64,000 nt of DNA from Marinomonas foliarum. Its GTDB lineage: Bacteria; Pseudomonadota; Gammaproteobacteria; Pseudomonadales; Marinomonadaceae. Below are positions 1 to 64,000 of the stretch, piece after piece; within the stretch, counting starts at the first letter, position 1, and each line of letters starts with the position of its first letter. A model generated the notes under the pieces. That model ran no database searches. It worked only from the letters and a program-made list of their open reading frames with translations, and was not told where the DNA came from. The stretch is taken from contig NZ_QPJQ01000004.1 in the NCBI RefSeq assembly GCF_003337275.1, positions 1 to 64,000 of the forward strand, read 5' to 3'. The position numbers and the translations under genes are program-made.

Positions 1-37
1 CAAATATGTTTTGGTGTTGTTAAGAATCAAACAGAAT

Positions 38-76
38 ATCAGCCTCAAGTTAGTTAAATAAAAACTTGAGGCTGAT
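38..76. terminator. Perfect 13-bp inverted repeat (hairpin)
   Basis: Arms at 38-50 and 64-76 are exact reverse complements with a 13-nt AT-rich loop. No clear T-run follows on either strand, so terminator function is inferred from shape only. It may end the gene left of the window. Confidence 0.45.
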
Positions 77-278
77 TAGGAGAGATGGTATCTACATGTG
101 AAAGCTTCGCTTTCAACGGCGCTCTTATATTACAGAAAGCGGTCGTACCTCCCTCATCCGCCCTACGATAATCGGCCTTTATGATGAAGTCAGTTCGACG
201 CGACGAAGTTGCGCGCCCCTATGGCGTTTAAGCAACGGAAAAAAGTTACCCATTCAGCTTTTTGCTGAAAGAAAGAAC

Positions 279-1751
279 TTAGTCTTTCTTGAGGTACCGC
301 CCTCGCGGTTCATCGCTTTCATGCAATACCATTTCAGAGTGCAGAAATTCGGCAGCAGCAGCGGAGTCTTTCACTTTTACGGCACTGCGTTCTAACATCT
401 CTGCTTCATATGCCGTTAATACGCTTTCTCGTATGCCTTTCTCGCGCCAATGGGATAAAGACCAGCATCCTTTGGTAATTTCTCTTGCCAAAACCAGTGC
501 GTCTAATAGGGCTTGGTTCGCGCCTTGGCCTTTGAATGGGCTCATTGGGTGGGCGGCATCACCAATCAAGGTGGCTTTTCCGCCTTTGGCTAAATCTTCG
601 GATGTTAGTAAGTCGCGATCATACACAGGATAACCGGACACCATAGAAGCTTTGGTGGCGGATAAAATCTGAGGAATGGGGTCGTGCCATTGGGTCCTTC
701 GGCAAGCTTCTTCTTTGAGCGCTTGTGGCCCTTGGGCGTTTAATTCCTTGGCCTCATCTTCTGACATAGGAAAGCTCAACTGCCACATCACAGAATCTGC
801 GGCATAAGGCATAATGTAGATTCGTTCGTTACCGTTGGCAGTTTGAAAAACGGTCGCGGAATCCAATAAGTCGCTTTCAATACTATCAAGATCACTCAAT
901 GGGCAAATACCTAGAATCACGATACAACCAAGATAGCGCAGTGGACTGGCTTTATCGCCGATCAATTGCTTACGTACAGCACTGCGAATACCGTCGGCAC
1001 CAACAATCAGATCCGCTTTGCAGTGTTTCAGCTCATCACCCACTTGAAAGGTTAGGTCGACCACATCATCCGTCTCTGTAAATTCAATTAGCTGATGATT
1101 CCACTGCACTGCACTACTTTCACCGAGTTGATCGAGTAAGGCTAAACGCAGTGATTGGCGAGCGATATGGACATTGGTACGTTTTACCGCACTTGGCTGT
1201 TCAGACAATGCCAGCCATTTTCTCATGCCCCATTCAGCAACCACTTTACCTTGTGTAGTGTGAACAAGATGACGAGTGGAAATAACACCTTCTTTTAAGG
1301 CAAAAATCCCCAAGCCTTCAATTGCCTTACTCGCCTGTTGCAGGGTTAGACCATAACCTTGGGAGCGCTCATTAAAGCTACTGTCGCGTTCGTATAATGT
1401 GAAAGGAATTCCTCTATGCAAGCAGGCGACAGCCAAAGCAACGCCACCAATCCCACCGCCAATGATGGCGATATTAGGGTAGTTTTCTGTGTCTACAGGT
1501 GGGAACTCATCAGACGGTATGACACCTGCACCAGAGCATGGTGAACAAGATTCAAGATGTCCTTTGGGACGAATAGGTTCTACGCCTTCACCATTGTTTT
1601 TAACAAAGGCATCCCATTCCTTCTGGTAAGTTAAACGCACTTTTTTTCGTAGTCTTCGGCTTTTCTTGCCACGCCCCTGACATTCTGGACATACCGTCCA
1701 ACAACATCCATTGATTTCGTTTACCACAAGGTTATTAACTCCCCAACCCAA
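279..1751 (-). CDS. FAD-dependent monooxygenase with N-terminal CxxC module
   Basis: A flavoprotein hydroxylase of the PHBH/FAD_binding_3 fold. The dinucleotide-binding motif IIGGGIGGVALA lies at about residues 96-107, a GADGIRS (DG) motif near 255, and the second FAD motif GDAAHPMSPFKGQGAN near 400. The first ~80 residues are an extra module with two cysteine pairs (CPEC at 21-24, CSPC at 69-72), each followed by glycines as in DnaJ-type zinc ribbons. The substrate is unknown. The frame opens with TTG at 1751. A better-placed ATG (1757-1759, after AAAGAG) is in another frame and reaches a stop after 12 codons, so either the start is TTG or an internal GTG, or the 5' end carries a small indel. 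It stands alone, convergent with whatever lies left of the window. Confidence 0.8.
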   Translation of the reverse strand: MGWGVNNLVVNEINGCCWTVCPECQGRGKKSRRLRKKVRLTYQKEWDAFVKNNGEGVEPIRPKGHLESCSPCSGAGVIPSDEFPPVDTENYPNIAIIGGGIGGVALAVACLHRGIPFTLYERDSSFNERSQGYGLTLQQASKAIEGLGIFALKEGVISTRHLVHTTQGKVVAEWGMRKWLALSEQPSAVKRTNVHIARQSLRLALLDQLGESSAVQWNHQLIEFTETDDVVDLTFQVGDELKHCKADLIVGADGIRSAVRKQLIGDKASPLRYLGCIVILGICPLSDLDSIESDLLDSATVFQTANGNERIYIMPYAADSVMWQLSFPMSEDEAKELNAQGPQALKEEACRRTQWHDPIPQILSATKASMVSGYPVYDRDLLTSEDLAKGGKATLIGDAAHPMSPFKGQGANQALLDALVLAREITKGCWSLSHWREKGIRESVLTAYEAEMLERSAVKVKDSAAAAEFLHSEMVLHESDEPRGRYLKKD

Positions 1752-2035
1752 TTCGACATTGTAAACTCTTTAATACAGCATTATGAATCAAAAATGTTGA
1801 AATGTAGACTTTCAATTTATTTTTTAGGCGGATTTATGCTTTGTTTAGGGAAGATTTTCGTACGTCTTTACACTATACTAATCTTACGTTGAAATTATCC
1901 ATAGATTTTAGATAACACTATCCATTAGCAGCACTGAATGAAATATTATTTTATTACCTCAACAGAAGGCTTTAAAATACAAACTAGGGATTTATCTATC
2001 TAACATTTCCTATCAATCTATAAAAAGGATCGGTA

Positions 2036-2635
2036 ATGAAAAGAATAATTCTAAGCACTTCAATAATTTTATCTTTTAATGCTTTATCAGAAGTTTCTAA
2101 CTATGAATACAATCATTTAATAGACGATTACAACTCTCTATCAAATGAATATAACTCTCTATTAAATGATTCCCAGTCTTTATCAAATGATTACGAATCA
2201 CTATTAGATAAATACAATTCTTTATCTAATAGACACAACAAACTTGTTGATAGTTACAATGAACTTATTTTCAATAAAATCATGTCTAAAATTAAAAAAA
2301 TCCAACTAGATGAAGAAATTAGTGATGTTATTGTTGTAGGCGAAAGGCCCTCACATGGGTATGGCAATCGATGCCTGCTAGGCTCCACTATATACACCGA
2401 TAATGGGAAGGAGTATTCAATATCGTTTGATTTTGAAAAAGGAATAGGATGGTCAAAGCCATCTATATATCGTGACAGTATCAAAATTGACGGTAGCACT
2501 CCAGGCGTTACTGCCATAGCTCGTCCTGAAGATGAAATAAAAGAACTCCAAAGGTTGTTTATAGAAGAGAGTAATGTAAGAGAAGAACTCGCAAATATGT
2601 TTAGACAACTGCACAAAACATGTTATACCAATTAA
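2036..2635 (+). CDS. Secreted heptad-repeat coiled-coil protein, unknown function
   Basis: 199 residues. A signal peptide covers about residues 1-18 (MKRIILSTSIILSFNALSEV). Residues 25-80 are eight consecutive seven-residue units of the YNSLSNE type, giving a regular a/d hydrophobic pattern and a predicted coiled coil. The C-terminal ~110 residues form a separate domain containing VIVVGERP and two cysteines. An AAGGAT ribosome site precedes the ATG. The gene is clearly more AT-rich than its neighbours, which suggests transfer. I do not recognise a family. The next gene on the same strand is also a small secreted protein, so the two may be functionally linked (inference). Confidence 0.75.
   Translation: MKRIILSTSIILSFNALSEVSNYEYNHLIDDYNSLSNEYNSLLNDSQSLSNDYESLLDKYNSLSNRHNKLVDSYNELIFNKIMSKIKKIQLDEEISDVIVVGERPSHGYGNRCLLGSTIYTDNGKEYSISFDFEKGIGWSKPSIYRDSIKIDGSTPGVTAIARPEDEIKELQRLFIEESNVREELANMFRQLHKTCYTN
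2108..2275 (+). repeat. Degenerate 21-bp tandem repeat (8 units) encoding heptads
   Basis: Eight in-frame 21-bp units, each encoding Tyr/Ser/His-x-x-Leu-x-Asn/Asp-x. The units differ at silent and replacement sites, so the array is not freshly expanded. It encodes the coiled coil of the surrounding gene. Confidence 0.8.
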
Positions 2636-2713
2636 AATAAACAGTGTCAGCTAGAGTACTAAAAGCGATCGATTCTGGATTTTTTAAAAATTTATAGCAC
2701 GGTTAAAAAGATT

Positions 2714-3205
2714 ATGTTCACTCAAAAAACCATTATTTTTTTTATTTTACTGCCTTTCGTTAATCCTACACTTGCCACTGGGTTAGATCACCAACGTTTT
2801 GGTGATATTTATTTTGGCACGGAGCTGTCGTCGTCTCAGTTAACGTATAAGGCTATAAGTCAAAAAATTGAAGGGTGTCACTATATAGTGTTTGATCAAT
2901 ACCCTACCGTTTCAGTGATGATTATTGATGATGTTATTCAGCGAATTGAAACATCAGATTTTGGGTTTATTAACAGCAACAACCCTTTTTATGAAGTAAT
3001 CACTAATGGGAAACCATTTAATAAGTTGAACATGGATCGCCAAGATATAGACATCGAAGAACACGAATATGAGTCTGGTTTTTACTTTCGTTGGTACAAC
3101 AATGCTAAAACACGAGCTATCATAATTGATTATGTGGATGGTAAGGTAGATATCATTAAAGCTGGATTATTACCTGCTGCAATGTGGATTGAAGGTTGTG
3201 CTTAA
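2714..3205 (+). CDS. Small secreted protein, unknown function
   Basis: 163 residues with an N-terminal signal peptide (MFTQKTIIFFILLPFVNPTLA) and a mature domain of about 140 residues. It has two cysteines, one in GCHYIVFDQYP near residue 54 and one next to the C terminus (EGCA), which could pair as a disulfide in the periplasm. The DIYFGT and VMIIDDVIQRIE segments suggest a small beta-rich fold. It lies 78 bp after the coiled-coil gene on the same strand and shares its low GC, so co-transcription and common origin are plausible. No family recognised. Confidence 0.7.
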   Translation: MFTQKTIIFFILLPFVNPTLATGLDHQRFGDIYFGTELSSSQLTYKAISQKIEGCHYIVFDQYPTVSVMIIDDVIQRIETSDFGFINSNNPFYEVITNGKPFNKLNMDRQDIDIEEHEYESGFYFRWYNNAKTRAIIIDYVDGKVDIIKAGLLPAAMWIEGCA

Positions 3206-3236
3206 ATAATACAGTCACTAAACACACGTTTTTCCC

Positions 3237-4016
3237 TCAATCAATTGTTAATTTCATGCTTTCCAGCTCCTGTACAACTTGTAAATACAAATCTCTCAAG
3301 TGTTGGTTTGGTTTCTGATCATTGCATTGGTAGATAAAATGTTCCCACATCAGCTGAGTTTGACCAAGACTTTCTTTTAGGTAGCTCCGTTTTGACTCTA
3401 AACTTATTGGTGAGCCCGTTGTTTTAACTTGAGTAAGTTTACGGCTGATATTTAAAAGCTGCATTGCACTATAACCATTCTCTTTATCGCAGCCTGAAAA
3501 CATACCGTCAAAAGCCCCTCCCCCTCTTAAAACCCCTAGATCAATGCCACCGGAAGAAAACGGGGTTGGCCACTCATCAGAGTTATCATCCACTATAAGG
3601 CTACCAATATCCATTTGTGTATAAAAACCGTCTTGGAACCCGCTAACAACATAATTTGCCTGCATAGACAAACTCGAATACACATGAATTGTTGTTGTTT
3701 TTGCCATATTTGCAGGCATCAGAATTTCTGGCTTTAAATAGGTATTAGGCTGCAACACAAAGTATCCAGCCTTATTAGACAAAGCTACATTATTGTCTTC
3801 TGAAGGAGACTGAGTATCACCATAGGAAATTTTAGCATTGGCTACAGGCATTAAATCTGACAAACGAACAATACGGCCACTAACCTCAGGGCCATTGTAA
3901 CGCTCACTAATTGTCGGGACGCAACCACCCAAGAATATTACCAACAGAATAGTCCCAAAAAAGAGAGTTTTCCGCGGCTTCACCAATTTACTTTTCGCTG
4001 TATGATGCAAGGTCAA
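3237..4016 (-). CDS. Lipoprotein with transthyretin-like (carboxypeptidase regulatory) domain
   Basis: 259 residues. A positively charged N terminus and hydrophobic stretch end in the lipobox LGGC at about residues 29-32, so it is probably a lipoprotein. Residues 45-95 (VSGRIVRLSDLMPVANAKIS, then NKAGYFVLQP) resemble carboxypeptidase-regulatory/transthyretin-like beta sandwiches, often found in surface or periplasmic binding proteins. The rest has no recognisable motif. It is 15 bp downstream of another small lipoprotein gene, so the two probably form an operon. Confidence 0.7.
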   Translation of the reverse strand: MTLHHTAKSKLVKPRKTLFFGTILLVIFLGGCVPTISERYNGPEVSGRIVRLSDLMPVANAKISYGDTQSPSEDNNVALSNKAGYFVLQPNTYLKPEILMPANMAKTTTIHVYSSLSMQANYVVSGFQDGFYTQMDIGSLIVDDNSDEWPTPFSSGGIDLGVLRGGGAFDGMFSGCDKENGYSAMQLLNISRKLTQVKTTGSPISLESKRSYLKESLGQTQLMWEHFIYQCNDQKPNQHLRDLYLQVVQELESMKLTID

Positions 4017-4031
4017 AGCCGGAAGCCCTCT

Positions 4032-4349
4032 TTAACTATCATAAGGTCTCAAACTACTTATCACTATTGGCGTACAGCTACCATTCGTAATCCGGCGTAG
4101 TTTAAGCTGAAAATATTGCCCTACTTGTGCAGTGGGCACTAGCCGCGCTGGATCAATTTCGAAAACCTCACCATTTTCGGTTTGCACCTCTGCAGGATTA
4201 GCAAGTTTTCTAAGTTGAACAATTTCTGCACTATCCAAGTATTGGCAGCTACCACCAACAGGAGTACACGCGCTTATTAATATAAATACCGCGATCAACG
4301 CACCGTATTTAATATATTTTGAAATGCGTTCATCCATCATCTTAATCAC
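4032..4349 (-). CDS. Small lipoprotein, unknown function
   Basis: 105 residues with a membrane-targeting segment and lipobox ISAC near residue 28. The mature part is only about 77 residues and contains two more cysteines (GSCQ, GSCT). Met4 or Met5 are alternative starts. It is first of a two-gene unit with the transthyretin-like lipoprotein. No family recognised. Confidence 0.65.
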   Translation of the reverse strand: MIKMMDERISKYIKYGALIAVFILISACTPVGGSCQYLDSAEIVQLRKLANPAEVQTENGEVFEIDPARLVPTAQVGQYFQLKLRRITNGSCTPIVISSLRPYDS

Positions 4350-4414
4350 TCAATATAGCGCAAAAAAAGCTTAACCTAAAAATCAAATTTGGATCACGTT
4401 TTTAGTATAGATAC

Positions 4415-6052
4415 TTACTCCCCGATGTGCCAACCATTGGTAATCGGATAACGACGATCTCGTCCAAAGCCGCGAGCGGTAATACGAACACCCGTAGGCG
4501 CTTGACGGCGTTTGTATTCGTTGACGTCAACAAGACGAAGTACGCGATACACTGTGTCGCGGTCGAATTTCTTGGTCGCTAGGATAGCGTCTGCACTTTG
4601 ATCTTCTTCGATGTACATGCGTAAGATCTCATCGAGGATGTCGTAGCTTGGTAAGGAGTCTTCGTCTTTTTGGTCTGGCGCCAGTTCCGCGGAAGGTGGA
4701 CGCGTGATGACGCGTTCAGGAATCACGTAGCCCAAGGTATTACGGTATCGGCAAAGTTTGAAAACGAGCGTTTTGAAGACGTCTTTTAAGACGGAATAAC
4801 CACCAACCATGTCGCCATACAATGTGGCGTAGCCTACGGCCATTTCGCTCTTGTTGCCTGTGGTTAGCACCATGTAGCCTTTCTTGTTAGAAATCGCCAT
4901 TAGGGTCACGCCACGAGTACGGGCTTGAAGGTTTTCTTCTGTGGTGTCTTTGCCATAGCCTTCGAATTCTGGCGCTAACACGTCGGTGAAGGCGGAAACC
5001 ATGGATTCAATGGGTAAAACGCTGTATTTCACGCCTAACAAATTGGCTTCTTCTTCGGCGTCGTGCAAGCTGATAGACGAGGTGTAAGTGTAAGGCATCA
5101 TGATGGCTTGAACACGGTCTGCGCCTATGGCATCAACAGCAACAGCGAGAGACAAGGCCGAGTCGATACCGCCACTCAAACCCAGCACAATGCCTTCAAA
5201 ACGGTTCTTGGTGATGTAGTCACGCAAGCCAAGCACCATGGCTTGGTAAACGCTGGCTTCAACGTCCAATGTTGGCGCGATAACGCCAGCGACTGGCTCA
5301 ACTTTGTTAGGTTGGCTTTCATCGACGATCATGTCGATACAGTACAGACCGGCTTCAAACCAAGGCGCTTGCATAATTTTCTCGCCTTTGGCGTTAACCA
5401 CAAACGAGCCGCCTTCGTAGACCAATTCGTCCTGTGCACCCATGTAGTTCACATAGACAATGGGTAATGCCGATTCAGTGGCACGCTGGTGAAGCAATTC
5501 TTCGCGCTCGCCCATTTTTTCAATGTGGTAAGGCGAGGCGTTCAAGTTAAGAATCAGTTCTGCCCCGGCCGCTTTGGCTTGAGCAATAGGCTCAGGATGC
5601 CAAATATCTTCGCAGATACTTAAGCCAACAGTAACACCTTTGATATCCACAAGGCCCGCTTCGCGGCCTTCGCTGAAGTAACGCTTGTCATCAAATACGA
5701 GGAAGTTAGGCAGTTTCTGCTTGGCGTATTCCACTAACAAGTCACCTTGATAAATCACGCCAGCGCAGTTAAACAGTTCACCATCGATTCGACGAGGATA
5801 ACCAATGACCACATAGATATCGCGAATCTCGGCTAATAACTTTGCCAAGGCAGATTCGATACGCTGATCCAAACTGGAACGTAGCAGTAAGTCTTCTGGT
5901 GGGTAACCAGTTAAAGTCAATTCTGGGAAAACCACCACATCTGCGCGCTCTTCATCACGGGCTTTGTTCGCCGCTTCGATGACAGATTGTGTGTTTTTTG
6001 TAATGTCGCCGACCAGCATATCCAGCTGGGCCATTGCAATTCGTAATGTCAT
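4415..6052 (-). CDS. nadE: Glutamine-hydrolysing NAD+ synthetase
   Basis: Final step of NAD synthesis: amidation of deamido-NAD with glutamine-derived ammonia. Residues 1-~260 are a nitrilase-fold glutaminase with the catalytic triad visible: Glu44 (VFPELTLTGYP), Lys113 (KQKLPNF), Cys147 (GLSICEDIW). The C-terminal half is the ATP pyrophosphatase-type synthetase with the SGGIDS loop at 293-298 and later SEMAVGYATLYGD. 545 residues is normal for the two-domain form of proteobacteria. It is transcribed divergently from the PP0621-like gene across a 73-bp gap and has no operon partner. Confidence 0.96.
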   Translation of the reverse strand: MTLRIAMAQLDMLVGDITKNTQSVIEAANKARDEERADVVVFPELTLTGYPPEDLLLRSSLDQRIESALAKLLAEIRDIYVVIGYPRRIDGELFNCAGVIYQGDLLVEYAKQKLPNFLVFDDKRYFSEGREAGLVDIKGVTVGLSICEDIWHPEPIAQAKAAGAELILNLNASPYHIEKMGEREELLHQRATESALPIVYVNYMGAQDELVYEGGSFVVNAKGEKIMQAPWFEAGLYCIDMIVDESQPNKVEPVAGVIAPTLDVEASVYQAMVLGLRDYITKNRFEGIVLGLSGGIDSALSLAVAVDAIGADRVQAIMMPYTYTSSISLHDAEEEANLLGVKYSVLPIESMVSAFTDVLAPEFEGYGKDTTEENLQARTRGVTLMAISNKKGYMVLTTGNKSEMAVGYATLYGDMVGGYSVLKDVFKTLVFKLCRYRNTLGYVIPERVITRPPSAELAPDQKDEDSLPSYDILDEILRMYIEEDQSADAILATKKFDRDTVYRVLRLVDVNEYKRRQAPTGVRITARGFGRDRRYPITNGWHIGE

Positions 6053-6125
6053 ACAGTTGCTATCTCGTGAACTCTGTTAGAATATGCCCGTTATTGTCTG
6101 GAATAACCTAAGCTAGGTAAAGTAT

Positions 6126-6386
6126 ATGATCGTACGTTTGATCGTTTTTGTTGCTATTTTCTTTATTGGTTGGTGGTTATATCGCCAATTTATCATTTTT
6201 AAACGCGGCCAATCGCCGCAGGAAACCAAAACAAAAGATTCATCTAAAAAAGACGAGTCTCAAGAAAGCATGGTTCGTTGTGAAGAATGCCAAACATTCA
6301 CGCCTCGCTCTCATGCAATTCATGACCAAGAAGCACGTCCATTTTGCAGTGCGGAACATTTAAAAGTCTTCAATCAGAAGCACTAA
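6126..6386 (+). CDS. PP0621-like small membrane protein with Cys motif
   Basis: 86 residues: one N-terminal membrane helix (about residues 3-20), a charged lysine-rich linker, then a small C-terminal module with CEEC and a later Cys (RPFCSAEHLKVF), typical of a minimal zinc-binding TRASH/ribbon-like fold. It matches the small PP0621-type family of pseudomonads and relatives in my judgement; function unknown. Its 3' end overlaps the convergent pilin-like gene by 17 bp. Confidence 0.75.
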   Translation: MIVRLIVFVAIFFIGWWLYRQFIIFKRGQSPQETKTKDSSKKDESQESMVRCEECQTFTPRSHAIHDQEARPFCSAEHLKVFNQKH

Positions 6387-6825
6387 CCCAGCCACTTGAA
6401 ACTTGCCTTTTCTCTCGCCACCACCAGCAGCGATATTGTTGCTGGTTTTGTGTGGCGCAGAGTCGATGGAAAACCTGACTATGATCAGATTCATCCGGTA
6501 AAGATTGGTAGCTCTCCCAGCGATAACCAAGAGACAAACCCTCTTTGTTATACCAAGTACTTTCCAAACTATTGTTTTTCAGCTCACAAAAACCGAAACA
6601 GCTACTTGCCTTTGCCGAAGTAAAATTTGGAGACACAATCCACGTCTGTTGGAAGTCTTTCCAGATTTGCTGATTAACTTCCACTTCATTCAACTGTCCA
6701 CGCCACTGGTATGAAGCCTGCACCCTCTCTTGGTAATGCACAGACACTGTCGCAACCATTAATAGTAACGCTATAATGGGCAACGACACCCATCCTCGCT
6801 GGCTTCTTAACAAAGAAAAGTCCAT
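6370..6825 (-). CDS. PilX/YgdB-like minor pilin
   Basis: 151 residues. The prepilin-like N terminus QRGWVSLPIIALLLMVATVS has a Gly followed by a long hydrophobic helix. There is no glutamate at +5, as in PilX/GspK/YgdB-type minor components. The C-terminal domain has four cysteines (SCFGFC and two later), probably disulfide-bonded in the periplasm. It is last of four pilin-like genes on this strand, after a 79-bp gap, and is predicted to help assemble or tip type IV pili or a related fibre. No major pilin or assembly ATPase is nearby. Confidence 0.7.
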   Translation of the reverse strand: MDFSLLRSQRGWVSLPIIALLLMVATVSVHYQERVQASYQWRGQLNEVEVNQQIWKDFQQTWIVSPNFTSAKASSCFGFCELKNNSLESTWYNKEGLSLGYRWESYQSLPDESDHSQVFHRLCATQNQQQYRCWWWREKRQVSSGWVSASD

Positions 6826-6904
6826 TTTCTAGGCTCCCCGCACTCAAATCTCTAGCCGTATGTTTACCTACTCACCTTTTAGAGAGTAACTAAAAGCAAA
6901 AAAA

Positions 6905-7786
6905 TTAAAGCACTATTATTTGATTACCCACTCCCTGACAAGGAGAAAAATAACGCCAGGTTTCGCCTCTCAAAGACTGATATTGCTGTTGAAATTCCAT
7001 TTTACCTGCCTGCTTGCAATCACTTAATTGGTAAAGATATTCCACCCACAAACCTTTTATGCTTGTTAGCGAAAAGTTCCCATAGCGAGTTTCTAACGTA
7101 TCCAAAAAACCATTGCTGCTGTTATCCACTAGAGGATATATCGCAATCCGCTCAACCCCATTCCACAACTCTAACGAATTGCCACTTTCCTCTGGTGTAC
7201 GCCATAGTGCGTTTAAGCCGTCCTTCCCTGTTGAAACATACCAATAAAAACCCTCTTGGCTTTCGATGATGCCAGACTGACCTAGAGTGACATCCACGCC
7301 AAAATCGATAACACTTTTTCTCGTAGTCACATTTAAAACCTGACCATGATAATAAGATTCACAAGATGAAAATGTGACCCTGTCTCCCGCTTTCCAGTGA
7401 CAGTCCATCGCCGTTTCTATGGGGTTTTCATCAAGTGTTATCGAACGTCGGCACAAGCCATAATCCACGCCTTTCAACCAATCTGAATCCTTACTCACCT
7501 CACGTGATGCTAAGCGAAGAGGAGGCAAAGCCCCCGATCCAATTGTTAAAAATAACGCCTCATCCATGCGACAACTAGCAGACAACAGCCGCGACCATTG
7601 CGCTTTAATATGGGCATCAATGGCCGCTTTTATGATGTGCTGATCTTGATAGGTTTGCGCCAATAGTTGACGTTCTTGCATTCGAGCAATGGCGGTAACT
7701 AAGAGAGGTAAAAACAAGGCGATTAAAGCGCACACCACTAGCAACTCGACCAACAAACTGCCTTTCAAATGACTTCGCAGATTCAT
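6905..7786 (-). CDS. PilW/PpdB-like prepilin-type protein
   Basis: 293 residues. The type III signal KGSLLVELLVVCALIALFLP has the peptidase site after Gly9 and Glu at +5 of the mature protein, then a transmembrane alpha-1 helix. The large globular domain contains cysteine pairs. Length and position suit a PilW/PpdB/ComGF-like minor pilin. Its ATG overlaps the stop of the upstream gene (TAATG), indicating translational coupling. Confidence 0.75.
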   Translation of the reverse strand: MNLRSHLKGSLLVELLVVCALIALFLPLLVTAIARMQERQLLAQTYQDQHIIKAAIDAHIKAQWSRLLSASCRMDEALFLTIGSGALPPLRLASREVSKDSDWLKGVDYGLCRRSITLDENPIETAMDCHWKAGDRVTFSSCESYYHGQVLNVTTRKSVIDFGVDVTLGQSGIIESQEGFYWYVSTGKDGLNALWRTPEESGNSLELWNGVERIAIYPLVDNSSNGFLDTLETRYGNFSLTSIKGLWVEYLYQLSDCKQAGKMEFQQQYQSLRGETWRYFSPCQGVGNQIIVL

Positions 7787-8160
7787 TATTCACCCTCTTG
7801 TTTTGAAGTGACAATAGCCGATTCTGGCAAGTGGTGTAATGAAGCCTGAAACCAACGCTTTAAATCGCTTCCTGAACATCGCTGGCAATCTGGGTAAGTT
7901 TGATTGAGAGGTTTTTGTATATTTCCGAGCCAGTTAACCGAACCAGTCAACTGCGCCATGGACGCTTGTTTTTGTTCATTTTCGCTGTGTTTGAGCTGTT
8001 CATTAGCCTGCTGAGTAGATTGCCATTGTGCTGCGTTTTGGCGTTGTGCAACATACAGCACAACAGAAAATAGCGCCAAACAGAGAATCACTTCAAGCAT
8101 GATCCAGCCTCTTTGCTTTTGTCTAAGATGTGTTTTATAAGTTATGCGAGATTGATTCAT
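7786..8160 (-). CDS. PilV-like minor pilin
   Basis: About 124 residues. The N-terminal signal QKQRGWIMLEVILCLALF has Gly followed by a hydrophobic helix and Glu at +5. The start is chosen at the ATG that overlaps the upstream stop as ATGA; an in-frame GTG two codons earlier (8166) is also possible. The short periplasmic domain has a paired cysteine motif (CQRC). Second gene of the minor-pilin operon, coupled on both sides by overlaps. Confidence 0.7.
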   Translation of the reverse strand: MNQSRITYKTHLRQKQRGWIMLEVILCLALFSVVLYVAQRQNAAQWQSTQQANEQLKHSENEQKQASMAQLTGSVNWLGNIQKPLNQTYPDCQRCSGSDLKRWFQASLHHLPESAIVTSKQEGE

Positions 8161-8669
8161 CCGCACTGCCCTGCAGTCATTTTTTGTGGATCAGATAGAT
8201 AAAATCGTCCGCTTTGGTTTAACACCAAGTCTGCTTGCCAAGCTCCTAGGCAAAAAGAAAAAGTGCCGTTCTGATAGCCAGACAAGCCATTAGACTGGAA
8301 CTCTATTTGTTGTTTTCTAATCGGAAAGCCATGCCAAAACACAGTGACGGAATGATCAAAAGTAATTTGCCTAAACTCATGCTTTTCGCCACTTCTGGAT
8401 TCAATTTGATAGAGCAGAAAACCCATAGACCAGCCACCAACACATTTGACACCGCCACAGACATAGCTGGTTTGGCCACTTGAAACAGCCAATTGACGAG
8501 CTTGAATAAGTGCCTCAGCTAGACGTTTCATCTCTGTCTTGAGCGTGTTTTGATCTTGGGCTTGCTGACTAACACTGAGAAAATGCACTGAACCCACATG
8601 GGCCAAGATGCTTAAAATAACCAGAACGCAGAGCAGTTCTAGTAGAGAGAAACCGTTTTGTCGGCTCAT
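8157..8669 (-). CDS. FimT/GspH-family pseudopilin
   Basis: 170 residues from the chosen start. The signal MSRQNGFSLLELLCVLVILS is a textbook prepilin sequence (G|FSLLE). The soluble domain resembles GspH/FimT: ARQLAVSSGQ helix, then beta strands with a CGGVKC pair. First gene of four; order and content recall the E. coli ppdA-ppdB-ygdB-ppdC minor pilins that prime type IV pilus assembly. An upstream in-frame ATG at 8705 would add 12 residues but lacks a ribosome site; the chosen ATG has AAGGAGG six bases before it. Confidence 0.8.
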   Translation of the reverse strand: MSRQNGFSLLELLCVLVILSILAHVGSVHFLSVSQQAQDQNTLKTEMKRLAEALIQARQLAVSSGQTSYVCGGVKCVGGWSMGFLLYQIESRSGEKHEFRQITFDHSVTVFWHGFPIRKQQIEFQSNGLSGYQNGTFSFCLGAWQADLVLNQSGRFYLSDPQKMTAGQCG

Positions 8670-8675
8670 TGAAAA

Positions 8676-8682
8676 CCTCCTT
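8676..8682 (-). promoter_or_regulatory. Strong Shine-Dalgarno that fixes the fimT/gspH start
   Basis: AAGGAGG on the minus strand, six bases before the ATG at 8669. It lies inside the longer reading frame, arguing that the frame upstream is not translated as part of this protein. Confidence 0.75.
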
Positions 8683-8777
8683 GTTTTCAAGTCATTGCTT
8701 GTCATGAGATTAAATAGCTAACGGGCATCCTGCCCTTTTTCAATCATTATGAATGACTCACACGTACTTAATCTTAA

Positions 8778-9650
8778 TTATCTATCCTTGATAGCAAACC
8801 ATTTATTAATATGGTTCGCTAGCTGCCTTGGTTTTTGGAAAGGCAATGAATGGTCACAAGCGCTCATGGTTTTATGCTGCCAAGCCGCGTTCCTCTCACT
8901 TAACAGATCATAGTGTTGGCGCAAGGCTTCATGGCTTAATTCACCCGAGAACAAGAACACTTGCTCAGAAGAATCTATCATTACCTGACGAATATGTGGC
9001 TGATTCGCCATGATTTCTACCTGATCTGTCACCGCATCCAAGGCATACGCAAAGCCAAACGGCCGATGAGCAAGGCGTGACTGCGTCGTGGCTTCAGCCA
9101 CTGGGTGCTTACGCCGATTAGGCGATACGCCGTCCATAAAACTCGCTACACCCAACTCCACATCGCCCGTATCACGGATCAATTTCGACGCATGTCGATA
9201 CTTTTGGCGAACATCCATCAGGGTAGATAAATCTTCCCTATCCAACGAGGCTGGCTCGAACAAGGCCATTTTGGCGTTCATTTTACCTTGTACGCTGCGT
9301 TGATAGTTCAGATTCAACGCCACCAAACCGCCTAGAGAATAAGCAACCACGTCAAAATCGTCCCATTCAACATGGGATAATAAGGCTTCAACTTCGTCGG
9401 TCAACTCAGCAATCGACACAGCTCCCTCTTCGCCATGATGATGAAAGGAGTCGCCCATGCCTTTTAGATCTGGTACCAGCATCCATCGCCACTGGGTGAA
9501 ATATGGCATCATCGGCGAGAAGGTAATTTCACCTGCGACTCCTGCACCATGCAATAACAGGCACACACGGTCGCTTTCTGCTTGTGGATTCTCATAAAGG
9601 CGGTACGCGATACGCGCATTGGGTAAAGAAAGAAAAAAAATGTCAGACAC
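8778..9650 (-). CDS. Alpha/beta hydrolase
   Basis: 290 residues with the alpha/beta hydrolase fold. The oxyanion segment LLLHGAGVAGE is at 31-41, the nucleophile elbow AYSLGG puts the catalytic Ser at 105, and a late histidine (ACDHSLPF, about 267) completes the triad; Asp61 or a later acidic residue is the third member. Substrate cannot be told from sequence. Single gene, divergent from pabB. Confidence 0.8.
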   Translation of the reverse strand: MSDIFFLSLPNARIAYRLYENPQAESDRVCLLLHGAGVAGEITFSPMMPYFTQWRWMLVPDLKGMGDSFHHHGEEGAVSIAELTDEVEALLSHVEWDDFDVVAYSLGGLVALNLNYQRSVQGKMNAKMALFEPASLDREDLSTLMDVRQKYRHASKLIRDTGDVELGVASFMDGVSPNRRKHPVAEATTQSRLAHRPFGFAYALDAVTDQVEIMANQPHIRQVMIDSSEQVFLFSGELSHEALRQHYDLLSERNAAWQHKTMSACDHSLPFQKPRQLANHINKWFAIKDR

Positions 9651-9823
9651 TTGTAATTAACCTGTGAGGAGCCTTATTAAAAGAATACAATGCTGTGATT
9701 AGCAAAACGAATACATTGAGACCTTGCACACTATGTTGCGAGGTTGCGAGCGAAATCAAGACTAGTCTATTTTTAACTGAGTTTTGATAAGCGCAGTTCT
9801 CATATTACTAGGTATTAAAATAA

Positions 9824-11248
9824 ATGTCAGAAATCAAACAGGTAAATCTCCCTTATCAAGCGTCGTTACTGTCTTTCTTTTCTGCTGTACGAGACTTACC
9901 TTACCCTGCTTTACTCGACAGTAACCACGAACATTTTCCTGATACAAATTACGATATTTTAGTCGCCAAGCCTATCGCACGGGTTCACCCTACACAAAAA
10001 AGCCAAGCTATCACTTGGTACGATAAACCACTTTACGAGCTAAGTCATACGGACAACCCGATGACTTTACTGAACGAATTGATGAGTTTAATTTGCCAAG
10101 AACCGTGGGCACAGTCTGCCCCAAAGGACCTACCCTTTATTGGCGGTTTATTGGGCTTTTATGGCTACGAAAGCGGCCACTTTGTTGAGCAACTACCCGA
10201 TACTGTCAAACACGACATCCAGCTAGATACTCTAAGCATTGGGCTTTACGGCTGGGCTGTGGTTACCAATCATCAAGAAAAAACCACTCAGCTAATCACC
10301 TCACCTTGGTGCCATTCTGAAGATGTGGCCGATCTAATCAATCGCTTCACCAGCGCAAGCGATGACGTATTGGTAAAACACGATCTAAACGAAGCGCGAC
10401 CTTTTACACTACAAACGCCCTTTTCCTCTAATATGACCGAAGCGGAATATGCGCAAAAATTTTCAGCGGTGCAAGATTACATTCAGTCTGGGGATTGTTA
10501 TCAGGTCAACTTAGCGCAACGGTTTTCAGCACAATATCAAGGTGACACCTTCACCGCATACCACACATTAAGAGAGGTTTGCCCTACGCCTTTTTCGGCG
10601 TATATGGAGTTTTCGCCAGAGCAAAGTATCTTGAGCCATTCTCCAGAACGCTTCCTATTATGTGATCAAGGTAGAGTCGAATCCAAGCCAATCAAAGGCA
10701 CTATCGCTCGTGGTAAGACGCCTGAAGAAGACAAAGCAAATGCAGCCTGGCTATTAGCTTCCGAGAAAGACAGAGCCGAGAATCTAATGATTGTCGACTT
10801 GCTGCGCAACGACTTAGGTCGTACTTGTTTAACGGGTAGTATCAAGGTGCCTAAGCTTTTTGATTTAGAAAGTTACGCCAATGTGCATCACTTGGTTTCC
10901 ACCGTAGAAGGTAGAATCGATCAAGCTGACCAAGCAATTCGTGTTTTCCATCAGAGTTTTCCCGGTGGTTCTATTACTGGGGCACCCAAAATTCGCTCTA
11001 TGGAAATAATCGATGAACTAGAACCTGATGAGCGTTCCGCCTACTGCGGCTCTATCGCCTATTTCAGTGCAAACGGTCAAATGGATTCCAGTATAACCAT
11101 TCGCACCTTGGTAGCAGACAATGGCAATTTACATTGTTGGGCAGGCGGCGGATTAGTTGCTGATTCAAAATGCCAAGAAGAATATCAAGAAACCTTTACC
11201 AAAGTAGGCAAATTAACCCATACTCTAGAACAAGACTTTTTGAAATAG
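9824..11248 (+). CDS. pabB: Aminodeoxychorismate synthase component I
   Basis: Converts chorismate with ammonia to 4-amino-4-deoxychorismate for folate synthesis, working with the PabA glutaminase. 474 residues: an N-terminal Anth_synt_I_N-like region, then the chorismate-binding domain. The PIKGT motif at 289-293 with Lys291 is diagnostic of PabB rather than TrpE (PIAGT). Further signature segments are DRAENLMIVDLLRNDLGR and FPGGSITGAPK. The stop is 8 bp before the Nudix gene; this pabB-nudL order is also found in E. coli. Confidence 0.93.
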   Translation: MSEIKQVNLPYQASLLSFFSAVRDLPYPALLDSNHEHFPDTNYDILVAKPIARVHPTQKSQAITWYDKPLYELSHTDNPMTLLNELMSLICQEPWAQSAPKDLPFIGGLLGFYGYESGHFVEQLPDTVKHDIQLDTLSIGLYGWAVVTNHQEKTTQLITSPWCHSEDVADLINRFTSASDDVLVKHDLNEARPFTLQTPFSSNMTEAEYAQKFSAVQDYIQSGDCYQVNLAQRFSAQYQGDTFTAYHTLREVCPTPFSAYMEFSPEQSILSHSPERFLLCDQGRVESKPIKGTIARGKTPEEDKANAAWLLASEKDRAENLMIVDLLRNDLGRTCLTGSIKVPKLFDLESYANVHHLVSTVEGRIDQADQAIRVFHQSFPGGSITGAPKIRSMEIIDELEPDERSAYCGSIAYFSANGQMDSSITIRTLVADNGNLHCWAGGGLVADSKCQEEYQETFTKVGKLTHTLEQDFLK

Positions 11249-11256
11249 GCCGTATC

Positions 11257-11907
11257 ATGTCTGACATAGAGCAGTTTTTAAGTGCTCCTCCCATTGACCT
11301 GAGTTTGGATGATATTCGCGCAGCATTAGATAAAGAACCCTACGCGCAGCAAATCCATAACCCTGATGAGGAAATGTTCCCAAAGGGGTATGATTTGCAA
11401 TATCGGTCTGCCGCTGTGCTTATTCCCATTTGGCGGGAACCTGAGAATGGAGAGCTTTATGTTCTCCTAACTCAACGTGCTCTTCATATGCGCAATCACC
11501 CGGGGCAGATTGCTTTCCCGGGTGGCAAACATGACCCAGACGATGCCAGCATTCAATACACGGCATTAAGAGAAACATTAGAAGAAGTCGGACTGTCGCC
11601 AGACTGTTTTGACCTACTAGGCGAACTAGGCGAGTACTGCACCATATCAGGTTTTTGCATCAAACCGATCGTCGCTGAAATGACACGCCGAAGTGAATTA
11701 AGTCTCTGTGAAGACGAAGTAAAATCTGTCCACTGGGTGCCATTGCGTCACCTGCTTACTCCGCAGAATTATCGTTTTAGACACAAAAAACTTGATACCA
11801 TAGAGCGTGGTTACTTTGAAATTGACTATGAAGAAATCCGTATATGGGGCGTTACCGCGGGTATTTTATACGGTTTATATCAAACGCTGGCCAAACACAT
11901 TCGCTAA
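11257..11907 (+). CDS. nudL: NudL-like CoA pyrophosphatase (Nudix hydrolase)
   Basis: 216 residues from the ATG at 11257. The CoA-type Nudix signature is present: RNHPGQIAFPGGKHDPDD then ALRETLEEVGL, i.e. the NuCoA motif directly before the Nudix box. Expected to cleave CoA to phosphopantetheine and 3',5'-ADP. The frame is open about 29 codons further upstream, but that stretch lies inside pabB and is not conserved in type. Tightly linked to pabB, so probably co-transcribed. Confidence 0.87.
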   Translation: MSDIEQFLSAPPIDLSLDDIRAALDKEPYAQQIHNPDEEMFPKGYDLQYRSAAVLIPIWREPENGELYVLLTQRALHMRNHPGQIAFPGGKHDPDDASIQYTALRETLEEVGLSPDCFDLLGELGEYCTISGFCIKPIVAEMTRRSELSLCEDEVKSVHWVPLRHLLTPQNYRFRHKKLDTIERGYFEIDYEEIRIWGVTAGILYGLYQTLAKHIR

Positions 11908-12012
11908 CAACACTTTCAACTATTATAAGGTTAGTGTTCTTTCGTCTTTTGCTTCATCGACACAAATTGTTATGGTACCGATAACGTAACTTAGATCAGG
12001 GTAAATTATCCT

Positions 12013-12747
12013 ATGTCAGCATTCGATTTAGCGTCTTTTATTGCCAACAATAAAGAAGACGAAGCACAAAAAATTATTCATAACGCGATGCAACAATTCG
12101 ACAATATCGCCATTTCTTTTAGTGGTGCAGAAGACGTTGTTCTTATTGATATGGCTGTCAAGGCAAAAAAAGACATCCACGTATTTTCTCTAGATACAGG
12201 TCGTCTTCATGCCGAAACCTACCGTTTCATGGAGCAAGTACGCAAACACTATAATATTCAGATCGATATCCTTTCTCCTGATCGTGAAGCCCTCGAAAAC
12301 TTCACTCGCGCAAAAGGCTTGTTTAGCTTCTTCGAAGATGGCCATAAAGAATGCTGTGGCATCCGCAAAGTACAGCCACTTAAACGTAAGCTGGCAACGT
12401 TAGATGCGTGGATAACAGGGCAGCGTAAAGACCAAAGCCCAGGAACACGCAATGTTTTGGCGTTTGCTGAAAAAGATGCTGCGTTTAGCACGGATGAAAA
12501 AGACTTATTTAAATTCAATCCATTGGCTAATTGGTCTTCTGAAGACGTGTGGAACTACATCAAAATGTTTGACGTGCCATACAATGAATTGCACTTGAAA
12601 GGTTTTACCAGCATTGGTTGCGAGCCATGTACACGCCCTATTTTGCCGAATCAACACGAACGTGAAGGTCGTTGGTGGTGGGAAGAATCTGAACACAAAG
12701 AATGCGGCTTACACGTCGCGAACCTAATACCAACTGCTCAGCAGTAA
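12013..12747 (+). CDS. cysH: Assimilatory APS/PAPS reductase
   Basis: Reduces activated sulfate to sulfite with thioredoxin electrons. 244 residues: PP-loop-like SFSGAEDVV at 35-43, [10 protein letters not shown] at 61-70, and C-terminal catalytic Cys231 in ECGLH. The pairs Cys114-Cys115 and Cys203-Cys206 are the ligands of a [4Fe-4S] cluster, which marks enzymes that use adenylyl sulfate (APS) rather than only PAPS. The cluster-free E. coli CysH lacks these. Convergent with a short LysR-like gene. Confidence 0.93.
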
Positions 12748-12795
12748 GCATCTGCTGATCAATAACACAGTCAACCCAGAACATGCTTGATAACA

Positions 12796-13101
12796 TCAGG
12801 CATGTTCAACTGTTTCAACATCTTCTGAAAAATGACGTGCGAGATGATTCTCCCAAGACGTTATAAAACCTTCATAGCACACTTCAAGCTCTTGTATATG
12901 CTCCAATAAGATCCTGCCTGCTGGTGTCATCTCCGTTGTTCGTCCATGTCGAATAAGCAGCGCCTCGCCTAAGTCTCGCTCTAATTTTTGAATATGCTGA
13001 CTCACCGCAGGCTGAGTTAACCCTAACTGCTTTGCAGTATTCGTAAAACTCCCTGTTTGAACCAGCGCCTTAAAAGTAATGAGATGTTGTGTATTAAGCA
13101 T
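12796..13101 (-). CDS. One-domain LysR-like DNA-binding protein
   Basis: 101 residues. Residues 3-62 are a clear LysR winged helix-turn-helix (FKALVQTGSFTNTAKQLGLT, then PAVSQHIQKLERDLG). The effector-binding domain of ~200 residues is absent: only a short helix follows before the stop. No continuation is visible in other frames downstream, where cysH converges. It may be a stable stand-alone regulator or a truncated remnant. Position beside cysH suggests, but does not show, a role in sulfur control. Confidence 0.75.
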   Translation of the reverse strand: MLNTQHLITFKALVQTGSFTNTAKQLGLTQPAVSQHIQKLERDLGEALLIRHGRTTEMTPAGRILLEHIQELEVCYEGFITSWENHLARHFSEDVETVEHA

Positions 13102-13211
13102 AAAGATTCCTTATAGTTGGTTACATTATGCCCAATGCTTTTTTTACGAACATTGACCTATATCGTGTTTTCGTGAAAGACTGAATATTATTAACCCTAT
13201 GGATTAACAAA

Positions 13212-14558
13212 ATGACAACCACACAAGATGTGATGTTACCTTGGTACGAAAGACAATCCGGTCACCAAGAATCCCGCGACAATGATTACCGCACACCTTA
13301 TCAGCGCGACCGAGCCAGAATCATACATAGCGCCGCATTTCGTCGGCTGCAATCAAAAACTCAGATCCTCGCCATTAGACAAAACGACTACAGCCGCACA
13401 CGCCTAACTCATTCCTTAGAAGTGGCTCAAATTGGCAACGGCATCGTTCACCAACTCAAACACAGCTCTCCTGCAGACGCCGACTTTCAGCCTTGGCTTG
13501 CCGATGACGCGTTAATTGAAACTATTTGCCTCAGCCATGATATTGGTCACCCACCTTTTGGCCATGGAGGTGAAATTGCACTTAACTACATGATGCAAAA
13601 TTATGGCGGTTTTGAAGGTAATGCGCAGTCTTTGAGAATTCTAGGAAAGCGCGGTTCATACTCACCCGTTTACGGCATGGATGTTACCCGTCGAACCTTG
13701 TTAGGCGTATTAAAGTACCCGGTTTTGTATTCGACGGTTGTTGCTAATTACCCAGAAAAAACCGCTAACTTCCGTCAATTTAAAGCCTCCAATTGGGCGC
13801 CACCAAAATGCGTCTATCAAGAAGAGCACGACCTGCTCAATTGGATTGTTGAACCCTTTAGCCAAGCTGACAGAACCTTATTACAAGAAGTGCAACAGAC
13901 AGAGCCAGAAGGCCACGCTAAAGCCAAACACGCCAGTTTCGACACTAGTATCATGGACCTGGCTGACGACATTGCCTATGGCGTTCACGACCTAGAAGAC
14001 GCTATCGTACTCGGCATGGTTACCAAAGATATGTGGTTAGAGCATTTAGAGCCAAAACTTGCCGCCTTAGCATCGCCATTTTTAGCAGAAAACCTCAACG
14101 ACATTCGCACCCAACTATTTAGCCGCCAAAGCCATCTTCGTAAAGAAGCAATTGGCAGCCTAGTAAGCTGGTTTATCACTTCCTGCCGAGTGATTGAAAA
14201 AACACAATTCGAACACCCATTACTGCGCTTTCAAGTTGGCCTACCAGAAGGTCAACGCCAAGCCTTAAACTTATTAAAGCAATTTGAGATGCAACACATC
14301 ATCCAACGTCCAGAAGTACAAATGCTCGTCTATAAAGGCCAGCAGATGCTATTGGAAATGTTTGAAGCTTATTCAGCCGACCCCAGTAGATTACTGCCAC
14401 GAGAAATCGCCAGCGAATGGCAAAAAAGCCAAGATCGTGGGGAGAATGGACTTCGTATTATCTGCGATTACATGGCCTCTATGACCGACGATTACGCCAG
14501 CCGTATGTACAACAAGCTGTTTGTTCCAAGTTTAGGGTCAGTTTTTGAGCCAATGTAA
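13212..14558 (+). CDS. dGTPase-like HD-domain triphosphohydrolase
   Basis: 448 residues of the deoxyguanosinetriphosphate triphosphohydrolase-like family. Metal-binding HD motif: His67 (RTRLTHSLEVAQIG), His109-Asp110 (CLSHDIGHPPFGHGGE), and a later Asp (DLADDIAYGVHDLED). N-terminal RIIHSAAFRRLQSKTQI is typical. It hydrolyses dNTPs to nucleoside and triphosphate. Members of the family can limit phages by dNTP depletion, but no other defence gene is near, so a housekeeping role is equally likely. A strong terminator follows. Confidence 0.9.
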   Translation: MTTTQDVMLPWYERQSGHQESRDNDYRTPYQRDRARIIHSAAFRRLQSKTQILAIRQNDYSRTRLTHSLEVAQIGNGIVHQLKHSSPADADFQPWLADDALIETICLSHDIGHPPFGHGGEIALNYMMQNYGGFEGNAQSLRILGKRGSYSPVYGMDVTRRTLLGVLKYPVLYSTVVANYPEKTANFRQFKASNWAPPKCVYQEEHDLLNWIVEPFSQADRTLLQEVQQTEPEGHAKAKHASFDTSIMDLADDIAYGVHDLEDAIVLGMVTKDMWLEHLEPKLAALASPFLAENLNDIRTQLFSRQSHLRKEAIGSLVSWFITSCRVIEKTQFEHPLLRFQVGLPEGQRQALNLLKQFEMQHIIQRPEVQMLVYKGQQMLLEMFEAYSADPSRLLPREIASEWQKSQDRGENGLRIICDYMASMTDDYASRMYNKLFVPSLGSVFEPM

Positions 14559-14564
14559 TAGATA

Positions 14565-14598
14565 CAATAAGGCCTTGCTTCAAAACAAGGCCTTATTG
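14565..14598 (+). terminator. Rho-independent terminator after dGTPase gene
   Basis: Perfect 13-bp arms 14565-14577 and 14586-14598 with an 8-nt loop, starting 7 bp after the stop codon. Confidence 0.8.
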
Positions 14599-14756
14599 TT
14601 GAAATTAGTCTAATTTTTACTGAGCATCGTTTTGAATTACTTCATAGTCCAGAAAGCTCAGTATTAAGCAAGGTGCAAAATCGAAATGAAACGCGAATTA
14701 AGACAAAATAAGAAGAACGTAAAAGGATATTTATAAGAAGGTAGTAAATTTAGAAA

Positions 14757-14833
<77 letters not shown>

Positions 14834-14906
14834 ACAGATTAAACTATTTATATAGTTTATATGCAGATATGAAAGATAAAAACATAGCCAAAACACTAAG
14901 TGTATT

Positions 14907-14983
<77 letters not shown>

Positions 14984-15051
14984 CCATGCTAAACGATAAA
15001 TCTCGTTTAGGTTTTATCTTTTCTTAATTAAGAAATTGGTGACTAAGTTAA

Positions 15052-15128
<77 letters not shown>

Positions 15129-15244
15129 ACAAATTAACTTTCTTTACATCACTAACAATTTCATTTGATTAGCTTTTATTTTAAATCGATTTCAGGAGCA
15201 CTTTACTGGAATTAAAAGTGAACCTAAGACCTATTATTTTAAAA

Positions 15245-15308
<64 letters not shown>

Positions 15309-15354
15309 ACAAATTAATTCTTTCATGAATCACTAACAATTTCGTTTGATTAGT

Positions 15355-15431
<77 letters not shown>

Positions 15432-15511
15432 ACTAATCATCGTTAGCAACAAACATCCATCAATGCTTGTTGGTTAAGCTAATTCGCTCAACCCTTGCCA
15501 ACGAGGTGCGT

Positions 15512-15539
15512 ATTATAGGTAGATTAATCTAAGAGTCAA
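15512..15539 (-). promoter_or_regulatory. Sigma-70 promoter of the initiator tRNA array
   Basis: On the minus strand a TTGACT -35 box (15534-15539) and a perfect TATAAT -10 box (15512-15517) are 16 bp apart. A GC-rich discriminator (ACGCACC) follows, typical of stringently controlled stable-RNA promoters. The first tRNA begins 80 bp downstream. Confidence 0.85.
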
Positions 15540-15720
15540 GCGCTACAAGAGAACTAGATAGGATTAGTTGAAAAAAACTCTTTCTGCCTCATTATCTACC
15601 TATACCAAACAGACTCAGCCTCTTATTAGATATAGAGAAGCTTAAATACTTGTATCCTACGCTACCACAAGGTAAAAGGTAGCCATCCAATATTTTCGAC
15701 CAATAGGTTAGGAGCCAATC

Positions 15721-16380
15721 ATGCCCAGCAATATTGAAGCCATTCTGAAAAAATCAGCAATCCCTACTGAAGCCGATGCCCTACCCGGTAGAAGCACGCC
15801 TTTAACAATTTCAGGTATACACGCTGTCAACAATGAACCGTTTGTCCGCGACGAAAATCCCAGTGAATCCGAAGTCATTCTAGGAATGGGTTGTTTCTGG
15901 GGGGCCGAACGCAAGCTATGGAATACTCCCGGCGTTATCGTCACTTCTGTTGGTTATGCTGGCGGCTTTACACCCAACCCAACTTATGAAGAAGTTTGCT
16001 CAGGACAAACAGGGCATAGCGAAGTCGTACAGGTTGTGTTTGATACCTCTATTATCTCGCTAGAGGGCGTGCTTAAGGTTTTCTGGGAAAACCACGATCC
16101 AACTCAAGGCATGCGCCAAGGCAACGACATAGGCAGCCAATATCGCTCTGTTATCTATACAACCAGTGATAAAGATATGCCAATTATTGAAGCTAGTAAG
16201 GCTGCATTCCAAAAAGAATTATTTGATGCAGGTCACGGCATGATCACCACCGAGATTGAACCACTCGATACCTACTACTTTGCTGAAGAGTATCACCAGC
16301 AGTATCTTCACAAAAATCCGAATGGTTATTGCGGGATAGCCGGTACTGGCGTGAGCTGCCCTATCGGCTTAGGCGTATAG
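15721..16380 (+). CDS. msrA: Peptide methionine-S-sulfoxide reductase
   Basis: Repairs S-methionine sulfoxide in proteins. 219 residues, close to the E. coli enzyme. Catalytic Cys58 is in [10 protein letters not shown]; the downstream [20 protein letters not shown] and [19 protein letters not shown] segments are family signatures. A C-terminal Cys pair region ([12 protein letters not shown]) supplies the resolving cysteines. A ribosome site (TAGGAG) precedes the ATG. Single gene, convergent with the giant adhesin. Confidence 0.94.
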
Positions 16381-16433
16381 TTTTTAAGTAATTGAAATAA
16401 TCACTTTCTAAATTGAATAAGTGACAGAAACGA

Positions 16434-16464
16434 AAAGGCCGAATCGAAAAACGATTCGGCCTTT
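16434..16464. terminator. Bidirectional terminator between msrA and the adhesin gene
   Basis: Arms 16434-16446 and 16452-16464 are perfect 13-bp complements with a 5-nt loop, flanked by A-rich and T-rich runs, so it can end transcription from both sides. Confidence 0.85.
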
Positions 16465-16490
16465 TTAGTAGCGTCTACTTCAAAGAAAAG

Positions 16491-19400
16491 TTAGCCATCA
16501 ATGTTGATACTGTACTCTTCGTTGTTGTAGATAACTTTAATAGAGTCGCTTGAACTAAAGTTAGATTCTTCACCAAAGTTGGCAACATCTTCACTATCTA
16601 CTTTGACACTGCCATCCGTCACTTTTACATGTTCAGATAAGAATGCCGTAACTGCGTCAACATCTGCATCTTTATCAGGACTGCCCTCTATACCAACCAA
16701 CAAATCAGTCAAATCAAGTGCATCTTCCGCCACATTAAAATCAGTTATTGTATCTATATTTGAACTATTTGTTACGTCATTCAATATAAAGATATCGTTA
16801 CCTGCCCCACCTGTCAGGATATCAGAGGCTTCATCATCGCCACCAAACAATACATCATCACCCGAGCCGCCTAATAATGTATCTTCGCCTGAAGCACCCT
16901 CTAGATAATCATCATTGATACCGCCAACAATAACATCCTCATCTGACGTCCCTACTAGCTTGTCATGCTGTCCATCGGTATTAATTGAAGCTGTTAACTC
17001 AAACTCTTCAATATCACTTTCTGATTTACTGACAACGGTTAGATCATCGATAGCAGTTGCTCCATTAGCTACTTGAACAGTATAACTACCGTCTTGATTC
17101 ACCTGAATATCCTGACCTGACTGAAGTAATTTGGCACCTTCAGGAACACCAAAGATATCTACGGTAGATATCACTTCCGAATCAGAAAGATTCTCAACAC
17201 TCACTTGAACTTTAAAGTATGGAGCAGAGCCATTATTGGTTGAATCAAATGCTGAACTATCACCTATTACTGAGCCGTCAGAAAATTTGATGTTCTCAAA
17301 GTTAACAAAACGCGATCTAATTCCATCTTTATTCCAATAGTAATCAGACATCGAATAGGATTGAAACCATACAGAGTCAGAACCCTGTCCGCCATCGACC
17401 CATGCTGAACTTGATACTGCTCCACCAACCACTAATAGGTCATTACCAGAACCAAGATTGATCGAAACGTTTGCAGCAATATCACCACCAATCTTTAGCG
17501 TATCATTACCACTACCTAACTGTATGTCTGCGCCATACCTAACATCATCACCAATCGAGACAAAATCATCGCCGGAGCCGGAATGCACAGTAGAGTATTT
17601 GTTGACATCATCTTCGATGATCAGCTTATTATCACCATCGCCTAGATTAATATGCGCACCTGCTGAATCATTGCCTAGATCGTTGCCGATCTGAACTCGA
17701 TCGTTCCCTTCACCAGTTTGTATAGTGCTGTGTACATTATCTTTGACAAAGATATCATCATTACCACTACCTGTTTTGATACCTGCTTCACCATTTCTAT
17801 TTACATCGTCTCCAACATAAATCGAGTTATTCCCATCTCCTGCATCCAGCCATTTTTCAACATCATTATCAATAACAATTTGGTCATTACCTGAACCAAA
17901 CTGCTGCCATTGATCATAATTGTAATCTTGGTAAGTTGCAGAATCTATGACATCAGATTTAGACCCAAAACCCTCCCAGTTCGACTTAACTTCAGTAATA
18001 GTTACCATAACATTTGCAGCGTCACTCGCTGCATTTACAGCAATTGTAGCAGTGGCAGTATCATAACCCCCCTGACCGTCCGTAATTGTGTAATCAAATG
18101 AAGCACTACCCATAAATCCAGCTTTTGGTGTGAATACGATATCACCGTTAGAGTTAATGTAAGCATAGCCATTCTGAGCATTACTTACGCTCGTTACAGT
18201 CAAAGTATCACCATCAGCGTCTGTATCGTTTGCAAGTAAACTATCCGTACTTATCACCAGACCTTGCTCTTCTGAAGTAGTTAATCCAGCCTCACCTGTA
18301 GAACTCAACATTGAAGAATCAATAACAAAATACGTTGCTCCGCCGTCAGAGCTCAAGGTTGGCTGGAATACATAATCTCCACCTTGATCCCACCAAACCA
18401 TATCAATAGCATGATAGCCAGACTCGCCAATAGTGAAAGCCTGATGAGTAGTAGTATTAGACGTTTGATTATTATCAATAGTCGCTACCGCTTCTCCGTC
18501 AATATTTATCTGATAACCATCATCAGCAATTACTTTAAAGTTATACGTTCCAGCGGCTAAATACACATATCCTTTGAGGTAAATACCACCATCCGTATTG
18601 TCACCAGGATCTGCACTTAATGTACTTGAATCTGATCCCAAGAAAGTTTGCAAATTAGAGCCTTTGGCGACATCACCTGAACCAGGACCGTAGTTGACAT
18701 TTGAAGCTTTAAACGTAGCGTCTGGTTCTTTGCTGTCAATAAGCGCTTTAAAATCACTGATACTATTAATCTGTGAATCAGTACCGTAATACTCACCAAC
18801 AAGACCAGCAAACAGAGCACCAGAAGAACCATCGTCCTGAGCTTGAGGCGCTGTATTAGTGCCTACACTGATAGTTAAACTAGCAGAGGAACTACTACCA
18901 TCAGAGTCTTGTATCATGTATGAGAATGTCTCAGTAGCACCACTTGGAATACTAGAAACACCAGCTGTCACTTTGTAGACATAGCTGCCATCATCATTTA
19001 ATACCAAGTCTCCGTACTGCCCATGAATACTTTGACCCACATTAGTATCCGTTAAAGTAACCGTATCACCAGGAGCAACACCAACGACAGTTACCGAACC
19101 ATCTTCACTAAGCTCATCAGCCCCTAATCCATTGTCATCAAGAACATTACCTGTTGTTTCTGGCAAACTGTAACCAGCGCCTTCAACAACACGAACAACC
19201 AACTCATAGCTTGTTGCAGCATTTTCAGCCGTATGAATAGAGGTCACCACTGGACTATCAGGATCACTAGCATCCTTAAAGCCAACAACTTGCAAGGTAT
19301 AAACCTCGCCTTCCCACTCAAACGTCACAAAGGTATTTCGAACAGTTACAATGTCTTTTGAAGCTTCTGCATCATTGGTATTTGGCGTCTCATTATGATC

Positions 19401-22400
19401 AAAATTCACCGTTAAACTAACAGGCTCTGTGACACCTTTATTATCAGTCACAGAAAAACCGACAACCATTGATGCTTCACTGATCGCACCACCCTCATAA
19501 ACTGGATAGTTGTAATGAGTAAAGGTACCAATGACAATGTCTTCGTTAAGATCAAACTGACCATTTAATCCAGCATCGTTATCAATAAAACCATAGCCAG
19601 ACTGAAGGTTTGAACTATCTGCCGAACTACCCCAACGAATTTGATCCTTGCCTAAATCATTATCTAATCCTCCAAGCTGAGAAGTCCCATCAAAAGTCTT
19701 AACATCCGAACCGTTCTGATAGCTTACCCAGTTTGCTTCAATGTCAGTAACTTCAAACGTCTCACGTTGAACAATAATGCTATCTTCATCATTAATCGCA
19801 ACAGGCGCAGAATCTTCAACATCAACCTTAATTGTAAATGTCCGGCCATCATCAAGTGTCACTGTCACACTATCTTGGTCAGAAACATTATCACCATGAT
19901 CACGAACAGGTGCTTCATATTCGTAATCACCATTTTCTTTCAGTGTTATAGTAGCGCCAAAATCCGTTGTGACTTGAGTAACACCATCAGGGAAGCGGAA
20001 CCCTTCAGGAAGATCTGTCAGCACCACACTCTGACCTTCATCAGCAGACAAAGTCACCTCGGCTGACAAGTCAACAACATGAGTAGAAACACCAACACTC
20101 TCAACTGTATTACCAGCATCATCTCTTGATGTGACAACTACTTGGAACTCAGTATCAGCCGCCAAATCACTGCCAGCGACAGCAAGTACCCAAACACCAC
20201 CAGTGGCAACTGTTGTTGAATATTCCTTATTATTGATGGTCATCTTAACCACATCACCAACAGAAATATCACCACCTGTTGCAGTACCGGAAACGGTAAC
20301 TGTTTGACCTAACTCAACACCATCAATTTTATCATCAGAAGTAATTGGGTTAATGGCCACCGTACCCGCATCCGCTTCCAGATCGACCGAATGAGTTGAA
20401 GTCGCTTTGCTCTCGACTGTGTTTCCAGCCGCGTCTGAAGACGTCACGACAACCTCGAACTCGGTGTCCGCCGCAAGGTCTGCACCCGCAACATTCACTG
20501 TCCAGTTACCATTCGCATCGACGGTGGTGTCGTACTCTGTACCGTTGATCGTCATGGTCACAACATCGCCTTCTGCGATATCGCCACCCAATGCTTTACC
20601 ACTAATTGAAATCGTATCAGCAGCAGCCTCAGTAGCATTAATCACATCATCACTAGTAATTGGATCTATAGTTACAGAATTCACATTAACAGTAACGGTT
20701 GAAGTATCTGCACCACCTTTACCATCACTAATTGAGTAATTAATAGTAGCGGTCCCACTAAATCCTACGGCTGGAGTAAATACCAACTCATTATTAACAA
20801 TAGTTACCGTGCCTTGAGATTGATTAGATACAAAAGCATCAATGATGGTTAAAGAGTCACCCTCTGCATCAGTATCATTAGCTAAAGCATCTATTGTGAT
20901 AGATCCGCTGTTAGTAGAAGTACTCACTAAGTCAGCAGTAGCAATAGGCGCGTCATTCGTACCCGTCACGGTAATCGTTAAGGTCGTTGTGTCGGTCGCA
21001 TTTTGGTCGTCGGTCACGGTCACTGGGATTTCAAGAACCAGTTTCTCGCCTTCTTCCAAGCTGTCGTAAGACGACGCATCGAAGCTGTAAGAACCGTCTT
21101 CGTTCAACGTCAAGCCTTCCACTGTTGAGGTCGTGCTGAACGTTAAGCTCGCATCGTCCGCAAGATCCACATCGCTGGCACTGATGGTGCCGGTGATGGT
21201 CGCGTCTTCTGCCACCGCACCCGTTGCCGCTTCCGCGACTGGCGCGTCATTCGTACCCGTCACGGTAATCGTTAAGGTCGTTGTGTCGGTCGCATTTTGG
21301 TCGTCGGTCACGGTCACTGGGATTTCAAGAACCAGTTTCTCGCCTTCTTCCAAGCTGTCGTAAGACGACGCATCGAAGCTGTAAGAACCATCCGATTTCA
21401 AGATTAAACCAGTGGCCGTAGAAGTGGTGGTGAAGGTCAAACTTTCAGAGCCAGGAAGATCCACGTCATTGGCATTAATCGTCCCTGTAATAATACTGTC
21501 TTCCTGAACGGCACCCGTTGCGGCTTCAATGGTTGGTGCATCGTTCGTGCCCGTTACTGTGATGGTTAAGGTCGTAGTCGCGGTAGCGCCTTGATCGTCT
21601 TCAACGGTCACAGGCACGGTGATTACTTGTGTTTCGCCTGCTGACAAACTGTCGTAGGACGATGCATCGAAGCTGTAAGAGCCATCCGATTTCAAGATTA
21701 AACCAGTGGCCGTAGAAGTGGTGGTGAAGGTCAAACTTTCAGAGCCAGGAAGATCCACGTCATTGGCATTAATCGTCCCTGTAATAATACTGTCTTCCTG
21801 AACGGTGCCCGTTGCGGCTTCAATGGTTGGCGCATCATTGGTTCCTGTTACAGTAATAACCAATGTTCCAGTACCTTTGTCTCCTTGATCATCAGTAGCT
21901 ATAACATCAATTGAAATTTCTTTTATTTCACCTTCTTGCAACGAGTCGTAAGAAGATGCATCAAAACTATACCTGCCATCATCATTAAAAGTCAGGCCAG
22001 CTACGGTAGATGTGGTTTCAAATGTCAAAGATTTACCGGCGGGTAAATCTACATCTGTAGCACTTACCACACCATTTATTGTGAAATCTTCGGTTACAGA
22101 AGCACTTTGGCTCACTACTACAGGAGCTTGGTTTACCATATGAGTTGAAGAACCAGTTGTGTCAACTGTGTTTCCAGCTGCATCTTCCGAGCTCACAACC
22201 GCGTCGAACGCGGTGCCTGCGTCTGCCGCAAGATCAGAACCCGCCACGTCAACAGACCACGTGCCATCGGCACCTACTGTCGTTGTGTAAGTCTGGTTGT
22301 TGATTTCAAGCGTAACCGTATCGCCTTCTGCGATGTCGCCACCTGTCGCCGTACCTGTGACCGTGATTGTACCTGCAGCTTCAGTGGCGTTGATCACGTC

Positions 22401-25145
22401 ATCAGCAGTAATATTATTTACTGTTACAGCACCTTTATCTGCGGCCAAATCAACGCGATAAGTGTGAGAATCTGTTGCTTCACCACGATTACCATTGCCA
22501 TCATAGACGTTGACTTTACCTTCTACGGTTAAGTCTTCATCACTCGTTAGTTCACTAGCGTCTAGCGTAAGACTATAAGAACCATCTGGAGATACTTTTA
22601 AAGAATGGTCTTTACCATTAACAGTTAGGGTTACGATGGCTAATGAGTAACCGACACCTGTGACTGTACCGGTAATAGTAATTGAGCCAGAAGATTCATA
22701 GTTATTAATGACATTGTCTTGTGTAATGTTGTCAATACTAAGCTGGGCATCCAATGTTGCTGGAGTGTCGTTATCAAAAATACGAAGAGAACCTTGAGCA
22801 TCTCCTAATACAGCATTGCCCGTGAGATTGGACAAGGTAACAAATGCCATCTCCATATCTTCAATTTCAAGATCATCGGTGATGGCAATTCGGATAGTTT
22901 TTTCTGTTTCACCGGGGGCAAAAGTAACTGTTCCTGCATAATCAGTGTAATCAAGGCCGGCTGTAGCGCCCACACCAATAGTGTCATAATCGACCGAAAC
23001 TTCAGTGTCTGACGCAGGATCTAGAGAAATAGTGAATTCTGCGTATTCTTGACCTTCAACAGCGTAAACAAAATCAATAGAAACTGCTGGTGTCGTATTC
23101 TCTATTTCATCGTTATCTTCGATAGCAAAGGTAACATCTTCGTCATAGAAGTTATCACCTGTTATCGTGGCATTAAAATACTCTGTGCCCTCCACTTCGA
23201 CATCATCAAAAATAGGTATACGAACCTCAAGAGAGTCACTACCTGCTGGTAATGTCATTCCAAATGTAGGCCATACATCTCCATTGTCTTTAAACTCAAC
23301 GGAGGTTAAAGACACAGAAACCCAAGTTTCACCACCATCAGTCGAATATTCAATTGGCATTAAATAGTCATCTGCGTATTCGGCAATTGGCATCCCTAAT
23401 TCCGCACTAAGCTTCTCACTTGTAAAAGTAATATTAAGAGTTTGATCTTCGTCAAAAGATAAAGTGCTTGAAAGGGTAAACTGATTGTAACCATCACCCT
23501 CAGAGACGGATTGAACATCAGTTGAAAGATGAGATTTATGAGTATCTAGCGCAGAAGAAGTTACTTCTTGCGAAACAGTCCAATCCTCTACTCGATAATT
23601 AAGACTTAAACCTTCAAGATCATATTGATCAACACCGTCATTCAATTTAATCGTGTAGGTGCCATCTCCATTATTAACCAGAGTTCCAATATTTTCGTAA
23701 GCACTCGATAAGCTAACATTGGAAACAAGTAAGTTTTCTGCAACGACTTGCTTAGCAATAGCACCAACCAATAGATCACTGGCAGAAAAAGTAATTTCTC
23801 CATCTAATTCACTGTAGTTATATTGAACCGTACCACCAGGCACACTGATAGTGTCCACTGTACGCTCATCAAAATCAGCGGGAGCCCTGTCACCAGCTAA
23901 GTCAGTAATTGTGTCAGTAACGTGATCTATTGCATCACTTTCAAATACGTTTTGCCCGGTTCTGTCAGAAAGTTCACTTTCTCTAGTAAATACTATGCCA
24001 ACGTGAGCAAGCGCGTCAGAAAGCATTTGTTTGCCGGCTTCACTAAGCGTTAGCGAGTAATCAGCAAAAGCATCCCGCATCTCTTGAGTAATAGTAATGA
24101 CACTTCCTGATGTCGGCATGTTTACTATGTCGTTTGTATTTAATACACCATCAGAACTATCGCTATCTTCCAAACCGTCACTAATGGCTTGTAAGAAAAT
24201 AGCCATGTTCTCTACATAATTCGAATTAGTATCAGATAAAGCCACTTCAGCAATATCTTGCAGAAACAATATATCGCCCAGAATAACAGAAGATGGAAAT
24301 TCGGCTATTACCACTGCGCCAACAGAAAATGTAATCGTATCACCATCATTATATTTGAAAGAACCATCAGATCCTTGGTCACCCGTTAGACCAGATAAAC
24401 CGCTGGAGGTAGAGTACGAAACACCATTTACTAAGCCATCGGCAAATTGAGCAACATTAACTTCAGAGCCAGAGCCAGAGCCAGAGCCAGTTCCAGTTCC
24501 AGTTCCAGTTCCAGTTCCAGTTCCAGTTCCAGTTCCAGTTCCAGTTCCAGTTCCAGTTCCAGTTCCAGATTCATCATTTGAAGAGACATTCTCTTGAGAT
24601 CGTTTCGACGGAGTTCCTATTGAAAAAGATGCTCGCTGGACACCTTGACCACCATTTACACCTGTGTCGTAACCGTAAGTTGGCAGTGTGCTCAGCGTGT
24701 CATTACCGAAAGTAGGAAGTGCAGCATTATCATTGCGGTCAACATCGACATCGAATCGCTGTTGCTGTTCTGTTTGAGCTTCACCCGCAGCCGGAGCATC
24801 TTGAATTAAAGTAGGGTCATCACCTGCTAAAATAGCGGCTTGTAATGCTTCTATATCTGTAGAGGAATCTGCAACAAGCTCGTCGTTATCACCGGTGTTA
24901 TAGATTTCATCTGTGATTTCGACAATAGAATCGCCCCCAATCACCACATCAGTACCATCATTGAAAGCGATGGTCACAGTAGCATTAGCACCAGTCAAAA
25001 CAGTCTCACCAAAGAAGATCGGGTCGCCAATTTTAACAATACGCTCTTGCCCATCAATAGATTGAACCGTTACCGAACCTGAAAGCTTGGCAATAGTACC
25101 GATTGCATTACCTATTGTTGCAAATGATGTTTGATTGTCGCTCAT
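16491..25145 (-). CDS. Giant LapA-like RTX adhesin with PA14 domain
   Basis: 2884 residues, predicted type I-secreted, cell-surface-retained adhesin. The N-terminal ~125 residues look like a retention module with a di-alanine LapG-type cleavage site (DAPAAGE, about 117-123). A (Gly-Thr)13(Gly-Ser)3 linker follows at about 195-226. Then come a 230-540 region of mixed repeats, Calx-beta-like domains (545-800), Ig-like repeats, four 98-residue VCBS units (1009-1400), a cadherin-like unit, more Ig-like repeats, and a possible choice-of-anchor-type domain around 1800-2000. A PA14 domain lies at 2112-2277 (GLVGEYYGTD, AGTYNFKVIADDGYQINIDG). GSGND-type calcium repeats are at 2416-2586 and classic RTX nonapeptides at 2729-2786 (GGSGDDVLFGG), followed by a secretion-type C terminus. 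PA14 domains of Marinomonas adhesins bind sugars. No T1SS, LapD or LapG gene is in the window. RBS AAGGTAAG is 4 bases before the ATG. Confidence 0.93.
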   Translation of the reverse strand: MSDNQTSFATIGNAIGTIAKLSGSVTVQSIDGQERIVKIGDPIFFGETVLTGANATVTIAFNDGTDVVIGGDSIVEITDEIYNTGDNDELVADSSTDIEALQAAILAGDDPTLIQDAPAAGEAQTEQQQRFDVDVDRNDNAALPTFGNDTLSTLPTYGYDTGVNGGQGVQRASFSIGTPSKRSQENVSSNDESGTGTGTGTGTGTGTGTGTGTGTGTGTGSGSGSGSEVNVAQFADGLVNGVSYSTSSGLSGLTGDQGSDGSFKYNDGDTITFSVGAVVIAEFPSSVILGDILFLQDIAEVALSDTNSNYVENMAIFLQAISDGLEDSDSSDGVLNTNDIVNMPTSGSVITITQEMRDAFADYSLTLSEAGKQMLSDALAHVGIVFTRESELSDRTGQNVFESDAIDHVTDTITDLAGDRAPADFDERTVDTISVPGGTVQYNYSELDGEITFSASDLLVGAIAKQVVAENLLVSNVSLSSAYENIGTLVNNGDGTYTIKLNDGVDQYDLEGLSLNYRVEDWTVSQEVTSSALDTHKSHLSTDVQSVSEGDGYNQFTLSSTLSFDEDQTLNITFTSEKLSAELGMPIAEYADDYLMPIEYSTDGGETWVSVSLTSVEFKDNGDVWPTFGMTLPAGSDSLEVRIPIFDDVEVEGTEYFNATITGDNFYDEDVTFAIEDNDEIENTTPAVSIDFVYAVEGQEYAEFTISLDPASDTEVSVDYDTIGVGATAGLDYTDYAGTVTFAPGETEKTIRIAITDDLEIEDMEMAFVTLSNLTGNAVLGDAQGSLRIFDNDTPATLDAQLSIDNITQDNVINNYESSGSITITGTVTGVGYSLAIVTLTVNGKDHSLKVSPDGSYSLTLDASELTSDEDLTVEGKVNVYDGNGNRGEATDSHTYRVDLAADKGAVTVNNITADDVINATEAAGTITVTGTATGGDIAEGDTVTLEINNQTYTTTVGADGTWSVDVAGSDLAADAGTAFDAVVSSEDAAGNTVDTTGSSTHMVNQAPVVVSQSASVTEDFTINGVVSATDVDLPAGKSLTFETTSTVAGLTFNDDGRYSFDASSYDSLQEGEIKEISIDVIATDDQGDKGTGTLVITVTGTNDAPTIEAATGTVQEDSIITGTINANDVDLPGSESLTFTTTSTATGLILKSDGSYSFDASSYDSLSAGETQVITVPVTVEDDQGATATTTLTITVTGTNDAPTIEAATGAVQEDSIITGTINANDVDLPGSESLTFTTTSTATGLILKSDGSYSFDASSYDSLEEGEKLVLEIPVTVTDDQNATDTTTLTITVTGTNDAPVAEAATGAVAEDATITGTISASDVDLADDASLTFSTTSTVEGLTLNEDGSYSFDASSYDSLEEGEKLVLEIPVTVTDDQNATDTTTLTITVTGTNDAPIATADLVSTSTNSGSITIDALANDTDAEGDSLTIIDAFVSNQSQGTVTIVNNELVFTPAVGFSGTATINYSISDGKGGADTSTVTVNVNSVTIDPITSDDVINATEAAADTISISGKALGGDIAEGDVVTMTINGTEYDTTVDANGNWTVNVAGADLAADTEFEVVVTSSDAAGNTVESKATSTHSVDLEADAGTVAINPITSDDKIDGVELGQTVTVSGTATGGDISVGDVVKMTINNKEYSTTVATGGVWVLAVAGSDLAADTEFQVVVTSRDDAGNTVESVGVSTHVVDLSAEVTLSADEGQSVVLTDLPEGFRFPDGVTQVTTDFGATITLKENGDYEYEAPVRDHGDNVSDQDSVTVTLDDGRTFTIKVDVEDSAPVAINDEDSIIVQRETFEVTDIEANWVSYQNGSDVKTFDGTSQLGGLDNDLGKDQIRWGSSADSSNLQSGYGFIDNDAGLNGQFDLNEDIVIGTFTHYNYPVYEGGAISEASMVVGFSVTDNKGVTEPVSLTVNFDHNETPNTNDAEASKDIVTVRNTFVTFEWEGEVYTLQVVGFKDASDPDSPVVTSIHTAENAATSYELVVRVVEGAGYSLPETTGNVLDDNGLGADELSEDGSVTVVGVAPGDTVTLTDTNVGQSIHGQYGDLVLNDDGSYVYKVTAGVSSIPSGATETFSYMIQDSDGSSSSASLTISVGTNTAPQAQDDGSSGALFAGLVGEYYGTDSQINSISDFKALIDSKEPDATFKASNVNYGPGSGDVAKGSNLQTFLGSDSSTLSADPGDNTDGGIYLKGYVYLAAGTYNFKVIADDGYQINIDGEAVATIDNNQTSNTTTHQAFTIGESGYHAIDMVWWDQGGDYVFQPTLSSDGGATYFVIDSSMLSSTGEAGLTTSEEQGLVISTDSLLANDTDADGDTLTVTSVSNAQNGYAYINSNGDIVFTPKAGFMGSASFDYTITDGQGGYDTATATIAVNAASDAANVMVTITEVKSNWEGFGSKSDVIDSATYQDYNYDQWQQFGSGNDQIVIDNDVEKWLDAGDGNNSIYVGDDVNRNGEAGIKTGSGNDDIFVKDNVHSTIQTGEGNDRVQIGNDLGNDSAGAHINLGDGDNKLIIEDDVNKYSTVHSGSGDDFVSIGDDVRYGADIQLGSGNDTLKIGGDIAANVSINLGSGNDLLVVGGAVSSSAWVDGGQGSDSVWFQSYSMSDYYWNKDGIRSRFVNFENIKFSDGSVIGDSSAFDSTNNGSAPYFKVQVSVENLSDSEVISTVDIFGVPEGAKLLQSGQDIQVNQDGSYTVQVANGATAIDDLTVVSKSESDIEEFELTASINTDGQHDKLVGTSDEDVIVGGINDDYLEGASGEDTLLGGSGDDVLFGGDDEASDILTGGAGNDIFILNDVTNSSNIDTITDFNVAEDALDLTDLLVGIEGSPDKDADVDAVTAFLSEHVKVTDGSVKVDSEDVANFGEESNFSSSDSIKVIYNNEEYSINIDG
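20947..22122 (-). repeat. Four 294-bp tandem repeats encoding VCBS domains
   Basis: Units begin at 20947, 21241, 21535 and 21829, exactly 294 bp (98 codons) apart. Units 1 and 2 are identical over their first 149 bp. Units 2 and 3 are nearly identical over about 120 bp of their second half. The fourth is more diverged. This mosaic suggests recent duplication or gene conversion. Confidence 0.9.
24469..24564 (-). repeat. Hexanucleotide tract, 16 units, encoding Gly-Thr/Gly-Ser linker
   Basis: Three ccagag units and thirteen identical ccagtt units on the plus strand. Each adds two residues, so slippage would change linker length without shifting frame. Confidence 0.92.
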
Positions 25146-25596
25146 GATGCTTACCTTAAATAAGAAGACTATATGAAGCCGAAATAATTTTATGATTACT
25201 CACAAGATAGATAATAAAAGCCCAGCTAGCTATTGTACCTTGGTACAGTCAGACCTCTTTTTTTACATTTTTTTATGCTTTAAGGATGTTTTAACAAAGT
25301 TAGTCCGTATCTACTGGATCTTATCTATTGTTGTCGTTGCCATACATAACCCAACTCTTTATAATTTTCGCAATTTCGGCCGCTGACCTTAATTAAGGCT
25401 ATAAGATGTCGCCCATTGTCTACCCCGAACTGATAACTCACTCAACGAGCCTTTATAAGGAAGATTATGTTCTCCTAGGCATGGCTCGGAACTCCGAAAA
25501 AATTGTTAAAACAACTAATAAGATATAAGCCAATTATAAAGGTGCTAATAGCACTGATTGCGGTTTATTTGCTCTAATTTATTCAGAAGGTAATAC
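25146..25596. other. Divergent intergenic region, adhesin/SulP
   Basis: 451 bp without a convincing gene. It must hold both divergent promoters. A perfect dyad GTGCTAATAGCAC at 25542-25554 lies 42 bp before the SulP ATG and could be an operator. No recognised riboswitch or RNA is visible. A 64-codon open frame at 25192-25386 looks fortuitous. Confidence 0.5.
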
Positions 25597-27087
25597 ATGA
25601 TCGATACAATTAAACGGGACTGGTTCTCAAACGTAAAGGGCGATTCTCTCGCTGGCACAGTTGTGGCCCTGGCATTAATACCAGAAGCCATCGCATTTTC
25701 GATCATTGCTGGCGTTGACCCTAAAGTTGGCTTATACGCATCCTTTTGTATCGCCGTGATCATCTCATTTGTCGGTGGCCGCCCAGGCATGATCTCTGCG
25801 GCAACTGGTGCAATGGCGCTACTAATGGTGACCTTAGTAAAAGACCACGGTTTAGAATATCTCTTAGCCGCCAGTTTACTTACGGGTGTTATTCAGATTT
25901 TTGCTGGATATTTAAAGCTTGGGTCTTTGATGCGGTTTGTATCTCGCTCAGTGGTGACCGGATTTGTTAACGCCTTAGCCATATTAATCTTCATGGCACA
26001 ACTTCCAGAGCTGACCAATGTGACTTGGCATGTATACGCTATGACGGCAGCAGGCTTAGGTATTATTTACCTATTTCCATTGCTTCCCATCATTGGTAAA
26101 TCGCTACCTTCCCCATTAGTATGCATAGTATTACTTACTGCGTTTGCTATGTTTTACGGACTAGACATACGTACCGTTTCTGACATGGGCGAATTACCAG
26201 ATACTTTGCCTATATTCCTATGGCCTGATGTGCCATTAAATCTTGAAACCTTAATGATCATCCTGCCTTACTCCATCGGGCTTGCTGTTGTTGGTCTACT
26301 AGAGTCAATGATGACAGCCACTATCGTTGACGAATTTACAGATACAACCAGCGACAAAAACCGCGAGTGTAAGGGCCAAGGTATTGCCAATATTGGCTCA
26401 AGCTTATTAGGCGGCATGGCAGGTTGTGCCATGATTGGTCAGTCGGTTATTAACGTTAAATCAGGTGGCCGCGGTCGCTTATCCACCTTTATAGCCGGCT
26501 TTTTATTATTGATTATGGTGGTTTTCTTAGATGACCTTATTGGCCAAATCCCAATGGCGGCATTGGTTGCTGTAATGATCATGGTATCAATTGGTACTTT
26601 CTCTTGGGAGTCTGTGATTAACCTGAAAAAACACCCACTATCGACTAATATTGTAATGTTGGCGACAGTTTCTATTGTGGTTGCCACACACAACTTAGCA
26701 ATCGGTGTTTTTGTTGGTGTACTGTTAGCGTCATTGTTCTTTGCAAACAAGATCGGTCGCTTTATGGTGGTAAAAAACGAGCAAGGCGACAAAGCAGGTC
26801 ACCGTACTTATAAAGTGATTGGACAAGTGTTTTTTGCGTCGTCAGATCAATTTAATGCCGCTTTTGATTTTAAAGAAGCCGTTGAAAAGGTTACGATTGA
26901 TTTAACTGAAGCACACTTTTGGGACATTACAGCAGTATCAGCATTAGATAAGGTTGTAATCAAATTCCGTCGCGAAGGTGCCGAGGTTGAGCTGGTAGGA
27001 ATGAACGAAGCCAGCGCAACCGTTGTCGATAAATTTGGGGTTCACAACAATCCCGAAGAAGTCGAAAAGGTAATGGGTGGCCACTAG
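25597..27087 (+). CDS. SulP-family anion transporter with STAS domain
   Basis: 496 residues: about 12 membrane segments (residues 20-395) followed by a cytoplasmic STAS domain (about 410-490, with [12 protein letters not shown]). The start region [22 protein letters not shown] and [17 protein letters not shown] are typical of the bicarbonate/sulfate SulP subgroup in marine bacteria. Substrate (bicarbonate, sulfate or other) cannot be fixed from sequence. A universal stress protein gene lies 31 bp downstream, a linkage frequently seen with this subgroup, suggesting the stress protein modulates or accompanies transport. Confidence 0.88.
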
Positions 27088-27118
27088 AACACCCTAGAAT
27101 AATAACAAGGAGTGCAAC

Positions 27119-27970
27119 ATGAATAATGTAATAGCTTGTATTGATGGTTCTTCTCTATCTGAGTGCGTCACCACCGCATCTGTGTGGGCGGCCAAGCAAA
27201 TGGGCTCGCCATTAACCTTGATGCACTCCTTAGAAAAAGAAGCCGCTAGAACAGATGATGACCTCTCTGGTTCTATCGGCGTAGGCAGCCGTGAACACTT
27301 ACTAGAAGAGCTCATTGCACTGGATGAAAAACGTGCCAAGTTGGCTCTTGAACATGGAAAACTTGTTCTAGAAAACGCTAAAGAGTTTGCTCATAAGGCT
27401 GGCGCCAAGCAAATTGAACTCTTGCAGCGCCACGGCGACCTAATCGAAAACCTTTCTGATCTAGAAGAAGAAACTAGACTGATTGTGATTGGTCGTAGCG
27501 GTAGCGGTCACACTCAAAGCTCCCATACGATTGGCTCTCATATTGAACGGGTAGCGCGCACATCCCATCGCCCTATATTAATCACGGTAGGACAATTTAA
27601 AGCCCCAAAAAACTTCATGATCGCTTACGATGGTCGCGAAGCGGCAGATAACGCTATTGCTCGTATTGCACAAAGCCCATTACTACTGGGGTTACCTTGT
27701 CATCTGGTGATGGCTGGTGAAGCCACCGCAGAAAAACGTGCCAAGCTTGAAGAGGCTCATCGTATTTTAGAAGAGGAAGGTTTTGAGGTAACAGCCTCCA
27801 TCATACCTGGTAAAATTTACCCTGTTCTGACTCAATACCGTGAAGAAAATCAGATAGAACTTATGGCAATGGGCGCCTATGCCCATTCTAAAGTTCGTCA
27901 ATTCTTCGTTGGTAGCAATACCAGTAAGATGATTATTGAGAGCGACATTCCACTCTTGATTCTGCGCTAG
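27119..27970 (+). CDS. Tandem-domain universal stress protein
   Basis: 283 residues: two UspA-fold domains (about 1-155 and 160-283). The first carries the ATP-binding-type glycine motif (GRSGSGHTQSSHTIGSHIER); the second ends with GSNTSKMIIESDIPLLIL, a weaker form. An AAGGAG ribosome site precedes the ATG. Second gene of the SulP operon, closed by a terminator. Confidence 0.88.
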   Translation: MNNVIACIDGSSLSECVTTASVWAAKQMGSPLTLMHSLEKEAARTDDDLSGSIGVGSREHLLEELIALDEKRAKLALEHGKLVLENAKEFAHKAGAKQIELLQRHGDLIENLSDLEEETRLIVIGRSGSGHTQSSHTIGSHIERVARTSHRPILITVGQFKAPKNFMIAYDGREAADNAIARIAQSPLLLGLPCHLVMAGEATAEKRAKLEEAHRILEEEGFEVTASIIPGKIYPVLTQYREENQIELMAMGAYAHSKVRQFFVGSNTSKMIIESDIPLLILR

Positions 27971-28015
27971 AGCATTCAACTCCTATCAAACAATGCTCAT
28001 GAAGCAAGATACATC

Positions 28016-28047
28016 AAGGGCGACCTCTTCCCAGCTCGCCCTTTTTT
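28016..28047 (+). terminator. Rho-independent terminator after usp gene
   Basis: Arms 28016-28023 (AAGGGCGA) and 28036-28043 with a 12-nt loop, followed directly by a T-run. Confidence 0.8.
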
Positions 28048-28129
28048 ATTGCCACCAGCCCTTTCCACTTTAAAGCAAACCTTAGATGAATTTTTTGTTA
28101 AATGTTTAACAAACAAAATATATGGTTTT

Positions 28130-28139
28130 GCATATATGC
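28130..28139. promoter_or_regulatory. Candidate ArsR operator
   Basis: A perfect GCATATATGC palindrome within an AT-rich stretch (ATATATGG...GCATATAT) about 50 bp before the arsR start. Placement fits an autoregulatory ArsR site; no stronger proof in sequence. Confidence 0.4.
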
Positions 28140-28187
28140 GATTTTCCACATACACTGAAATTATTATTCACTGACGTGCTTTTAAAC

Positions 28188-28532
28188 ATGACACCCGATA
28201 CCTTTTACAAAGCGCTTGCCGACGACACTCGCTTGCGCTGTTTACTATTAATCACTCAATACCAAGAGTTATGCGTTTGCGAGCTAACCGAAGCACTAAA
28301 TGAAACACAGCCCAAAATATCTCGCCATCTAGCCCAACTACGCAAAAACGGCCTTTTGAGCGACCGAAGACAAGGCCAATGGGTGTTTTATCAATTACAC
28401 CCCGAACTCGCCAATTGGTCTAAAAGTGTTCTACAAACCACGTTAGACAACCAAGTTTTGTGGTTAAAAGACAATGTAGATCAACTCGAAACCATGGGCG
28501 GCCGCCCAAAACGCACCGGCAGTTGCTGTTAA
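28188..28532 (+). CDS. arsR: ArsR-family arsenite-responsive repressor
   Basis: 114 residues. Winged HTH with the arsenite-binding motif ELCVCEL (Cys29, Cys31) and DNA helix TQPKISRHLAQLRKNGLL. A C-terminal GSCC could add a third thiol ligand. The frame is open 22 codons further upstream, but that stretch overlaps the probable operator and does not look like an ArsR N terminus, so the ATG at 28188 is chosen. First gene of an arsR-GAPDH-arsJ operon. Confidence 0.9.
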   Translation: MTPDTFYKALADDTRLRCLLLITQYQELCVCELTEALNETQPKISRHLAQLRKNGLLSDRRQGQWVFYQLHPELANWSKSVLQTTLDNQVLWLKDNVDQLETMGGRPKRTGSCC

Positions 28533-28564
28533 CGTTTTTAATTAACCAATAGGAATCCATCACC

Positions 28565-29581
28565 ATGACGATAAAAGTAGGAATAAACGGTTTTGGCCGT
28601 ATGGGTCGACTGTCATTTCGCGCCGCCTTTGACTGGGACGATGTGGAGTTTGTACAAATCAATGACCTAAAAGGTGATGCGACTACGCTCGCCCACTTAG
28701 TTAACTTCGACTCAGTTCATGGTCGCTGGCACAACGAAGCGACCAGCAAAGACAATGCAATCATCATCAACGGCAAAACAATTACCTGCACACAAAATAA
28801 GAACATTAACGAAACTGACTGGTCTCAGTGCGACGTGGTGATTGAAGCATCTGGTGTGATGAAAACCAAAGCCTTACTGCAAGCTTATTTGGATCAAGGC
28901 GTAAAGCGTGTTGTCGTGACAGCCCCAATCAAAGAAGACGGCGTACTCAACGTAGTCATGGGTGTTAATGATGACGACTACAACCCTAGCTTACACCAAA
29001 TCGTAACTGCCGCTTCGTGCACGACAAACTGCCTTGCCCCTGTGGTGAAAGTGCTACAAGAAACCATTGGCATCAAGCACGGTTCCATGACCACCATTCA
29101 TGACATAACCAACACGCAAACCATTATCGATGCGCCACACAAAGACTTACGTCGCGCTCGCTCTTGTGGTACCAGCTTGATCCCAACTACTACCGGTTCC
29201 GCCACTGCCATCACTCACATATTTCCAGAGCTAAAAGGCAAGTTAAACGGCCACGCCGTGCGTGTTCCTTTAACCAATGCTTCACTCACCGACTGCGTGT
29301 TTGAAATGAACCGCGCCACAGATGAAAAAGAAATCAATGAAGTGCTAAAAGCAGCCAGTGAAAGCGGCCCGCTAAAAAGTATTCTGGGCTATGAAGAACG
29401 CCCTCTCGTGTCCATCGATTACAAAACCGACCCAAGATCAAGCATTATCGATGCTCCTAGCACCATGGTAATTAACGGCACCCAAGTAAAACTCTACGTT
29501 TGGTATGACAACGAATGGGGTTACGCCAATCGCACAGCAGAACTAATGCGTAAAGTCGGCACGCTAGACAAAGCCATCTAA
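28565..29581 (+). CDS. ArsJ-associated glyceraldehyde-3-phosphate dehydrogenase
   Basis: 338 residues, type I GAPDH: Rossmann motif [10 protein letters not shown] at 6-15, catalytic [11 protein letters not shown] near 150, and conserved WYDNEWGY near the C terminus. In ars operons this enzyme makes 1-arseno-3-phosphoglycerate from glyceraldehyde-3-phosphate and arsenate, which ArsJ then exports. The ArsR and ArsJ genes 32 and 29 bp away make this specialised role far more likely than glycolysis. Confidence 0.93.
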
Positions 29582-29610
29582 ACAAACAACAGAGCAAAGC
29601 GAAAACACAC

Positions 29611-30822
29611 ATGCTGTCACAACTTCCTAAAAGCGTTCGTCAGTACATTATTGTTACTGGTAATTATTGGAGTTTTACTCTCACCGATGGCGCACTGCGC
29701 ATGTTGGTTGTATTGTACTTCCACCAGCTAGGTTATGGCGCATTAGACATCGCTTTGCTTTTCTTGTTTTACGAATTTTTTGGCGTCATTACCAATCTTT
29801 TTGGTGGCTGGCTTGGGGCGAAATGGGGACTCAATCGCACCATGAACATTGGCCTCGCGATGCAAGTCATCGCTTTATCTATGCTCTTACTACCCACTAG
29901 CTTTTTAACCATCCCTTGGGTGATGGCAGCACAGGCTTTGTCTGGTATTGCCAAAGACCTCAACAAAATGAGCGCCAAAAGTGCCATCAAAACACTCGTT
30001 CCCAAAAACGCCAGCGGCACCTTGTACAAATGGGTTGCCCTACTAACTGGCTCGAAAAATGCCCTTAAAGGTGTGGGATTTTTCCTCGGTGGTTTTCTAC
30101 TCAGCACTATTGGTTTTCATAATGCCATCTTAGCCATGGCGATTGCCCTTGCTATCGTTTGGCTTGCCAGTTTGTATCTACTTCGAGAAGATTTAGGCAA
30201 GTCGAAGAACAAGCCGAAGTTCTCACAAATGTTTTCCAAGAGCACTGAAATCAACATTCTATCGGCGGCACGTCTCTTCTTGTTTGGCGCTCGGGACGTG
30301 TGGTTTGTGATTGCTGTTCCCGTGTATTTATCCAGCCAGTTTGACTGGGATCACTGGCGCGTCGGCAGCTTCCTCGCCTTGTGGGTCATCGGCTACGGCA
30401 TAGTCCAAAGCCTTGCACCACACATCACAGGAAAAACCAAACAACAAACACCAACCGGCACACAAGCCAGATTCTGGGCAATACTGCTCACCACCATTCC
30501 TGCCGCCATCGCTATTGGCTTAGAAAGCGCAGATCAGGTGCTATGGATTCTGTTGAGCGGGCTCATAGTATTCGGCATAGTGTTTGCTATCAACTCTTCG
30601 CTACACAGCTACTTAATCGTTCACTATGCCAGCGAAGATGGTGTGTCTTTAGATGTGGGATTTTACTACATGGCCAACGCCATGGGGCGGCTCATTGGCA
30701 CGATTTTGTCAGGCTGGATTTACCAAGACTTTGGCTTAATAGCTTGCCTTTGGGTGTCTTGTGGGTTTCTTATACTTACCAGTGTTATTTCATTCTGGTT
30801 GCCACAGAAAGCGACGAACTAA
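29611..30822 (+). CDS. arsJ: Organoarsenical efflux MFS transporter ArsJ
   Basis: 403 residues with about 12 membrane segments. Family-typical N terminus VRQYIIVTGNYWSFTLTDGA and GYGALDIALLFLFYEFFGV. Exports 1-arseno-3-phosphoglycerate; outside the cell it decays, so arsenate is effectively pumped out. Last gene of the operon, followed by a terminator. The identification rests on sequence likeness plus the neighbouring GAPDH and ArsR. Confidence 0.92.
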   Translation: MLSQLPKSVRQYIIVTGNYWSFTLTDGALRMLVVLYFHQLGYGALDIALLFLFYEFFGVITNLFGGWLGAKWGLNRTMNIGLAMQVIALSMLLLPTSFLTIPWVMAAQALSGIAKDLNKMSAKSAIKTLVPKNASGTLYKWVALLTGSKNALKGVGFFLGGFLLSTIGFHNAILAMAIALAIVWLASLYLLREDLGKSKNKPKFSQMFSKSTEINILSAARLFLFGARDVWFVIAVPVYLSSQFDWDHWRVGSFLALWVIGYGIVQSLAPHITGKTKQQTPTGTQARFWAILLTTIPAAIAIGLESADQVLWILLSGLIVFGIVFAINSSLHSYLIVHYASEDGVSLDVGFYYMANAMGRLIGTILSGWIYQDFGLIACLWVSCGFLILTSVISFWLPQKATN

Positions 30823-30839
30823 CTATTTAAATCAACAAA

Positions 30840-30888
30840 AAACGCCAAGCGTGTTCGGCGCTACAACCGACACACTTGGCGTTTCTTT
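30840..30888. terminator. Terminator between arsJ and nfeD
   Basis: Stem AACGCCAAG(C)GTGT / ACAC-ACTTGGCGTT (about 30841-30854 and 30872-30883), flanked by A- and T-runs, between convergent genes, so probably bidirectional. Confidence 0.75.
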
Positions 30889-30907
30889 TATCAGGATCTA
30901 AAGCCGT

Positions 30908-31369
30908 TTACTTAATGCTAATCGCTTTGATGTGTAATTTACCCACTTCCGCTTCAGTCACTTCCACCTTGGTTCCGGCTTCAATCAGTTCATCGCTGAC
31001 CAAAGACCATTCCACACCAGAATAATGATATTTAGGCGACTGAGTTGGCGACACGGATTCTTTCAAAAAGAACTGATGATCCGTGAATTCGCTTTTGGCT
31101 TTTTTTGTACTCACCTTTGACTGCATACGCTTCAATGGCTTCCACAATACTAACGCGGCCAAGATAGTCATTACACCAGTACTCAACAAAGCACTCAGCA
31201 AACTATTCGGCAGTATTCCAACATAAACCAAAGCGCCGGTTGCCATCGCAGCCAAGCCAACGAAGAAGAGTACAAAAGTAGCAAAACCCAGCACAGTCAC
31301 TTCGACGACTAATAGAATCAAACCAACAATAAACAAGCTCTGAGCCAGATTATTGGCAATGATATCCAT
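30908..31369 (-). CDS. NfeD-family membrane protein
   Basis: 153 residues: three to four membrane helices (about 5-80) and a C-terminal OB-fold domain (YHYSGVEWSLVSDELIEAGT). It ends in VTEAEVGKLHIKAISI, typical of short NfeD proteins. Such proteins partner SPFH/slipin proteins; the QmcA-like gene is 2 bp upstream. Likely forms a membrane microdomain complex with it. Confidence 0.87.
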   Translation of the reverse strand: MDIIANNLAQSLFIVGLILLVVEVTVLGFATFVLFFVGLAAMATGALVYVGILPNSLLSALLSTGVMTILAALVLWKPLKRMQSKVSTKKAKSEFTDHQFFLKESVSPTQSPKYHYSGVEWSLVSDELIEAGTKVEVTEAEVGKLHIKAISIK

Positions 31370-31371
31370 AC

Positions 31372-32310
31372 TTAGCTCCCTTTCGACATTTGCTGAATGA
31401 TCGTCATGGCTTGCGCAACCACCGCTGATGCTTCAGTAGCACCATCAGGAAGCAAGACAACAGAAGACTCTTTAGCAATAGCACGTTTCGCTTCAATTGC
31501 CTTACTTGCAAGATCAAGCTGAATGGCTTTTTGACCTTCTTCGGTCGCTGCCGCTTCACCGACTTGGCGAAGCGCTTCCGCTTGTGCTGATGCCACAGCA
31601 ACAATGGCTTTTGCTTCACCTTCTGCACGCAACACTTGCTCTTCTTTATCCGCTTCTGCCGCTAGCACTACTGATGCTTTTTCGCCTTCAGCGCGGTTAA
31701 TCGCTGCTTGGCGATCACCTTCGGATTCCAAAATTTGCGCACGCTTCACACGCTCCGCTTTCATTTGAGCTTCCATGGCTTCCATTACTGATTGTGGCGG
31801 CACAATGTCTTTTATCTCATAACGCAGTACCTGAATACCCCAAGGACCTGCCGCATCGTTAATCGACGCCACAATATTGGTATTCAGCACATCACGCTCT
31901 TCGAACGTTTTATCCAATTCCATCTTACCTAGCTCAGAACGCATGGTTGTTTGCGCTAACTGAGTTACAGCGAAGACGTAATCGTCCACACCGTACGTCG
32001 CTTTGTAAGGATCTAATACGCGGAAATACAACACGCCATCCACATGCAAAGAAATATTATCTTTGGTAATCGCACTTTGTTCTGGTACATCCACAGCCTG
32101 CTCTTTTAAAGAGCGATCCGCAGAAATACGATCAATAAAAGGCAGAATGAAGTTTAAACCCGCTTCTTTCGTCGATTGGTATTTACCAAAACGCTCAATA
32201 ACGTATGCCTGATTCTGCGGCACAAACTTGATCGAACTCTTTAATAAAAAGATAACCAGTACGAGAACCAGCGTTTGTACGCTCAAGATATAGCTAAGTA
32301 ACTCTTCCAT
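31372..32310 (-). CDS. qmcA: QmcA-like SPFH/stomatin (slipin) protein
   Basis: 312 residues: an N-terminal membrane anchor (about 8-24), an SPFH/band-7 domain (VPQNQAYVIERFGKYQST onward to ~185), an alanine/glutamate-rich coiled coil (190-260), and a C-terminal tail. Predicted to oligomerise in the inner membrane and organise quality control or microdomains. Operon with NfeD, as with E. coli ybbK-ybbJ. Confidence 0.9.
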   Translation of the reverse strand: MEELLSYILSVQTLVLVLVIFLLKSSIKFVPQNQAYVIERFGKYQSTKEAGLNFILPFIDRISADRSLKEQAVDVPEQSAITKDNISLHVDGVLYFRVLDPYKATYGVDDYVFAVTQLAQTTMRSELGKMELDKTFEERDVLNTNIVASINDAAGPWGIQVLRYEIKDIVPPQSVMEAMEAQMKAERVKRAQILESEGDRQAAINRAEGEKASVVLAAEADKEEQVLRAEGEAKAIVAVASAQAEALRQVGEAAATEEGQKAIQLDLASKAIEAKRAIAKESSVVLLPDGATEASAVVAQAMTIIQQMSKGS

Positions 32311-32489
32311 AACAATGAATCCTTAATTTTCAAAACACACCCGACTTATATTTTCACCAAGATGTTATGAATCACCACGCACAAAAATACAAGCAGAACG
32401 ACTATTTTATCGCTACCATAGTAAGCACTGTTAAGGTGCAAAAGTCACCAACAAAACCAGATTAATTGAAGAAGCAATGAGATCTTTAC

Positions 32490-33314
32490 ATGATGTCGAG
32501 CAATGACTCTTTTCATTACCAACACATTGAAGAACTACCCGGCGTGGTTATTAGTGAAGCAAAACTCACAGAGTTTCATTTTCAGCCACACTACCATTTG
32601 GATTACCATATAGGGCTTGTTACCCAAGGCTCTCAACACCAAAAAGTTCAACATAAAACTCTGGACTTAGTTCCTAAGCAAATTTGCCTGATGCCACCTG
32701 GCGAAGTTCACGATGGTTCAGGGCGAGACAATACAACACGCCACTTAAAAACCTTTCGCATTCCAGTAGAATTAATGCAAGCCGCGCTGCTCGATAGCCA
32801 AGCTCGAGACACCAACCTACAGCTTGCCCCATCGATAATCGATCAGCCCGCTCACAATCGTTCGTTTTTACAGCTGATTCAAGCATTCAATCCAAACCAA
32901 TACGCCAGCCAGCTTCACAAAGACAGTTTATGGACCAATGCACTATCAAATTTACTGTTGGCAGCAGAGAAAAAGCCACTAAGCCAAGAAACATTTGCTC
33001 TAACAAATCAGCAACTAAAACACGTTAGAGAGTATTGTGAAGCCAATCTATCCAGCAAAATTTCCTTGAATAACCTAGCAGAATTATGCGGACTAACGCG
33101 CTTTCAATTTATTCGACGCTTCCAAAAACAAACCGGACTCCCGCCACACGCCTGGCTAATGCGCCTAAGATTAGAACGGGCTATCACGCAATTAACAAAA
33201 CCGAATGCAGTGATCACCGACATCGCGGCCGATGTCGGTTTTTATGACCAAAGCCACTTTAATCGGGCCTTCAAGCAAGCCTTCGGCGTTGCGCCATCAA
33301 GCTATCGCTCTTAA
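32490..33314 (+). CDS. AraC-family transcriptional regulator
   Basis: 274 residues: N-terminal cupin-like effector domain (HFQPHYHLDYHIGLVTQGSQ around 28-47) and C-terminal double HTH (about 175-272; LCGLTRFQFIRRFQKQTGLP and DIAADVGFYDQSHFNRAFKQ). The AraC_binding/HTH_18 layout often regulates neighbouring transporters or exporters; no LysE gene is adjacent. Met1 and Met2 are equally placed starts. Convergent with the threonine aldolase gene. Confidence 0.87.
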   Translation: MMSSNDSFHYQHIEELPGVVISEAKLTEFHFQPHYHLDYHIGLVTQGSQHQKVQHKTLDLVPKQICLMPPGEVHDGSGRDNTTRHLKTFRIPVELMQAALLDSQARDTNLQLAPSIIDQPAHNRSFLQLIQAFNPNQYASQLHKDSLWTNALSNLLLAAEKKPLSQETFALTNQQLKHVREYCEANLSSKISLNNLAELCGLTRFQFIRRFQKQTGLPPHAWLMRLRLERAITQLTKPNAVITDIAADVGFYDQSHFNRAFKQAFGVAPSSYRS

Positions 33315-33335
33315 TCAAAGCTCCTCGTAGCAGAA

Positions 33336-34403
33336 CTATTGCGCTGCAAACGCCTTCGCGGATGCGATAAACGCCTCAACCCCTTCTTTTGGTGTTCTGA
33401 ACGACGTCACCAATCGAATCACTCCTTCCTCCCAACGACCGCCGTAAAAACCAAAACCTTCAGCTTGCAGATGGTCAATCATTGGCAATGGCAAGGTGCA
33501 AAACAGCATGTTCGCTTGAGCTGGCGTATTAATTTTCACACCAGGAACGGTTTTCAAGCCGTCTTGCAACAAAGCCATCATGGCATTGGCATGAGTCGCA
33601 TTCGTGCGCCACAAATCATCCGTTAGATAAGCAATCAACTGAGAAGACAGCAAACGCATTTTGGAATGCAAATGACCACCACGTTTGCGACGATAACCCA
33701 ACTCTTTCGCTACCTTTTCGCTAGAAATCCCTTTGTCTTCCAAAGCTTGTTTGAACACAACAATGGCTTCTGCCGCCATCACACCATTTTTCGTTGCACC
33801 AAAAGACAAAATATCGATACCTGCTTTCCACGTCATTTCCGCGGGCGTACAACCCAAAGCAAGCAAAGCATTGGCAAAACGCGCCCCATCCATATGAACA
33901 GGCAAATTAACCGATTTCGCCACGCTCGTAATGGCGTGTATTTCTTCTAACGAATACACACTGCCCACTTCAGTGACTTGTGACAAACTGATCGCCGAAG
34001 GCTGGCATGAATGCACATCTCCGATTTTTTGATTGACCAATTTTTGCAACTGAACAGGGTCCATTTTCGCATCTTCGCCACCAATACCGACAAAACGCGC
34101 GCCACTGGTATAAAACTCCGGCGCGGTACACTCATCATTCAATAAGTGACTTTCTGTGTGACACAACACACTGCCCCAAGGTGGCGTAAAGGCGCTGACT
34201 CCTAACGAATTCGCGGCCGTACCAGTAGAAACCAAAAACACATCGACTTCACATTCAAACAGTTCCGACAACATACGCGTAACTTGCGCCGTGCCATCAT
34301 CATTACCGTACGGCATGGCATCGCCTTGCGCGGCTTCCAACATGGCTTTAAATACGGCATCCGACGCACCGGCAATATTGTCACTGGTAAACGCAACCTT
34401 CAT
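33336..34403 (-). CDS. ltaE: Low-specificity L-threonine aldolase
   Basis: 355 residues, fold-type I PLP enzyme of the beta-eliminating lyase family; cleaves threonine/allo-threonine to glycine and acetaldehyde. Signature GNDDGTAQVTRM near 33-44 and the PLP lysine Lys205 in SFGATKNGVMAAEA. MDGARFANAL at 171-180 contributes the PLP aspartate. Single gene. Confidence 0.87.
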   Translation of the reverse strand: MKVAFTSDNIAGASDAVFKAMLEAAQGDAMPYGNDDGTAQVTRMLSELFECEVDVFLVSTGTAANSLGVSAFTPPWGSVLCHTESHLLNDECTAPEFYTSGARFVGIGGEDAKMDPVQLQKLVNQKIGDVHSCQPSAISLSQVTEVGSVYSLEEIHAITSVAKSVNLPVHMDGARFANALLALGCTPAEMTWKAGIDILSFGATKNGVMAAEAIVVFKQALEDKGISSEKVAKELGYRRKRGGHLHSKMRLLSSQLIAYLTDDLWRTNATHANAMMALLQDGLKTVPGVKINTPAQANMLFCTLPLPMIDHLQAEGFGFYGGRWEEGVIRLVTSFRTPKEGVEAFIASAKAFAAQ

Positions 34404-34578
34404 TGAATACTCCTTAAATCAATTTATTTCATTTCAATGAGTAACATCATGACAGCGTTTAAATACGAGCGCTTGGATTTTTGTGCAACGTAGAAAAAAC
34501 AAAAACAGCACCCTCCTCAAAACTAAATGGAGAAAGTGCCGTGAGTTGCTTGAAGAATTAACAGAGAAGAAAAGCTAT

Positions 34579-35718
34579 TTACTGAGTTTTAAGCACGACC
34601 GTGGCTTGCAGACGACTCTGCCCAAAGCGTGACATTTTTTCAAACTCATCTCGAGCAATCGGCACAAATTGACAATCCAGCGGGCTTGGTGGATCGTCAG
34701 GTAATTTTTTATCATCGTCCAAATCCGGATCATGCACCAGAATGCAATGTTCGTCGTAGCCCGACATCACTACCCAATGAGGGGATTTTTTTCCGTCCAT
34801 ACGAAAAGTACTGATTAAGATAATCGCCAAAGCGCCAGAGTCGAAAGCTTCGATCAATTGCTCTAACGGCATCGCTGTATAATGTAAGGGAACATCGGCT
34901 TCTTCGCATTGCTGAGCAAAGCTTTCATGCACGCGAGTTATAACGTTTTTCTTTAACTCGTTACGCACGCTATCAACAAATAATGGCCCCTCTTCGCTCA
35001 ACCAAACATCCGCAGACAAACCACGCTTCTCCGCCGCCAAAGCCAATCCCATAGGATGACAACCGCCATGACCAGACGTCATAAAAATCGTCGTCGCTTC
35101 ACGCCAAATTTCTAACTCATCGTTTGGCGTTGCTTGATAATCTGGATGCATCGAAGACAACACCATTTGCAACGACGCAGGCCCGCACGTAAATGGCGTG
35201 CCTTGCGCTAACCAAGGAATCGCTCTCGTGGTTTGCTCGTCACCGGCATGACGCAAACGTTTCTGCATACGAATCGCATCGGTTTGATCTTCATAATAGG
35301 CATCATAATGACCAAATTCCTTGTAACCCATTTTTTGATACAAGGCGATGGCATTGTGATTCACATCACTGACTTCCAAACGTAGCAACATCTTGCCTTT
35401 TTTAAGGGCCTTTTTTTCACAGGCTTGGATCAGTAATTTGCCAATACCAAGACCACGCGCCTCAGGAGAAACCGCAAGCGAATACAAACGCGCCAAGTGA
35501 GTACCTTGACGAAGGTGCAATAAGGCATAACCCAACAGCTCGCCGCCTTCCTTCATTGCCACAAATAATGCCGAGCCAGAACTGGTAATAGCATTACGAA
35601 AGCTACGGCGACTCAAACGATCGCCAGTAAAGGCTCTGCCCTCCAAAACGAGCAAGGCTTTTAAGTCGTCTATACTGGCTAAACGTATATCAATATTTGG
35701 GGAAGAACTGGTGATCAT
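34579..35718 (-). CDS. GNAT acetyltransferase fused to C39-like peptidase
   Basis: 379 residues. Residues 9-150 are a GNAT domain of RimI type (ARLYSLAVSPEARGLGIGKLL at 76-96 holds the acetyl-CoA loop; ALYQKMGYKEFG at 125-136). Residues 165-375 are a papain-like C39 domain with Cys178 (FTCGPASLQM), His314 (SPHWVVMSGYD) and Asp330 (VHDPD) in the right order. The fusion is known in many marine gammaproteobacteria, but its substrate is unknown to me. It is divergent from a RimK-like ATP-grasp gene, a recurring partnership that hints at peptide or protein modification followed by cleavage (inference). Confidence 0.87.
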   Translation of the reverse strand: MITSSSPNIDIRLASIDDLKALLVLEGRAFTGDRLSRRSFRNAITSSGSALFVAMKEGGELLGYALLHLRQGTHLARLYSLAVSPEARGLGIGKLLIQACEKKALKKGKMLLRLEVSDVNHNAIALYQKMGYKEFGHYDAYYEDQTDAIRMQKRLRHAGDEQTTRAIPWLAQGTPFTCGPASLQMVLSSMHPDYQATPNDELEIWREATTIFMTSGHGGCHPMGLALAAEKRGLSADVWLSEEGPLFVDSVRNELKKNVITRVHESFAQQCEEADVPLHYTAMPLEQLIEAFDSGALAIILISTFRMDGKKSPHWVVMSGYDEHCILVHDPDLDDDKKLPDDPPSPLDCQFVPIARDEFEKMSRFGQSRLQATVVLKTQ

Positions 35719-35819
35719 TACATCGCCTCAGAAGGGCAAAAGGTCGCTAGGATCGTCGAACTGAAAACAGTTTAACGATGGAAATTTTCGCGCATTCTAG
35801 GGCGAAACTTACCTAAAAG

Positions 35820-35870
35820 ATAGTCTATTTTTTCATCAAAAAAACATTTGATTTTTTCATTTTAGACTAT
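35820..35870. promoter_or_regulatory. Inverted repeat in the divergent GNAT-C39/RimK promoter region
   Basis: Perfect 8-bp arms ATAGTCTA (35820-35827) and TAGACTAT (35863-35870) enclose AT-rich DNA with a second dyad (ATCAAA/TTTGAT) and a repeated ATTTTTTCAT. It is centred between the two divergent genes and is a candidate shared operator. Confidence 0.45.
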
Positions 35871-35990
35871 TGTTTAATCAGTTGAAGAAGCGCATTATCC
35901 GCACAAATTGAGGGTACTTTTTAACCCCCCTTTTTAAAGCAACTTTTACAAACTCATAGTGTTTTTTAAGCAAAAGGAAAAGCATACCCA

Positions 35991-37469
35991 ATGTCACAGA
36001 CTTACATTGTTGTTGATCAGGCCAAAGATTGGTCCGCGTTTTTACCTAGTGATCGAGTGATCACTTTTACTCAATACCTAAACTTGGCCGCGACAAAAAA
36101 CCAAGGACGCACACGAATCATCAACCTATGTAAAAGCAGTAAATATCTGTCTGACGGATATTACTGTTCGCTGTTGGCAGAAAGTCGTGGTCATCACGTT
36201 ATGCCTTCTGTGCGCGTGCTGAACGACCTAAGCAAAAAAGACCTATATGAGTTAGAGATCTCTCAGTGGTTACCATTGCTGGCAAAAAAACTCGCCAAAC
36301 CAGAAGCACCGATGGAAATGAAATTCCATTGCGTATTCGGCAAAACCATTCATCCAGAGATGAAGGAATTCGCACGCAAATTATTCGAGAGTTTTCCTAG
36401 CCCTGTATTGGAAGTAACTTTGAAATTCCGCAAAGAATGGCAAGTCACCGCCCTCTTTTCTACATCACAAAGTAAACTGAACGACGCAGAAGAAACATTA
36501 TTCGCCGAATCTTTGGAAGCTTTTAGCAACAAGGTATGGAGCAAAGGCCGCATTCAACGCGCGGCGAAATTCGATATGGCAATTTTGGTTAACCCAGAAG
36601 AAGCCATGCCGCCAAGTGATGACCAAGCGATTAAAAAGTTTATCCAAGCTGGCAAGCAACTTGGTATACACGTGGATACCATTGGACCAAAAGACATCAT
36701 GCGCCTGCCTGAATACGATGGCCTGTTTATTCGTGAAACCACCAACATAGACCACCACACCTACCGCTTCGCTAAAAAAGCCGAAGGCTTAGGCTTAGTT
36801 GTGATGGACGACCCACAATCTATCATGCGTTGTACCAACAAAGTTTACTTGGCAGATTTGTTTAACACACACAAAGTACCTTGCCCAAAAACACGCATCG
36901 TACACAAGGGTGAAGACAACGTAGAAGACGCATTGGAAGCTGTCATCAGCTACCCAATGGTGGTAAAAATTCCTGATGGCGCGTTTTCTAAAGGCGTTAT
37001 AAAAGCAGAAAACCGTGAAGCTTTGACCGAAAGCTTGAACACCTTGTTTAAAAAATCGTCTTTGCTATTGGTTCAAGAATACCTATACACAGAATTTGAC
37101 TGGCGTATCGGCGTGCTTAACAACAAACCGATCTTTGCTTGTCGTTACTACATGGTGAAAAACCACTGGCAGATTTATCAACACACAGGCAGTAAAAGCC
37201 AAAGCGGTGGCTTTGATACCTTACCAACCTTCGAAGTGCCACGACGCGTGCTACAAGCCGCCATCGCTGCCACTAAGCCAATTGGTGAAGGCTTATACGG
37301 CGTAGACGTAAAAGAAATTAACGGCCGTGGTTACGTTATCGAAGTTAACGACAACCCAAGCATAGACCGCGGCGTAGAAGACAAATACCTAGGCGATGAA
37401 CTCTACATGCACATCATGTCCGAGTTCTTGCGTCGTATGCAGGTAAAACGTGGCGATATTCACGCTTGA
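35991..37469 (+). CDS. RimK-like ATP-grasp ligase
   Basis: 492 residues: an N-terminal ~190-residue domain specific to this subgroup, then an ATP-grasp fold (about 250-485) with VKIPDGAFSKGVIKAENRE, LVQEYLYTEFDWRIGVL and the metal-binding VIEVNDNPSIDRG. RimK-type ligases add glutamate or other amino acids to carboxyl termini. This longer subgroup has no assigned substrate that I can name. Divergent partner of the GNAT-C39 fusion; followed by a strong terminator. Confidence 0.87.
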   Translation: MSQTYIVVDQAKDWSAFLPSDRVITFTQYLNLAATKNQGRTRIINLCKSSKYLSDGYYCSLLAESRGHHVMPSVRVLNDLSKKDLYELEISQWLPLLAKKLAKPEAPMEMKFHCVFGKTIHPEMKEFARKLFESFPSPVLEVTLKFRKEWQVTALFSTSQSKLNDAEETLFAESLEAFSNKVWSKGRIQRAAKFDMAILVNPEEAMPPSDDQAIKKFIQAGKQLGIHVDTIGPKDIMRLPEYDGLFIRETTNIDHHTYRFAKKAEGLGLVVMDDPQSIMRCTNKVYLADLFNTHKVPCPKTRIVHKGEDNVEDALEAVISYPMVVKIPDGAFSKGVIKAENREALTESLNTLFKKSSLLLVQEYLYTEFDWRIGVLNNKPIFACRYYMVKNHWQIYQHTGSKSQSGGFDTLPTFEVPRRVLQAAIAATKPIGEGLYGVDVKEINGRGYVIEVNDNPSIDRGVEDKYLGDELYMHIMSEFLRRMQVKRGDIHA

Positions 37470-37488
37470 TAAGCAAGCACTCTAGAAA

Positions 37489-37520
37489 CAAAAAAGGCGA
37501 CTGATGAGTCGCCTTTTTTG
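37489..37520 (+). terminator. Terminator after the ATP-grasp gene
   Basis: Perfect 14-bp arms 37489-37502 and 37507-37520 with a GATG loop, ending in a T-run. Confidence 0.9.
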
Positions 37521-37587
37521 TTTAGTCCCTTCCCTTTTTGTCTTCAAGGGGAAGGCGGAGGATGGGGTTGTTTTTTTGACTAGATAA

Positions 37588-37853
37588 TCACTTTAAAAGC
37601 ACAAACATCGCAAAGACAGCCACTGAAATAACAAACATACAAAGCACTCTTAACAACAAACGCCTAAACAAGCTTTGTACATATTTCAAGAAAAGCTTGT
37701 CCACCAAAAGGAAACCTAAAGCACTCACTATCCCAGATGGCACACCAAAATAGACAGCAATAACTGGCCAACCTGTATGATCGTCATTCCTAAAACAATG
37801 GCAACAGCTAACCATACAAAGTGTTGAGCACTGATAGACAAGGTGATTTTCAA
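37588..37853 (-). pseudogene. Small two-helix membrane protein gene, apparently frameshifted
   Basis: In one frame, from a TTG at 37853 preceded by AAGGTAA, the sequence reads LKITLSISAQHFVWLAVAIV, then LGMTIIQVG, a plausible first helix. In another frame, from about 37770 to the stop at 37588, it reads VYFGVPSGIVSALGFLLVDK and ends in a second helix (VLCMFVISVAVFAMFVLL). Joined near codon 28 they make one ~88-residue membrane protein; neither frame alone looks complete. An ATG at 37815 opens the second frame but yields a non-hydrophobic start. Either a mutation, a sequence error or a programmed shift. Confidence 0.5.
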
Positions 37854-38054
37854 GAATATTACCTTTTTAGAAATACGCTACCCATCATTGAGGAGCTGAG
37901 CAATGTTACACTTATTTAATGGTATGGACCCGCTTTTGTAGACATCAATGACATAACTAAAAAATAAAATATCAGCAATAAGTACGATGCTTTTATAAAG
38001 CGAATATCGCTGAAATAGTATTTAATACCTAGATCGAATGTTAGGAGCAAGACC

Positions 38055-38924
38055 TTGGTAAACATAGAACAAATAAAAGGAATGATAAGCTACGAGTTTT
38101 TCAGTATTGCAGGTCATTCCATGACGGTCGGTGGGGTGCTACTTATCCCCGCAATGGCCTTGATTGGTTTTTGGGCAACGAAGTATTTAGTGCGTTTTCT
38201 AACAACAAAGTTAACCAAACGCAATGCTGATCCGAACATCATTCACCTTGTTCGTCGCCTTTTATATGCCATTGCGATCAGTATCATTGCGATCACTGTA
38301 TTAGACATTATTAATGTGCCGATTACGGCCTTTGCTTTTTTGTCTGGTGCAATTGCCATTGGTTTTGGTTTCGGTGCGCAAAACATCATTAATAACTTCA
38401 TCAGTGGTTGGATTTTGATGTGGGAAAAGCCAATACGTATTGGTGACTTTTTAGAAGTAGAAAATGCCAAGGGTGTCGTAGAAGAGATCAACACTCGCTC
38501 GACGCGATTCCGTCGCACTGATGGTGTACATATGCTGATTCCCAACAGTAAGCTACTAGAGAATACAATTGTGAACTGGACCTTGGTCGACAAACTAATG
38601 CGTACATCAGTCAAGATAGGCGTTGCCTACGGCTCTCCTGCAAAACAAGTAGCCAAATTGATTCTTCAAGCCGTTGAGGAACAAGATAGCGTGTTAAGCA
38701 ACCCTCCACCGCAAGTTATCTTTGAAGACTTTGGCGATAACGCACTTATTTTTGAAGTGAATTTTTGGATACAATCCAACGTGGAAGGCGGATTACGTAT
38801 GGCGAAAAGTAATGTTCGTTTCCGCTTAGACGAATTACTCGCCGCCAACAAGATTGTCATCGCCTACCCTCAACGAGACGTTCATATCGATGGCAGCTTA
38901 AAGCTCCTAAAAAGCGAAGCTTAA
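38055..38924 (+). CDS. MscS-family mechanosensitive channel
   Basis: 289 residues: three membrane segments (about 18-40, 68-88, 95-118), the pore helix AFLSGAIAIGFGFGAQNIINN followed by FISGWILMWEKPIRIGDFLE, and a soluble beta domain. This is the compact MscS architecture, opening under hypo-osmotic stress. The start codon is TTG, with AGGAG seven bases upstream. Terminated by a strong hairpin. Confidence 0.9.
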   Translation: MVNIEQIKGMISYEFFSIAGHSMTVGGVLLIPAMALIGFWATKYLVRFLTTKLTKRNADPNIIHLVRRLLYAIAISIIAITVLDIINVPITAFAFLSGAIAIGFGFGAQNIINNFISGWILMWEKPIRIGDFLEVENAKGVVEEINTRSTRFRRTDGVHMLIPNSKLLENTIVNWTLVDKLMRTSVKIGVAYGSPAKQVAKLILQAVEEQDSVLSNPPPQVIFEDFGDNALIFEVNFWIQSNVEGGLRMAKSNVRFRLDELLAANKIVIAYPQRDVHIDGSLKLLKSEA

Positions 38925-38938
38925 TATCAGTATAAACG

Positions 38939-38970
38939 ATATAAAAAACGACCCATGTCGTTTTTTATAT
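38939..38970. terminator. Bidirectional terminator between mscS and globin genes
   Basis: Perfect 14-bp arms 38939-38952 and 38957-38970, with A-run and T-run within the stem; serves both convergent genes. Confidence 0.85.
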
Positions 38971-38993
38971 CTCAAATCCGCGGATCTACCGCT

Positions 38994-39425
38994 CTATTTA
39001 TACAGCATTTCCTTGCGCATCGGAGCTAGCTCTTTCAGTACTCGATTTTGCTGAGGGTAAGTTAATCCTGCTTTTTCCATGGCATTTACCAACAAATCGA
39101 CGGTTAAGTTAAAGTCAGTTTCATTGATGTTTTGACCTTGGTGAACTCTTAACATGGTGTCGCCTGTGTAGGTACATGGACCACCTGTATTAACACAAAG
39201 GTGTTCGATGAACTTCTCACGGAATCGAGTGATGTTAGTTTTTTCAAAGTAGCGATAAATAGTTTCGTTAAAACTAATTTCATTAATGAAGTTTTCTGTA
39301 ATCGCTTCAATGGTTGGCGCACCTCCAATCTCATCATACAAGCTTTGTGGGGCTTTGCTTGGTGCTGCACAAGCGACCAAAAACACACTCAACGCCAGAA
39401 ACGATGCTTTTACTAGGTTTACCAT
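38994..39425 (-). CDS. Lipoprotein group 1 truncated hemoglobin
   Basis: 143 residues. A signal with lipobox LVAC (Cys19) precedes a group 1 truncated globin: SLYDEIGGAPTIEAITENF, YRYFEKTNITRFREKFIEH, and a distal-side histidine in MLRVHQGQNI. Most truncated globins are cytoplasmic; a lipid-anchored form would bind O2 or NO at the envelope. Its start overlaps the stop of the DUF3034 gene by 7 bp, so it is translationally coupled as the last gene of a three-gene operon. Confidence 0.85.
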   Translation of the reverse strand: MVNLVKASFLALSVFLVACAAPSKAPQSLYDEIGGAPTIEAITENFINEISFNETIYRYFEKTNITRFREKFIEHLCVNTGGPCTYTGDTMLRVHQGQNINETDFNLTVDLLVNAMEKAGLTYPQQNRVLKELAPMRKEMLYK

Positions 39426-40291
39426 AAGTACCCCGTCATGGATAAATAAATGCCTTTTTGATCTTTTTTCGTCGCTACTGTACCTAGATCAACATAGGCT
39501 GCGGTGAAGTTTACGTTTTTGTTTGGCATGTAGCTTACGAAGATATCTTTCCAGCCATCTTCTTCTACACTGGATAAATTACTCGGCTTCTGACGATATT
39601 CCATGCCTACAACCCAGTTAGGCGATAACAACAAACCAACACTGCCTTCCATCATTACTTGGTAATCGTTGTTGTCTGGTCCTCCGTAGCCTAACAAGCC
39701 CATTTCATTAGCTTTGGTGGCGCGAGTGGTTACGTTCCAAACTAGGTTGTAACCCGCAACTGCACCTAAATGCACCTTGGTAGCAGCAACATAAAAATCC
39801 GTTCCGCTGTCATCTTTTGCACCTAGATACGACGCTACAAAATCGCTGTCTAATTTCTTATGCTGTAAACCAACGCTGACTTGAGGGTAGGCGGAATACA
39901 ATGCATCGCCATATAAACGAACTTTCACACCAACAACATCTTGTTTGATCTGTTCAGAGCTTAGGCTTAATCCGGTAATCAAAGAAGCAGGCAACACAAA
40001 TGTCTGCTGAGCAAGGCTCAATTCGACTCTGTCGTAAAAACTGGTTGCCACACCAATGGAACTCAAGCGATAGTCACTGACGTTTACATCGGTCATAAAA
40101 AACGAAGCCGCTGTTTCATCTTGACTGTCGTAGCCTGCGAGTGTTGCCCACGGAGTAAGGCCTCCACCACCACTGCCTTCCAATTGCGAAAGACCTGCTG
40201 TCGCCAATATTTTTCCATTGGCAGCTATACTCGGCGATGCGCACACAATGAAGCACCCTGCTGCTGCCATTTTTATTACTTTACTACTCAT
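39419..40291 (-). CDS. DUF3034 family outer-membrane-like protein
   Basis: 290 residues with a signal peptide (about 1-23, ending SIAANG) and alternating beta-strand sequence with aromatic termini (TAAYVDLGTVATKKD, GIYLSMTGYLW), as for an outer-membrane barrel. The LSQLEGSGGGGLTPWATLAGY segment is characteristic of DUF3034. Function unknown. Middle gene between the cupredoxin-like and truncated globin genes, a conserved association I recognise from related bacteria. Confidence 0.8.
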   Translation of the reverse strand: MSSKVIKMAAAGCFIVCASPSIAANGKILATAGLSQLEGSGGGGLTPWATLAGYDSQDETAASFFMTDVNVSDYRLSSIGVATSFYDRVELSLAQQTFVLPASLITGLSLSSEQIKQDVVGVKVRLYGDALYSAYPQVSVGLQHKKLDSDFVASYLGAKDDSGTDFYVAATKVHLGAVAGYNLVWNVTTRATKANEMGLLGYGGPDNNDYQVMMEGSVGLLLSPNWVVGMEYRQKPSNLSSVEEDGWKDIFVSYMPNKNVNFTAAYVDLGTVATKKDQKGIYLSMTGYLW

Positions 40292-40317
40292 AAATGCCTG
40301 CTGTTTTTAAAAAATCA

Positions 40318-40953
40318 CTAATATGACCATTTCGACTTTCCAAATCCCTTAGTCATACTGCCGTGATCCATCATGTCGAGCGGTGGCGGCAATAGTTCCA
40401 TCGTAATCCGTTGCTCTTCCTCACCCGTAATCGTGATAGGTAGAGCAGCATTGATACCTTGTAGCGTTCTTTCTGTCCACAAAGAAACCGTATCACCTTT
40501 TTTTACAGGTAAGCTTACTTGGCCATTTTCATCTGTTTTAAATGCTAGTGCATTGTCCGCTACAATAATGTAACCGATCATATCGTCATGAATATTACAG
40601 CCAAGCACTACTAGACCTGGCTCATCAAATAAAATTGGCGCGATTTCAGTGCCTTTATAAAGCTTAATTTCGAATGACTTAGGTTTAGAAAAACTGTAAA
40701 CGTGGTGTCTTATGTCATCGCTGTTCGGAAAACTAACGTATTGGCCTTTTTGTACAACTAATACACGTGGTACAAAAGATTCATCGATCTGGTCCATAAC
40801 CGCTACTTTATCAGGCGTACTCATAGATTGGTTAGGAACAGTAATAACAGCATCGGCGACAGGAAGATTATCTTGGTCCAAAACCGTTAACGTAACCTCT
40901 GCCCACGCATTAGGGAGGGATAAAAAAAGCATTAGAGCGATCAAATAGCGCAT
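40318..40953 (-). CDS. Periplasmic cupredoxin-like protein (methylamine utilization-type)
   Basis: 211 residues with a signal peptide (1-18). An N-terminal beta domain (TLTVLDQDNLPVADAVITVP) leads into a cupredoxin domain with type-1 copper ligands: His83/84 (IRHHVYSF), Cys119, His122 and Met125 (GCNIHDDMIGYI). A C-terminal carboxypeptidase-regulatory-like segment follows. Likely a periplasmic electron carrier. First gene of the operon, with RBS AAGGAAAT. Copper redox and the downstream globin suggest oxygen or NO chemistry (inference). Confidence 0.8.
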   Translation of the reverse strand: MRYLIALMLFLSLPNAWAEVTLTVLDQDNLPVADAVITVPNQSMSTPDKVAVMDQIDESFVPRVLVVQKGQYVSFPNSDDIRHHVYSFSKPKSFEIKLYKGTEIAPILFDEPGLVVLGCNIHDDMIGYIIVADNALAFKTDENGQVSLPVKKGDTVSLWTERTLQGINAALPITITGEEEQRITMELLPPPLDMMDHGSMTKGFGKSKWSY

Positions 40954-41083
40954 CTTATTTCCTTTTGGTTTAATCGGCTTTGATTTTATTATCCAGCATT
41001 TAATATACTGGTCATTAAGCTCGGTGAGATGATTATACTTTATTAATCTTTCTTAAGGTTAAAGTAAAAGCAGGTGTTAACAA

Positions 41084-41818
41084 ATGGAAACAATACGTGA
41101 ACATATAGAAGTTATTTCCTATAAAGACACAGACAAAGCTCACTTACATGCCCACACACAAATTGTTTTGCCATTGTCTGGGCGGCTAATATTAGAAGTA
41201 GAAAACACTCAGCAGGCTGTTCAATTTGGACAGGCTTGTATGATTTCGTCCAATCAAGCTCATACTCACCTTGCTAAAGAAAATAACCACTGCTTGATAC
41301 TTAACTCTTTACCCGTTTGGGATGACAGCATTCAAACTCAGCAAAGCTTTGTAGAGCTAACAGCGCAAACAACCGCCTATCTCCCCTTCCTGGCCAGCTT
41401 AGCAGCCGAACCCAGCAACGAGCTCAGAACCTATCAAGCGTTAAACTTGTTGGAACATTTATTACCCATTCCCCAAGAAAAAATAGTAAAAGCTGATGCA
41501 CGCTTGGCAAAAGCAAAACACCATCTAGATCACCACTTTCAAAATGCATGGAGTCTTGCTGAGCTCGCAGATTCTGTCCATTTAAGTAGCAGTCAGCTTT
41601 CTGTGCTTTTCAAGCGTCATATAGGCATAACCCCCAAACAATACCTGCTTCAACGTCGTCTTTCTGAAGCGAAACTATGGCTAACGTCGAGCAACAAAAG
41701 CCTCGATTATATTGCGAACAAAGTCGGAATAAGCGATGCCAGTGCCTTAGTACGTTTGTTTATTAAGCACTACGACATCACTCCTGGTCGCTATCGAAAC
41801 AGCAATTCGTCTTCTTAA
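41084..41818 (+). CDS. AraC-family transcriptional regulator
   Basis: 244 residues: N-terminal cupin-like sensor (HAHTQIVLPLSGRLILEVEN) and C-terminal AraC HTH pair (SLAELADSVHLSSSQLSVLF, YIANKVGISDASALVRLFIK). Divergent from the cupredoxin operon across ~130 bp and convergent, by a 4-bp overlap, with the binding-protein gene of the two-component operon. It could regulate the cupredoxin operon (inference from position). Confidence 0.85.
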   Translation: METIREHIEVISYKDTDKAHLHAHTQIVLPLSGRLILEVENTQQAVQFGQACMISSNQAHTHLAKENNHCLILNSLPVWDDSIQTQQSFVELTAQTTAYLPFLASLAAEPSNELRTYQALNLLEHLLPIPQEKIVKADARLAKAKHHLDHHFQNAWSLAELADSVHLSSSQLSVLFKRHIGITPKQYLLQRRLSEAKLWLTSSNKSLDYIANKVGISDASALVRLFIKHYDITPGRYRNSNSSS

Positions 41819-42879
41819 TCTTCGTCGCTAATTTCTAACGCCATTTCCCAATTGCGAATAAAGCGCTTCTGTTTCGCGTAATCTCTGCCAACCAATAATT
41901 GCTGATCAAGCTCAATAACGCCTGTTGGGCCAGGGGCATTGACAACATAGGGATCATTTTGGCTGTTTAAATCAGGCCAAATAGGAAACAGTAAGCCCTG
42001 ATCTTGCATCATTTTTTGTGAGTTATCCGATAACAAAAAGTCTAAAAACACACCCGCATCTTCGGCATTAGGCGCGCCTTTTGGAATTAAAGCGGCACGC
42101 ATCAGCATCAGGGTATAATCCTTTGGTAAGATCATTTTCAACCTATCGTCTTCTTGCGCTCTTTGTGAGGCATAAGAACCCAGCAAGTTATAACCCAAGA
42201 CCAACTTTCCAGATGCGACATCATCAATAATGTCATGTGTACAACAATAGGTTTGTACGTCATGGCTACCAAAGGCCTCTAATAAACGCCCCCAAGTAAC
42301 ATCTGCTTGGCGTGCATCTTGACTCGCCAACAAATACCCCACGCCACTCTGTCGAATATCATAGGTGCCTATGCGCTTTGTCATTGTCTTTTCATTTTGC
42401 CGAATAGTTTGTAATAGAGACTGGCGATCTTCTGGCATGTCACCCGGAAAAGCTTTCTTATTAACCAGCATCACAATAGGTTCAAGTGAAAAAGCAAACA
42501 ATTGATTACGCCACTTAAAACTATCTGGCAGACGATCCGTAAAGCTCGACTGATAACTTTGCGCATAGCCGTCGTTTACCAACTTTAAATGCAAGTCCAT
42601 AGCACTACTAATAACCAAACTCGCCTGAGGCTTATTGTGCTCCTTGACTGTAAGGTGATACAAATCTAGCGTATTAACATCCCGATAAGCCACTTTTATA
42701 TAAGGGTACTGGGCCACAAATTCATTTAAAATCGGTTCGAATGAGGCCAAGTCCAACGCAGAATTGATATACAAAACACGCGTAGCGGCACTGTTACCAA
42801 ACCAGATCGTTTCTGCCGCCCATACTTTTCCCAAAAGCATACTGACAATGAGTATAAAACCCCAAAAAGTCTGCTTCAT
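41815..42879 (-). CDS. Periplasmic Fe3+-type substrate-binding protein linked to TctE
   Basis: 354 residues with a signal peptide (1-21). Type II periplasmic binding fold: RVLYINSALDLASFEPILNE, VAYRDVNTLDLYHL, VLGYNLLGSYASQ. It overlaps the sensor kinase gene (ATGA), and no ABC permease or ATPase is adjacent. That linkage suggests a ligand sensor for the kinase rather than a transport component (inference). The true ligand may be a carboxylate, given the tct genes. Confidence 0.8.
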   Translation of the reverse strand: MKQTFWGFILIVSMLLGKVWAAETIWFGNSAATRVLYINSALDLASFEPILNEFVAQYPYIKVAYRDVNTLDLYHLTVKEHNKPQASLVISSAMDLHLKLVNDGYAQSYQSSFTDRLPDSFKWRNQLFAFSLEPIVMLVNKKAFPGDMPEDRQSLLQTIRQNEKTMTKRIGTYDIRQSGVGYLLASQDARQADVTWGRLLEAFGSHDVQTYCCTHDIIDDVASGKLVLGYNLLGSYASQRAQEDDRLKMILPKDYTLMLMRAALIPKGAPNAEDAGVFLDFLLSDNSQKMMQDQGLLFPIWPDLNSQNDPYVVNAPGPTGVIELDQQLLVGRDYAKQKRFIRNWEMALEISDED

Positions 42880-44375
42880 AAAACGCCCTCATTGTATCGA
42901 AACTTAGCGAAATCAACCTGGAATGTGGTGCCTTTCGGCTCTGTGTCTACTATTTCAATGCGCGCCGAATGATGATCGACAATGTCTTTCACCATCGCCA
43001 AGCCAACGCCACTGCCTGCAATGTCATAACGCCCTCGGTAAAAGCGTTCAAACACTCGTTCTTTTTCTAAATCTGGAATGCCGTCACCATAATCAACCAC
43101 CTGAATACGATAAAAGCGCTCAAACTCACTTAATTGTACGATCACCTCAGTATCATACTGCTCATCTGATGAGCTGTATCGCACCGCATTTTCGATGAGG
43201 TTTTGCATCATTTGCTGAATAGAAAAAGCATCACCTAAAATCATGGTCTCTTTTAAATCACAGTCAAAAGAAAGGCGAACGCCTTTATGCAAAGCCGTCA
43301 CCGCCTGCTCACGACAAGACGCCTTAATAGGTGGCAGTATATCAATAGGTTCCAATCGGTGTGTTTGCAAACGATGGGAAACCACCGCTTGGTTTAATAA
43401 TAAGGTTACGGTTTGGCTCAGCGCATCACACTGTTTAACTATGTTATCTAATGCCTGATGCTGACGATCAGAACAAGCAAGGTCTGTGGAATGCTGATCT
43501 ACAGAATTAATATCGCGTGCATTTTCCGCCAAGGCTTTTAAGCTCGCCAATGGTGTACGCAGCTGATGGGCCGCATCCGCAGTATAATTTTCTAATTGCT
43601 CTAAGTTGGTTTGAAGTCGAGCCATAAAATGATTAATAGCGACTTTTAAGTGATGGGTTTCTTTTGGCGTATTAATCTCAATTGGTGTGAGATCTCCCAT
43701 GGTTCGCTCTTCTAATGCTCGCTCTATGCGATGCAAAGGTCGCAAAACAAGATGACTACCAATGATGATAAGTGTAATAGCCACTAACGCAATAAACACT
43801 ACTACTTCGACGGCTTTGTGCGTAATAGAAGACGCCATCGCCTCCCTTGATAATCGCGTCTGCCCTAATACAATTCGCACAGTTTGCGCTGTTTCAGGGT
43901 CTGTTAGGTGGCGTTGAATCCAAGCAAAACGCACCATTTCACCAGAATACTCTTGGTTATAAAACTGCATTTGATCTAGTACTGGTGGCTGAGGTGGCTC
44001 GCTATTTAAATCTTGATAACCCGTGATAAATCCCTGCTCAAGGCTTTCTACCTTATAAAACACTCTATCTTCGTCAGCTTGCGCTAAGGTGGCAAAGGCC
44101 GACCATGGAATATCAATGCTTACCTCGTTGCGCATTAAGCCAACGTTTTCATCCATTTGCAGCAATGCGCTGCGTAATAAGCGATCGTAAGATAAATCGG
44201 CTAACTTCTGGCTATAATCAAAAATCAGGTTAATAGCCAAACCGGCAATAATACTAATCACCAAAAAGCCTGCCAGAATAAAGCGAAAACGTAAGGATGG
44301 CGCCTTTCTTAACGCGCTTTGCTCCTCTTCTTCACTGAGGTTTTGGTGATTTAGTGATTTCTGCCACATAACCAA
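42876..44375 (-). CDS. tctE: TctE-like sensor histidine kinase
   Basis: 499 residues: membrane helices at about 31-52 and 189-210 flank a ~135-residue periplasmic domain, followed by HAMP, a HisKA dimerisation domain with His270 (AAHQLRTPLASL) and an HATPase with GSGVGLAMVKDIV. Autophosphorylates and passes phosphate to the regulator encoded just upstream. Its start overlaps the regulator's end by 44 bp, more than usual; Met3 shortens this slightly. Middle gene of regulator-kinase-binding protein. Confidence 0.88.
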   Translation of the reverse strand: MVMWQKSLNHQNLSEEEEQSALRKAPSLRFRFILAGFLVISIIAGLAINLIFDYSQKLADLSYDRLLRSALLQMDENVGLMRNEVSIDIPWSAFATLAQADEDRVFYKVESLEQGFITGYQDLNSEPPQPPVLDQMQFYNQEYSGEMVRFAWIQRHLTDPETAQTVRIVLGQTRLSREAMASSITHKAVEVVVFIALVAITLIIIGSHLVLRPLHRIERALEERTMGDLTPIEINTPKETHHLKVAINHFMARLQTNLEQLENYTADAAHQLRTPLASLKALAENARDINSVDQHSTDLACSDRQHQALDNIVKQCDALSQTVTLLLNQAVVSHRLQTHRLEPIDILPPIKASCREQAVTALHKGVRLSFDCDLKETMILGDAFSIQQMMQNLIENAVRYSSSDEQYDTEVIVQLSEFERFYRIQVVDYGDGIPDLEKERVFERFYRGRYDIAGSGVGLAMVKDIVDHHSARIEIVDTEPKGTTFQVDFAKFRYNEGVL

Positions 44376-45015
44376 TTCCTCTTAGGGTATTTATGGCTAA
44401 ATCGCCTTTATTCATTTTCTTTCTTAGGCGACCAACATAAAGTTCGATGGCATTCGGACCAGGCGGTTCGTCAAAGTTAAATAAGTGATCTGTTATTTCA
44501 TCTTTACTCAAGACTCGCCCCAGATGACCTAAAAAGATTTCAAGCAATCGAAACTCTCGGTTGGTAATTGCGGTTAACTCGCCTTCAATAAACACCTGAC
44601 GACTATCGCGGTTGACCTGTATATTGCCATGTTCTGTGACATTGGCTGCGTAACCTTGCTTACGACGCAGCAAAGCGCGACAACGGGCTTCAAGCTCACC
44701 AAAATCAAAAGGCTTCGTTAGATAATCATCCGCCCCTTCATCCAGAAGTCGAATACGGTCTTCAATCTGGTCGCGCGCGGTTAAGATTAATACTGGTGTG
44801 TCATCTTCTCGTTGGCGCAACTTCTGTAATAATTGCAATCCAGACAGCCCAGGCAAGTTAAGGTCTAGCAATATCAAATCAACCGACTGGTATTTGAGTA
44901 ACTCATCGGCACGTTTGCCATCGCCTATTAGGTCTACAGCGTGCCCTAGGCTAGCCAACCTTTCACAGATTGCCTGCCCTAATACCTGAGTGTCTTCTAC
45001 GACTAGAATTCGCAT
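44332..45015 (-). CDS. tctD: TctD-like response regulator
   Basis: 227 residues: receiver domain with phospho-acceptor Asp51 (LILLDLNLPG) and Lys in LTKPFDFGELEAR; then an OmpR-type winged helix (TNREFRLLEIFLGHLGRVLS, NAIELYVGRLRKKM). Expected to activate tctCBA in response to tricarboxylates. It lies 99 bp after tctA, past a weak hairpin, so it may also get readthrough from the transporter operon. Confidence 0.88.
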   Translation of the reverse strand: MRILVVEDTQVLGQAICERLASLGHAVDLIGDGKRADELLKYQSVDLILLDLNLPGLSGLQLLQKLRQREDDTPVLILTARDQIEDRIRLLDEGADDYLTKPFDFGELEARCRALLRRKQGYAANVTEHGNIQVNRDSRQVFIEGELTAITNREFRLLEIFLGHLGRVLSKDEITDHLFNFDEPPGPNAIELYVGRLRKKMNKGDLAINTLRGIGYVAEITKSPKPQ

Positions 45016-45048
45016 AACCTTTCGACCATCGTCTTTATTATTGTAGAA

Positions 45049-45090
45049 ACAACAAAATCCGAGCAGCAGACGCTACTCGAATTTTGTTGT
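45049..45090 (-). terminator. Imperfect hairpin at the end of the tct transport operon
   Basis: Arms about 45049-45063 and 45076-45090 pair except for two central bases; on the minus strand the 3' arm is T-rich. Confidence 0.5.
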
Positions 45091-45114
45091 GAGTTACTAA
45101 CAGTATTACAGGGC

Positions 45115-46635
45115 TTACGCGTCTTTAACAGACTCTTTTGATTTCTTCATTTTAGCGCGAACAATCGGGCCAACAATGATAGGTAAAACCAAGCCAAGTA
45201 TTGCAACTGTCCATAAGCCGATACTCAAGCCACTATTGAAAAGCACACTCCAATCACCGTCAGAAAGTACCAACGCGTGACGTAAACTTTTCTCCATTTC
45301 AGGTCCAAGCAACATACCCAAAATAATAGGTACTAAAGGAATATCCACCTTACGGAAGATGTAACCTGCTACACCAAAGCCAACCATGAAGTACAAATCC
45401 AATGCACTGTGGCTTACAGAGTAAATACCAACAGACGCTACCAAGGTAACAATCGGCATCAAGTATTTAGGCGGAATGCTCAACAATTTAACGAAGATGC
45501 CAACCATTGGAATGTTCAATAGTAGTAACACAAGGTTACCGATGAACATCGCAGCAATAACACCCCAAACAAGATCCGCATTCTGTTGGAACAACATAGG
45601 GCCAGGAGAAATGTTCAAAGAAATCAACATCGCCAACAGAACCGCCGTAGTACCACTGCCAGGAACACCTAGTGTCAACATTGGAACAAGCGCACCAGAC
45701 GCTGCACCATTGTTACCGGCTTCAGGGGCGGCTACACCACGAGGGTCACCTTTACCAAATTCGCCTTTATCAGATACGCGTTTTTCCAAGGTATAACTAA
45801 TAAAGCTACCCAAAGAAGCACCCGCGCCTGGTAATACACCAGCGACGAAACCAAGCACCGCACCACGGAAAGAAGCAGGAAGTACTTTAATAATGTCTTT
45901 CGCAGACAATTTAAGTTTGTTGATAGCAACTTGTTTTAGACCATCACCAGCGTGACGCTCCAAGAAGAACAAGAGTTCACTGATCGCAAACAAACCAACA
46001 ATCGCGATAATGAAATCAACACCTTCAAACAACTCAAGTGTGTTGAAAGTAAAACGCTGTACGCCAGTAGAAATATCGATACCCACTGTCGCTATCATTA
46101 GACCAATTGCCGCCGCCATTAGCGTTTTGAATTGGTTTTTACCTGTAATACCGCCCAAGGTAGCAAAGGCTAATGCAAACAAGGCAAAGTATTCAGAAGG
46201 ACCAAATCTCAAAGCGAACTTCGCTAAGATCGGCGCAAGAATAACTAAACCAATGGTCGCAATAAAACTACCGATAAAAGAAGCAATTGCAGAGATAGCC
46301 AAGGCTTCTGCTGCCTTACCTTTTAACGCCATTGGATAACCGTCTAAACAAGTCATCATGGCAGGCTCGTCACCCGGAATGTTTAACAGGATTGACGAAA
46401 TACGACCACCATACATGGCACCCGCATAAACCGACGTTAACAAGATGAGAGACGATGTTGGAGATAAGCCCAAGCTGAACGCCAATGGAATCAAAATTGC
46501 CACACCATTTGCAGGGCCAAGACCCGGCAACGCACCAATCAAAGTACCTAAAATAGCACCTATAACCGCAAACATAATGCTTTCCGGCGTTAACGCTACC
46601 GCAAAGCCTTGCATTAATAAGCTCATAGTATCCAT
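45115..46635 (-). CDS. tctA: Tripartite tricarboxylate transporter large permease TctA
   Basis: 506 residues with about 11-12 membrane helices. Signature GALPGLGPANGVAILIPLAF at 34-53 and its inverted-repeat counterpart VAGVLPGAGASLGSFISYTL, both typical of TctA. Forms the ion-coupled pore with TctB; the substrate is delivered by TctC. Starts 1 bp after tctB ends. Confidence 0.93.
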   Translation of the reverse strand: MDTMSLLMQGFAVALTPESIMFAVIGAILGTLIGALPGLGPANGVAILIPLAFSLGLSPTSSLILLTSVYAGAMYGGRISSILLNIPGDEPAMMTCLDGYPMALKGKAAEALAISAIASFIGSFIATIGLVILAPILAKFALRFGPSEYFALFALAFATLGGITGKNQFKTLMAAAIGLMIATVGIDISTGVQRFTFNTLELFEGVDFIIAIVGLFAISELLFFLERHAGDGLKQVAINKLKLSAKDIIKVLPASFRGAVLGFVAGVLPGAGASLGSFISYTLEKRVSDKGEFGKGDPRGVAAPEAGNNGAASGALVPMLTLGVPGSGTTAVLLAMLISLNISPGPMLFQQNADLVWGVIAAMFIGNLVLLLLNIPMVGIFVKLLSIPPKYLMPIVTLVASVGIYSVSHSALDLYFMVGFGVAGYIFRKVDIPLVPIILGMLLGPEMEKSLRHALVLSDGDWSVLFNSGLSIGLWTVAILGLVLPIIVGPIVRAKMKKSKESVKDA

Positions 46636-46636
46636 A

Positions 46637-47077
46637 TTAAAACTCCAATAGACCTAGAGGCAGTGCTAATTCAAGCACATTATTGAAAAGGAAGAAGATA
46701 ACAACAGAGCTTGTCACACCAGTGATAAGGCTCTTCGCGATACTTGCTCCCATACGCCAGCTCAAGAAACTCACGACTAACGCTGCCGCAGGCATAAACC
46801 CGATAGGTTCAATCGCCCATGCAAACGCAAGCATAGAAAGAACCACAACACTCAGCTCAAGTAACATTGGAACAGGTGCCCATGCTTCATCAGGATCAGG
46901 GCGAACAATCATATAAATAGAACTAATGCCTAAAATGATGGACAGCATGATAGGGAAAGTTTCTGGTCCGACACTTTCGTGTCCACCAAAAGGAATTGGA
47001 AATTGTGTTGCTTCCCAGCCGTATGCAACGGCAAGAATTAGCATCAGCATGCCAAACACACGATCATTTATACGCAT
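46637..47077 (-). CDS. tctB: Tripartite tricarboxylate transporter small subunit TctB
   Basis: 146 residues with four predicted helices and family-typical DRVFGMLMLILAVAYGWEAT and GPETFPIMLSIILGISSIYM. An RBS (GGAGCAGAG) precedes the ATG. It follows an attenuator-like hairpin after tctC. Confidence 0.9.
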   Translation of the reverse strand: MRINDRVFGMLMLILAVAYGWEATQFPIPFGGHESVGPETFPIMLSIILGISSIYMIVRPDPDEAWAPVPMLLELSVVVLSMLAFAWAIEPIGFMPAAALVVSFLSWRMGASIAKSLITGVTSSVVIFFLFNNVLELALPLGLLEF

Positions 47078-47115
47078 GTCTCTGCTCCATGTATGTTAAT
47101 CAAGAGGTGAATAAA

Positions 47116-47145
47116 TAAAAAAACAGGAGGGGAAAGATCCCCTCC
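47116..47145 (-). terminator. Attenuator-type terminator between tctC and tctB
   Basis: On the minus strand GGAGGGG-ATCTTT-CCCCTCC is followed within two bases by seven Ts. It lies inside the operon, so it likely lowers tctBA relative to tctC. Confidence 0.85.
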
Positions 47146-47161
47146 AAATAGCGGTCTGAGG

Positions 47162-48154
47162 TTATTTAATTAGACCGATGTCTTGCGATAAGATTTTGAT
47201 ATCTAAAGTTTGGTTTTTTACGAATTGAGTGAATTCAGCACCAGACTTATGGAACGGCATCAAACCATTTTTAGTCATGATGTCTTTCCATTCCTGAGTT
47301 GTGTACAACTCATCAATGGTTTTTACCCACCAATCGTATGATTCTGGACTTGAGTTACCTGGCACGTAAAATCCACGCCAGTTTGGCGCTACAGAATCGA
47401 TACCTTGTTCCATCGCTGTAGGGATAGAATCAAACGGTGCAGGTAAGCGCTCTTCAGAAAGAACCGCCAAAACGCGTAGGTCGCCAGAATCCATGAAGCC
47501 TTTAACTTCTGAGATATCGCCAGTGAACGCATCAACGTGACCACCAACCACTTGTACCAAAGCTTCAGAACCACCACTAAAGGCTAAGTAACGAACTTTT
47601 GGCAAGTTTTCAACGTTCGCTTTTTGCGCCGTCATCAAAACTTTTAAATGATCCCAACCACCAGAAGCACTGCCACCTGCGAATTTAACCGCACTTGGGT
47701 CTTTCTTAAGTGCATCAAGAACTTGAGTTAGTGAAGTGTATTTTGAATCTTTACCAACAGCGATGATGCCGTAATCAGCACCCAATGTACCAACCCATTT
47801 TACTTGGTCAGCATTCATGCCTGGGAATTGGCCTTGAGCAAGGCGAGTCGTCGTTGCTGTACTTGCGGCAACAACAAGGTTGTCATCTTTGTCACGTTTA
47901 CTGATCGTATGAGCGAAAGCTACACCGCCACCAGCACCCGTCATGTTAACTGTCTGTACGTTACCTTTGAAGTAACCTTGGTCTACTAATACTTTACCAA
48001 CGCTACGGCAAGTAAAGTCCCACCCACCGCCTGGGTTAGCTGGAGCGATACACTCTCCGCTACGAGCTGGTTCGTAGGCGTAAGCCTGTCCAGCAATAGT
48101 CAGTGCTACCGCACCAGAAATTAGAACAGACTTCAAAGAAATGTTATTAAGCAT
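47162..48154 (-). CDS. tctC: Tripartite tricarboxylate transporter binding protein TctC
   Basis: 330 residues with signal peptide (about 1-26, GQAYA). The mature protein shows the TctC/Bug fold: CIAPANPGGGWDFTCRSVGK, PGMNADQVKWVGTLGADYGI, VKFAGGSASGGWDHLKVLM. First gene of tctCBA. The attenuator after it would give the excess of binding protein over permease usual in such systems. Confidence 0.92.
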   Translation of the reverse strand: MLNNISLKSVLISGAVALTIAGQAYAYEPARSGECIAPANPGGGWDFTCRSVGKVLVDQGYFKGNVQTVNMTGAGGGVAFAHTISKRDKDDNLVVAASTATTTRLAQGQFPGMNADQVKWVGTLGADYGIIAVGKDSKYTSLTQVLDALKKDPSAVKFAGGSASGGWDHLKVLMTAQKANVENLPKVRYLAFSGGSEALVQVVGGHVDAFTGDISEVKGFMDSGDLRVLAVLSEERLPAPFDSIPTAMEQGIDSVAPNWRGFYVPGNSSPESYDWWVKTIDELYTTQEWKDIMTKNGLMPFHKSGAEFTQFVKNQTLDIKILSQDIGLIK

Positions 48155-48242
48155 GGTTATCTCCTGCTTGTTATTTTTTTTGTTGTTAGCCTATCAAGCC
48201 CTAAATATTAAGATTTAAATAAGCTCGATTTGCTAAACCTTA

Positions 48243-48269
48243 CCTGTCAAACCTGTCACTACCCTGTCA
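48243..48269 (-). promoter_or_regulatory. Direct TGACAGG repeats upstream of tctC (candidate TctD sites)
   Basis: Three copies at 48263-48269, 48252-48258 and 48243-48249 (minus-strand TGACAGG), stepped by 11 and 9 bp, about 90-115 bp before the tctC ATG. OmpR-type regulators bind tandem half-sites about one helical turn apart. Confidence 0.55.
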
Positions 48270-48411
48270 CCGATCAATATTTCTTGCTTATTTGTGAGAA
48301 AAACAGCGTTTTTTTACAAATCAAAACACGCATTTTTGACAATGCCTTTAATAGACAAGCAAGGTAATCTATCACCCAATCAGACTAGATTAGGATATAG
48401 GAAACCACAAG

Positions 48412-49341
48412 ATGACAGCCCACTCACCCCACGCCACGCTTATTGGTAGCATCGCCATTTTACTTTGGAGTACCCTTGCACTGTTTACCACACAAGCCAA
48501 TTTAGTAGCGCCATTACTCTTGCTCACACTCACTTTTGGTGTGGCAAGCCTATTGTTTTTTATCGTGTATTTAGTCAAAGGCGAACTAAAGTCATCTTGG
48601 GAAAACACACCCAAAAGCGCTATTTTCATGGGTGGGTTAGGTTTTTACTTTTACCACTTCTGTTACTTTTATGCGTTTCAGCATGCCCCACCCGTCGAAG
48701 CAGGACTCATCGCCTATCTTTGGCCATTGCTCATTGTATTAATGGCAGGTATGACAAAAGGTAATTCTTTGTCATGGACACATTTGGTGGGTGCAGTGAT
48801 TGCGTTTATCGGTACCGGCATCATGCTGCAATCGAAAGGGCAAGTAACTGATGTAGAAGGCAATACCGTCTACCATTGGACAGGCTACGCAGCGGCTTTT
48901 GCCTGCGCATTCATTTGGTCGAGCTACTCGGTAGCCAATCGACGCTTTCAAAGCGTTCCGTCTAGCGCAGTACTTTGGTATTGCCTAATCACAACGCTCC
49001 TAGCAGGCGCATCACACCTCATGATCGAAGCGCAAAGCTGGATTCCTTCAATAGACTTCCCTGCAACAACTTGGATTGCCATTTTAGGATTAGGCTTTGG
49101 ACCCGTTGGCATTGCTTTCTTTTGTTGGGACTTTGGCGTTAAAAAAGGCAACCTGTCATTACTCGGTGTACTGTCTTATACCGCCCCCGCCCTATCGACA
49201 GCTTGGCTTGGGCTTTTTACCGAAGCGCAACTTACCACTGGGCAAATCATCGCCTGCCTATTAATTACTGCTGGGGCCCTTTTCGCTAGTTTAATGCCAA
49301 ACAAAAAAATACCCTTGGCGGTTGAAACCAAGGGTATTTGA
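48412..49341 (+). CDS. DMT-family (EamA) transporter
   Basis: 309 residues, about ten membrane helices in two EamA repeats (ATLIGSIAILLWSTLALFTT; YAAAFACAFIWSSYSVANRR). The segments resemble the YddG aromatic amino acid exporter branch, but the substrate is not certain. Divergent from tctC. The terminator hairpin lies within the last codons. Confidence 0.82.
   Translation: MTAHSPHATLIGSIAILLWSTLALFTTQANLVAPLLLLTLTFGVASLLFFIVYLVKGELKSSWENTPKSAIFMGGLGFYFYHFCYFYAFQHAPPVEAGLIAYLWPLLIVLMAGMTKGNSLSWTHLVGAVIAFIGTGIMLQSKGQVTDVEGNTVYHWTGYAAAFACAFIWSSYSVANRRFQSVPSSAVLWYCLITTLLAGASHLMIEAQSWIPSIDFPATTWIAILGLGFGPVGIAFFCWDFGVKKGNLSLLGVLSYTAPALSTAWLGLFTEAQLTTGQIIACLLITAGALFASLMPNKKIPLAVETKGI
49307..49339 (+). 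terminator. Terminator hairpin overlapping the end of the DMT gene
   Basis: Perfect 12-bp arms 49307-49318 and 49328-49339; the stop codon falls at its edge. It also faces the convergent aminotransferase gene. Confidence 0.75.
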
Positions 49342-49363
49342 TAGATCACAAAAAATTAAAGCA

Positions 49364-50596
49364 TTAAGCCACTTGGTAAAGCGTACGCGGAATCTTCTGC
49401 AAGTAGGCTTCCATTTCCGCCATGCCGTTTGGTTGGTCGACTTTCACTCCCAAGTCGCGCATGGTGCTGCCAAAGGCATGCAAGGTGCGGAACAAGTTAT
49501 GCTCGCGGCATTGCTCGCCCATTTGACCAATACGCACAATAGGCTGACCAAACGACCCAGCAATCTCTACTCGATACATTTCTGAAATATGGCGGCAAAT
49601 TTGCCCTGCGGTTAAACCGTCAGGAATATTAATCCCCACCACAGAGTTCAAACGAGATTCAGAAGGAATAAACAATGACAGCCCCATTCCTTCAATACCT
49701 GCTTGCAACGCTTTAGAACAACGTAAATGGCGAGCAAAGCGATGTTCAAGAGTTTCATCACATACCAGTTTCAATGCTTCATGCAACGCCATGATGCCAG
49801 AAACAGGCGCCGTATAATGATAGCCATCATTGTGCCAAAAATTCTCAGCAAGTTGTGCATCAAAGCACCATTGAGCAGTTGGCTTAGTACGGTTTTTCAC
49901 TGCTGCCCACGCTTCATTAGAAAACACCAACAAAGAAACACCAGGGATAGATGACAAACCTTTTTGCCCACCCGTGATAACAACATCTACCTGCCATTCA
50001 TCCATTTTCAGCGGCATCGTACTAAGCGTACAAACAGCATCCACAACTACCAAACAACCATAAGATTTAGCGATCTTAGTGATTTCTTCTAATGAATGGT
50101 TAAACACCGTATTCGATGTTTCGCCTTGCACTAATGTCAGTACCTTCGGACGCGTTTCTTCAATAGCTTTACGAACTCGCTCTGGGTCAGCCGCTTCATG
50201 CACACCAACGTGTAATTCATGAACATCGGCACCAATACGAATCGCCATTTCCGCCATACGATGGCTAAAGAAACCATTATTGATACATAAAATACGCTCG
50301 CCTGGTTCCAATAGATTAGCCACCGCCATTTCCATCGCTGCCGAGGCTGGCCCTGCTACACCAAGCACCCATTTAGACTCTGTTTGAAAAACATAACGCG
50401 CCATGGTTTTCACTTGTCCGATCACCTGCGCCATGACGCCGCCAAGGTGATTAATCACCACAGAGTTGGCTTTCGCCACGCGCTCAGGAATTGGAACAGG
50501 ACCAGCACCCATCATCAACAAAGGTTCATGTGGAAGAATTTCGTCTAAAGATTTCACCTGGGGGCGAGGAATACCCATTGGCGATGAAGCAGTCAT
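49364..50596 (-). CDS. Class V aminotransferase (alanine/serine-glyoxylate type)
   Basis: 410 residues from the ATG at 50596; a TTG three codons earlier (50605) is an alternative. Fold-type I PLP enzyme: GPVPIPERV near 32-40, PGERILCINNGFFSHRMAEM, PLP Lys212 in ITGGQKGLSSIPGVSL. Family members interconvert alanine or serine with glyoxylate; exact substrates are unclear. Single gene. Confidence 0.85.
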   Translation of the reverse strand: MTASSPMGIPRPQVKSLDEILPHEPLLMMGAGPVPIPERVAKANSVVINHLGGVMAQVIGQVKTMARYVFQTESKWVLGVAGPASAAMEMAVANLLEPGERILCINNGFFSHRMAEMAIRIGADVHELHVGVHEAADPERVRKAIEETRPKVLTLVQGETSNTVFNHSLEEITKIAKSYGCLVVVDAVCTLSTMPLKMDEWQVDVVITGGQKGLSSIPGVSLLVFSNEAWAAVKNRTKPTAQWCFDAQLAENFWHNDGYHYTAPVSGIMALHEALKLVCDETLEHRFARHLRCSKALQAGIEGMGLSLFIPSESRLNSVVGINIPDGLTAGQICRHISEMYRVEIAGSFGQPIVRIGQMGEQCREHNLFRTLHAFGSTMRDLGVKVDQPNGMAEMEAYLQKIPRTLYQVA

Positions 50597-50894
50597 TTTA
50601 TGCAACCTAATTAAGTAAGAGTTGAAAAAATATTCCTACAGTAAAAAACCATTATTTACGCTTTTACAGTAGAAAATATCGCGTTTTGCATTTTAACAAA
50701 ATAATATTTGGCAATAGTACAATATCCCTACCAATAATAAGAGACAGCAAACTGAAAAGAGTGTAATAAACTAGCTGCTTTGATTTTCGCCTTAGATCTG
50801 ACTGGTTTCCATTTCAACAAGCAGTATTTTTTACTCTGCGAAATCCCCATCAACTGTGCGATAATGCGCGAAATCCCCTATTCAGGACCCAGTT

Positions 50895-51332
50895 ATGATT
50901 ACTTGTGGTATCGAAATTAAAGGCAGCGAAGTCATTCTTTGCCTTCTGTCTAAGCAAGACGGACTATTCCAAATCGCCGATTGTCGCCAAGTGCGTCACA
51001 CATTGAGCAACCCAAACGACAGCGAAAGCGTACGTAAATTTCAGTTCATGCTGAAAAAACTGTTTGAAGATTACAAAGTGAAAAGAGCCGTTATTCGTGA
51101 ACGCCCAACCAAAGGCAAATTCGCTGGCGGTGCGGTAGGCTTTAAAATTGAAGCGGCGATCCAATTGATCGATACGGTTGAAGTAAATTTGTTCAGCGGC
51201 GCAAAAGTAAAAGACATCATTCAGCACAACCCAATGCCGATTCCATTCAAAGCAACAGGCTTACGTGCATTCCAAGAAGGCGCCTTCACAGTGGCTTATG
51301 CCGCGCTTTCAGAATACATTCCTGAAGCGTAA
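50895..51332 (+). CDS. DUF3010 family protein
   Basis: 145 residues. N-terminal ITCGIEIKGSEVILCLLSK and VIRERPTKGKFAGGAVGFKI are characteristic of DUF3010. Its beta-strand opening recalls an RNase H-like fold, but function is unknown. Followed by a strong terminator. Confidence 0.85.
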   Translation: MITCGIEIKGSEVILCLLSKQDGLFQIADCRQVRHTLSNPNDSESVRKFQFMLKKLFEDYKVKRAVIRERPTKGKFAGGAVGFKIEAAIQLIDTVEVNLFSGAKVKDIIQHNPMPIPFKATGLRAFQEGAFTVAYAALSEYIPEA

Positions 51333-51350
51333 GTAGTAAGATTTCGCAAT

Positions 51351-51389
51351 AAAAAAAACGGACGCCATTGAATGGAGTCCGTTTTTTAT
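51351..51389 (+). terminator. Terminator after the DUF3010 gene
   Basis: Arms AAAAACGGAC (to 51363) and GTCCGTTTTTT (from 51377) with a 13-nt loop. Confidence 0.8.
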
Positions 51390-51433
51390 GCTCTTTATTG
51401 GATACAAACGACAGAAATGATAAATAACACCAA

Positions 51434-51841
51434 CTATTTTCTCGATGGCTCGTGCCTTTCATATCTGGGTAAATCTATGTCTAATTCTTCCCAGTTGCCT
51501 TTTGAGGTGATGAAGTTATGAGAGATTGGACGTTCAACGATATCACTGTCAATTACGCCTAAACGGATTCTTAACTTGTCCGGCTTTGCTGAGTTTGAAC
51601 TATAGATTGGCACACCGCATAATGAACAAAAGTATTTCCGCTTACCCTCACTACTTTCGTAATACGTAAGAGTGCCTTTTGCGTCGTTAAGCTTGAGATC
51701 TGACTTGTTCACATAACCATTTGTTGCAAACGCACTGCCACTCGCTTTTCGACACAGTGAGCAGTGACAATAAATAGGATCTGTAATTCCACCATGTAGC
51801 TCGAACTGGATAGAGCCACACAAACAACTGCCTTTGTACAT
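51434..51841 (-). CDS. GFA-family zinc-binding protein
   Basis: 135 residues of the glutathione-dependent formaldehyde-activating (Gfa-like) fold. Zinc-binding cysteines in CLCGSIQFELHGG, IYCHCSLCRKASGSAF and FCSLCGVPIYSS. Most family members have no proven formaldehyde role. Its start lies 40 bp from an attC-like palindrome, so it may have arrived as a cassette. Confidence 0.85.
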   Translation of the reverse strand: MYKGSCLCGSIQFELHGGITDPIYCHCSLCRKASGSAFATNGYVNKSDLKLNDAKGTLTYYESSEGKRKYFCSLCGVPIYSSNSAKPDKLRIRLGVIDSDIVERPISHNFITSKGNWEELDIDLPRYERHEPSRK

Positions 51842-51881
51842 TTCGCCTCCGTGGAAAGAAATAGATATTTGCTTAACACTC

Positions 51882-51945
51882 GCATAACAGGCGAAGTATC
51901 AGCAACGTCCAGCCCGTAGGGCGATTTTTAATGCGCTTGTTATGC
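51882..51945. other. attC-like imperfect palindrome
   Basis: 64 bp bounded by GCATAACAGGCG (51882-51893) and GCGCTTGTTATGC (51933-51945), with a central GCCC-GTA-GGGC hairpin. The GTTATGC end and inverse GCATAAC fit R-box-like ends of integron attC sites. There is no second attC or integrase in the window, so it is at best an isolated site. Confidence 0.4.
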
Positions 51946-52094
51946 TTTGGCTACGCACCCACCTTCTTTTAGTACGCGGGTGGTAGATGCCGGGTTGTTT
52001 TTAAGTGCAGCTACAGGGCGTATTTGCCGTGACACTAAGTTCCCTCAGACCTTATGATCTGTTCCACTTTCAAGGCAATGCATTTAAATGCTAT

Positions 52095-52108
52095 TTTTCA
52101 TCTGACCC
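52095..52108 (-). repeat. REP-like TTTTCATCTGACCC copy
   Basis: The same 14 bases occur inverted at 54286-54299 and again at 54310-54323, so the regulator/SDR/IS110 segment is bracketed by this sequence. Confidence 0.7.
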
Positions 52109-52254
52109 TAAATTCGCTAAATTCGAATTCGCGGATATTATTCGCTATTTAGAAACCCCTTTTACGTAATTATCGCACTTTCAAGTAATTAAAATCAGTA
52201 AAATGTCCTGCCGAAATAGCTTCTGAAAAAGAAGCTAATTTTCGCTCGAATAAT

Positions 52255-53094
52255 CTAGGCATTATATTTTTTACAGTCACGAATCAGTTTTTTTACTTTA
52301 TTGGAACTGTCTTCAGTTTCTGGTGTATAAACGATTAAACTTAACTCAGGTCTACTGGAAACATTAAACGAAGAGTACGCGAGAGAGATGTCGCCAACAT
52401 CTGGTTTATTTAGACACTTCACACCTTCATTAGAACGACTAATTTCTTGTGCTATCCAAAGCTTTTTAAACACCTCGCTGTGTTCAGACAATTCGGTCAC
52501 TAATTGCTCTGTATGCTCTGTTTCACCTAACCTAGCAATGTCCGCACGAAAAGCACTAACGATTAAATTAGCGGTATCAATCCAATCAGGATTGTGTGCT
52601 CTCACTTCATTCTTTAAAAAGAATAAGCGCATAATATTACGATTTTCTGGGGCCAATAATGCGTAATCTGTGAGAACTACAGCCGCAGCGTCGTTCCAAG
52701 CAAGTACATCCCACGATAAGTTACGAATAATCGCAGGATTTGGACTCAAAGCATCAAGGATAGATTGTAATCGTGGCGTTATAACATCAGATAATTGATA
52801 ATCCGTCTTAGGCAAATGCCCTAACGTCGTGAGATAAAGATATTCTTTTTCCGCATTAGTCAGCAATAACGCTTTTGCGATACGTGATAGAACTTCTTCT
52901 GACGGAGCTCCACCACGCCCCTGCTCTAACCAAGTATACCAAGTCACGCTAATGTGGGCACGCTGAGCCACTTCTTCACGTCGTAAACCTGGAGTACGCC
53001 GTCGCACACTATCGAAGCCCAATGAAATAGGATCAATGCTTTGACGTTTTTTCTTTAGAAATATAGCAAGGTGCTGCTCTGTCGTATTTTTCAC
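52255..53094 (-). CDS. XRE-type regulator with MmyB-like ligand domain
   Basis: 279 residues: N-terminal HTH (about 10-75; REEVAQRAHISVTWYTWLEQ then GRGGAPSEEVLSRIAKALLL) and a PAS-like C-terminal MmyB/MLTR domain (NPAIIRNLSWDVLAWNDAAA, NIMRLFFLKNEVRAHNPDW). Such regulators commonly sit next to and repress short-chain dehydrogenases, as here: the SDR gene is divergent across about 100 bp. Confidence 0.88.
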   Translation of the reverse strand: MKNTTEQHLAIFLKKKRQSIDPISLGFDSVRRRTPGLRREEVAQRAHISVTWYTWLEQGRGGAPSEEVLSRIAKALLLTNAEKEYLYLTTLGHLPKTDYQLSDVITPRLQSILDALSPNPAIIRNLSWDVLAWNDAAAVVLTDYALLAPENRNIMRLFFLKNEVRAHNPDWIDTANLIVSAFRADIARLGETEHTEQLVTELSEHSEVFKKLWIAQEISRSNEGVKCLNKPDVGDISLAYSSFNVSSRPELSLIVYTPETEDSSNKVKKLIRDCKKYNA

Positions 53095-53195
53095 AATTAT
53101 CCTATTAGTTGCTATACCACGATAAGGTCACTACTTTAATAAAGCTCAGCACTTCATACAATGACTTTTTTGACCAACATAAAGTAGAGCAAACT

Positions 53196-54053
53196 ATGAA
53201 ACGTATATTTGTTACTGGCGCAACAGGATTTCTAGGGCAAGCTATCGTAAAAAATCTTCTAGACAATAATTACGATATTGTGGGACTAGCACGCAATAAA
53301 AGCAGTGCTGCAATATTAGAGAATCTTGGCGCAACCGCACACATTGGATCACTGGAAGATATCGATTCAGTTTTAGCAGGCATAGAAGGTGTCGATGCGG
53401 TGATCCATACCGCCTTCAATCATGATTTCGCTGCCTACAAACAAAGCTGCGAAGATGATCGACATATTATCTTAGCTCTGGGAAAAGCGCTTAATAATAA
53501 ATCATGCCCACTCATTGTCACATCAGGGCCTTGGGCTATAGAAGAGTCTCATTCTGAGCAGTTTCCACGCGCAGCGTCAGATGAAGCCGCTTTAGTCTGT
53601 CATGAAAACGGTGCAAGATGCATGATTGTTGGCCTACCACAAGTTCATAATACTTATAAATTTGGCTTAATTAGTCCCATACTAGAGATTGCGCAAAGTA
53701 AACAAGTCTCTGCCTATATTGAAAACACAAATAATCAATGGGCTGCTGTTCACTTATCAGATGCCGCCAACTTATATCGTCTAGTGTTAGAAAACGGAGA
53801 AAGTGGACATAAATACATAGCGGTGGGCGAGAAAAACATTCCATTTAAGACAATTATGCAAACCATTGGTAATCGACTTAACCTTCCAACTCACGCCATA
53901 ACCAAAGAACAAGCTCAAGACTATTTCGGACCTTATGCTTATTTTGCAGAGCTATCGCTTAATGCGTCCGGCGAAGAAAGTAAAAAGGCATTAGGTTGGA
54001 CACCTAAAGGTGCCTCTCTTCTAGACGATATTTCCAACGCTGTTTTATCTTAA
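53196..54053 (+). CDS. Extended SDR / NAD-dependent epimerase-like protein
   Basis: 285 residues from the ATG at 53196. NAD(P)-binding motif VTGATGFLGQAIVKNLL at about 6-22, and AAVHLSDAANLYRLVLENG. The classical YxxxK pair is not evident (GPWAIEESHSEQFPR occupies that region), as in atypical SDRs. The frame is open 29 codons further upstream, but that stretch would cover the divergent promoter. Likely controlled by the neighbouring MmyB-type regulator. Confidence 0.83.
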   Translation: MKRIFVTGATGFLGQAIVKNLLDNNYDIVGLARNKSSAAILENLGATAHIGSLEDIDSVLAGIEGVDAVIHTAFNHDFAAYKQSCEDDRHIILALGKALNNKSCPLIVTSGPWAIEESHSEQFPRAASDEAALVCHENGARCMIVGLPQVHNTYKFGLISPILEIAQSKQVSAYIENTNNQWAAVHLSDAANLYRLVLENGESGHKYIAVGEKNIPFKTIMQTIGNRLNLPTHAITKEQAQDYFGPYAYFAELSLNASGEESKKALGWTPKGASLLDDISNAVLS

Positions 54054-54071
54054 GTTTGATGGCTGTTAAAG

Positions 54072-54281
54072 GTGAAGAACCCAAAAGGTCAGGTATGTAC
54101 TCTCGGAGTCGATTTGAGCAAAACCAGCTTTCAACTACACGGCGTAGACAGCCATAGGCAAACGGTTATCAGAAAAAAGCTCAGCCGTAGTAAATTGTTG
54201 CCCTGCATTGCTAATCTTCTACCTTGCGTCATTGGTATTGAAGCCTGTGGCGGTGCACATTATTGGTGTCGTCAATTTTAA
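54072..54281 (+). pseudogene. IS110-family transposase, N-terminal remnant
   Basis: About 69 codons only. QVCTLGVDLSKTSFQLHGVD and the later CVIGIEACGGAHYWCRQF match the N terminus of IS110 transposases, including the first catalytic Asp and the conserved Glu. The frame ends at a TAA at the border of a REP-like hairpin; the C-terminal serine-containing domain (over 200 residues) is missing. Confidence 0.85.
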
Positions 54282-54285
54282 TTTA

Positions 54286-54323
54286 GGGTCAGATGAAAAT
54301 TAAGGCGATTTTTCATCTGACCC
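54286..54323. repeat. REP-like inverted repeat
   Basis: 14-bp perfect arms GGGTCAGATGAAAA (54286-54299) and its complement (54310-54323) with a 10-nt loop. It begins directly after the truncated transposase and shares its sequence with 52095-52108. Confidence 0.8.
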
Positions 54324-54480
54324 CAATTATTCGCCCTCACTTTGAAAGACATAAGGAGAGGAAATAAATACAGTGTCGGGCTAAAGCCGCGACCTACCCT
54401 ATATATTGGACAAAACAGCGATCGATTTTCAATCAATAAAGCTGTCAATTATGGCGCAGTAAGATAAAAACGCACCAAAA

Positions 54481-55374
54481 CTAGGCATTTTTAGATGTTC
54501 GTTTTCTCGCGATTATGACAAGCAATACGCCACCTAGGACGCTTAGCGTTGCGATAACGAGGTGCATTGTTATGGACTCATTGGCGAAAACTACGCCGCC
54601 GATGGTGGCAATAATAGGAACGAGTAGCTGCAACACAGCAGCGATGGAAGCACTAAGATAAGGCAGAACGGCATACCAGATGGCATAGCCTAAACCAGAC
54701 ATAATGGCGCCAGAGGTGACGGCGAGAATAATGCCTTCAAGTTGTGCGCTCGGTGCTTGTTCGCCATTAAAAGAAATGACAATCAGCGCGACCAATAACA
54801 TGGGAATAGTTCTAACAAAGTTAGACGTTGTTGCGAATAAAGGCTTAGCTGAAATTTTACCTCGCCATGTGTACAAGCCCCATGCCACGCCTGCTAGCGT
54901 CATTAAGACAAAGCCCAATAAAGAAGGTGAAGATAAAGTCGGAAGCACTAAATAGACAAAGCCTGCAAAGGCTATCGCCAGCCCTAACCATTCCAACCAA
55001 ACCAGCTTCTGCCCTGCCCACACGGCAAATAAGATCAAGGTGAGTTGCACGGCACCAAAGAGTATTAAAGCGCCTATGCCTGTTTCTAATGTGACGTATG
55101 CATAAGAAAAGCCTAAGGCATACACAAAGAGCGCAAAAGCCGATAACCAACTACCCTCTAACCAAGTGGCTTTTAAATCAATCTGTTGCTGCTTTAAAGA
55201 CTGGAACAAACAGAGGAACACCAAAGTCGCTGCGCCACTAAGCAAGCGCCACGTGGTGAATTGCGCAGGATCAATTAGACCATCGTTCAGCGCCAAACGA
55301 CACAATACAGAGTTTGCTGCGAATGCCAGCAAAGCCAAAATCACAAAGACACATAAACGTAGCAAACTTGTCAT
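54481..55374 (-). CDS. DMT-family (EamA) transporter
   Basis: About 297 residues from the ATG at 55374, where the first helix (LLRLCVFVILALLAFAANSV) begins. Upstream in-frame starts exist, e.g. 55407 (preceded by AAGG), and cannot be excluded. Ten helices in two EamA repeats (AGVAWGLYTWRGKISAKPLF in the second). Substrate unknown. Divergent from the glucosylglycerate operon. Confidence 0.82.
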   Translation of the reverse strand: MTSLLRLCVFVILALLAFAANSVLCRLALNDGLIDPAQFTTWRLLSGAATLVFLCLFQSLKQQQIDLKATWLEGSWLSAFALFVYALGFSYAYVTLETGIGALILFGAVQLTLILFAVWAGQKLVWLEWLGLAIAFAGFVYLVLPTLSSPSLLGFVLMTLAGVAWGLYTWRGKISAKPLFATTSNFVRTIPMLLVALIVISFNGEQAPSAQLEGIILAVTSGAIMSGLGYAIWYAVLPYLSASIAAVLQLLVPIIATIGGVVFANESITMHLVIATLSVLGGVLLVIIARKRTSKNA

Positions 55375-55512
55375 TAATCTGTTCAACAGTCTAGTTAGGC
55401 TAGACATGCACCTTAATAGGAAAAGCACCACTTTTACGCACTGGCACCAGATTTGCAAGCTTCATACTAACGTTCATCAGCAGCATTTTGATGGACCCAA
55501 CAAGGAATAGAG

Positions 55513-56334
55513 ATGACAACACTTTTGATTTTTACCGATTTAGATGGCACCTTGCTCGATCATCATACTTACAGTTTTAAGCCAGCATTGGCTGCTCTTC
55601 AGTCATTAAAGACTTTTTCCATCCCTTGTATTATCAATACCAGCAAGACATTTGCAGAGCTTGCCTCCCTTAGAAAAGAGCTCAATCACCAAGACGCTTT
55701 TATCGTAGAAAACGGCTCTGCGGTATATATCCCAAAAAACACATCTATTTTAATTGATGAACAACTAGAAGATTGCGGCGACTTCTGGCGCAAGTCATTC
55801 GGCCCCAAACGCGACGAACTCATCAAACTGACTAACGATAAACAAGACAAATACACCTTTAAGCGCTTTAGCGATATGACCTATCAAGAGCTCATGTCTA
55901 TTACGGGTCTAAATAGCACGAATGCGCAATTGGCGATGCAGCGAGAGTTCACTGAACCCATGGTTTGGACAGACTCGAATCTTGCTCTTAGCGCGCTTCG
56001 TGATGATCTTGCTCCGCATGACGTGCAGATCCAAAAAGGCGGACGCTTCGCGCATTTAATGGGCAAACACTGTGACAAAGCCAACGCCATGTTATGGCTG
56101 AAAGAATTATATGACGAACAAAGCGACGTTGAGGTGATCACTATGGCGTTGGGCGACGGTGAAAATGACATCGGCATGCTGAGCCAAGCTGATATTCCTG
56201 TCGTCATTCGCTCACCAGTGCATGCGCCACCTGAAATTCCAAACCGCAGTGACGCTTGGTTAACCGATGCTTATGGACCAGAAGGCTGGGCTCAGGCGAT
56301 TAATTTACAACTCACTAAACAAGGTATTTTGTAA
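55513..56334 (+). CDS. yedP: Glucosyl/mannosyl-3-phosphoglycerate phosphatase
   Basis: 273 residues, HAD type with the Cof-like cap. Nucleophile Asp9 and acid Asp11 in IFTDLDGTLLDHHTY; TSKTFAEL (motif II) and GDGENDIGMLSQADIPVVI (motif IV). Dephosphorylates glucosyl- or mannosyl-3-phosphoglycerate. The synthase gene starts 52 bp downstream, which favours glucosylglycerate here. Confidence 0.9.
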   Translation: MTTLLIFTDLDGTLLDHHTYSFKPALAALQSLKTFSIPCIINTSKTFAELASLRKELNHQDAFIVENGSAVYIPKNTSILIDEQLEDCGDFWRKSFGPKRDELIKLTNDKQDKYTFKRFSDMTYQELMSITGLNSTNAQLAMQREFTEPMVWTDSNLALSALRDDLAPHDVQIQKGGRFAHLMGKHCDKANAMLWLKELYDEQSDVEVITMALGDGENDIGMLSQADIPVVIRSPVHAPPEIPNRSDAWLTDAYGPEGWAQAINLQLTKQGIL

Positions 56335-56386
56335 GCCACGAAAAGAACAATAAACACACCATTATTACGACTTAAGGAGAATTACT

Positions 56387-57616
56387 ATGGGCGATTTTCA
56401 TCAGAACGGTATCATCACCACGCTTCACAATCTGGCACACCGCCCGTTAGAAGAAATGGAAAAAGAGCTGTGTGAGTTTGCGAAAACGCGCCCAATGTCA
56501 CTTATCCTGCCTTGTCTGTATTCTGAATTAGAAACAGACGCTATGCCGAATATTTTGAAACACTTGCAGCAAGTTCCCTACTTGTCTGAAATTATCATTG
56601 GCTTGGACAGAGCCACAGAAGAGCAATATCGTCACGCCTTAGAATTTTTCAGCGTGTTACCGCAAAATGTAAAAGTACTGTGGAATGATGGCCCCCGCCT
56701 AAGAGAAATTGACAGTGTATTAAAAGGCGAACACCTTTCACCATCTGATCCTGGCAAAGGCCGTAATGTTTGGTTCTGTATGGGCTATAACTTGGCGGCA
56801 GGCAAAGCCGAATCGATTGCCATGCACGACTGTGATATCGTCACTTATGACCGTGAATTATTGGCGCGCCTTATTTACCCTGTGGCGAACCCGAATTTTA
56901 ACTATGAATTCTGTAAGGGCTTTTATGCCCGCGCCGCCAATGGCAAGATGAATGGACGCGTCAGTCGTTTGTTGGTCACGCCCTTACTTTGCTCATTGAA
57001 AAAAGTTTTTGGCCATTTAGATTATTTGGATTATTTAGACAGCTATCGCTACCCGCTGGCTGGTGAGTTTTCGTTCCGCCGTGATGTGATGACAGATTTG
57101 CGTATTCCAAGTGATTGGGGCTTAGAAATTGGCGTACTAAGTGAGATGTACCGCAACTACTCGACCAACCGTTTGTGTCAGGTAGACATTGCCGATATTT
57201 ATGATCACAAACATCAGGATTTATCTGCAGATAACGACGATGGCGGTCTATCTAAAATGTCGATCGATATCACCAAAGCAATTTTTCGGAAGTTGGCGAC
57301 AAACGGTACTATCTTTAATCAAGAAACATTCCGAACCATTAAAGCAACTTACTATCGTGTCGCGTTGGATTTCATTGAAACCTACAAAAACGACGCTGAA
57401 ATTAATGGTTTAAAATTAGACGTGCATTCAGAAGAACAAGCCGTCGAACTGTTCGCTAGTAACATTATGAAAGCGGGTAACCACTATTTAGACAACCCAA
57501 TGGAAACGCCTTTTATACCTAGTTGGAACCGCGTTTTAAGTGCTTTTCCTGGGGTGATGTCACAGCTTGCTCAAGCTGTTGAGTTAGATATGGCTGAATA
57601 TGGACCTAAAAAATAG
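56387..57616 (+). CDS. gpgS: Glucosyl-3-phosphoglycerate synthase (GT81-like)
   Basis: 409 residues, GT-A fold. PMSLILPCLYSELETDAMP near 35-53, DPGKGRNVWFCMGY, MHDCDIVTYDRELLARL (metal-binding acidic motif), RYPLAGEFSFRRDV and WGLEIGVLSEMYRNY are family signatures. Transfers glucose from a nucleotide sugar to 3-phosphoglycerate. AAGGAG precedes the ATG. Lies between its phosphatase and the phosphorylase; the product glucosylglycerate is an osmolyte in marine and nitrogen-limited bacteria. Confidence 0.88.
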   Translation: MGDFHQNGIITTLHNLAHRPLEEMEKELCEFAKTRPMSLILPCLYSELETDAMPNILKHLQQVPYLSEIIIGLDRATEEQYRHALEFFSVLPQNVKVLWNDGPRLREIDSVLKGEHLSPSDPGKGRNVWFCMGYNLAAGKAESIAMHDCDIVTYDRELLARLIYPVANPNFNYEFCKGFYARAANGKMNGRVSRLLVTPLLCSLKKVFGHLDYLDYLDSYRYPLAGEFSFRRDVMTDLRIPSDWGLEIGVLSEMYRNYSTNRLCQVDIADIYDHKHQDLSADNDDGGLSKMSIDITKAIFRKLATNGTIFNQETFRTIKATYYRVALDFIETYKNDAEINGLKLDVHSEEQAVELFASNIMKAGNHYLDNPMETPFIPSWNRVLSAFPGVMSQLAQAVELDMAEYGPKK

Positions 57617-57733
57617 CCCCCTAAGAATAGAGCTGTCAGCAAAAAATTAGATCATCAAGGTGACGCGATTTGTGCAAAGGACGTCACACTATGTTGCTTT
57701 TCAACCACTTACAAAAAAGATTGGTAGGTAAAT

Positions 57734-59491
57734 ATGGAAAACGCACCTTTGTCGCACCTAGAGCAGCGACTCATAGCGCATTTACAGGTAATTTATCCGA
57801 ACTTAGATACCAAAGACCTAGCTGACAAATGCTTAGCGATGTTTCACCTAGATCCAATGACTGAGTCCCCTCGCCCGCACAGAAACTTGTGGGACCAGTC
57901 GGATATTATGCTGATTACCTACGCTGACACCTTGCGACAAAAAGACGAAGCACCGTTAGAAACCTTACATAAGTTCGTTAAAAATAAGCTTTCAGACTGC
58001 ATCTCTGCAGTGCATTTGCTGCCTTTTTTCCCTTACAGTTCCGATGATGGTTTTAGTGTCATGGATTACACCACGGTGAACCCATCTTGTGGTCGTTGGG
58101 AAAACATCGTTAATTTATCAAAAGACTTCAAAGTCATGGGCGATCTGGTTATAAACCATTGTTCGAGCCGAAGCCTATGGTTTGAAAACTTTAAAGCGGG
58201 TGTTAATCCAGGCGCTAACTTCTTTTACGAAGCAGACCCAAATGCCGATTTAAGTGCCGTTGTTCGCCCTAGAACCTCACCCTTGTTACGAGAAGTACAA
58301 ACCCAAAATGGTGAAAAGCATGTTTGGTGTACCTTTAGCCATGACCAAATCGACCTGAATTTTGAAAAGCCAGAAGTGCTGTTGGAATTCTTACGTATCA
58401 TTCACCTTTATCTCGAAAAAGGCATTCGTTGGTTCCGTCTAGATGCTGTGGCATTTCTTTGGAAGATACCAGGCACAAGCTGTATAAACCTACCGCAAAC
58501 TCATGAAATCATTCGTTTACTCCGACTCATGATTGAGCATTATGCGCCAGACTCCGTCATCATTACCGAAACTAATATTCCTAATCAGGAGAATTTAACC
58601 TACTTTGGTAACGCCAACGAAGCCCATTTGATCTACAACTTCTCCTTACCACCTCTGCTAATTAACAGCTTGGTCACAGGCAATTGCAGCCACTTAAAAC
58701 AATGGCTAATGAGCATGCCACCAGCACAGCAAGGCACTACTTATCTTAACTTCCTCGCTTCCCATGATGGGATCGGCCTACGCCCAACCGAGGGGCTCTT
58801 ATCGGAATGGGAACTGGAAACCCTGATTAACACCATGAAACGCTTTGGTGGCAAAATTAGCTCACGTACTACGCCGCAAGGTGAAGCTAAGCCGTATGAA
58901 ATTAACATCAGCCTTTGGAACGCTTTTTCTGGGTCGGCGCTGCATGGGCCAGATAAATGGCAGTTCGCTCGCTTCCTTTGCGCGGCTGGCGTCATGATGG
59001 CTTTGGAAGGCGTGCCTGCTTTTTATATTCACAGCCTGTTTGGTACAGAAAACGATTTGGAGCGCGTGAACAATACAGGGCATTTCCGCTCTATCAATCG
59101 CCACATTTGGGATATGGAGGATTTGAACCATGTTCTTAACACCCCAACCCATCACCAAAAAGTCTTCCAGAGCATCACTAAGTTGACACAAATTCGTCGT
59201 GCTCAGCCCGCTTTTCACCCTAATGCAACTCAGTATATTTTGCACATGGGTGAAAACCTGTTTGCCTTCTGGCGTCAAAGCCTAGACCGTAGACAAAGTT
59301 TATTTGCGGTCTATAACATGACAGATCAACCACAACACTTTAATTTGTCTGAACTAAACCTGATTGCCACAGATATTTGGACAGATCTTGTTTCTGAGCA
59401 GGTATATGAAGACCATTTAGGCAAAGTCACTCTAATGCCGTATCAGTTTGTTTGGCTAGCGAACAAAAAAGGGAAAGTAAAAACCAGCTAA
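57734..59491 (+). CDS. GH13_18 sugar phosphorylase, probably glucosylglycerate phosphorylase
   Basis: 585 residues of the sucrose phosphorylase-like family. Nucleophile Asp237 (WFRLDAVAFLWK), acid/base Glu279 (IITETNIPNQ), and LNFLASHDGIGLRPTEG with the transition-state Asp. Family members phosphorolyse sucrose, glucosylglycerate or related glucosides. Position after the synthase and phosphatase makes glucosylglycerate the likely substrate (E. coli YcjM has that activity). With the other two genes it allows both making and recovering the osmolyte. Confidence 0.85.
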   Translation: MENAPLSHLEQRLIAHLQVIYPNLDTKDLADKCLAMFHLDPMTESPRPHRNLWDQSDIMLITYADTLRQKDEAPLETLHKFVKNKLSDCISAVHLLPFFPYSSDDGFSVMDYTTVNPSCGRWENIVNLSKDFKVMGDLVINHCSSRSLWFENFKAGVNPGANFFYEADPNADLSAVVRPRTSPLLREVQTQNGEKHVWCTFSHDQIDLNFEKPEVLLEFLRIIHLYLEKGIRWFRLDAVAFLWKIPGTSCINLPQTHEIIRLLRLMIEHYAPDSVIITETNIPNQENLTYFGNANEAHLIYNFSLPPLLINSLVTGNCSHLKQWLMSMPPAQQGTTYLNFLASHDGIGLRPTEGLLSEWELETLINTMKRFGGKISSRTTPQGEAKPYEINISLWNAFSGSALHGPDKWQFARFLCAAGVMMALEGVPAFYIHSLFGTENDLERVNNTGHFRSINRHIWDMEDLNHVLNTPTHHQKVFQSITKLTQIRRAQPAFHPNATQYILHMGENLFAFWRQSLDRRQSLFAVYNMTDQPQHFNLSELNLIATDIWTDLVSEQVYEDHLGKVTLMPYQFVWLANKKGKVKTS

Positions 59492-59558
59492 TTACCTGTT
59501 TCATATTCAGCAACGTATCGTATCTCGTTTTAGTAACAACACTTACCTATAAAAGTGA

Positions 59559-59596
59559 GACAATGATAACCATTATCAAATAACGATAATGGTTAT
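59559..59596. promoter_or_regulatory. Fur box upstream of siderophore-binding protein gene
   Basis: GACAATGATAACCATTATC (59559-59577) matches the 19-bp Fur consensus at 17 positions. Its right half pairs with GATAATGGTTAT at 59585-59596, forming a second overlapping dyad. Confidence 0.85.
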
Positions 59597-59626
59597 TTTT
59601 ATTTCAAGACTCATAAATAGGTAATT

Positions 59627-60499
59627 GTGAAGATGACAAAGTTAAAACAAATATTAGCCATAGGGACATTGGTTGCATTTAGTCAGCTATCAACCGCTGA
59701 AACGAGATTACCAACCACCGCTGTTTTTGATCTTGGTAGCTTAGACACCATGGCAGAGCTAGGTCTTGAAAGCCAAGTTACAGGCGTTCCTAAACAAATG
59801 ATTCCTGAGTATTTACAACAGTTTGACAGCGCAAGCTATAGCGACATTGGTGGCTTAAAATCGCCAGACTTAACAGCACTAAGCACAGTTAAACCAGACC
59901 TTATCATTATTACTGGACGCCAAGCAGGCAAGAAAGACGAGCTGGCTAAAATTAGCGCGGTAAAACAAGTCAACATGTCAGGGGAAAACTATTGGCATGA
60001 TTTTAGTGACAACGTCAATTCGATTGCCACACTATTTCATGTTCAAGACAGAGCAGATAAAGCCCTTGCGGATTTGAAAGGCTACATAAAATCCACCAAG
60101 AAGACCCTAAATAAAGACACAACGGTTCTGATTGTTACTCATAACAGCGGTTCTTTAGGGCTACGAGAAGACGCCATTAGCAGCCAGCTTTTGGGTTTGA
60201 AAACAGCAAACATCCCAGCTCATGTAAAATCCCATACGCGAGGCACTCGAACATTTACACCACTTACCATTAGTGATATCGCTGAAACAAACCCGACAAC
60301 CTTATTTATCGTTGACCGCAGCGAAGCTATTGGCAATACAAACGAAGCGCTCGACATAAATAAATTAGAAGCAGATCTTGCCGCCCAAGGTGCGGGCTCT
60401 ATTAAAGTCACGTATTTATCGCCTAAGCTTTGGTACTTATCCGGTAACGGTTTGCAAAGCGTGCGTATGCAGGTAAAAGAAATCGCTGAAGGTCTGTAA
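59627..60499 (+). CDS. Siderophore ABC transporter substrate-binding protein
   Basis: 290 residues with signal peptide (about 1-24, STAET). FatB/FecB-like fold of single-helix-hinge binding proteins: TTAVFDLGSLDTMAELGLE, SYSDIGGLKSPDLTALSTVK, DLIIITGRQAGKKDELAKI. Binds a ferric catecholate or similar siderophore. GTG at 59627 or ATG at 59633 may start it. No permease or ATPase follows; a terminator closes it. Iron-repressed by Fur (inferred from the box). Confidence 0.87.
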   Translation: MKMTKLKQILAIGTLVAFSQLSTAETRLPTTAVFDLGSLDTMAELGLESQVTGVPKQMIPEYLQQFDSASYSDIGGLKSPDLTALSTVKPDLIIITGRQAGKKDELAKISAVKQVNMSGENYWHDFSDNVNSIATLFHVQDRADKALADLKGYIKSTKKTLNKDTTVLIVTHNSGSLGLREDAISSQLLGLKTANIPAHVKSHTRGTRTFTPLTISDIAETNPTTLFIVDRSEAIGNTNEALDINKLEADLAAQGAGSIKVTYLSPKLWYLSGNGLQSVRMQVKEIAEGL

Positions 60500-60529
60500 G
60501 ACTGAGTCCGACAGGCCATTCCAAATACA

Positions 60530-60566
60530 AAAAATCCCTCGCTGATATCATCAACGAGGGATTTTT
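60530..60566. terminator. Bidirectional terminator between the binding-protein and SMR genes
   Basis: Perfect 12-bp arms 60530-60541 and 60555-60566, A-run left and T-run right. Confidence 0.85.
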
Positions 60567-60590
60567 ATGCATTCAGTATTCCGCTTTTTA

Positions 60591-60920
60591 TCAGTGGCTT
60601 ATTGTTTTAGAAAAAACATTAATAACCACCACACCAGCGATAATCAAAGACATACCAATACACGCCGCTAGATCGAGTTTTTCGTTAGCAAAGAGATAAC
60701 CAAACACCGAGATCAACACTATCCCTAACCCAGACCAAATGGCGTATGTCACCCCTGTCGGCATAGATCGCATAACAATGGTTAACAAGTAAAAAGACAC
60801 GCCATAACCTATCACCAGCACAACACTTGGGACCAATTTAGTGAAAGACTCTGATGCTTTTAACGCGGTGGTTGCGATCACTTCCGCCAATATGGCGAGA
60901 AACAAAATAAAATACGTCAT
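60591..60920 (-). CDS. SMR-family multidrug exporter
   Basis: 109 residues with four helices. The essential membrane glutamate is Glu13 (ILAEVIATTALKAS), and YAIWSGLGIVLISVFGYLFA is a family signature. Exports quaternary or other cations in exchange for protons. It lies 42 bp after the ABC exporter gene on the same strand, so probably the same operon. Confidence 0.9.
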   Translation of the reverse strand: MTYFILFLAILAEVIATTALKASESFTKLVPSVVLVIGYGVSFYLLTIVMRSMPTGVTYAIWSGLGIVLISVFGYLFANEKLDLAACIGMSLIIAGVVVINVFSKTISH

Positions 60921-60962
60921 AAGCCCTTCCCCAAATTGTCGACTCCAAACGGAACCGTTTTT

Positions 60963-62846
60963 TTACTTAGCGCCTGCCAGCTCAACATCTTCAATATCAA
61001 TGTCTTCTAAGTCAATGTCCTCAGCTAAGAAGCCGCCTGTTTGGTGCGCCCATAGCGAAGCGTATATGCCTTTATGCTGGATCAGCTCTTCGTGGCTACC
61101 TTGCTCTACAATGTTGCCTTTATCCAATACAATCAATCGATCCATTGCGGCTATCGTCGATAAACGGTGAGCAATCGCGATCACAGTTTTGCCTTGCATC
61201 AGTTTATATAGGCTCTCTTGAATCGCCGCTTCTACTTCTGAATCCAATGCGGATGTCGCTTCGTCTAATATCAACAAAGGCGCATCTTTCAATAAGACTC
61301 TAGCAATCGCAATACGCTGACGCTGACCGCCAGAAAGTTTGATACCACGTTCACCCACCATGGCATCATAACCTGCGTTACCAAATGGATCAGTCAAGTC
61401 TTGGATGAATTCATGGGCTTCTGCTTGCTTCGCCGCCGCGATCATTTCTTCTTCCGAAGCGTCAGGTCGACCGTAAAGTAAGTTTTCACGAACGGTCCTG
61501 TGCAACAAGGATGTATCTTGCGTCACCATGCCAATTTGAGATCGTAGCGAATCTTGCTGAACTTCACTAATGTTTTGCCCATCAATACGAATTTGACCTG
61601 ATTCTACATCATGAAAACGCATCAATAGATTTACAATAGTAGACTTGCCTGCGCCAGAGCGACCAACCAAACCCACTTTTTCGCCTGCTTTAATAGATAA
61701 AACAAGGTTCTCAATTACTTTACCGTCTTGTTTACCATAGTGAAAATTGATGGCGTCGTATTCAATGCGGCCATTCGGAACAGAAAGCGCTGGAGCGTTT
61801 ACTTTGTCCTCGATCTCAACAGGGCGAGAAAGTGTTTTCATGCCGTCGTTAACCATGCCGATGTTTTCAAACAAAGCACTAATTTCCCACATAATCCACT
61901 GGGACATGCCATTTAATCTCAGCGCTAAACTCACCGCAATCGCAATTGCACCCACACTTATAATGCTGCCAGTCCATAACCAAATAGATAATGCTGCCAC
62001 CGAAAATGCTAAAATGTAGTTACAAGTTTGCACACCTACGTTAAGCATGGTGACCAAACGCATTTGCTTATAAACCGTCTGCAAGAAACCGTCCATTCCC
62101 TCTTTAGCATAATCCGCTTCACGCTTATGATGAGAAAACAGTTTCACCGTTGAAATATTGCTGTAGCTGTCTACAACACGGCCTGTCATCGTTGAACGCG
62201 CATCCGCCTGCTCTGATGAAATTCTCTTTAGTTTTGGAACAAAATACAGCTGCAATAAAACATAGCAAACTAACCAGCCTAACAGAGGAATCATCAGGCG
62301 ATAGTCCGCTTTAGCAATCAACACCACCATGGAGATAAAGTACACGCCGATGTAAACCAGCACATCCAGTAGTTTCATAACGGTTTCACGAACCGCCAAT
62401 GACGTTTGCATCACTTTAGTTGACACTCTCCCAGCAAATTCATCCTGAAAAAACGACATACTTTGGCGCAAAATATAGTGATGAGACAACCAGCGAATTC
62501 GCATTGGGTAATTTCCCAATAACGTCTGGTGAATGATTGCCGAATGCAAAAAAGTAACCAAAGGCATAGCAACTAAAATCATCAATGACATTAGCAATAG
62601 GTGCGTACTTTCTTCCGCAAAGAAGGTCGCGGGGTCTTTGTTAATCAACCAATCGACTAATTGCCCCATGAAGCTGAACAGAGTCACTTCGAGTATCGCA
62701 ATAGCAGCCGTAAGCAGTGACATTAATATCAGAGGTAACTCAACCCCTTTAGAGAAATGGCGACAAAATGCATAAAGTGTTTTTGGCGCCTGTCCGGCTT
62801 CAATATCAGGATATGCTGACACCCATTTTTCAAAAAAACGTAACAT
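60963..62846 (-). CDS. ABC exporter, fused membrane and ATPase domains
   Basis: 627 residues: six-helix membrane domain (about 30-330) then an ABC domain with Walker A GLVGRSGAGKSTIV, signature LSGGQRQRIAIARV and Walker B LLILDEATSALD. Half-transporter of the MsbA/lipid-multidrug type, acting as a homodimer or heterodimer. The C-terminal tail is rich in acidic residues. Substrate unknown. Confidence 0.9.
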   Translation of the reverse strand: MLRFFEKWVSAYPDIEAGQAPKTLYAFCRHFSKGVELPLILMSLLTAAIAILEVTLFSFMGQLVDWLINKDPATFFAEESTHLLLMSLMILVAMPLVTFLHSAIIHQTLLGNYPMRIRWLSHHYILRQSMSFFQDEFAGRVSTKVMQTSLAVRETVMKLLDVLVYIGVYFISMVVLIAKADYRLMIPLLGWLVCYVLLQLYFVPKLKRISSEQADARSTMTGRVVDSYSNISTVKLFSHHKREADYAKEGMDGFLQTVYKQMRLVTMLNVGVQTCNYILAFSVAALSIWLWTGSIISVGAIAIAVSLALRLNGMSQWIMWEISALFENIGMVNDGMKTLSRPVEIEDKVNAPALSVPNGRIEYDAINFHYGKQDGKVIENLVLSIKAGEKVGLVGRSGAGKSTIVNLLMRFHDVESGQIRIDGQNISEVQQDSLRSQIGMVTQDTSLLHRTVRENLLYGRPDASEEEMIAAAKQAEAHEFIQDLTDPFGNAGYDAMVGERGIKLSGGQRQRIAIARVLLKDAPLLILDEATSALDSEVEAAIQESLYKLMQGKTVIAIAHRLSTIAAMDRLIVLDKGNIVEQGSHEELIQHKGIYASLWAHQTGGFLAEDIDLEDIDIEDVELAGAK

Positions 62847-63142
62847 GTTGTTCCTTATAAAACCGTTAAATCTGACACTATTAAAAAATAAAACGCCACA
62901 AAAGCAGAGCCAAACTAGGCAAGAAGCATTTTCATGATAAGGGGGGACGAAATTGAACCATGATATATAATTGAAGACCAGAAAAGATCAAAGGTTATAA
63001 TTTGCTATTCTCAAGCTTTACTTAGTGTTTGCACAATTACGTTCTCTTACCTATCACAAACCTATTATAATTCGTTTCTACCTTTTTAGGTGGTATTAAT
63101 TCTGCCGAATAAACTCGGTTAACCTATTAAATAAGTCATTAT

Positions 63143-64000
63143 ATGAAGCTCACTTTCCCCATTGTTTTAGTACTTGGCCTGTTATCAGGGCTAACACCAT
63201 TAGCGATTGACGCTTACCTTCCAAGTATTCCAACTATTTCCAAAGCACTAAATACGGATATTAGCCTTATCCAAATGACACTCAGTATGTATTTAGTGGT
63301 TTTTGCCTTTTTGCAGATTCTGTTTGGCCCTATTTCTGATGCCATTGGCCGCCGTAAGGTAATTGTCGGCGGATTAGGTATTTTTGCTGTTGGTAGCTTT
63401 GTTTGCGCAGTAGCCCAAAGCTACGAAATGCTGCTGGTAGGCAGAGCCATACAAGCACTGGGTGGTGCTGCTGTCGCCGTCTGTGTTCCGGCTCTAGTTA
63501 AAGACGGTATGTCGATTAACCAATTTGCCAAAGCCATGTCCATGATTATGCTGGTGATGGCTTTGGCTCCTTTAGCAGCTCCAATTCTTGGTGGTTTTAT
63601 CTTAACCATCCTTAGCTGGCATTATATTTTTGTGTTTTTAGGTGTTTTAGCCGCACTCGCAATATTTTTATTTTTGCGCACCATACCAGAAACGCTCCCA
63701 ATAGAAAAAAGAGTGCCATTTTCATTTCTCAACGCAATTAAGAACTATAAAACACTCCTAAAAAATCGCGCGGTGATGGGGTATGTAGTCGCCTCTGCCT
63801 TTTACTTTACTGGCATGATGAGTTTTATTACGGGCTCTTCATTTGTGTATATTGAAGTGTATGGTGTTGACCCAGCAAACTTCGGCTTCTTGCTTGGCAT
63901 TAATGTTATTTCTATGATGATCGCCTCTACAATAAATGGCCGTTACGTAGAAAAACTTGGAACAGAATTACTTTCGAAATACGCGATTTTCATCCCGCTT
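63143..64000 (+). CDS. Bcr/CflA-family drug efflux MFS transporter (partial)
   Basis: 286 codons, cut by the window end. Open from ATG 63143: SGLTPLAIDAYLPSIPTISK, LFGPISDAIGRRKVIVGGLG (MFS motif A) and VGRAIQALGGAAVAVCVPAL identify the Bcr/CflA group. At least eight helices are visible. The product exports bicyclomycin- or sulfonamide-type compounds in characterised relatives. Confidence 0.85.
   Translation, partial: MKLTFPIVLVLGLLSGLTPLAIDAYLPSIPTISKALNTDISLIQMTLSMYLVVFAFLQILFGPISDAIGRRKVIVGGLGIFAVGSFVCAVAQSYEMLLVGRAIQALGGAAVAVCVPALVKDGMSINQFAKAMSMIMLVMALAPLAAPILGGFILTILSWHYIFVFLGVLAALAIFLFLRTIPETLPIEKRVPFSFLNAIKNYKTLLKNRAVMGYVVASAFYFTGMMSFITGSSFVYIEVYGVDPANFGFLLGINVISMMIASTINGRYVEKLGTELLSKYAIFIPL

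Follow-up and report, generated by a model that had tools for sequence, protein, structure and literature searches.

A conserved pairing of an RLAN-RimK ligase with a GNAT acetyltransferase in Pseudomonadota, and its candidate role in making an acetylated peptide or peptide tag

The 64,000-nucleotide stretch of Marinomonas foliarum DNA analysed here (the window) carries two divergent genes, one coding for a GNAT acetyltransferase fused to a C39-like domain and the other for an RLAN-RimK ATP-grasp ligase. The ligase-GNAT pair very probably functions as a genuine unit, and it is the GNAT rather than the peptidase that almost always accompanies the ligase. Our preferred reading, to which we assign a probability of about 0.45, is that the pair forms the core of a system for the synthesis and turnover of an N-alpha-acetylated short peptide. 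More tentatively, paralogues of RimK and RimI might constitute an obligate pair, widespread in Pseudomonadota, that makes an acetylated peptide or peptide tag. In this view, modules of the thiol-peptidase and DUF2817 hydrolase types would have joined and left the pair repeatedly, with a sister branch exchanging the acetylase for GCS2 and FGase-like enzymes.

The original prediction called this system unassigned. This remains apt as to substrate, but Pfam already has named families for RLAN and DUF3335, and PMC10318531 mentions the DUF3335-GNAT fusion, citing Iyer et al. 2009 for it. Our literature search found no experiment on an RLAN-RimK ligase. The 2009 work by Iyer and colleagues reportedly predicted neighbourhoods in which peptide ligases accompany GNAT and papain-like peptidases, and this neighbourhood was probably among those predicted.

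The gene pair and its intergenic region

Both ORFs are present and intact in the Marinomonas genome, as originally predicted, with 272 bp between them. The features of the locus are listed below.

34579..35718, minus strand: GNAT-C39 fusion gene, 379 aa (ORF; PF11814, 277 bits; Acetyltransf_1, 72 bits; AlphaFold2 mean pLDDT 92)
35242..35700, minus strand: GNAT domain, residues 7-159, with the predicted fold of protein N-alpha acetyltransferases (closest folds RimI 5isv and 2cnm and Ard1 4pv6, Z about 22)
34588..35220, minus strand: DUF3335/C39-like domain with Gln172, Cys178, His314 and Asp330 (Pfam match and residue conservation)
35185..35187, minus strand: codon of the predicted catalytic Cys178 (read from the sequence; Cys in 62/62)
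34777..34779, minus strand: codon of the predicted catalytic His314 (read from the sequence; His in 62/62)
34729..34731, minus strand: codon of the predicted catalytic Asp330 (Asp in 61/62, Glu in 1/62)
35719..35990, no strand: divergent intergenic region, 272 bp, inverted repeats not above chance (shuffles; alignment with 5 relatives)
35870..35898, plus strand: promoter-like element for the ligase, TTGTTT, 17 nt, CATTAT, with a weak -35 (by eye from the alignment)
35991..37469, plus strand: RLAN-RimK ATP-grasp ligase gene, 492 aa (ORF; Pfam; AlphaFold2 mean pLDDT 88)
36069..36509, plus strand: RLAN domain, residues 27-173 (PF14401)
36837..37370, plus strand: RimK-like ATP-grasp domain with K284, K326, R372, D439, E451 and N453 (Pfam; residue mapping; fold match to RimK, ArgX/LysX and Ddl)
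37496..37519, plus strand: terminator-like hairpin and T run 3' of the ligase gene (read directly from the sequence)

The region between the genes had been described as dyad-rich, which our analysis does not bear out. Inverted repeats are no commoner there than in 500 dinucleotide-preserving shuffles, of which 81, 190, 325 and 216 reach the observed count for arms of 5, 6, 7 and 8 nt, respectively. Thus, we reject a dyad operator between the two genes. The promoter-like element of the ligase keeps its TTG and its spacing in five of the six aligned sequences, the window being among the six. A consensus scan reported neither this element nor the terminator-like hairpin, and Rfam gave no RNA element at gathering scores between positions 34300 and 37700.

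Linkage of the ligase to its partners

The linkage of the two genes was surveyed in 299 Pseudomonadota genomes. The RLAN ligase occurs in 56 of these (about a fifth), nearly always with a GNAT. DUF3335 is found in 47 genomes, 46 of which also carry RLAN, and the two genes are adjacent in 44. This co-occurrence gives a Fisher p of 4e-43, a value that ignores relatedness and overstates the association because the sample contains clusters of near relatives (family f166 and genus g222). In the class sample, DUF3335 and the ligase are adjacent in 22 of 23 cases. Thus, the expectation that the two genes are conserved together is borne out, as is the idea of a conserved unit with predicted ligase, acetylase and peptidase-like activities.

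The adjacent pair is seen in divergent, co-directional and convergent arrangements, and all 24 co-directional GNAT-to-ligase pairs have operon-like spacing (-8 to 66 bp). That two unrelated housekeeping genes merely happen to be neighbours is extremely improbable. Such a view could draw on the three DUF3335 genomes that lack the ligase or carry it away from the DUF3335 gene, and on three further unlinked DUF3335 copies in two genomes (G332 and G409). However, it is refuted by the linkage counts, by the varied arrangements and by a survey of partner GNATs at the 59 RLAN ligase loci of the 299 genomes.

In that survey, 57 loci have an adjoining partner GNAT, of which 43 are GNAT-C39 fusions (39 of 40 checked loci plus the window, G277, G086 and G072) and 14 lack the C39 domain. 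One of the remaining two loci is cut by a contig end (G336), and the other (G328) has neither a partner GNAT nor a GNAT-C39. A GNAT-domain profile scores fused partners at 165-225 bits and stand-alone partners at 130-182 bits, whereas seven further GNAT loci in the genome that holds the window reach at most 46 bits. Ligases without a recognised partner, counted away from contig ends, number 2 of 33 in the class sample and 4 of 80 among named ligases, the latter being the best 80 of a capped scan, a set biased towards loci of the window's type.

The original prediction paired the ligase with a GNAT-C39 peptidase. The GNAT half of that claim stands, but the C39 domain proves to be an optional add-on: the partner is a GNAT alone in 43 of 129 labelled ligase loci, and the C39 fusion is found in 66 of the 109 labelled loci that are GNAT-paired. 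This points to the ligase and the GNAT as the two genes of first interest. A tree separates the 105 partner GNATs from five other GNATs of the genome, although the support for this split is weak (59), and the distribution of GNAT-C39 versus GNAT on such trees needs four changes, few of them on well-supported branches.

Accessory domains are interchangeable across the ligase loci. In seven class-sample loci the GNAT is replaced by a related C39-like peptidase, accompanied by a GCS2 ligase and an N-formylglutamate amidohydrolase-like (FGase-like) gene, an arrangement we call type B. Clustering of the loci revealed no third protein family that is always linked. An ArgE-like M20 gene lies beside the pair in eight class-sample loci, divergently in those looked at, and we read it as chromosomal synteny rather than as a partner. 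DUF155/RMND1 genes neighbour the pair in 8 of 137 loci and could point to translation.

Predicted activities of the two proteins

The C39-like part of the minus-strand protein matches PF11814 (DUF3335) over residues 167-377 with 277.2 bits against a cut-off of 25, and Pfam describes this family as peptidase-C39-like. Cys178, His314 and Asp330 lie where the original prediction placed them, and the triad is kept where the C39 domain is present. In a 62-row alignment Gln172, Cys178 and His314 are invariant, and Asp330 is replaced once, by Glu. The window protein has no match to PF03412, the C39 bacteriocin-processing peptidase, at E 0.001. Among PDB sequences, the domain is closest to a BtrH-N-like protein (E 6e-4), but this match is short and weak, covering 44 of 212 profile positions in the His/Asp segment. 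A phage origin of the GNAT-C39 gene was rejected, with no match among 50,697 phage records.

According to its structural model, the GNAT domain has the fold of protein N-alpha acetyltransferases. The top five fold matches have Z scores of 22.0-22.5 and rmsd values of 1.5-2.1 over 145-151 residues, and PaiA and other GNATs follow RimI, Ard1 and Naa proteins at Z 19-20. The protein misses the TIGR01575 (RimI) cut-off with 77.9 against 86.4 bits, as does the genome's other best match to this family (82.5 bits). Against TIGR03103, the NAGGN synthetase family, it scores 30.6 bits where the cut-off is 569, and the ligase is not listed at E 0.001.

The ligase matches RLAN (158.9 bits against 25) and, over residues 283-460, the RimK family PF08443. 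Its AlphaFold2 model matches the folds of RimK, ArgX/LysX and Ddl. Residue mapping finds K284, K326, D439, E451, N453, R248 and R372 in all 64 ligases; of these, K284, K326, D439, E451 and N453 correspond to catalytic residues of RimK. Among other RimK positions, R64, R189 and N262 are kept in 64/64 and H215 in 52/64, whereas R203 is Tyr and R211 is Gln throughout (both 64/64), R216 is not kept, and S68 is mostly Ala (Ser in 12/64). RimK S7, R8 and S14 fall outside the ligase alignment, and around ligase residues 386-400 the mapping depends on a single gapless segment of an alignment of low identity. The contact and loop residues were taken from section 13 of PMC10092738, except for R203, which was our own choice.

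Judged from this mapping, the ligase keeps the catalytic residues tested, and part of the RimK substrate pocket appears to be replaced. The prediction of a glutamate-adding enzyme was too strong: the catalytic residues agree with RimK, but R203, R211 and R216 are lost and the NCBIfam rimK_fam cut-off is missed (79.2 against 143.4 bits). With R64, R189, N262 and mostly H215 kept, the ligase may nevertheless use glutamate. Glutamate as the substrate is a guess from family membership.

Candidate products and related systems

The preferred short-peptide reading builds on the linkage of the genes, on predicted catalytic residues that are intact, on the predicted folds and on the interchangeable accessory domains. 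In the proposed pathway, the ligase would use ATP to convert a carboxylate to an acyl-phosphate and then join it to an amino acid. The RimI-like GNAT would next acetylate the free alpha-amine with acetyl-CoA. Finally, the C39-like domain, by thiol chemistry, and a DUF2817 hydrolase-like protein may, where present, cleave, trim or transfer the product. We infer the small-peptide product, the order of the steps and the action of the C39 domain on the same product. The type B partners GCS2 and FGase-like, which belong to small-molecule families, would favour such a product. The GNAT fold of the model, however, fits a protein target as well or better, and the retained RimK chain contacts would be compatible with a RimK-like protein or poly-Glu product. 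The DUF155/RMND1 neighbours and the ligases that lack a recognised partner also count against a short peptide.

The main alternative, possible but less likely, is modification of a protein end. Here the ligase would add one or a few residues to a C-terminus or side chain, the GNAT would acetylate the tail or the N-terminus, the C39-like domain would reverse the modification as RimB does for RimK, and RLAN would dock the target. RimI, Ard1 and Naa proteins top the GNAT fold list, the ligase fold matches enzymes acting on ribosomal or carrier proteins (RimK and ArgX/LysX), R64, R189 and N262 are kept, DUF155/RMND1 recurs nearby, and the logic of RimK plus a protease is established (PMC12239564). 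However, part of the RimK pocket is lost, no third family is universally linked, and the type B partners speak for small molecules. Moreover, the same genome has, at other sites, its own canonical RimK, a RimI-like gene and an S6 that ends in an acidic tail, which counts against a ribosomal-protein role for the pair; modification of S6 or S18 as its main role was rejected on this ground.

BtrH has a transfer role in butirosin synthesis. An unlikely reading, prompted by the BtrH-N-like match, takes the C39-like domain as an acyl- or peptidyl-transferase that passes the ligase product to an acceptor, with the GNAT as the capping enzyme; no linked carrier-protein or acceptor gene was found, the match is brief, and Pfam's peptidase description points elsewhere. 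Graspetide loci do contain C39 peptidases and ATP-grasp ligases (PMC8939145), but a pathway for a ribosomally made (RiPP or graspetide-like) precursor whose leader is cut by the C39 domain is very improbable here. The pair is strongly linked without any precursor family, and the window protein lacks the bacteriocin-peptidase match. None of 4800 small ORFs (20-89 aa) in the vicinity of 129 ligase loci is widely conserved, in keeping with the original remark that no precursor peptide is visible nearby, and the RiPP pathway was rejected. Even the ten clusters with the broadest distribution reach no more than 10 loci each, mainly from close relatives; in our judgement they look like shadow ORFs of neighbouring genes.

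If, as we prefer, the pair makes a small acetylated peptide, then soil, marine and methanotrophic bacteria would contain a metabolite that has so far gone unrecognised. Were the pair instead to tag a protein, the ribosomal RimK/RimI-type system would have a second counterpart.

Several known systems resemble parts of this arrangement. The ligase shares the ATP-grasp fold and catalytic residues of RimK (which acts with RimB and RimA) and keeps its poly-Glu-chain contacts R64 and R189 as R248 and R372, but it has an extra N-terminal RLAN domain and an invariant HWQI motif where RimK has an FRSNLHRGG stretch. The GNAT shares its fold and an LEV...YY...DA pattern with RimI, Ard1 and Naa acetyltransferases, yet it falls below the RimI cut-off, is linked to the ligase and is often fused to C39. 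The C39-like domain belongs with DUF3335 by family membership and C39-like triad and has a weak match to the BtrH-like papain-fold proteins, and it is set apart from bacteriocin peptidases by the missing PF03412 match. Type B operons have the same RLAN ligase family and a related peptidase (hhalign probability 97%), whereas they lack the partner GNAT and form one clade on the ligase tree. The proposed pathway has a precedent of the same logic in NAGGN synthesis (Ngg, AsnO and a peptidase), whose operon includes a peptidase gene and which yields an acetylated dipeptide amide by N-acetylation and formation of a peptide bond. Ngg N-acetylates one glutamine and joins it to a second (PMC8070244), so that in NAGGN synthesis, unlike in the proposed pathway, one protein performs both steps before asparagine synthase acts.

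The divergent gene pair and its conservation

Both genes are intact and divergently oriented with 272 bp between them, and the ligase shares 98% identity with its counterpart in Marinomonas rhodophyticola, which places the window in a Marinomonas genome. AlphaFold2 models are confident for the GNAT-C39 protein (mean pLDDT 92) and the ligase (mean pLDDT 88), and the domains are arranged as follows.

Minus-strand protein, residues 7-159: GNAT domain, with bounds set by structure
Minus-strand protein, residues 167-377: DUF3335/C39-like domain, C-terminal to the GNAT domain
Plus-strand protein (ligase), residues 27-173: RLAN domain, in the N-terminal part
Plus-strand protein, between the RLAN and ATP-grasp domains: RimK-like middle part
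Plus-strand protein, residues 283-460: ATP-grasp domain

Downstream of the ligase is a gene for a small mechanosensitive channel of the MscS type (window 38055-38924). Elsewhere, a minus-strand ORF of 2884 aa (window 16491-25145) is by far the longest in the window.

The original prediction described the region between the genes as dyad-rich, an impression that dissolves on analysis because inverted repeats occur there only at chance frequency. A promoter-like element 5' of the ligase, read by eye, is common to five of six aligned sequences including the window, and a consensus promoter scan did not report it. The divergent layout by itself makes shared control of the two genes plausible.

The two genes are indeed conserved together. 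Of 143 genomes sampled at class level, 34 have RLAN and 23 a full DUF3335; in four more, the C39 match is weak (E 1.7e-5 to 1.9e-4). All 23 DUF3335 genomes carry RLAN, and the two are adjacent in 22; in the exception, G060, they are on separate contigs. The phylum-level sample (299 genomes) has RLAN in 56, DUF3335 in 47 and both in 46, with the two no more than 4 kb apart in 44. Here the exceptions are G148, which lacks RLAN, and G147 and G328, where the two are apart. Three further DUF3335 copies, in G332 and G409, are unlinked. Among mapped loci with GNAT or GNAT-C39, 81 are divergent, 24 co-directional from GNAT to ligase (gaps of -8 to 66 bp), three convergent and one ordered ligase-to-GNAT. 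Linkage that persists through such rearrangement is strong evidence that the ligase and GNAT or GNAT-C39 share a function.

A near-constant GNAT and an optional C39 domain

The phylum sample contains 59 RLAN loci, 44 of them flanked by DUF3335. A GNAT fusion was read in 43 of these 44, namely 39 of 40 loci checked with a GNAT-domain profile, plus the window, G277, G086 and G072; in G336 a contig end cuts the locus and the fusion is not readable. In 14 of the other 15 RLAN loci, the partner is a stand-alone GNAT belonging to this family and the fetched locus lacks a C39 domain; G328 has neither beside its ligase. Profile scores are 165-225 bits for fused and 130-182 bits for stand-alone forms, and at most 46 bits for seven GNAT loci elsewhere in the window's genome, including its RimI-like gene. 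The best 80 named loci among the ligase matches listed comprise 43 with GNAT-C39 (11 of these with a DUF2817 gene), 28 with a stand-alone GNAT, and nine without a partner, five of which have a contig end no more than 1.5 kb away on one or both sides. Among these matches, those from Lysobacterales (Dyella, Rhodanobacter, Lysobacter) often show the stand-alone form. To account for the C39 domain across GNAT-bearing loci, the ligase tree (129 rows) requires six changes and the more weakly supported GNAT tree four. Thus, GNAT is the near-constant partner of the ligase and C39 is an optional part, and the verified fusions support a ligase-GNAT core pair.

In G147, a GNAT-C39 gene stands with DUF2817 and DUF155 (L173:5574-8794) far away from the ligase, which has a stand-alone GNAT next to it instead (L169). 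Separation of the accessory module from the core is therefore possible.

In nine class-sample loci, a stand-alone C39-like peptidase adjoins the ligase with no partner GNAT. In seven, a GCS2 ligase gene and a gene resembling N-formylglutamate amidohydrolase follow, and one of the remaining two loci ends with its contig. Eight of these ligases were of sufficient length for the tree, where they group in a single clade (SH-aLRT 100), and hhalign relates the peptidase to the DUF3335 domain (probability 97%, E 1e-10). Directly upstream of one operon of the GCS2-bearing kind lies a fusion of GNAT and carbon-nitrogen hydrolase domains (L063:8842-10398). An RLAN ligase also occurs in a Pseudomonas aeruginosa plasmid record (L191:8911-10500), near pagP, ggt and a transporter for amino acids, and the 19.5-kb stretch displayed has no annotated partner GNAT.

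Active sites and predicted folds

The peptidase triad proposed originally (Cys178-His314-Asp330) holds up: Gln172, Cys178 and His314 are kept in 62 of 62 C39-like domains, and Asp330 in 61. All 64 ligases keep the counterparts of RimK K100, K141, D248, E260 and N262, which we take to be the catalytic residues, as well as R64 and R189. RimK H215 is His in 52 of 64, R203 and R211 become invariant Tyr386 and Gln394, and R216 is lost; an invariant His-Trp-Gln-Ile motif (ligase 392-395) stands in the R211/R216 region. RimK S7, R8 and S14 fall outside the alignment. The available text of one study assigns R64, R189 and N262 to poly-Glu chain contacts, and R211, H215 and R216 to a substrate loop (PMC10092738). 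Because of these kept and replaced positions, the ligase looks active with a pocket that appears RimK-like only in part. For its description as a glutamate-adding type the residues are mixed: R64, R189, N262 and mostly H215 agree with it, and R203, R211 and R216 are not kept.

Fold comparison of the GNAT model lists Ard1, RimI and Naa proteins at the top (Z 20-22), followed at Z 19-20 by further GNATs, among them PaiA and a phosphinothricin acetyltransferase, so the domain is predicted to be closest to protein N-alpha acetyltransferases. For the ligase, D-Ala-D-Ala ligase ranks first by E-value, then RimK and ArgX/LysX, and RimK has higher TM-scores than D-Ala-D-Ala ligase. By sequence, the best solved relative of the C39-like domain is a BtrH-N-like protein, a weak and partial match.

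Possible functions and known systems

The genome separately encodes a canonical RimK (301 aa, aligning full-length to Pseudomonas RimK), whose gene has a one-base overlap with an AstE/AspA-like gene (L184:1210-3164), a RimI-like protein (82.5 bits, just below the family cut-off) and an S6 with an acidic tail ending SEEVSEESED. Modification of S6 or S18 is therefore probably not the role of this pair.

We favor, with a probability of about 0.45, a model in which the ligase and GNAT would make an N-acetylated short peptide, while the C39-like domain and DUF2817 would act in its turnover. Nearly as likely is that the pair modifies the ends of a protein, because the GNAT fold is of the protein N-alpha acetyltransferase type and a DUF155 (RMND1/Sif2-Sif3/Mrx10) neighbor recurs near the system, in eight of 137 loci. 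In six of the eight, this gene adjoins a same-strand ligase, GNAT-C39 or DUF2817 gene, and it may tie the system to translation or the membrane. The mixed pocket result slightly weakens the argument against RimK-like chemistry, which is already allowed for in our estimate for protein modification. The DUF155 genes are located as follows, in the coordinates of each fetched locus.

L047:6578-7372
L068:9302-9778
L093:2734-3492
L099:7519-8271
L104:10331-11089
L173:8123-8794
also in L058 and L059

RLAN and DUF3335 are already named families, and Iyer et al. 2009 reportedly predicted such gene neighborhoods. The accessible portion of one paper describes fusions of DUF3335 to GNAT as frequent (PMC10318531, citing Iyer et al. 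2009), and in that of another, consecutive accession numbers belong to a GNAT and a RimK family protein in Pseudomonas fosmids studied for pyomelanin (PMC9756463). No statement that GNAT is near-universal and C39 optional was found in the portions of the literature available, nor was experimental work on the ligase among the matches listed in open-access literature.

The proposed short-peptide synthesis follows the same logic as that of NAGGN, which combines acetylation with peptide joining: according to the available text, Ngg acetylates one glutamine and joins a second to it (PMC8070244). For another ATP-grasp family, a linked GNAT has likewise been proposed to cap the peptide (PMC4431377, in the part available).
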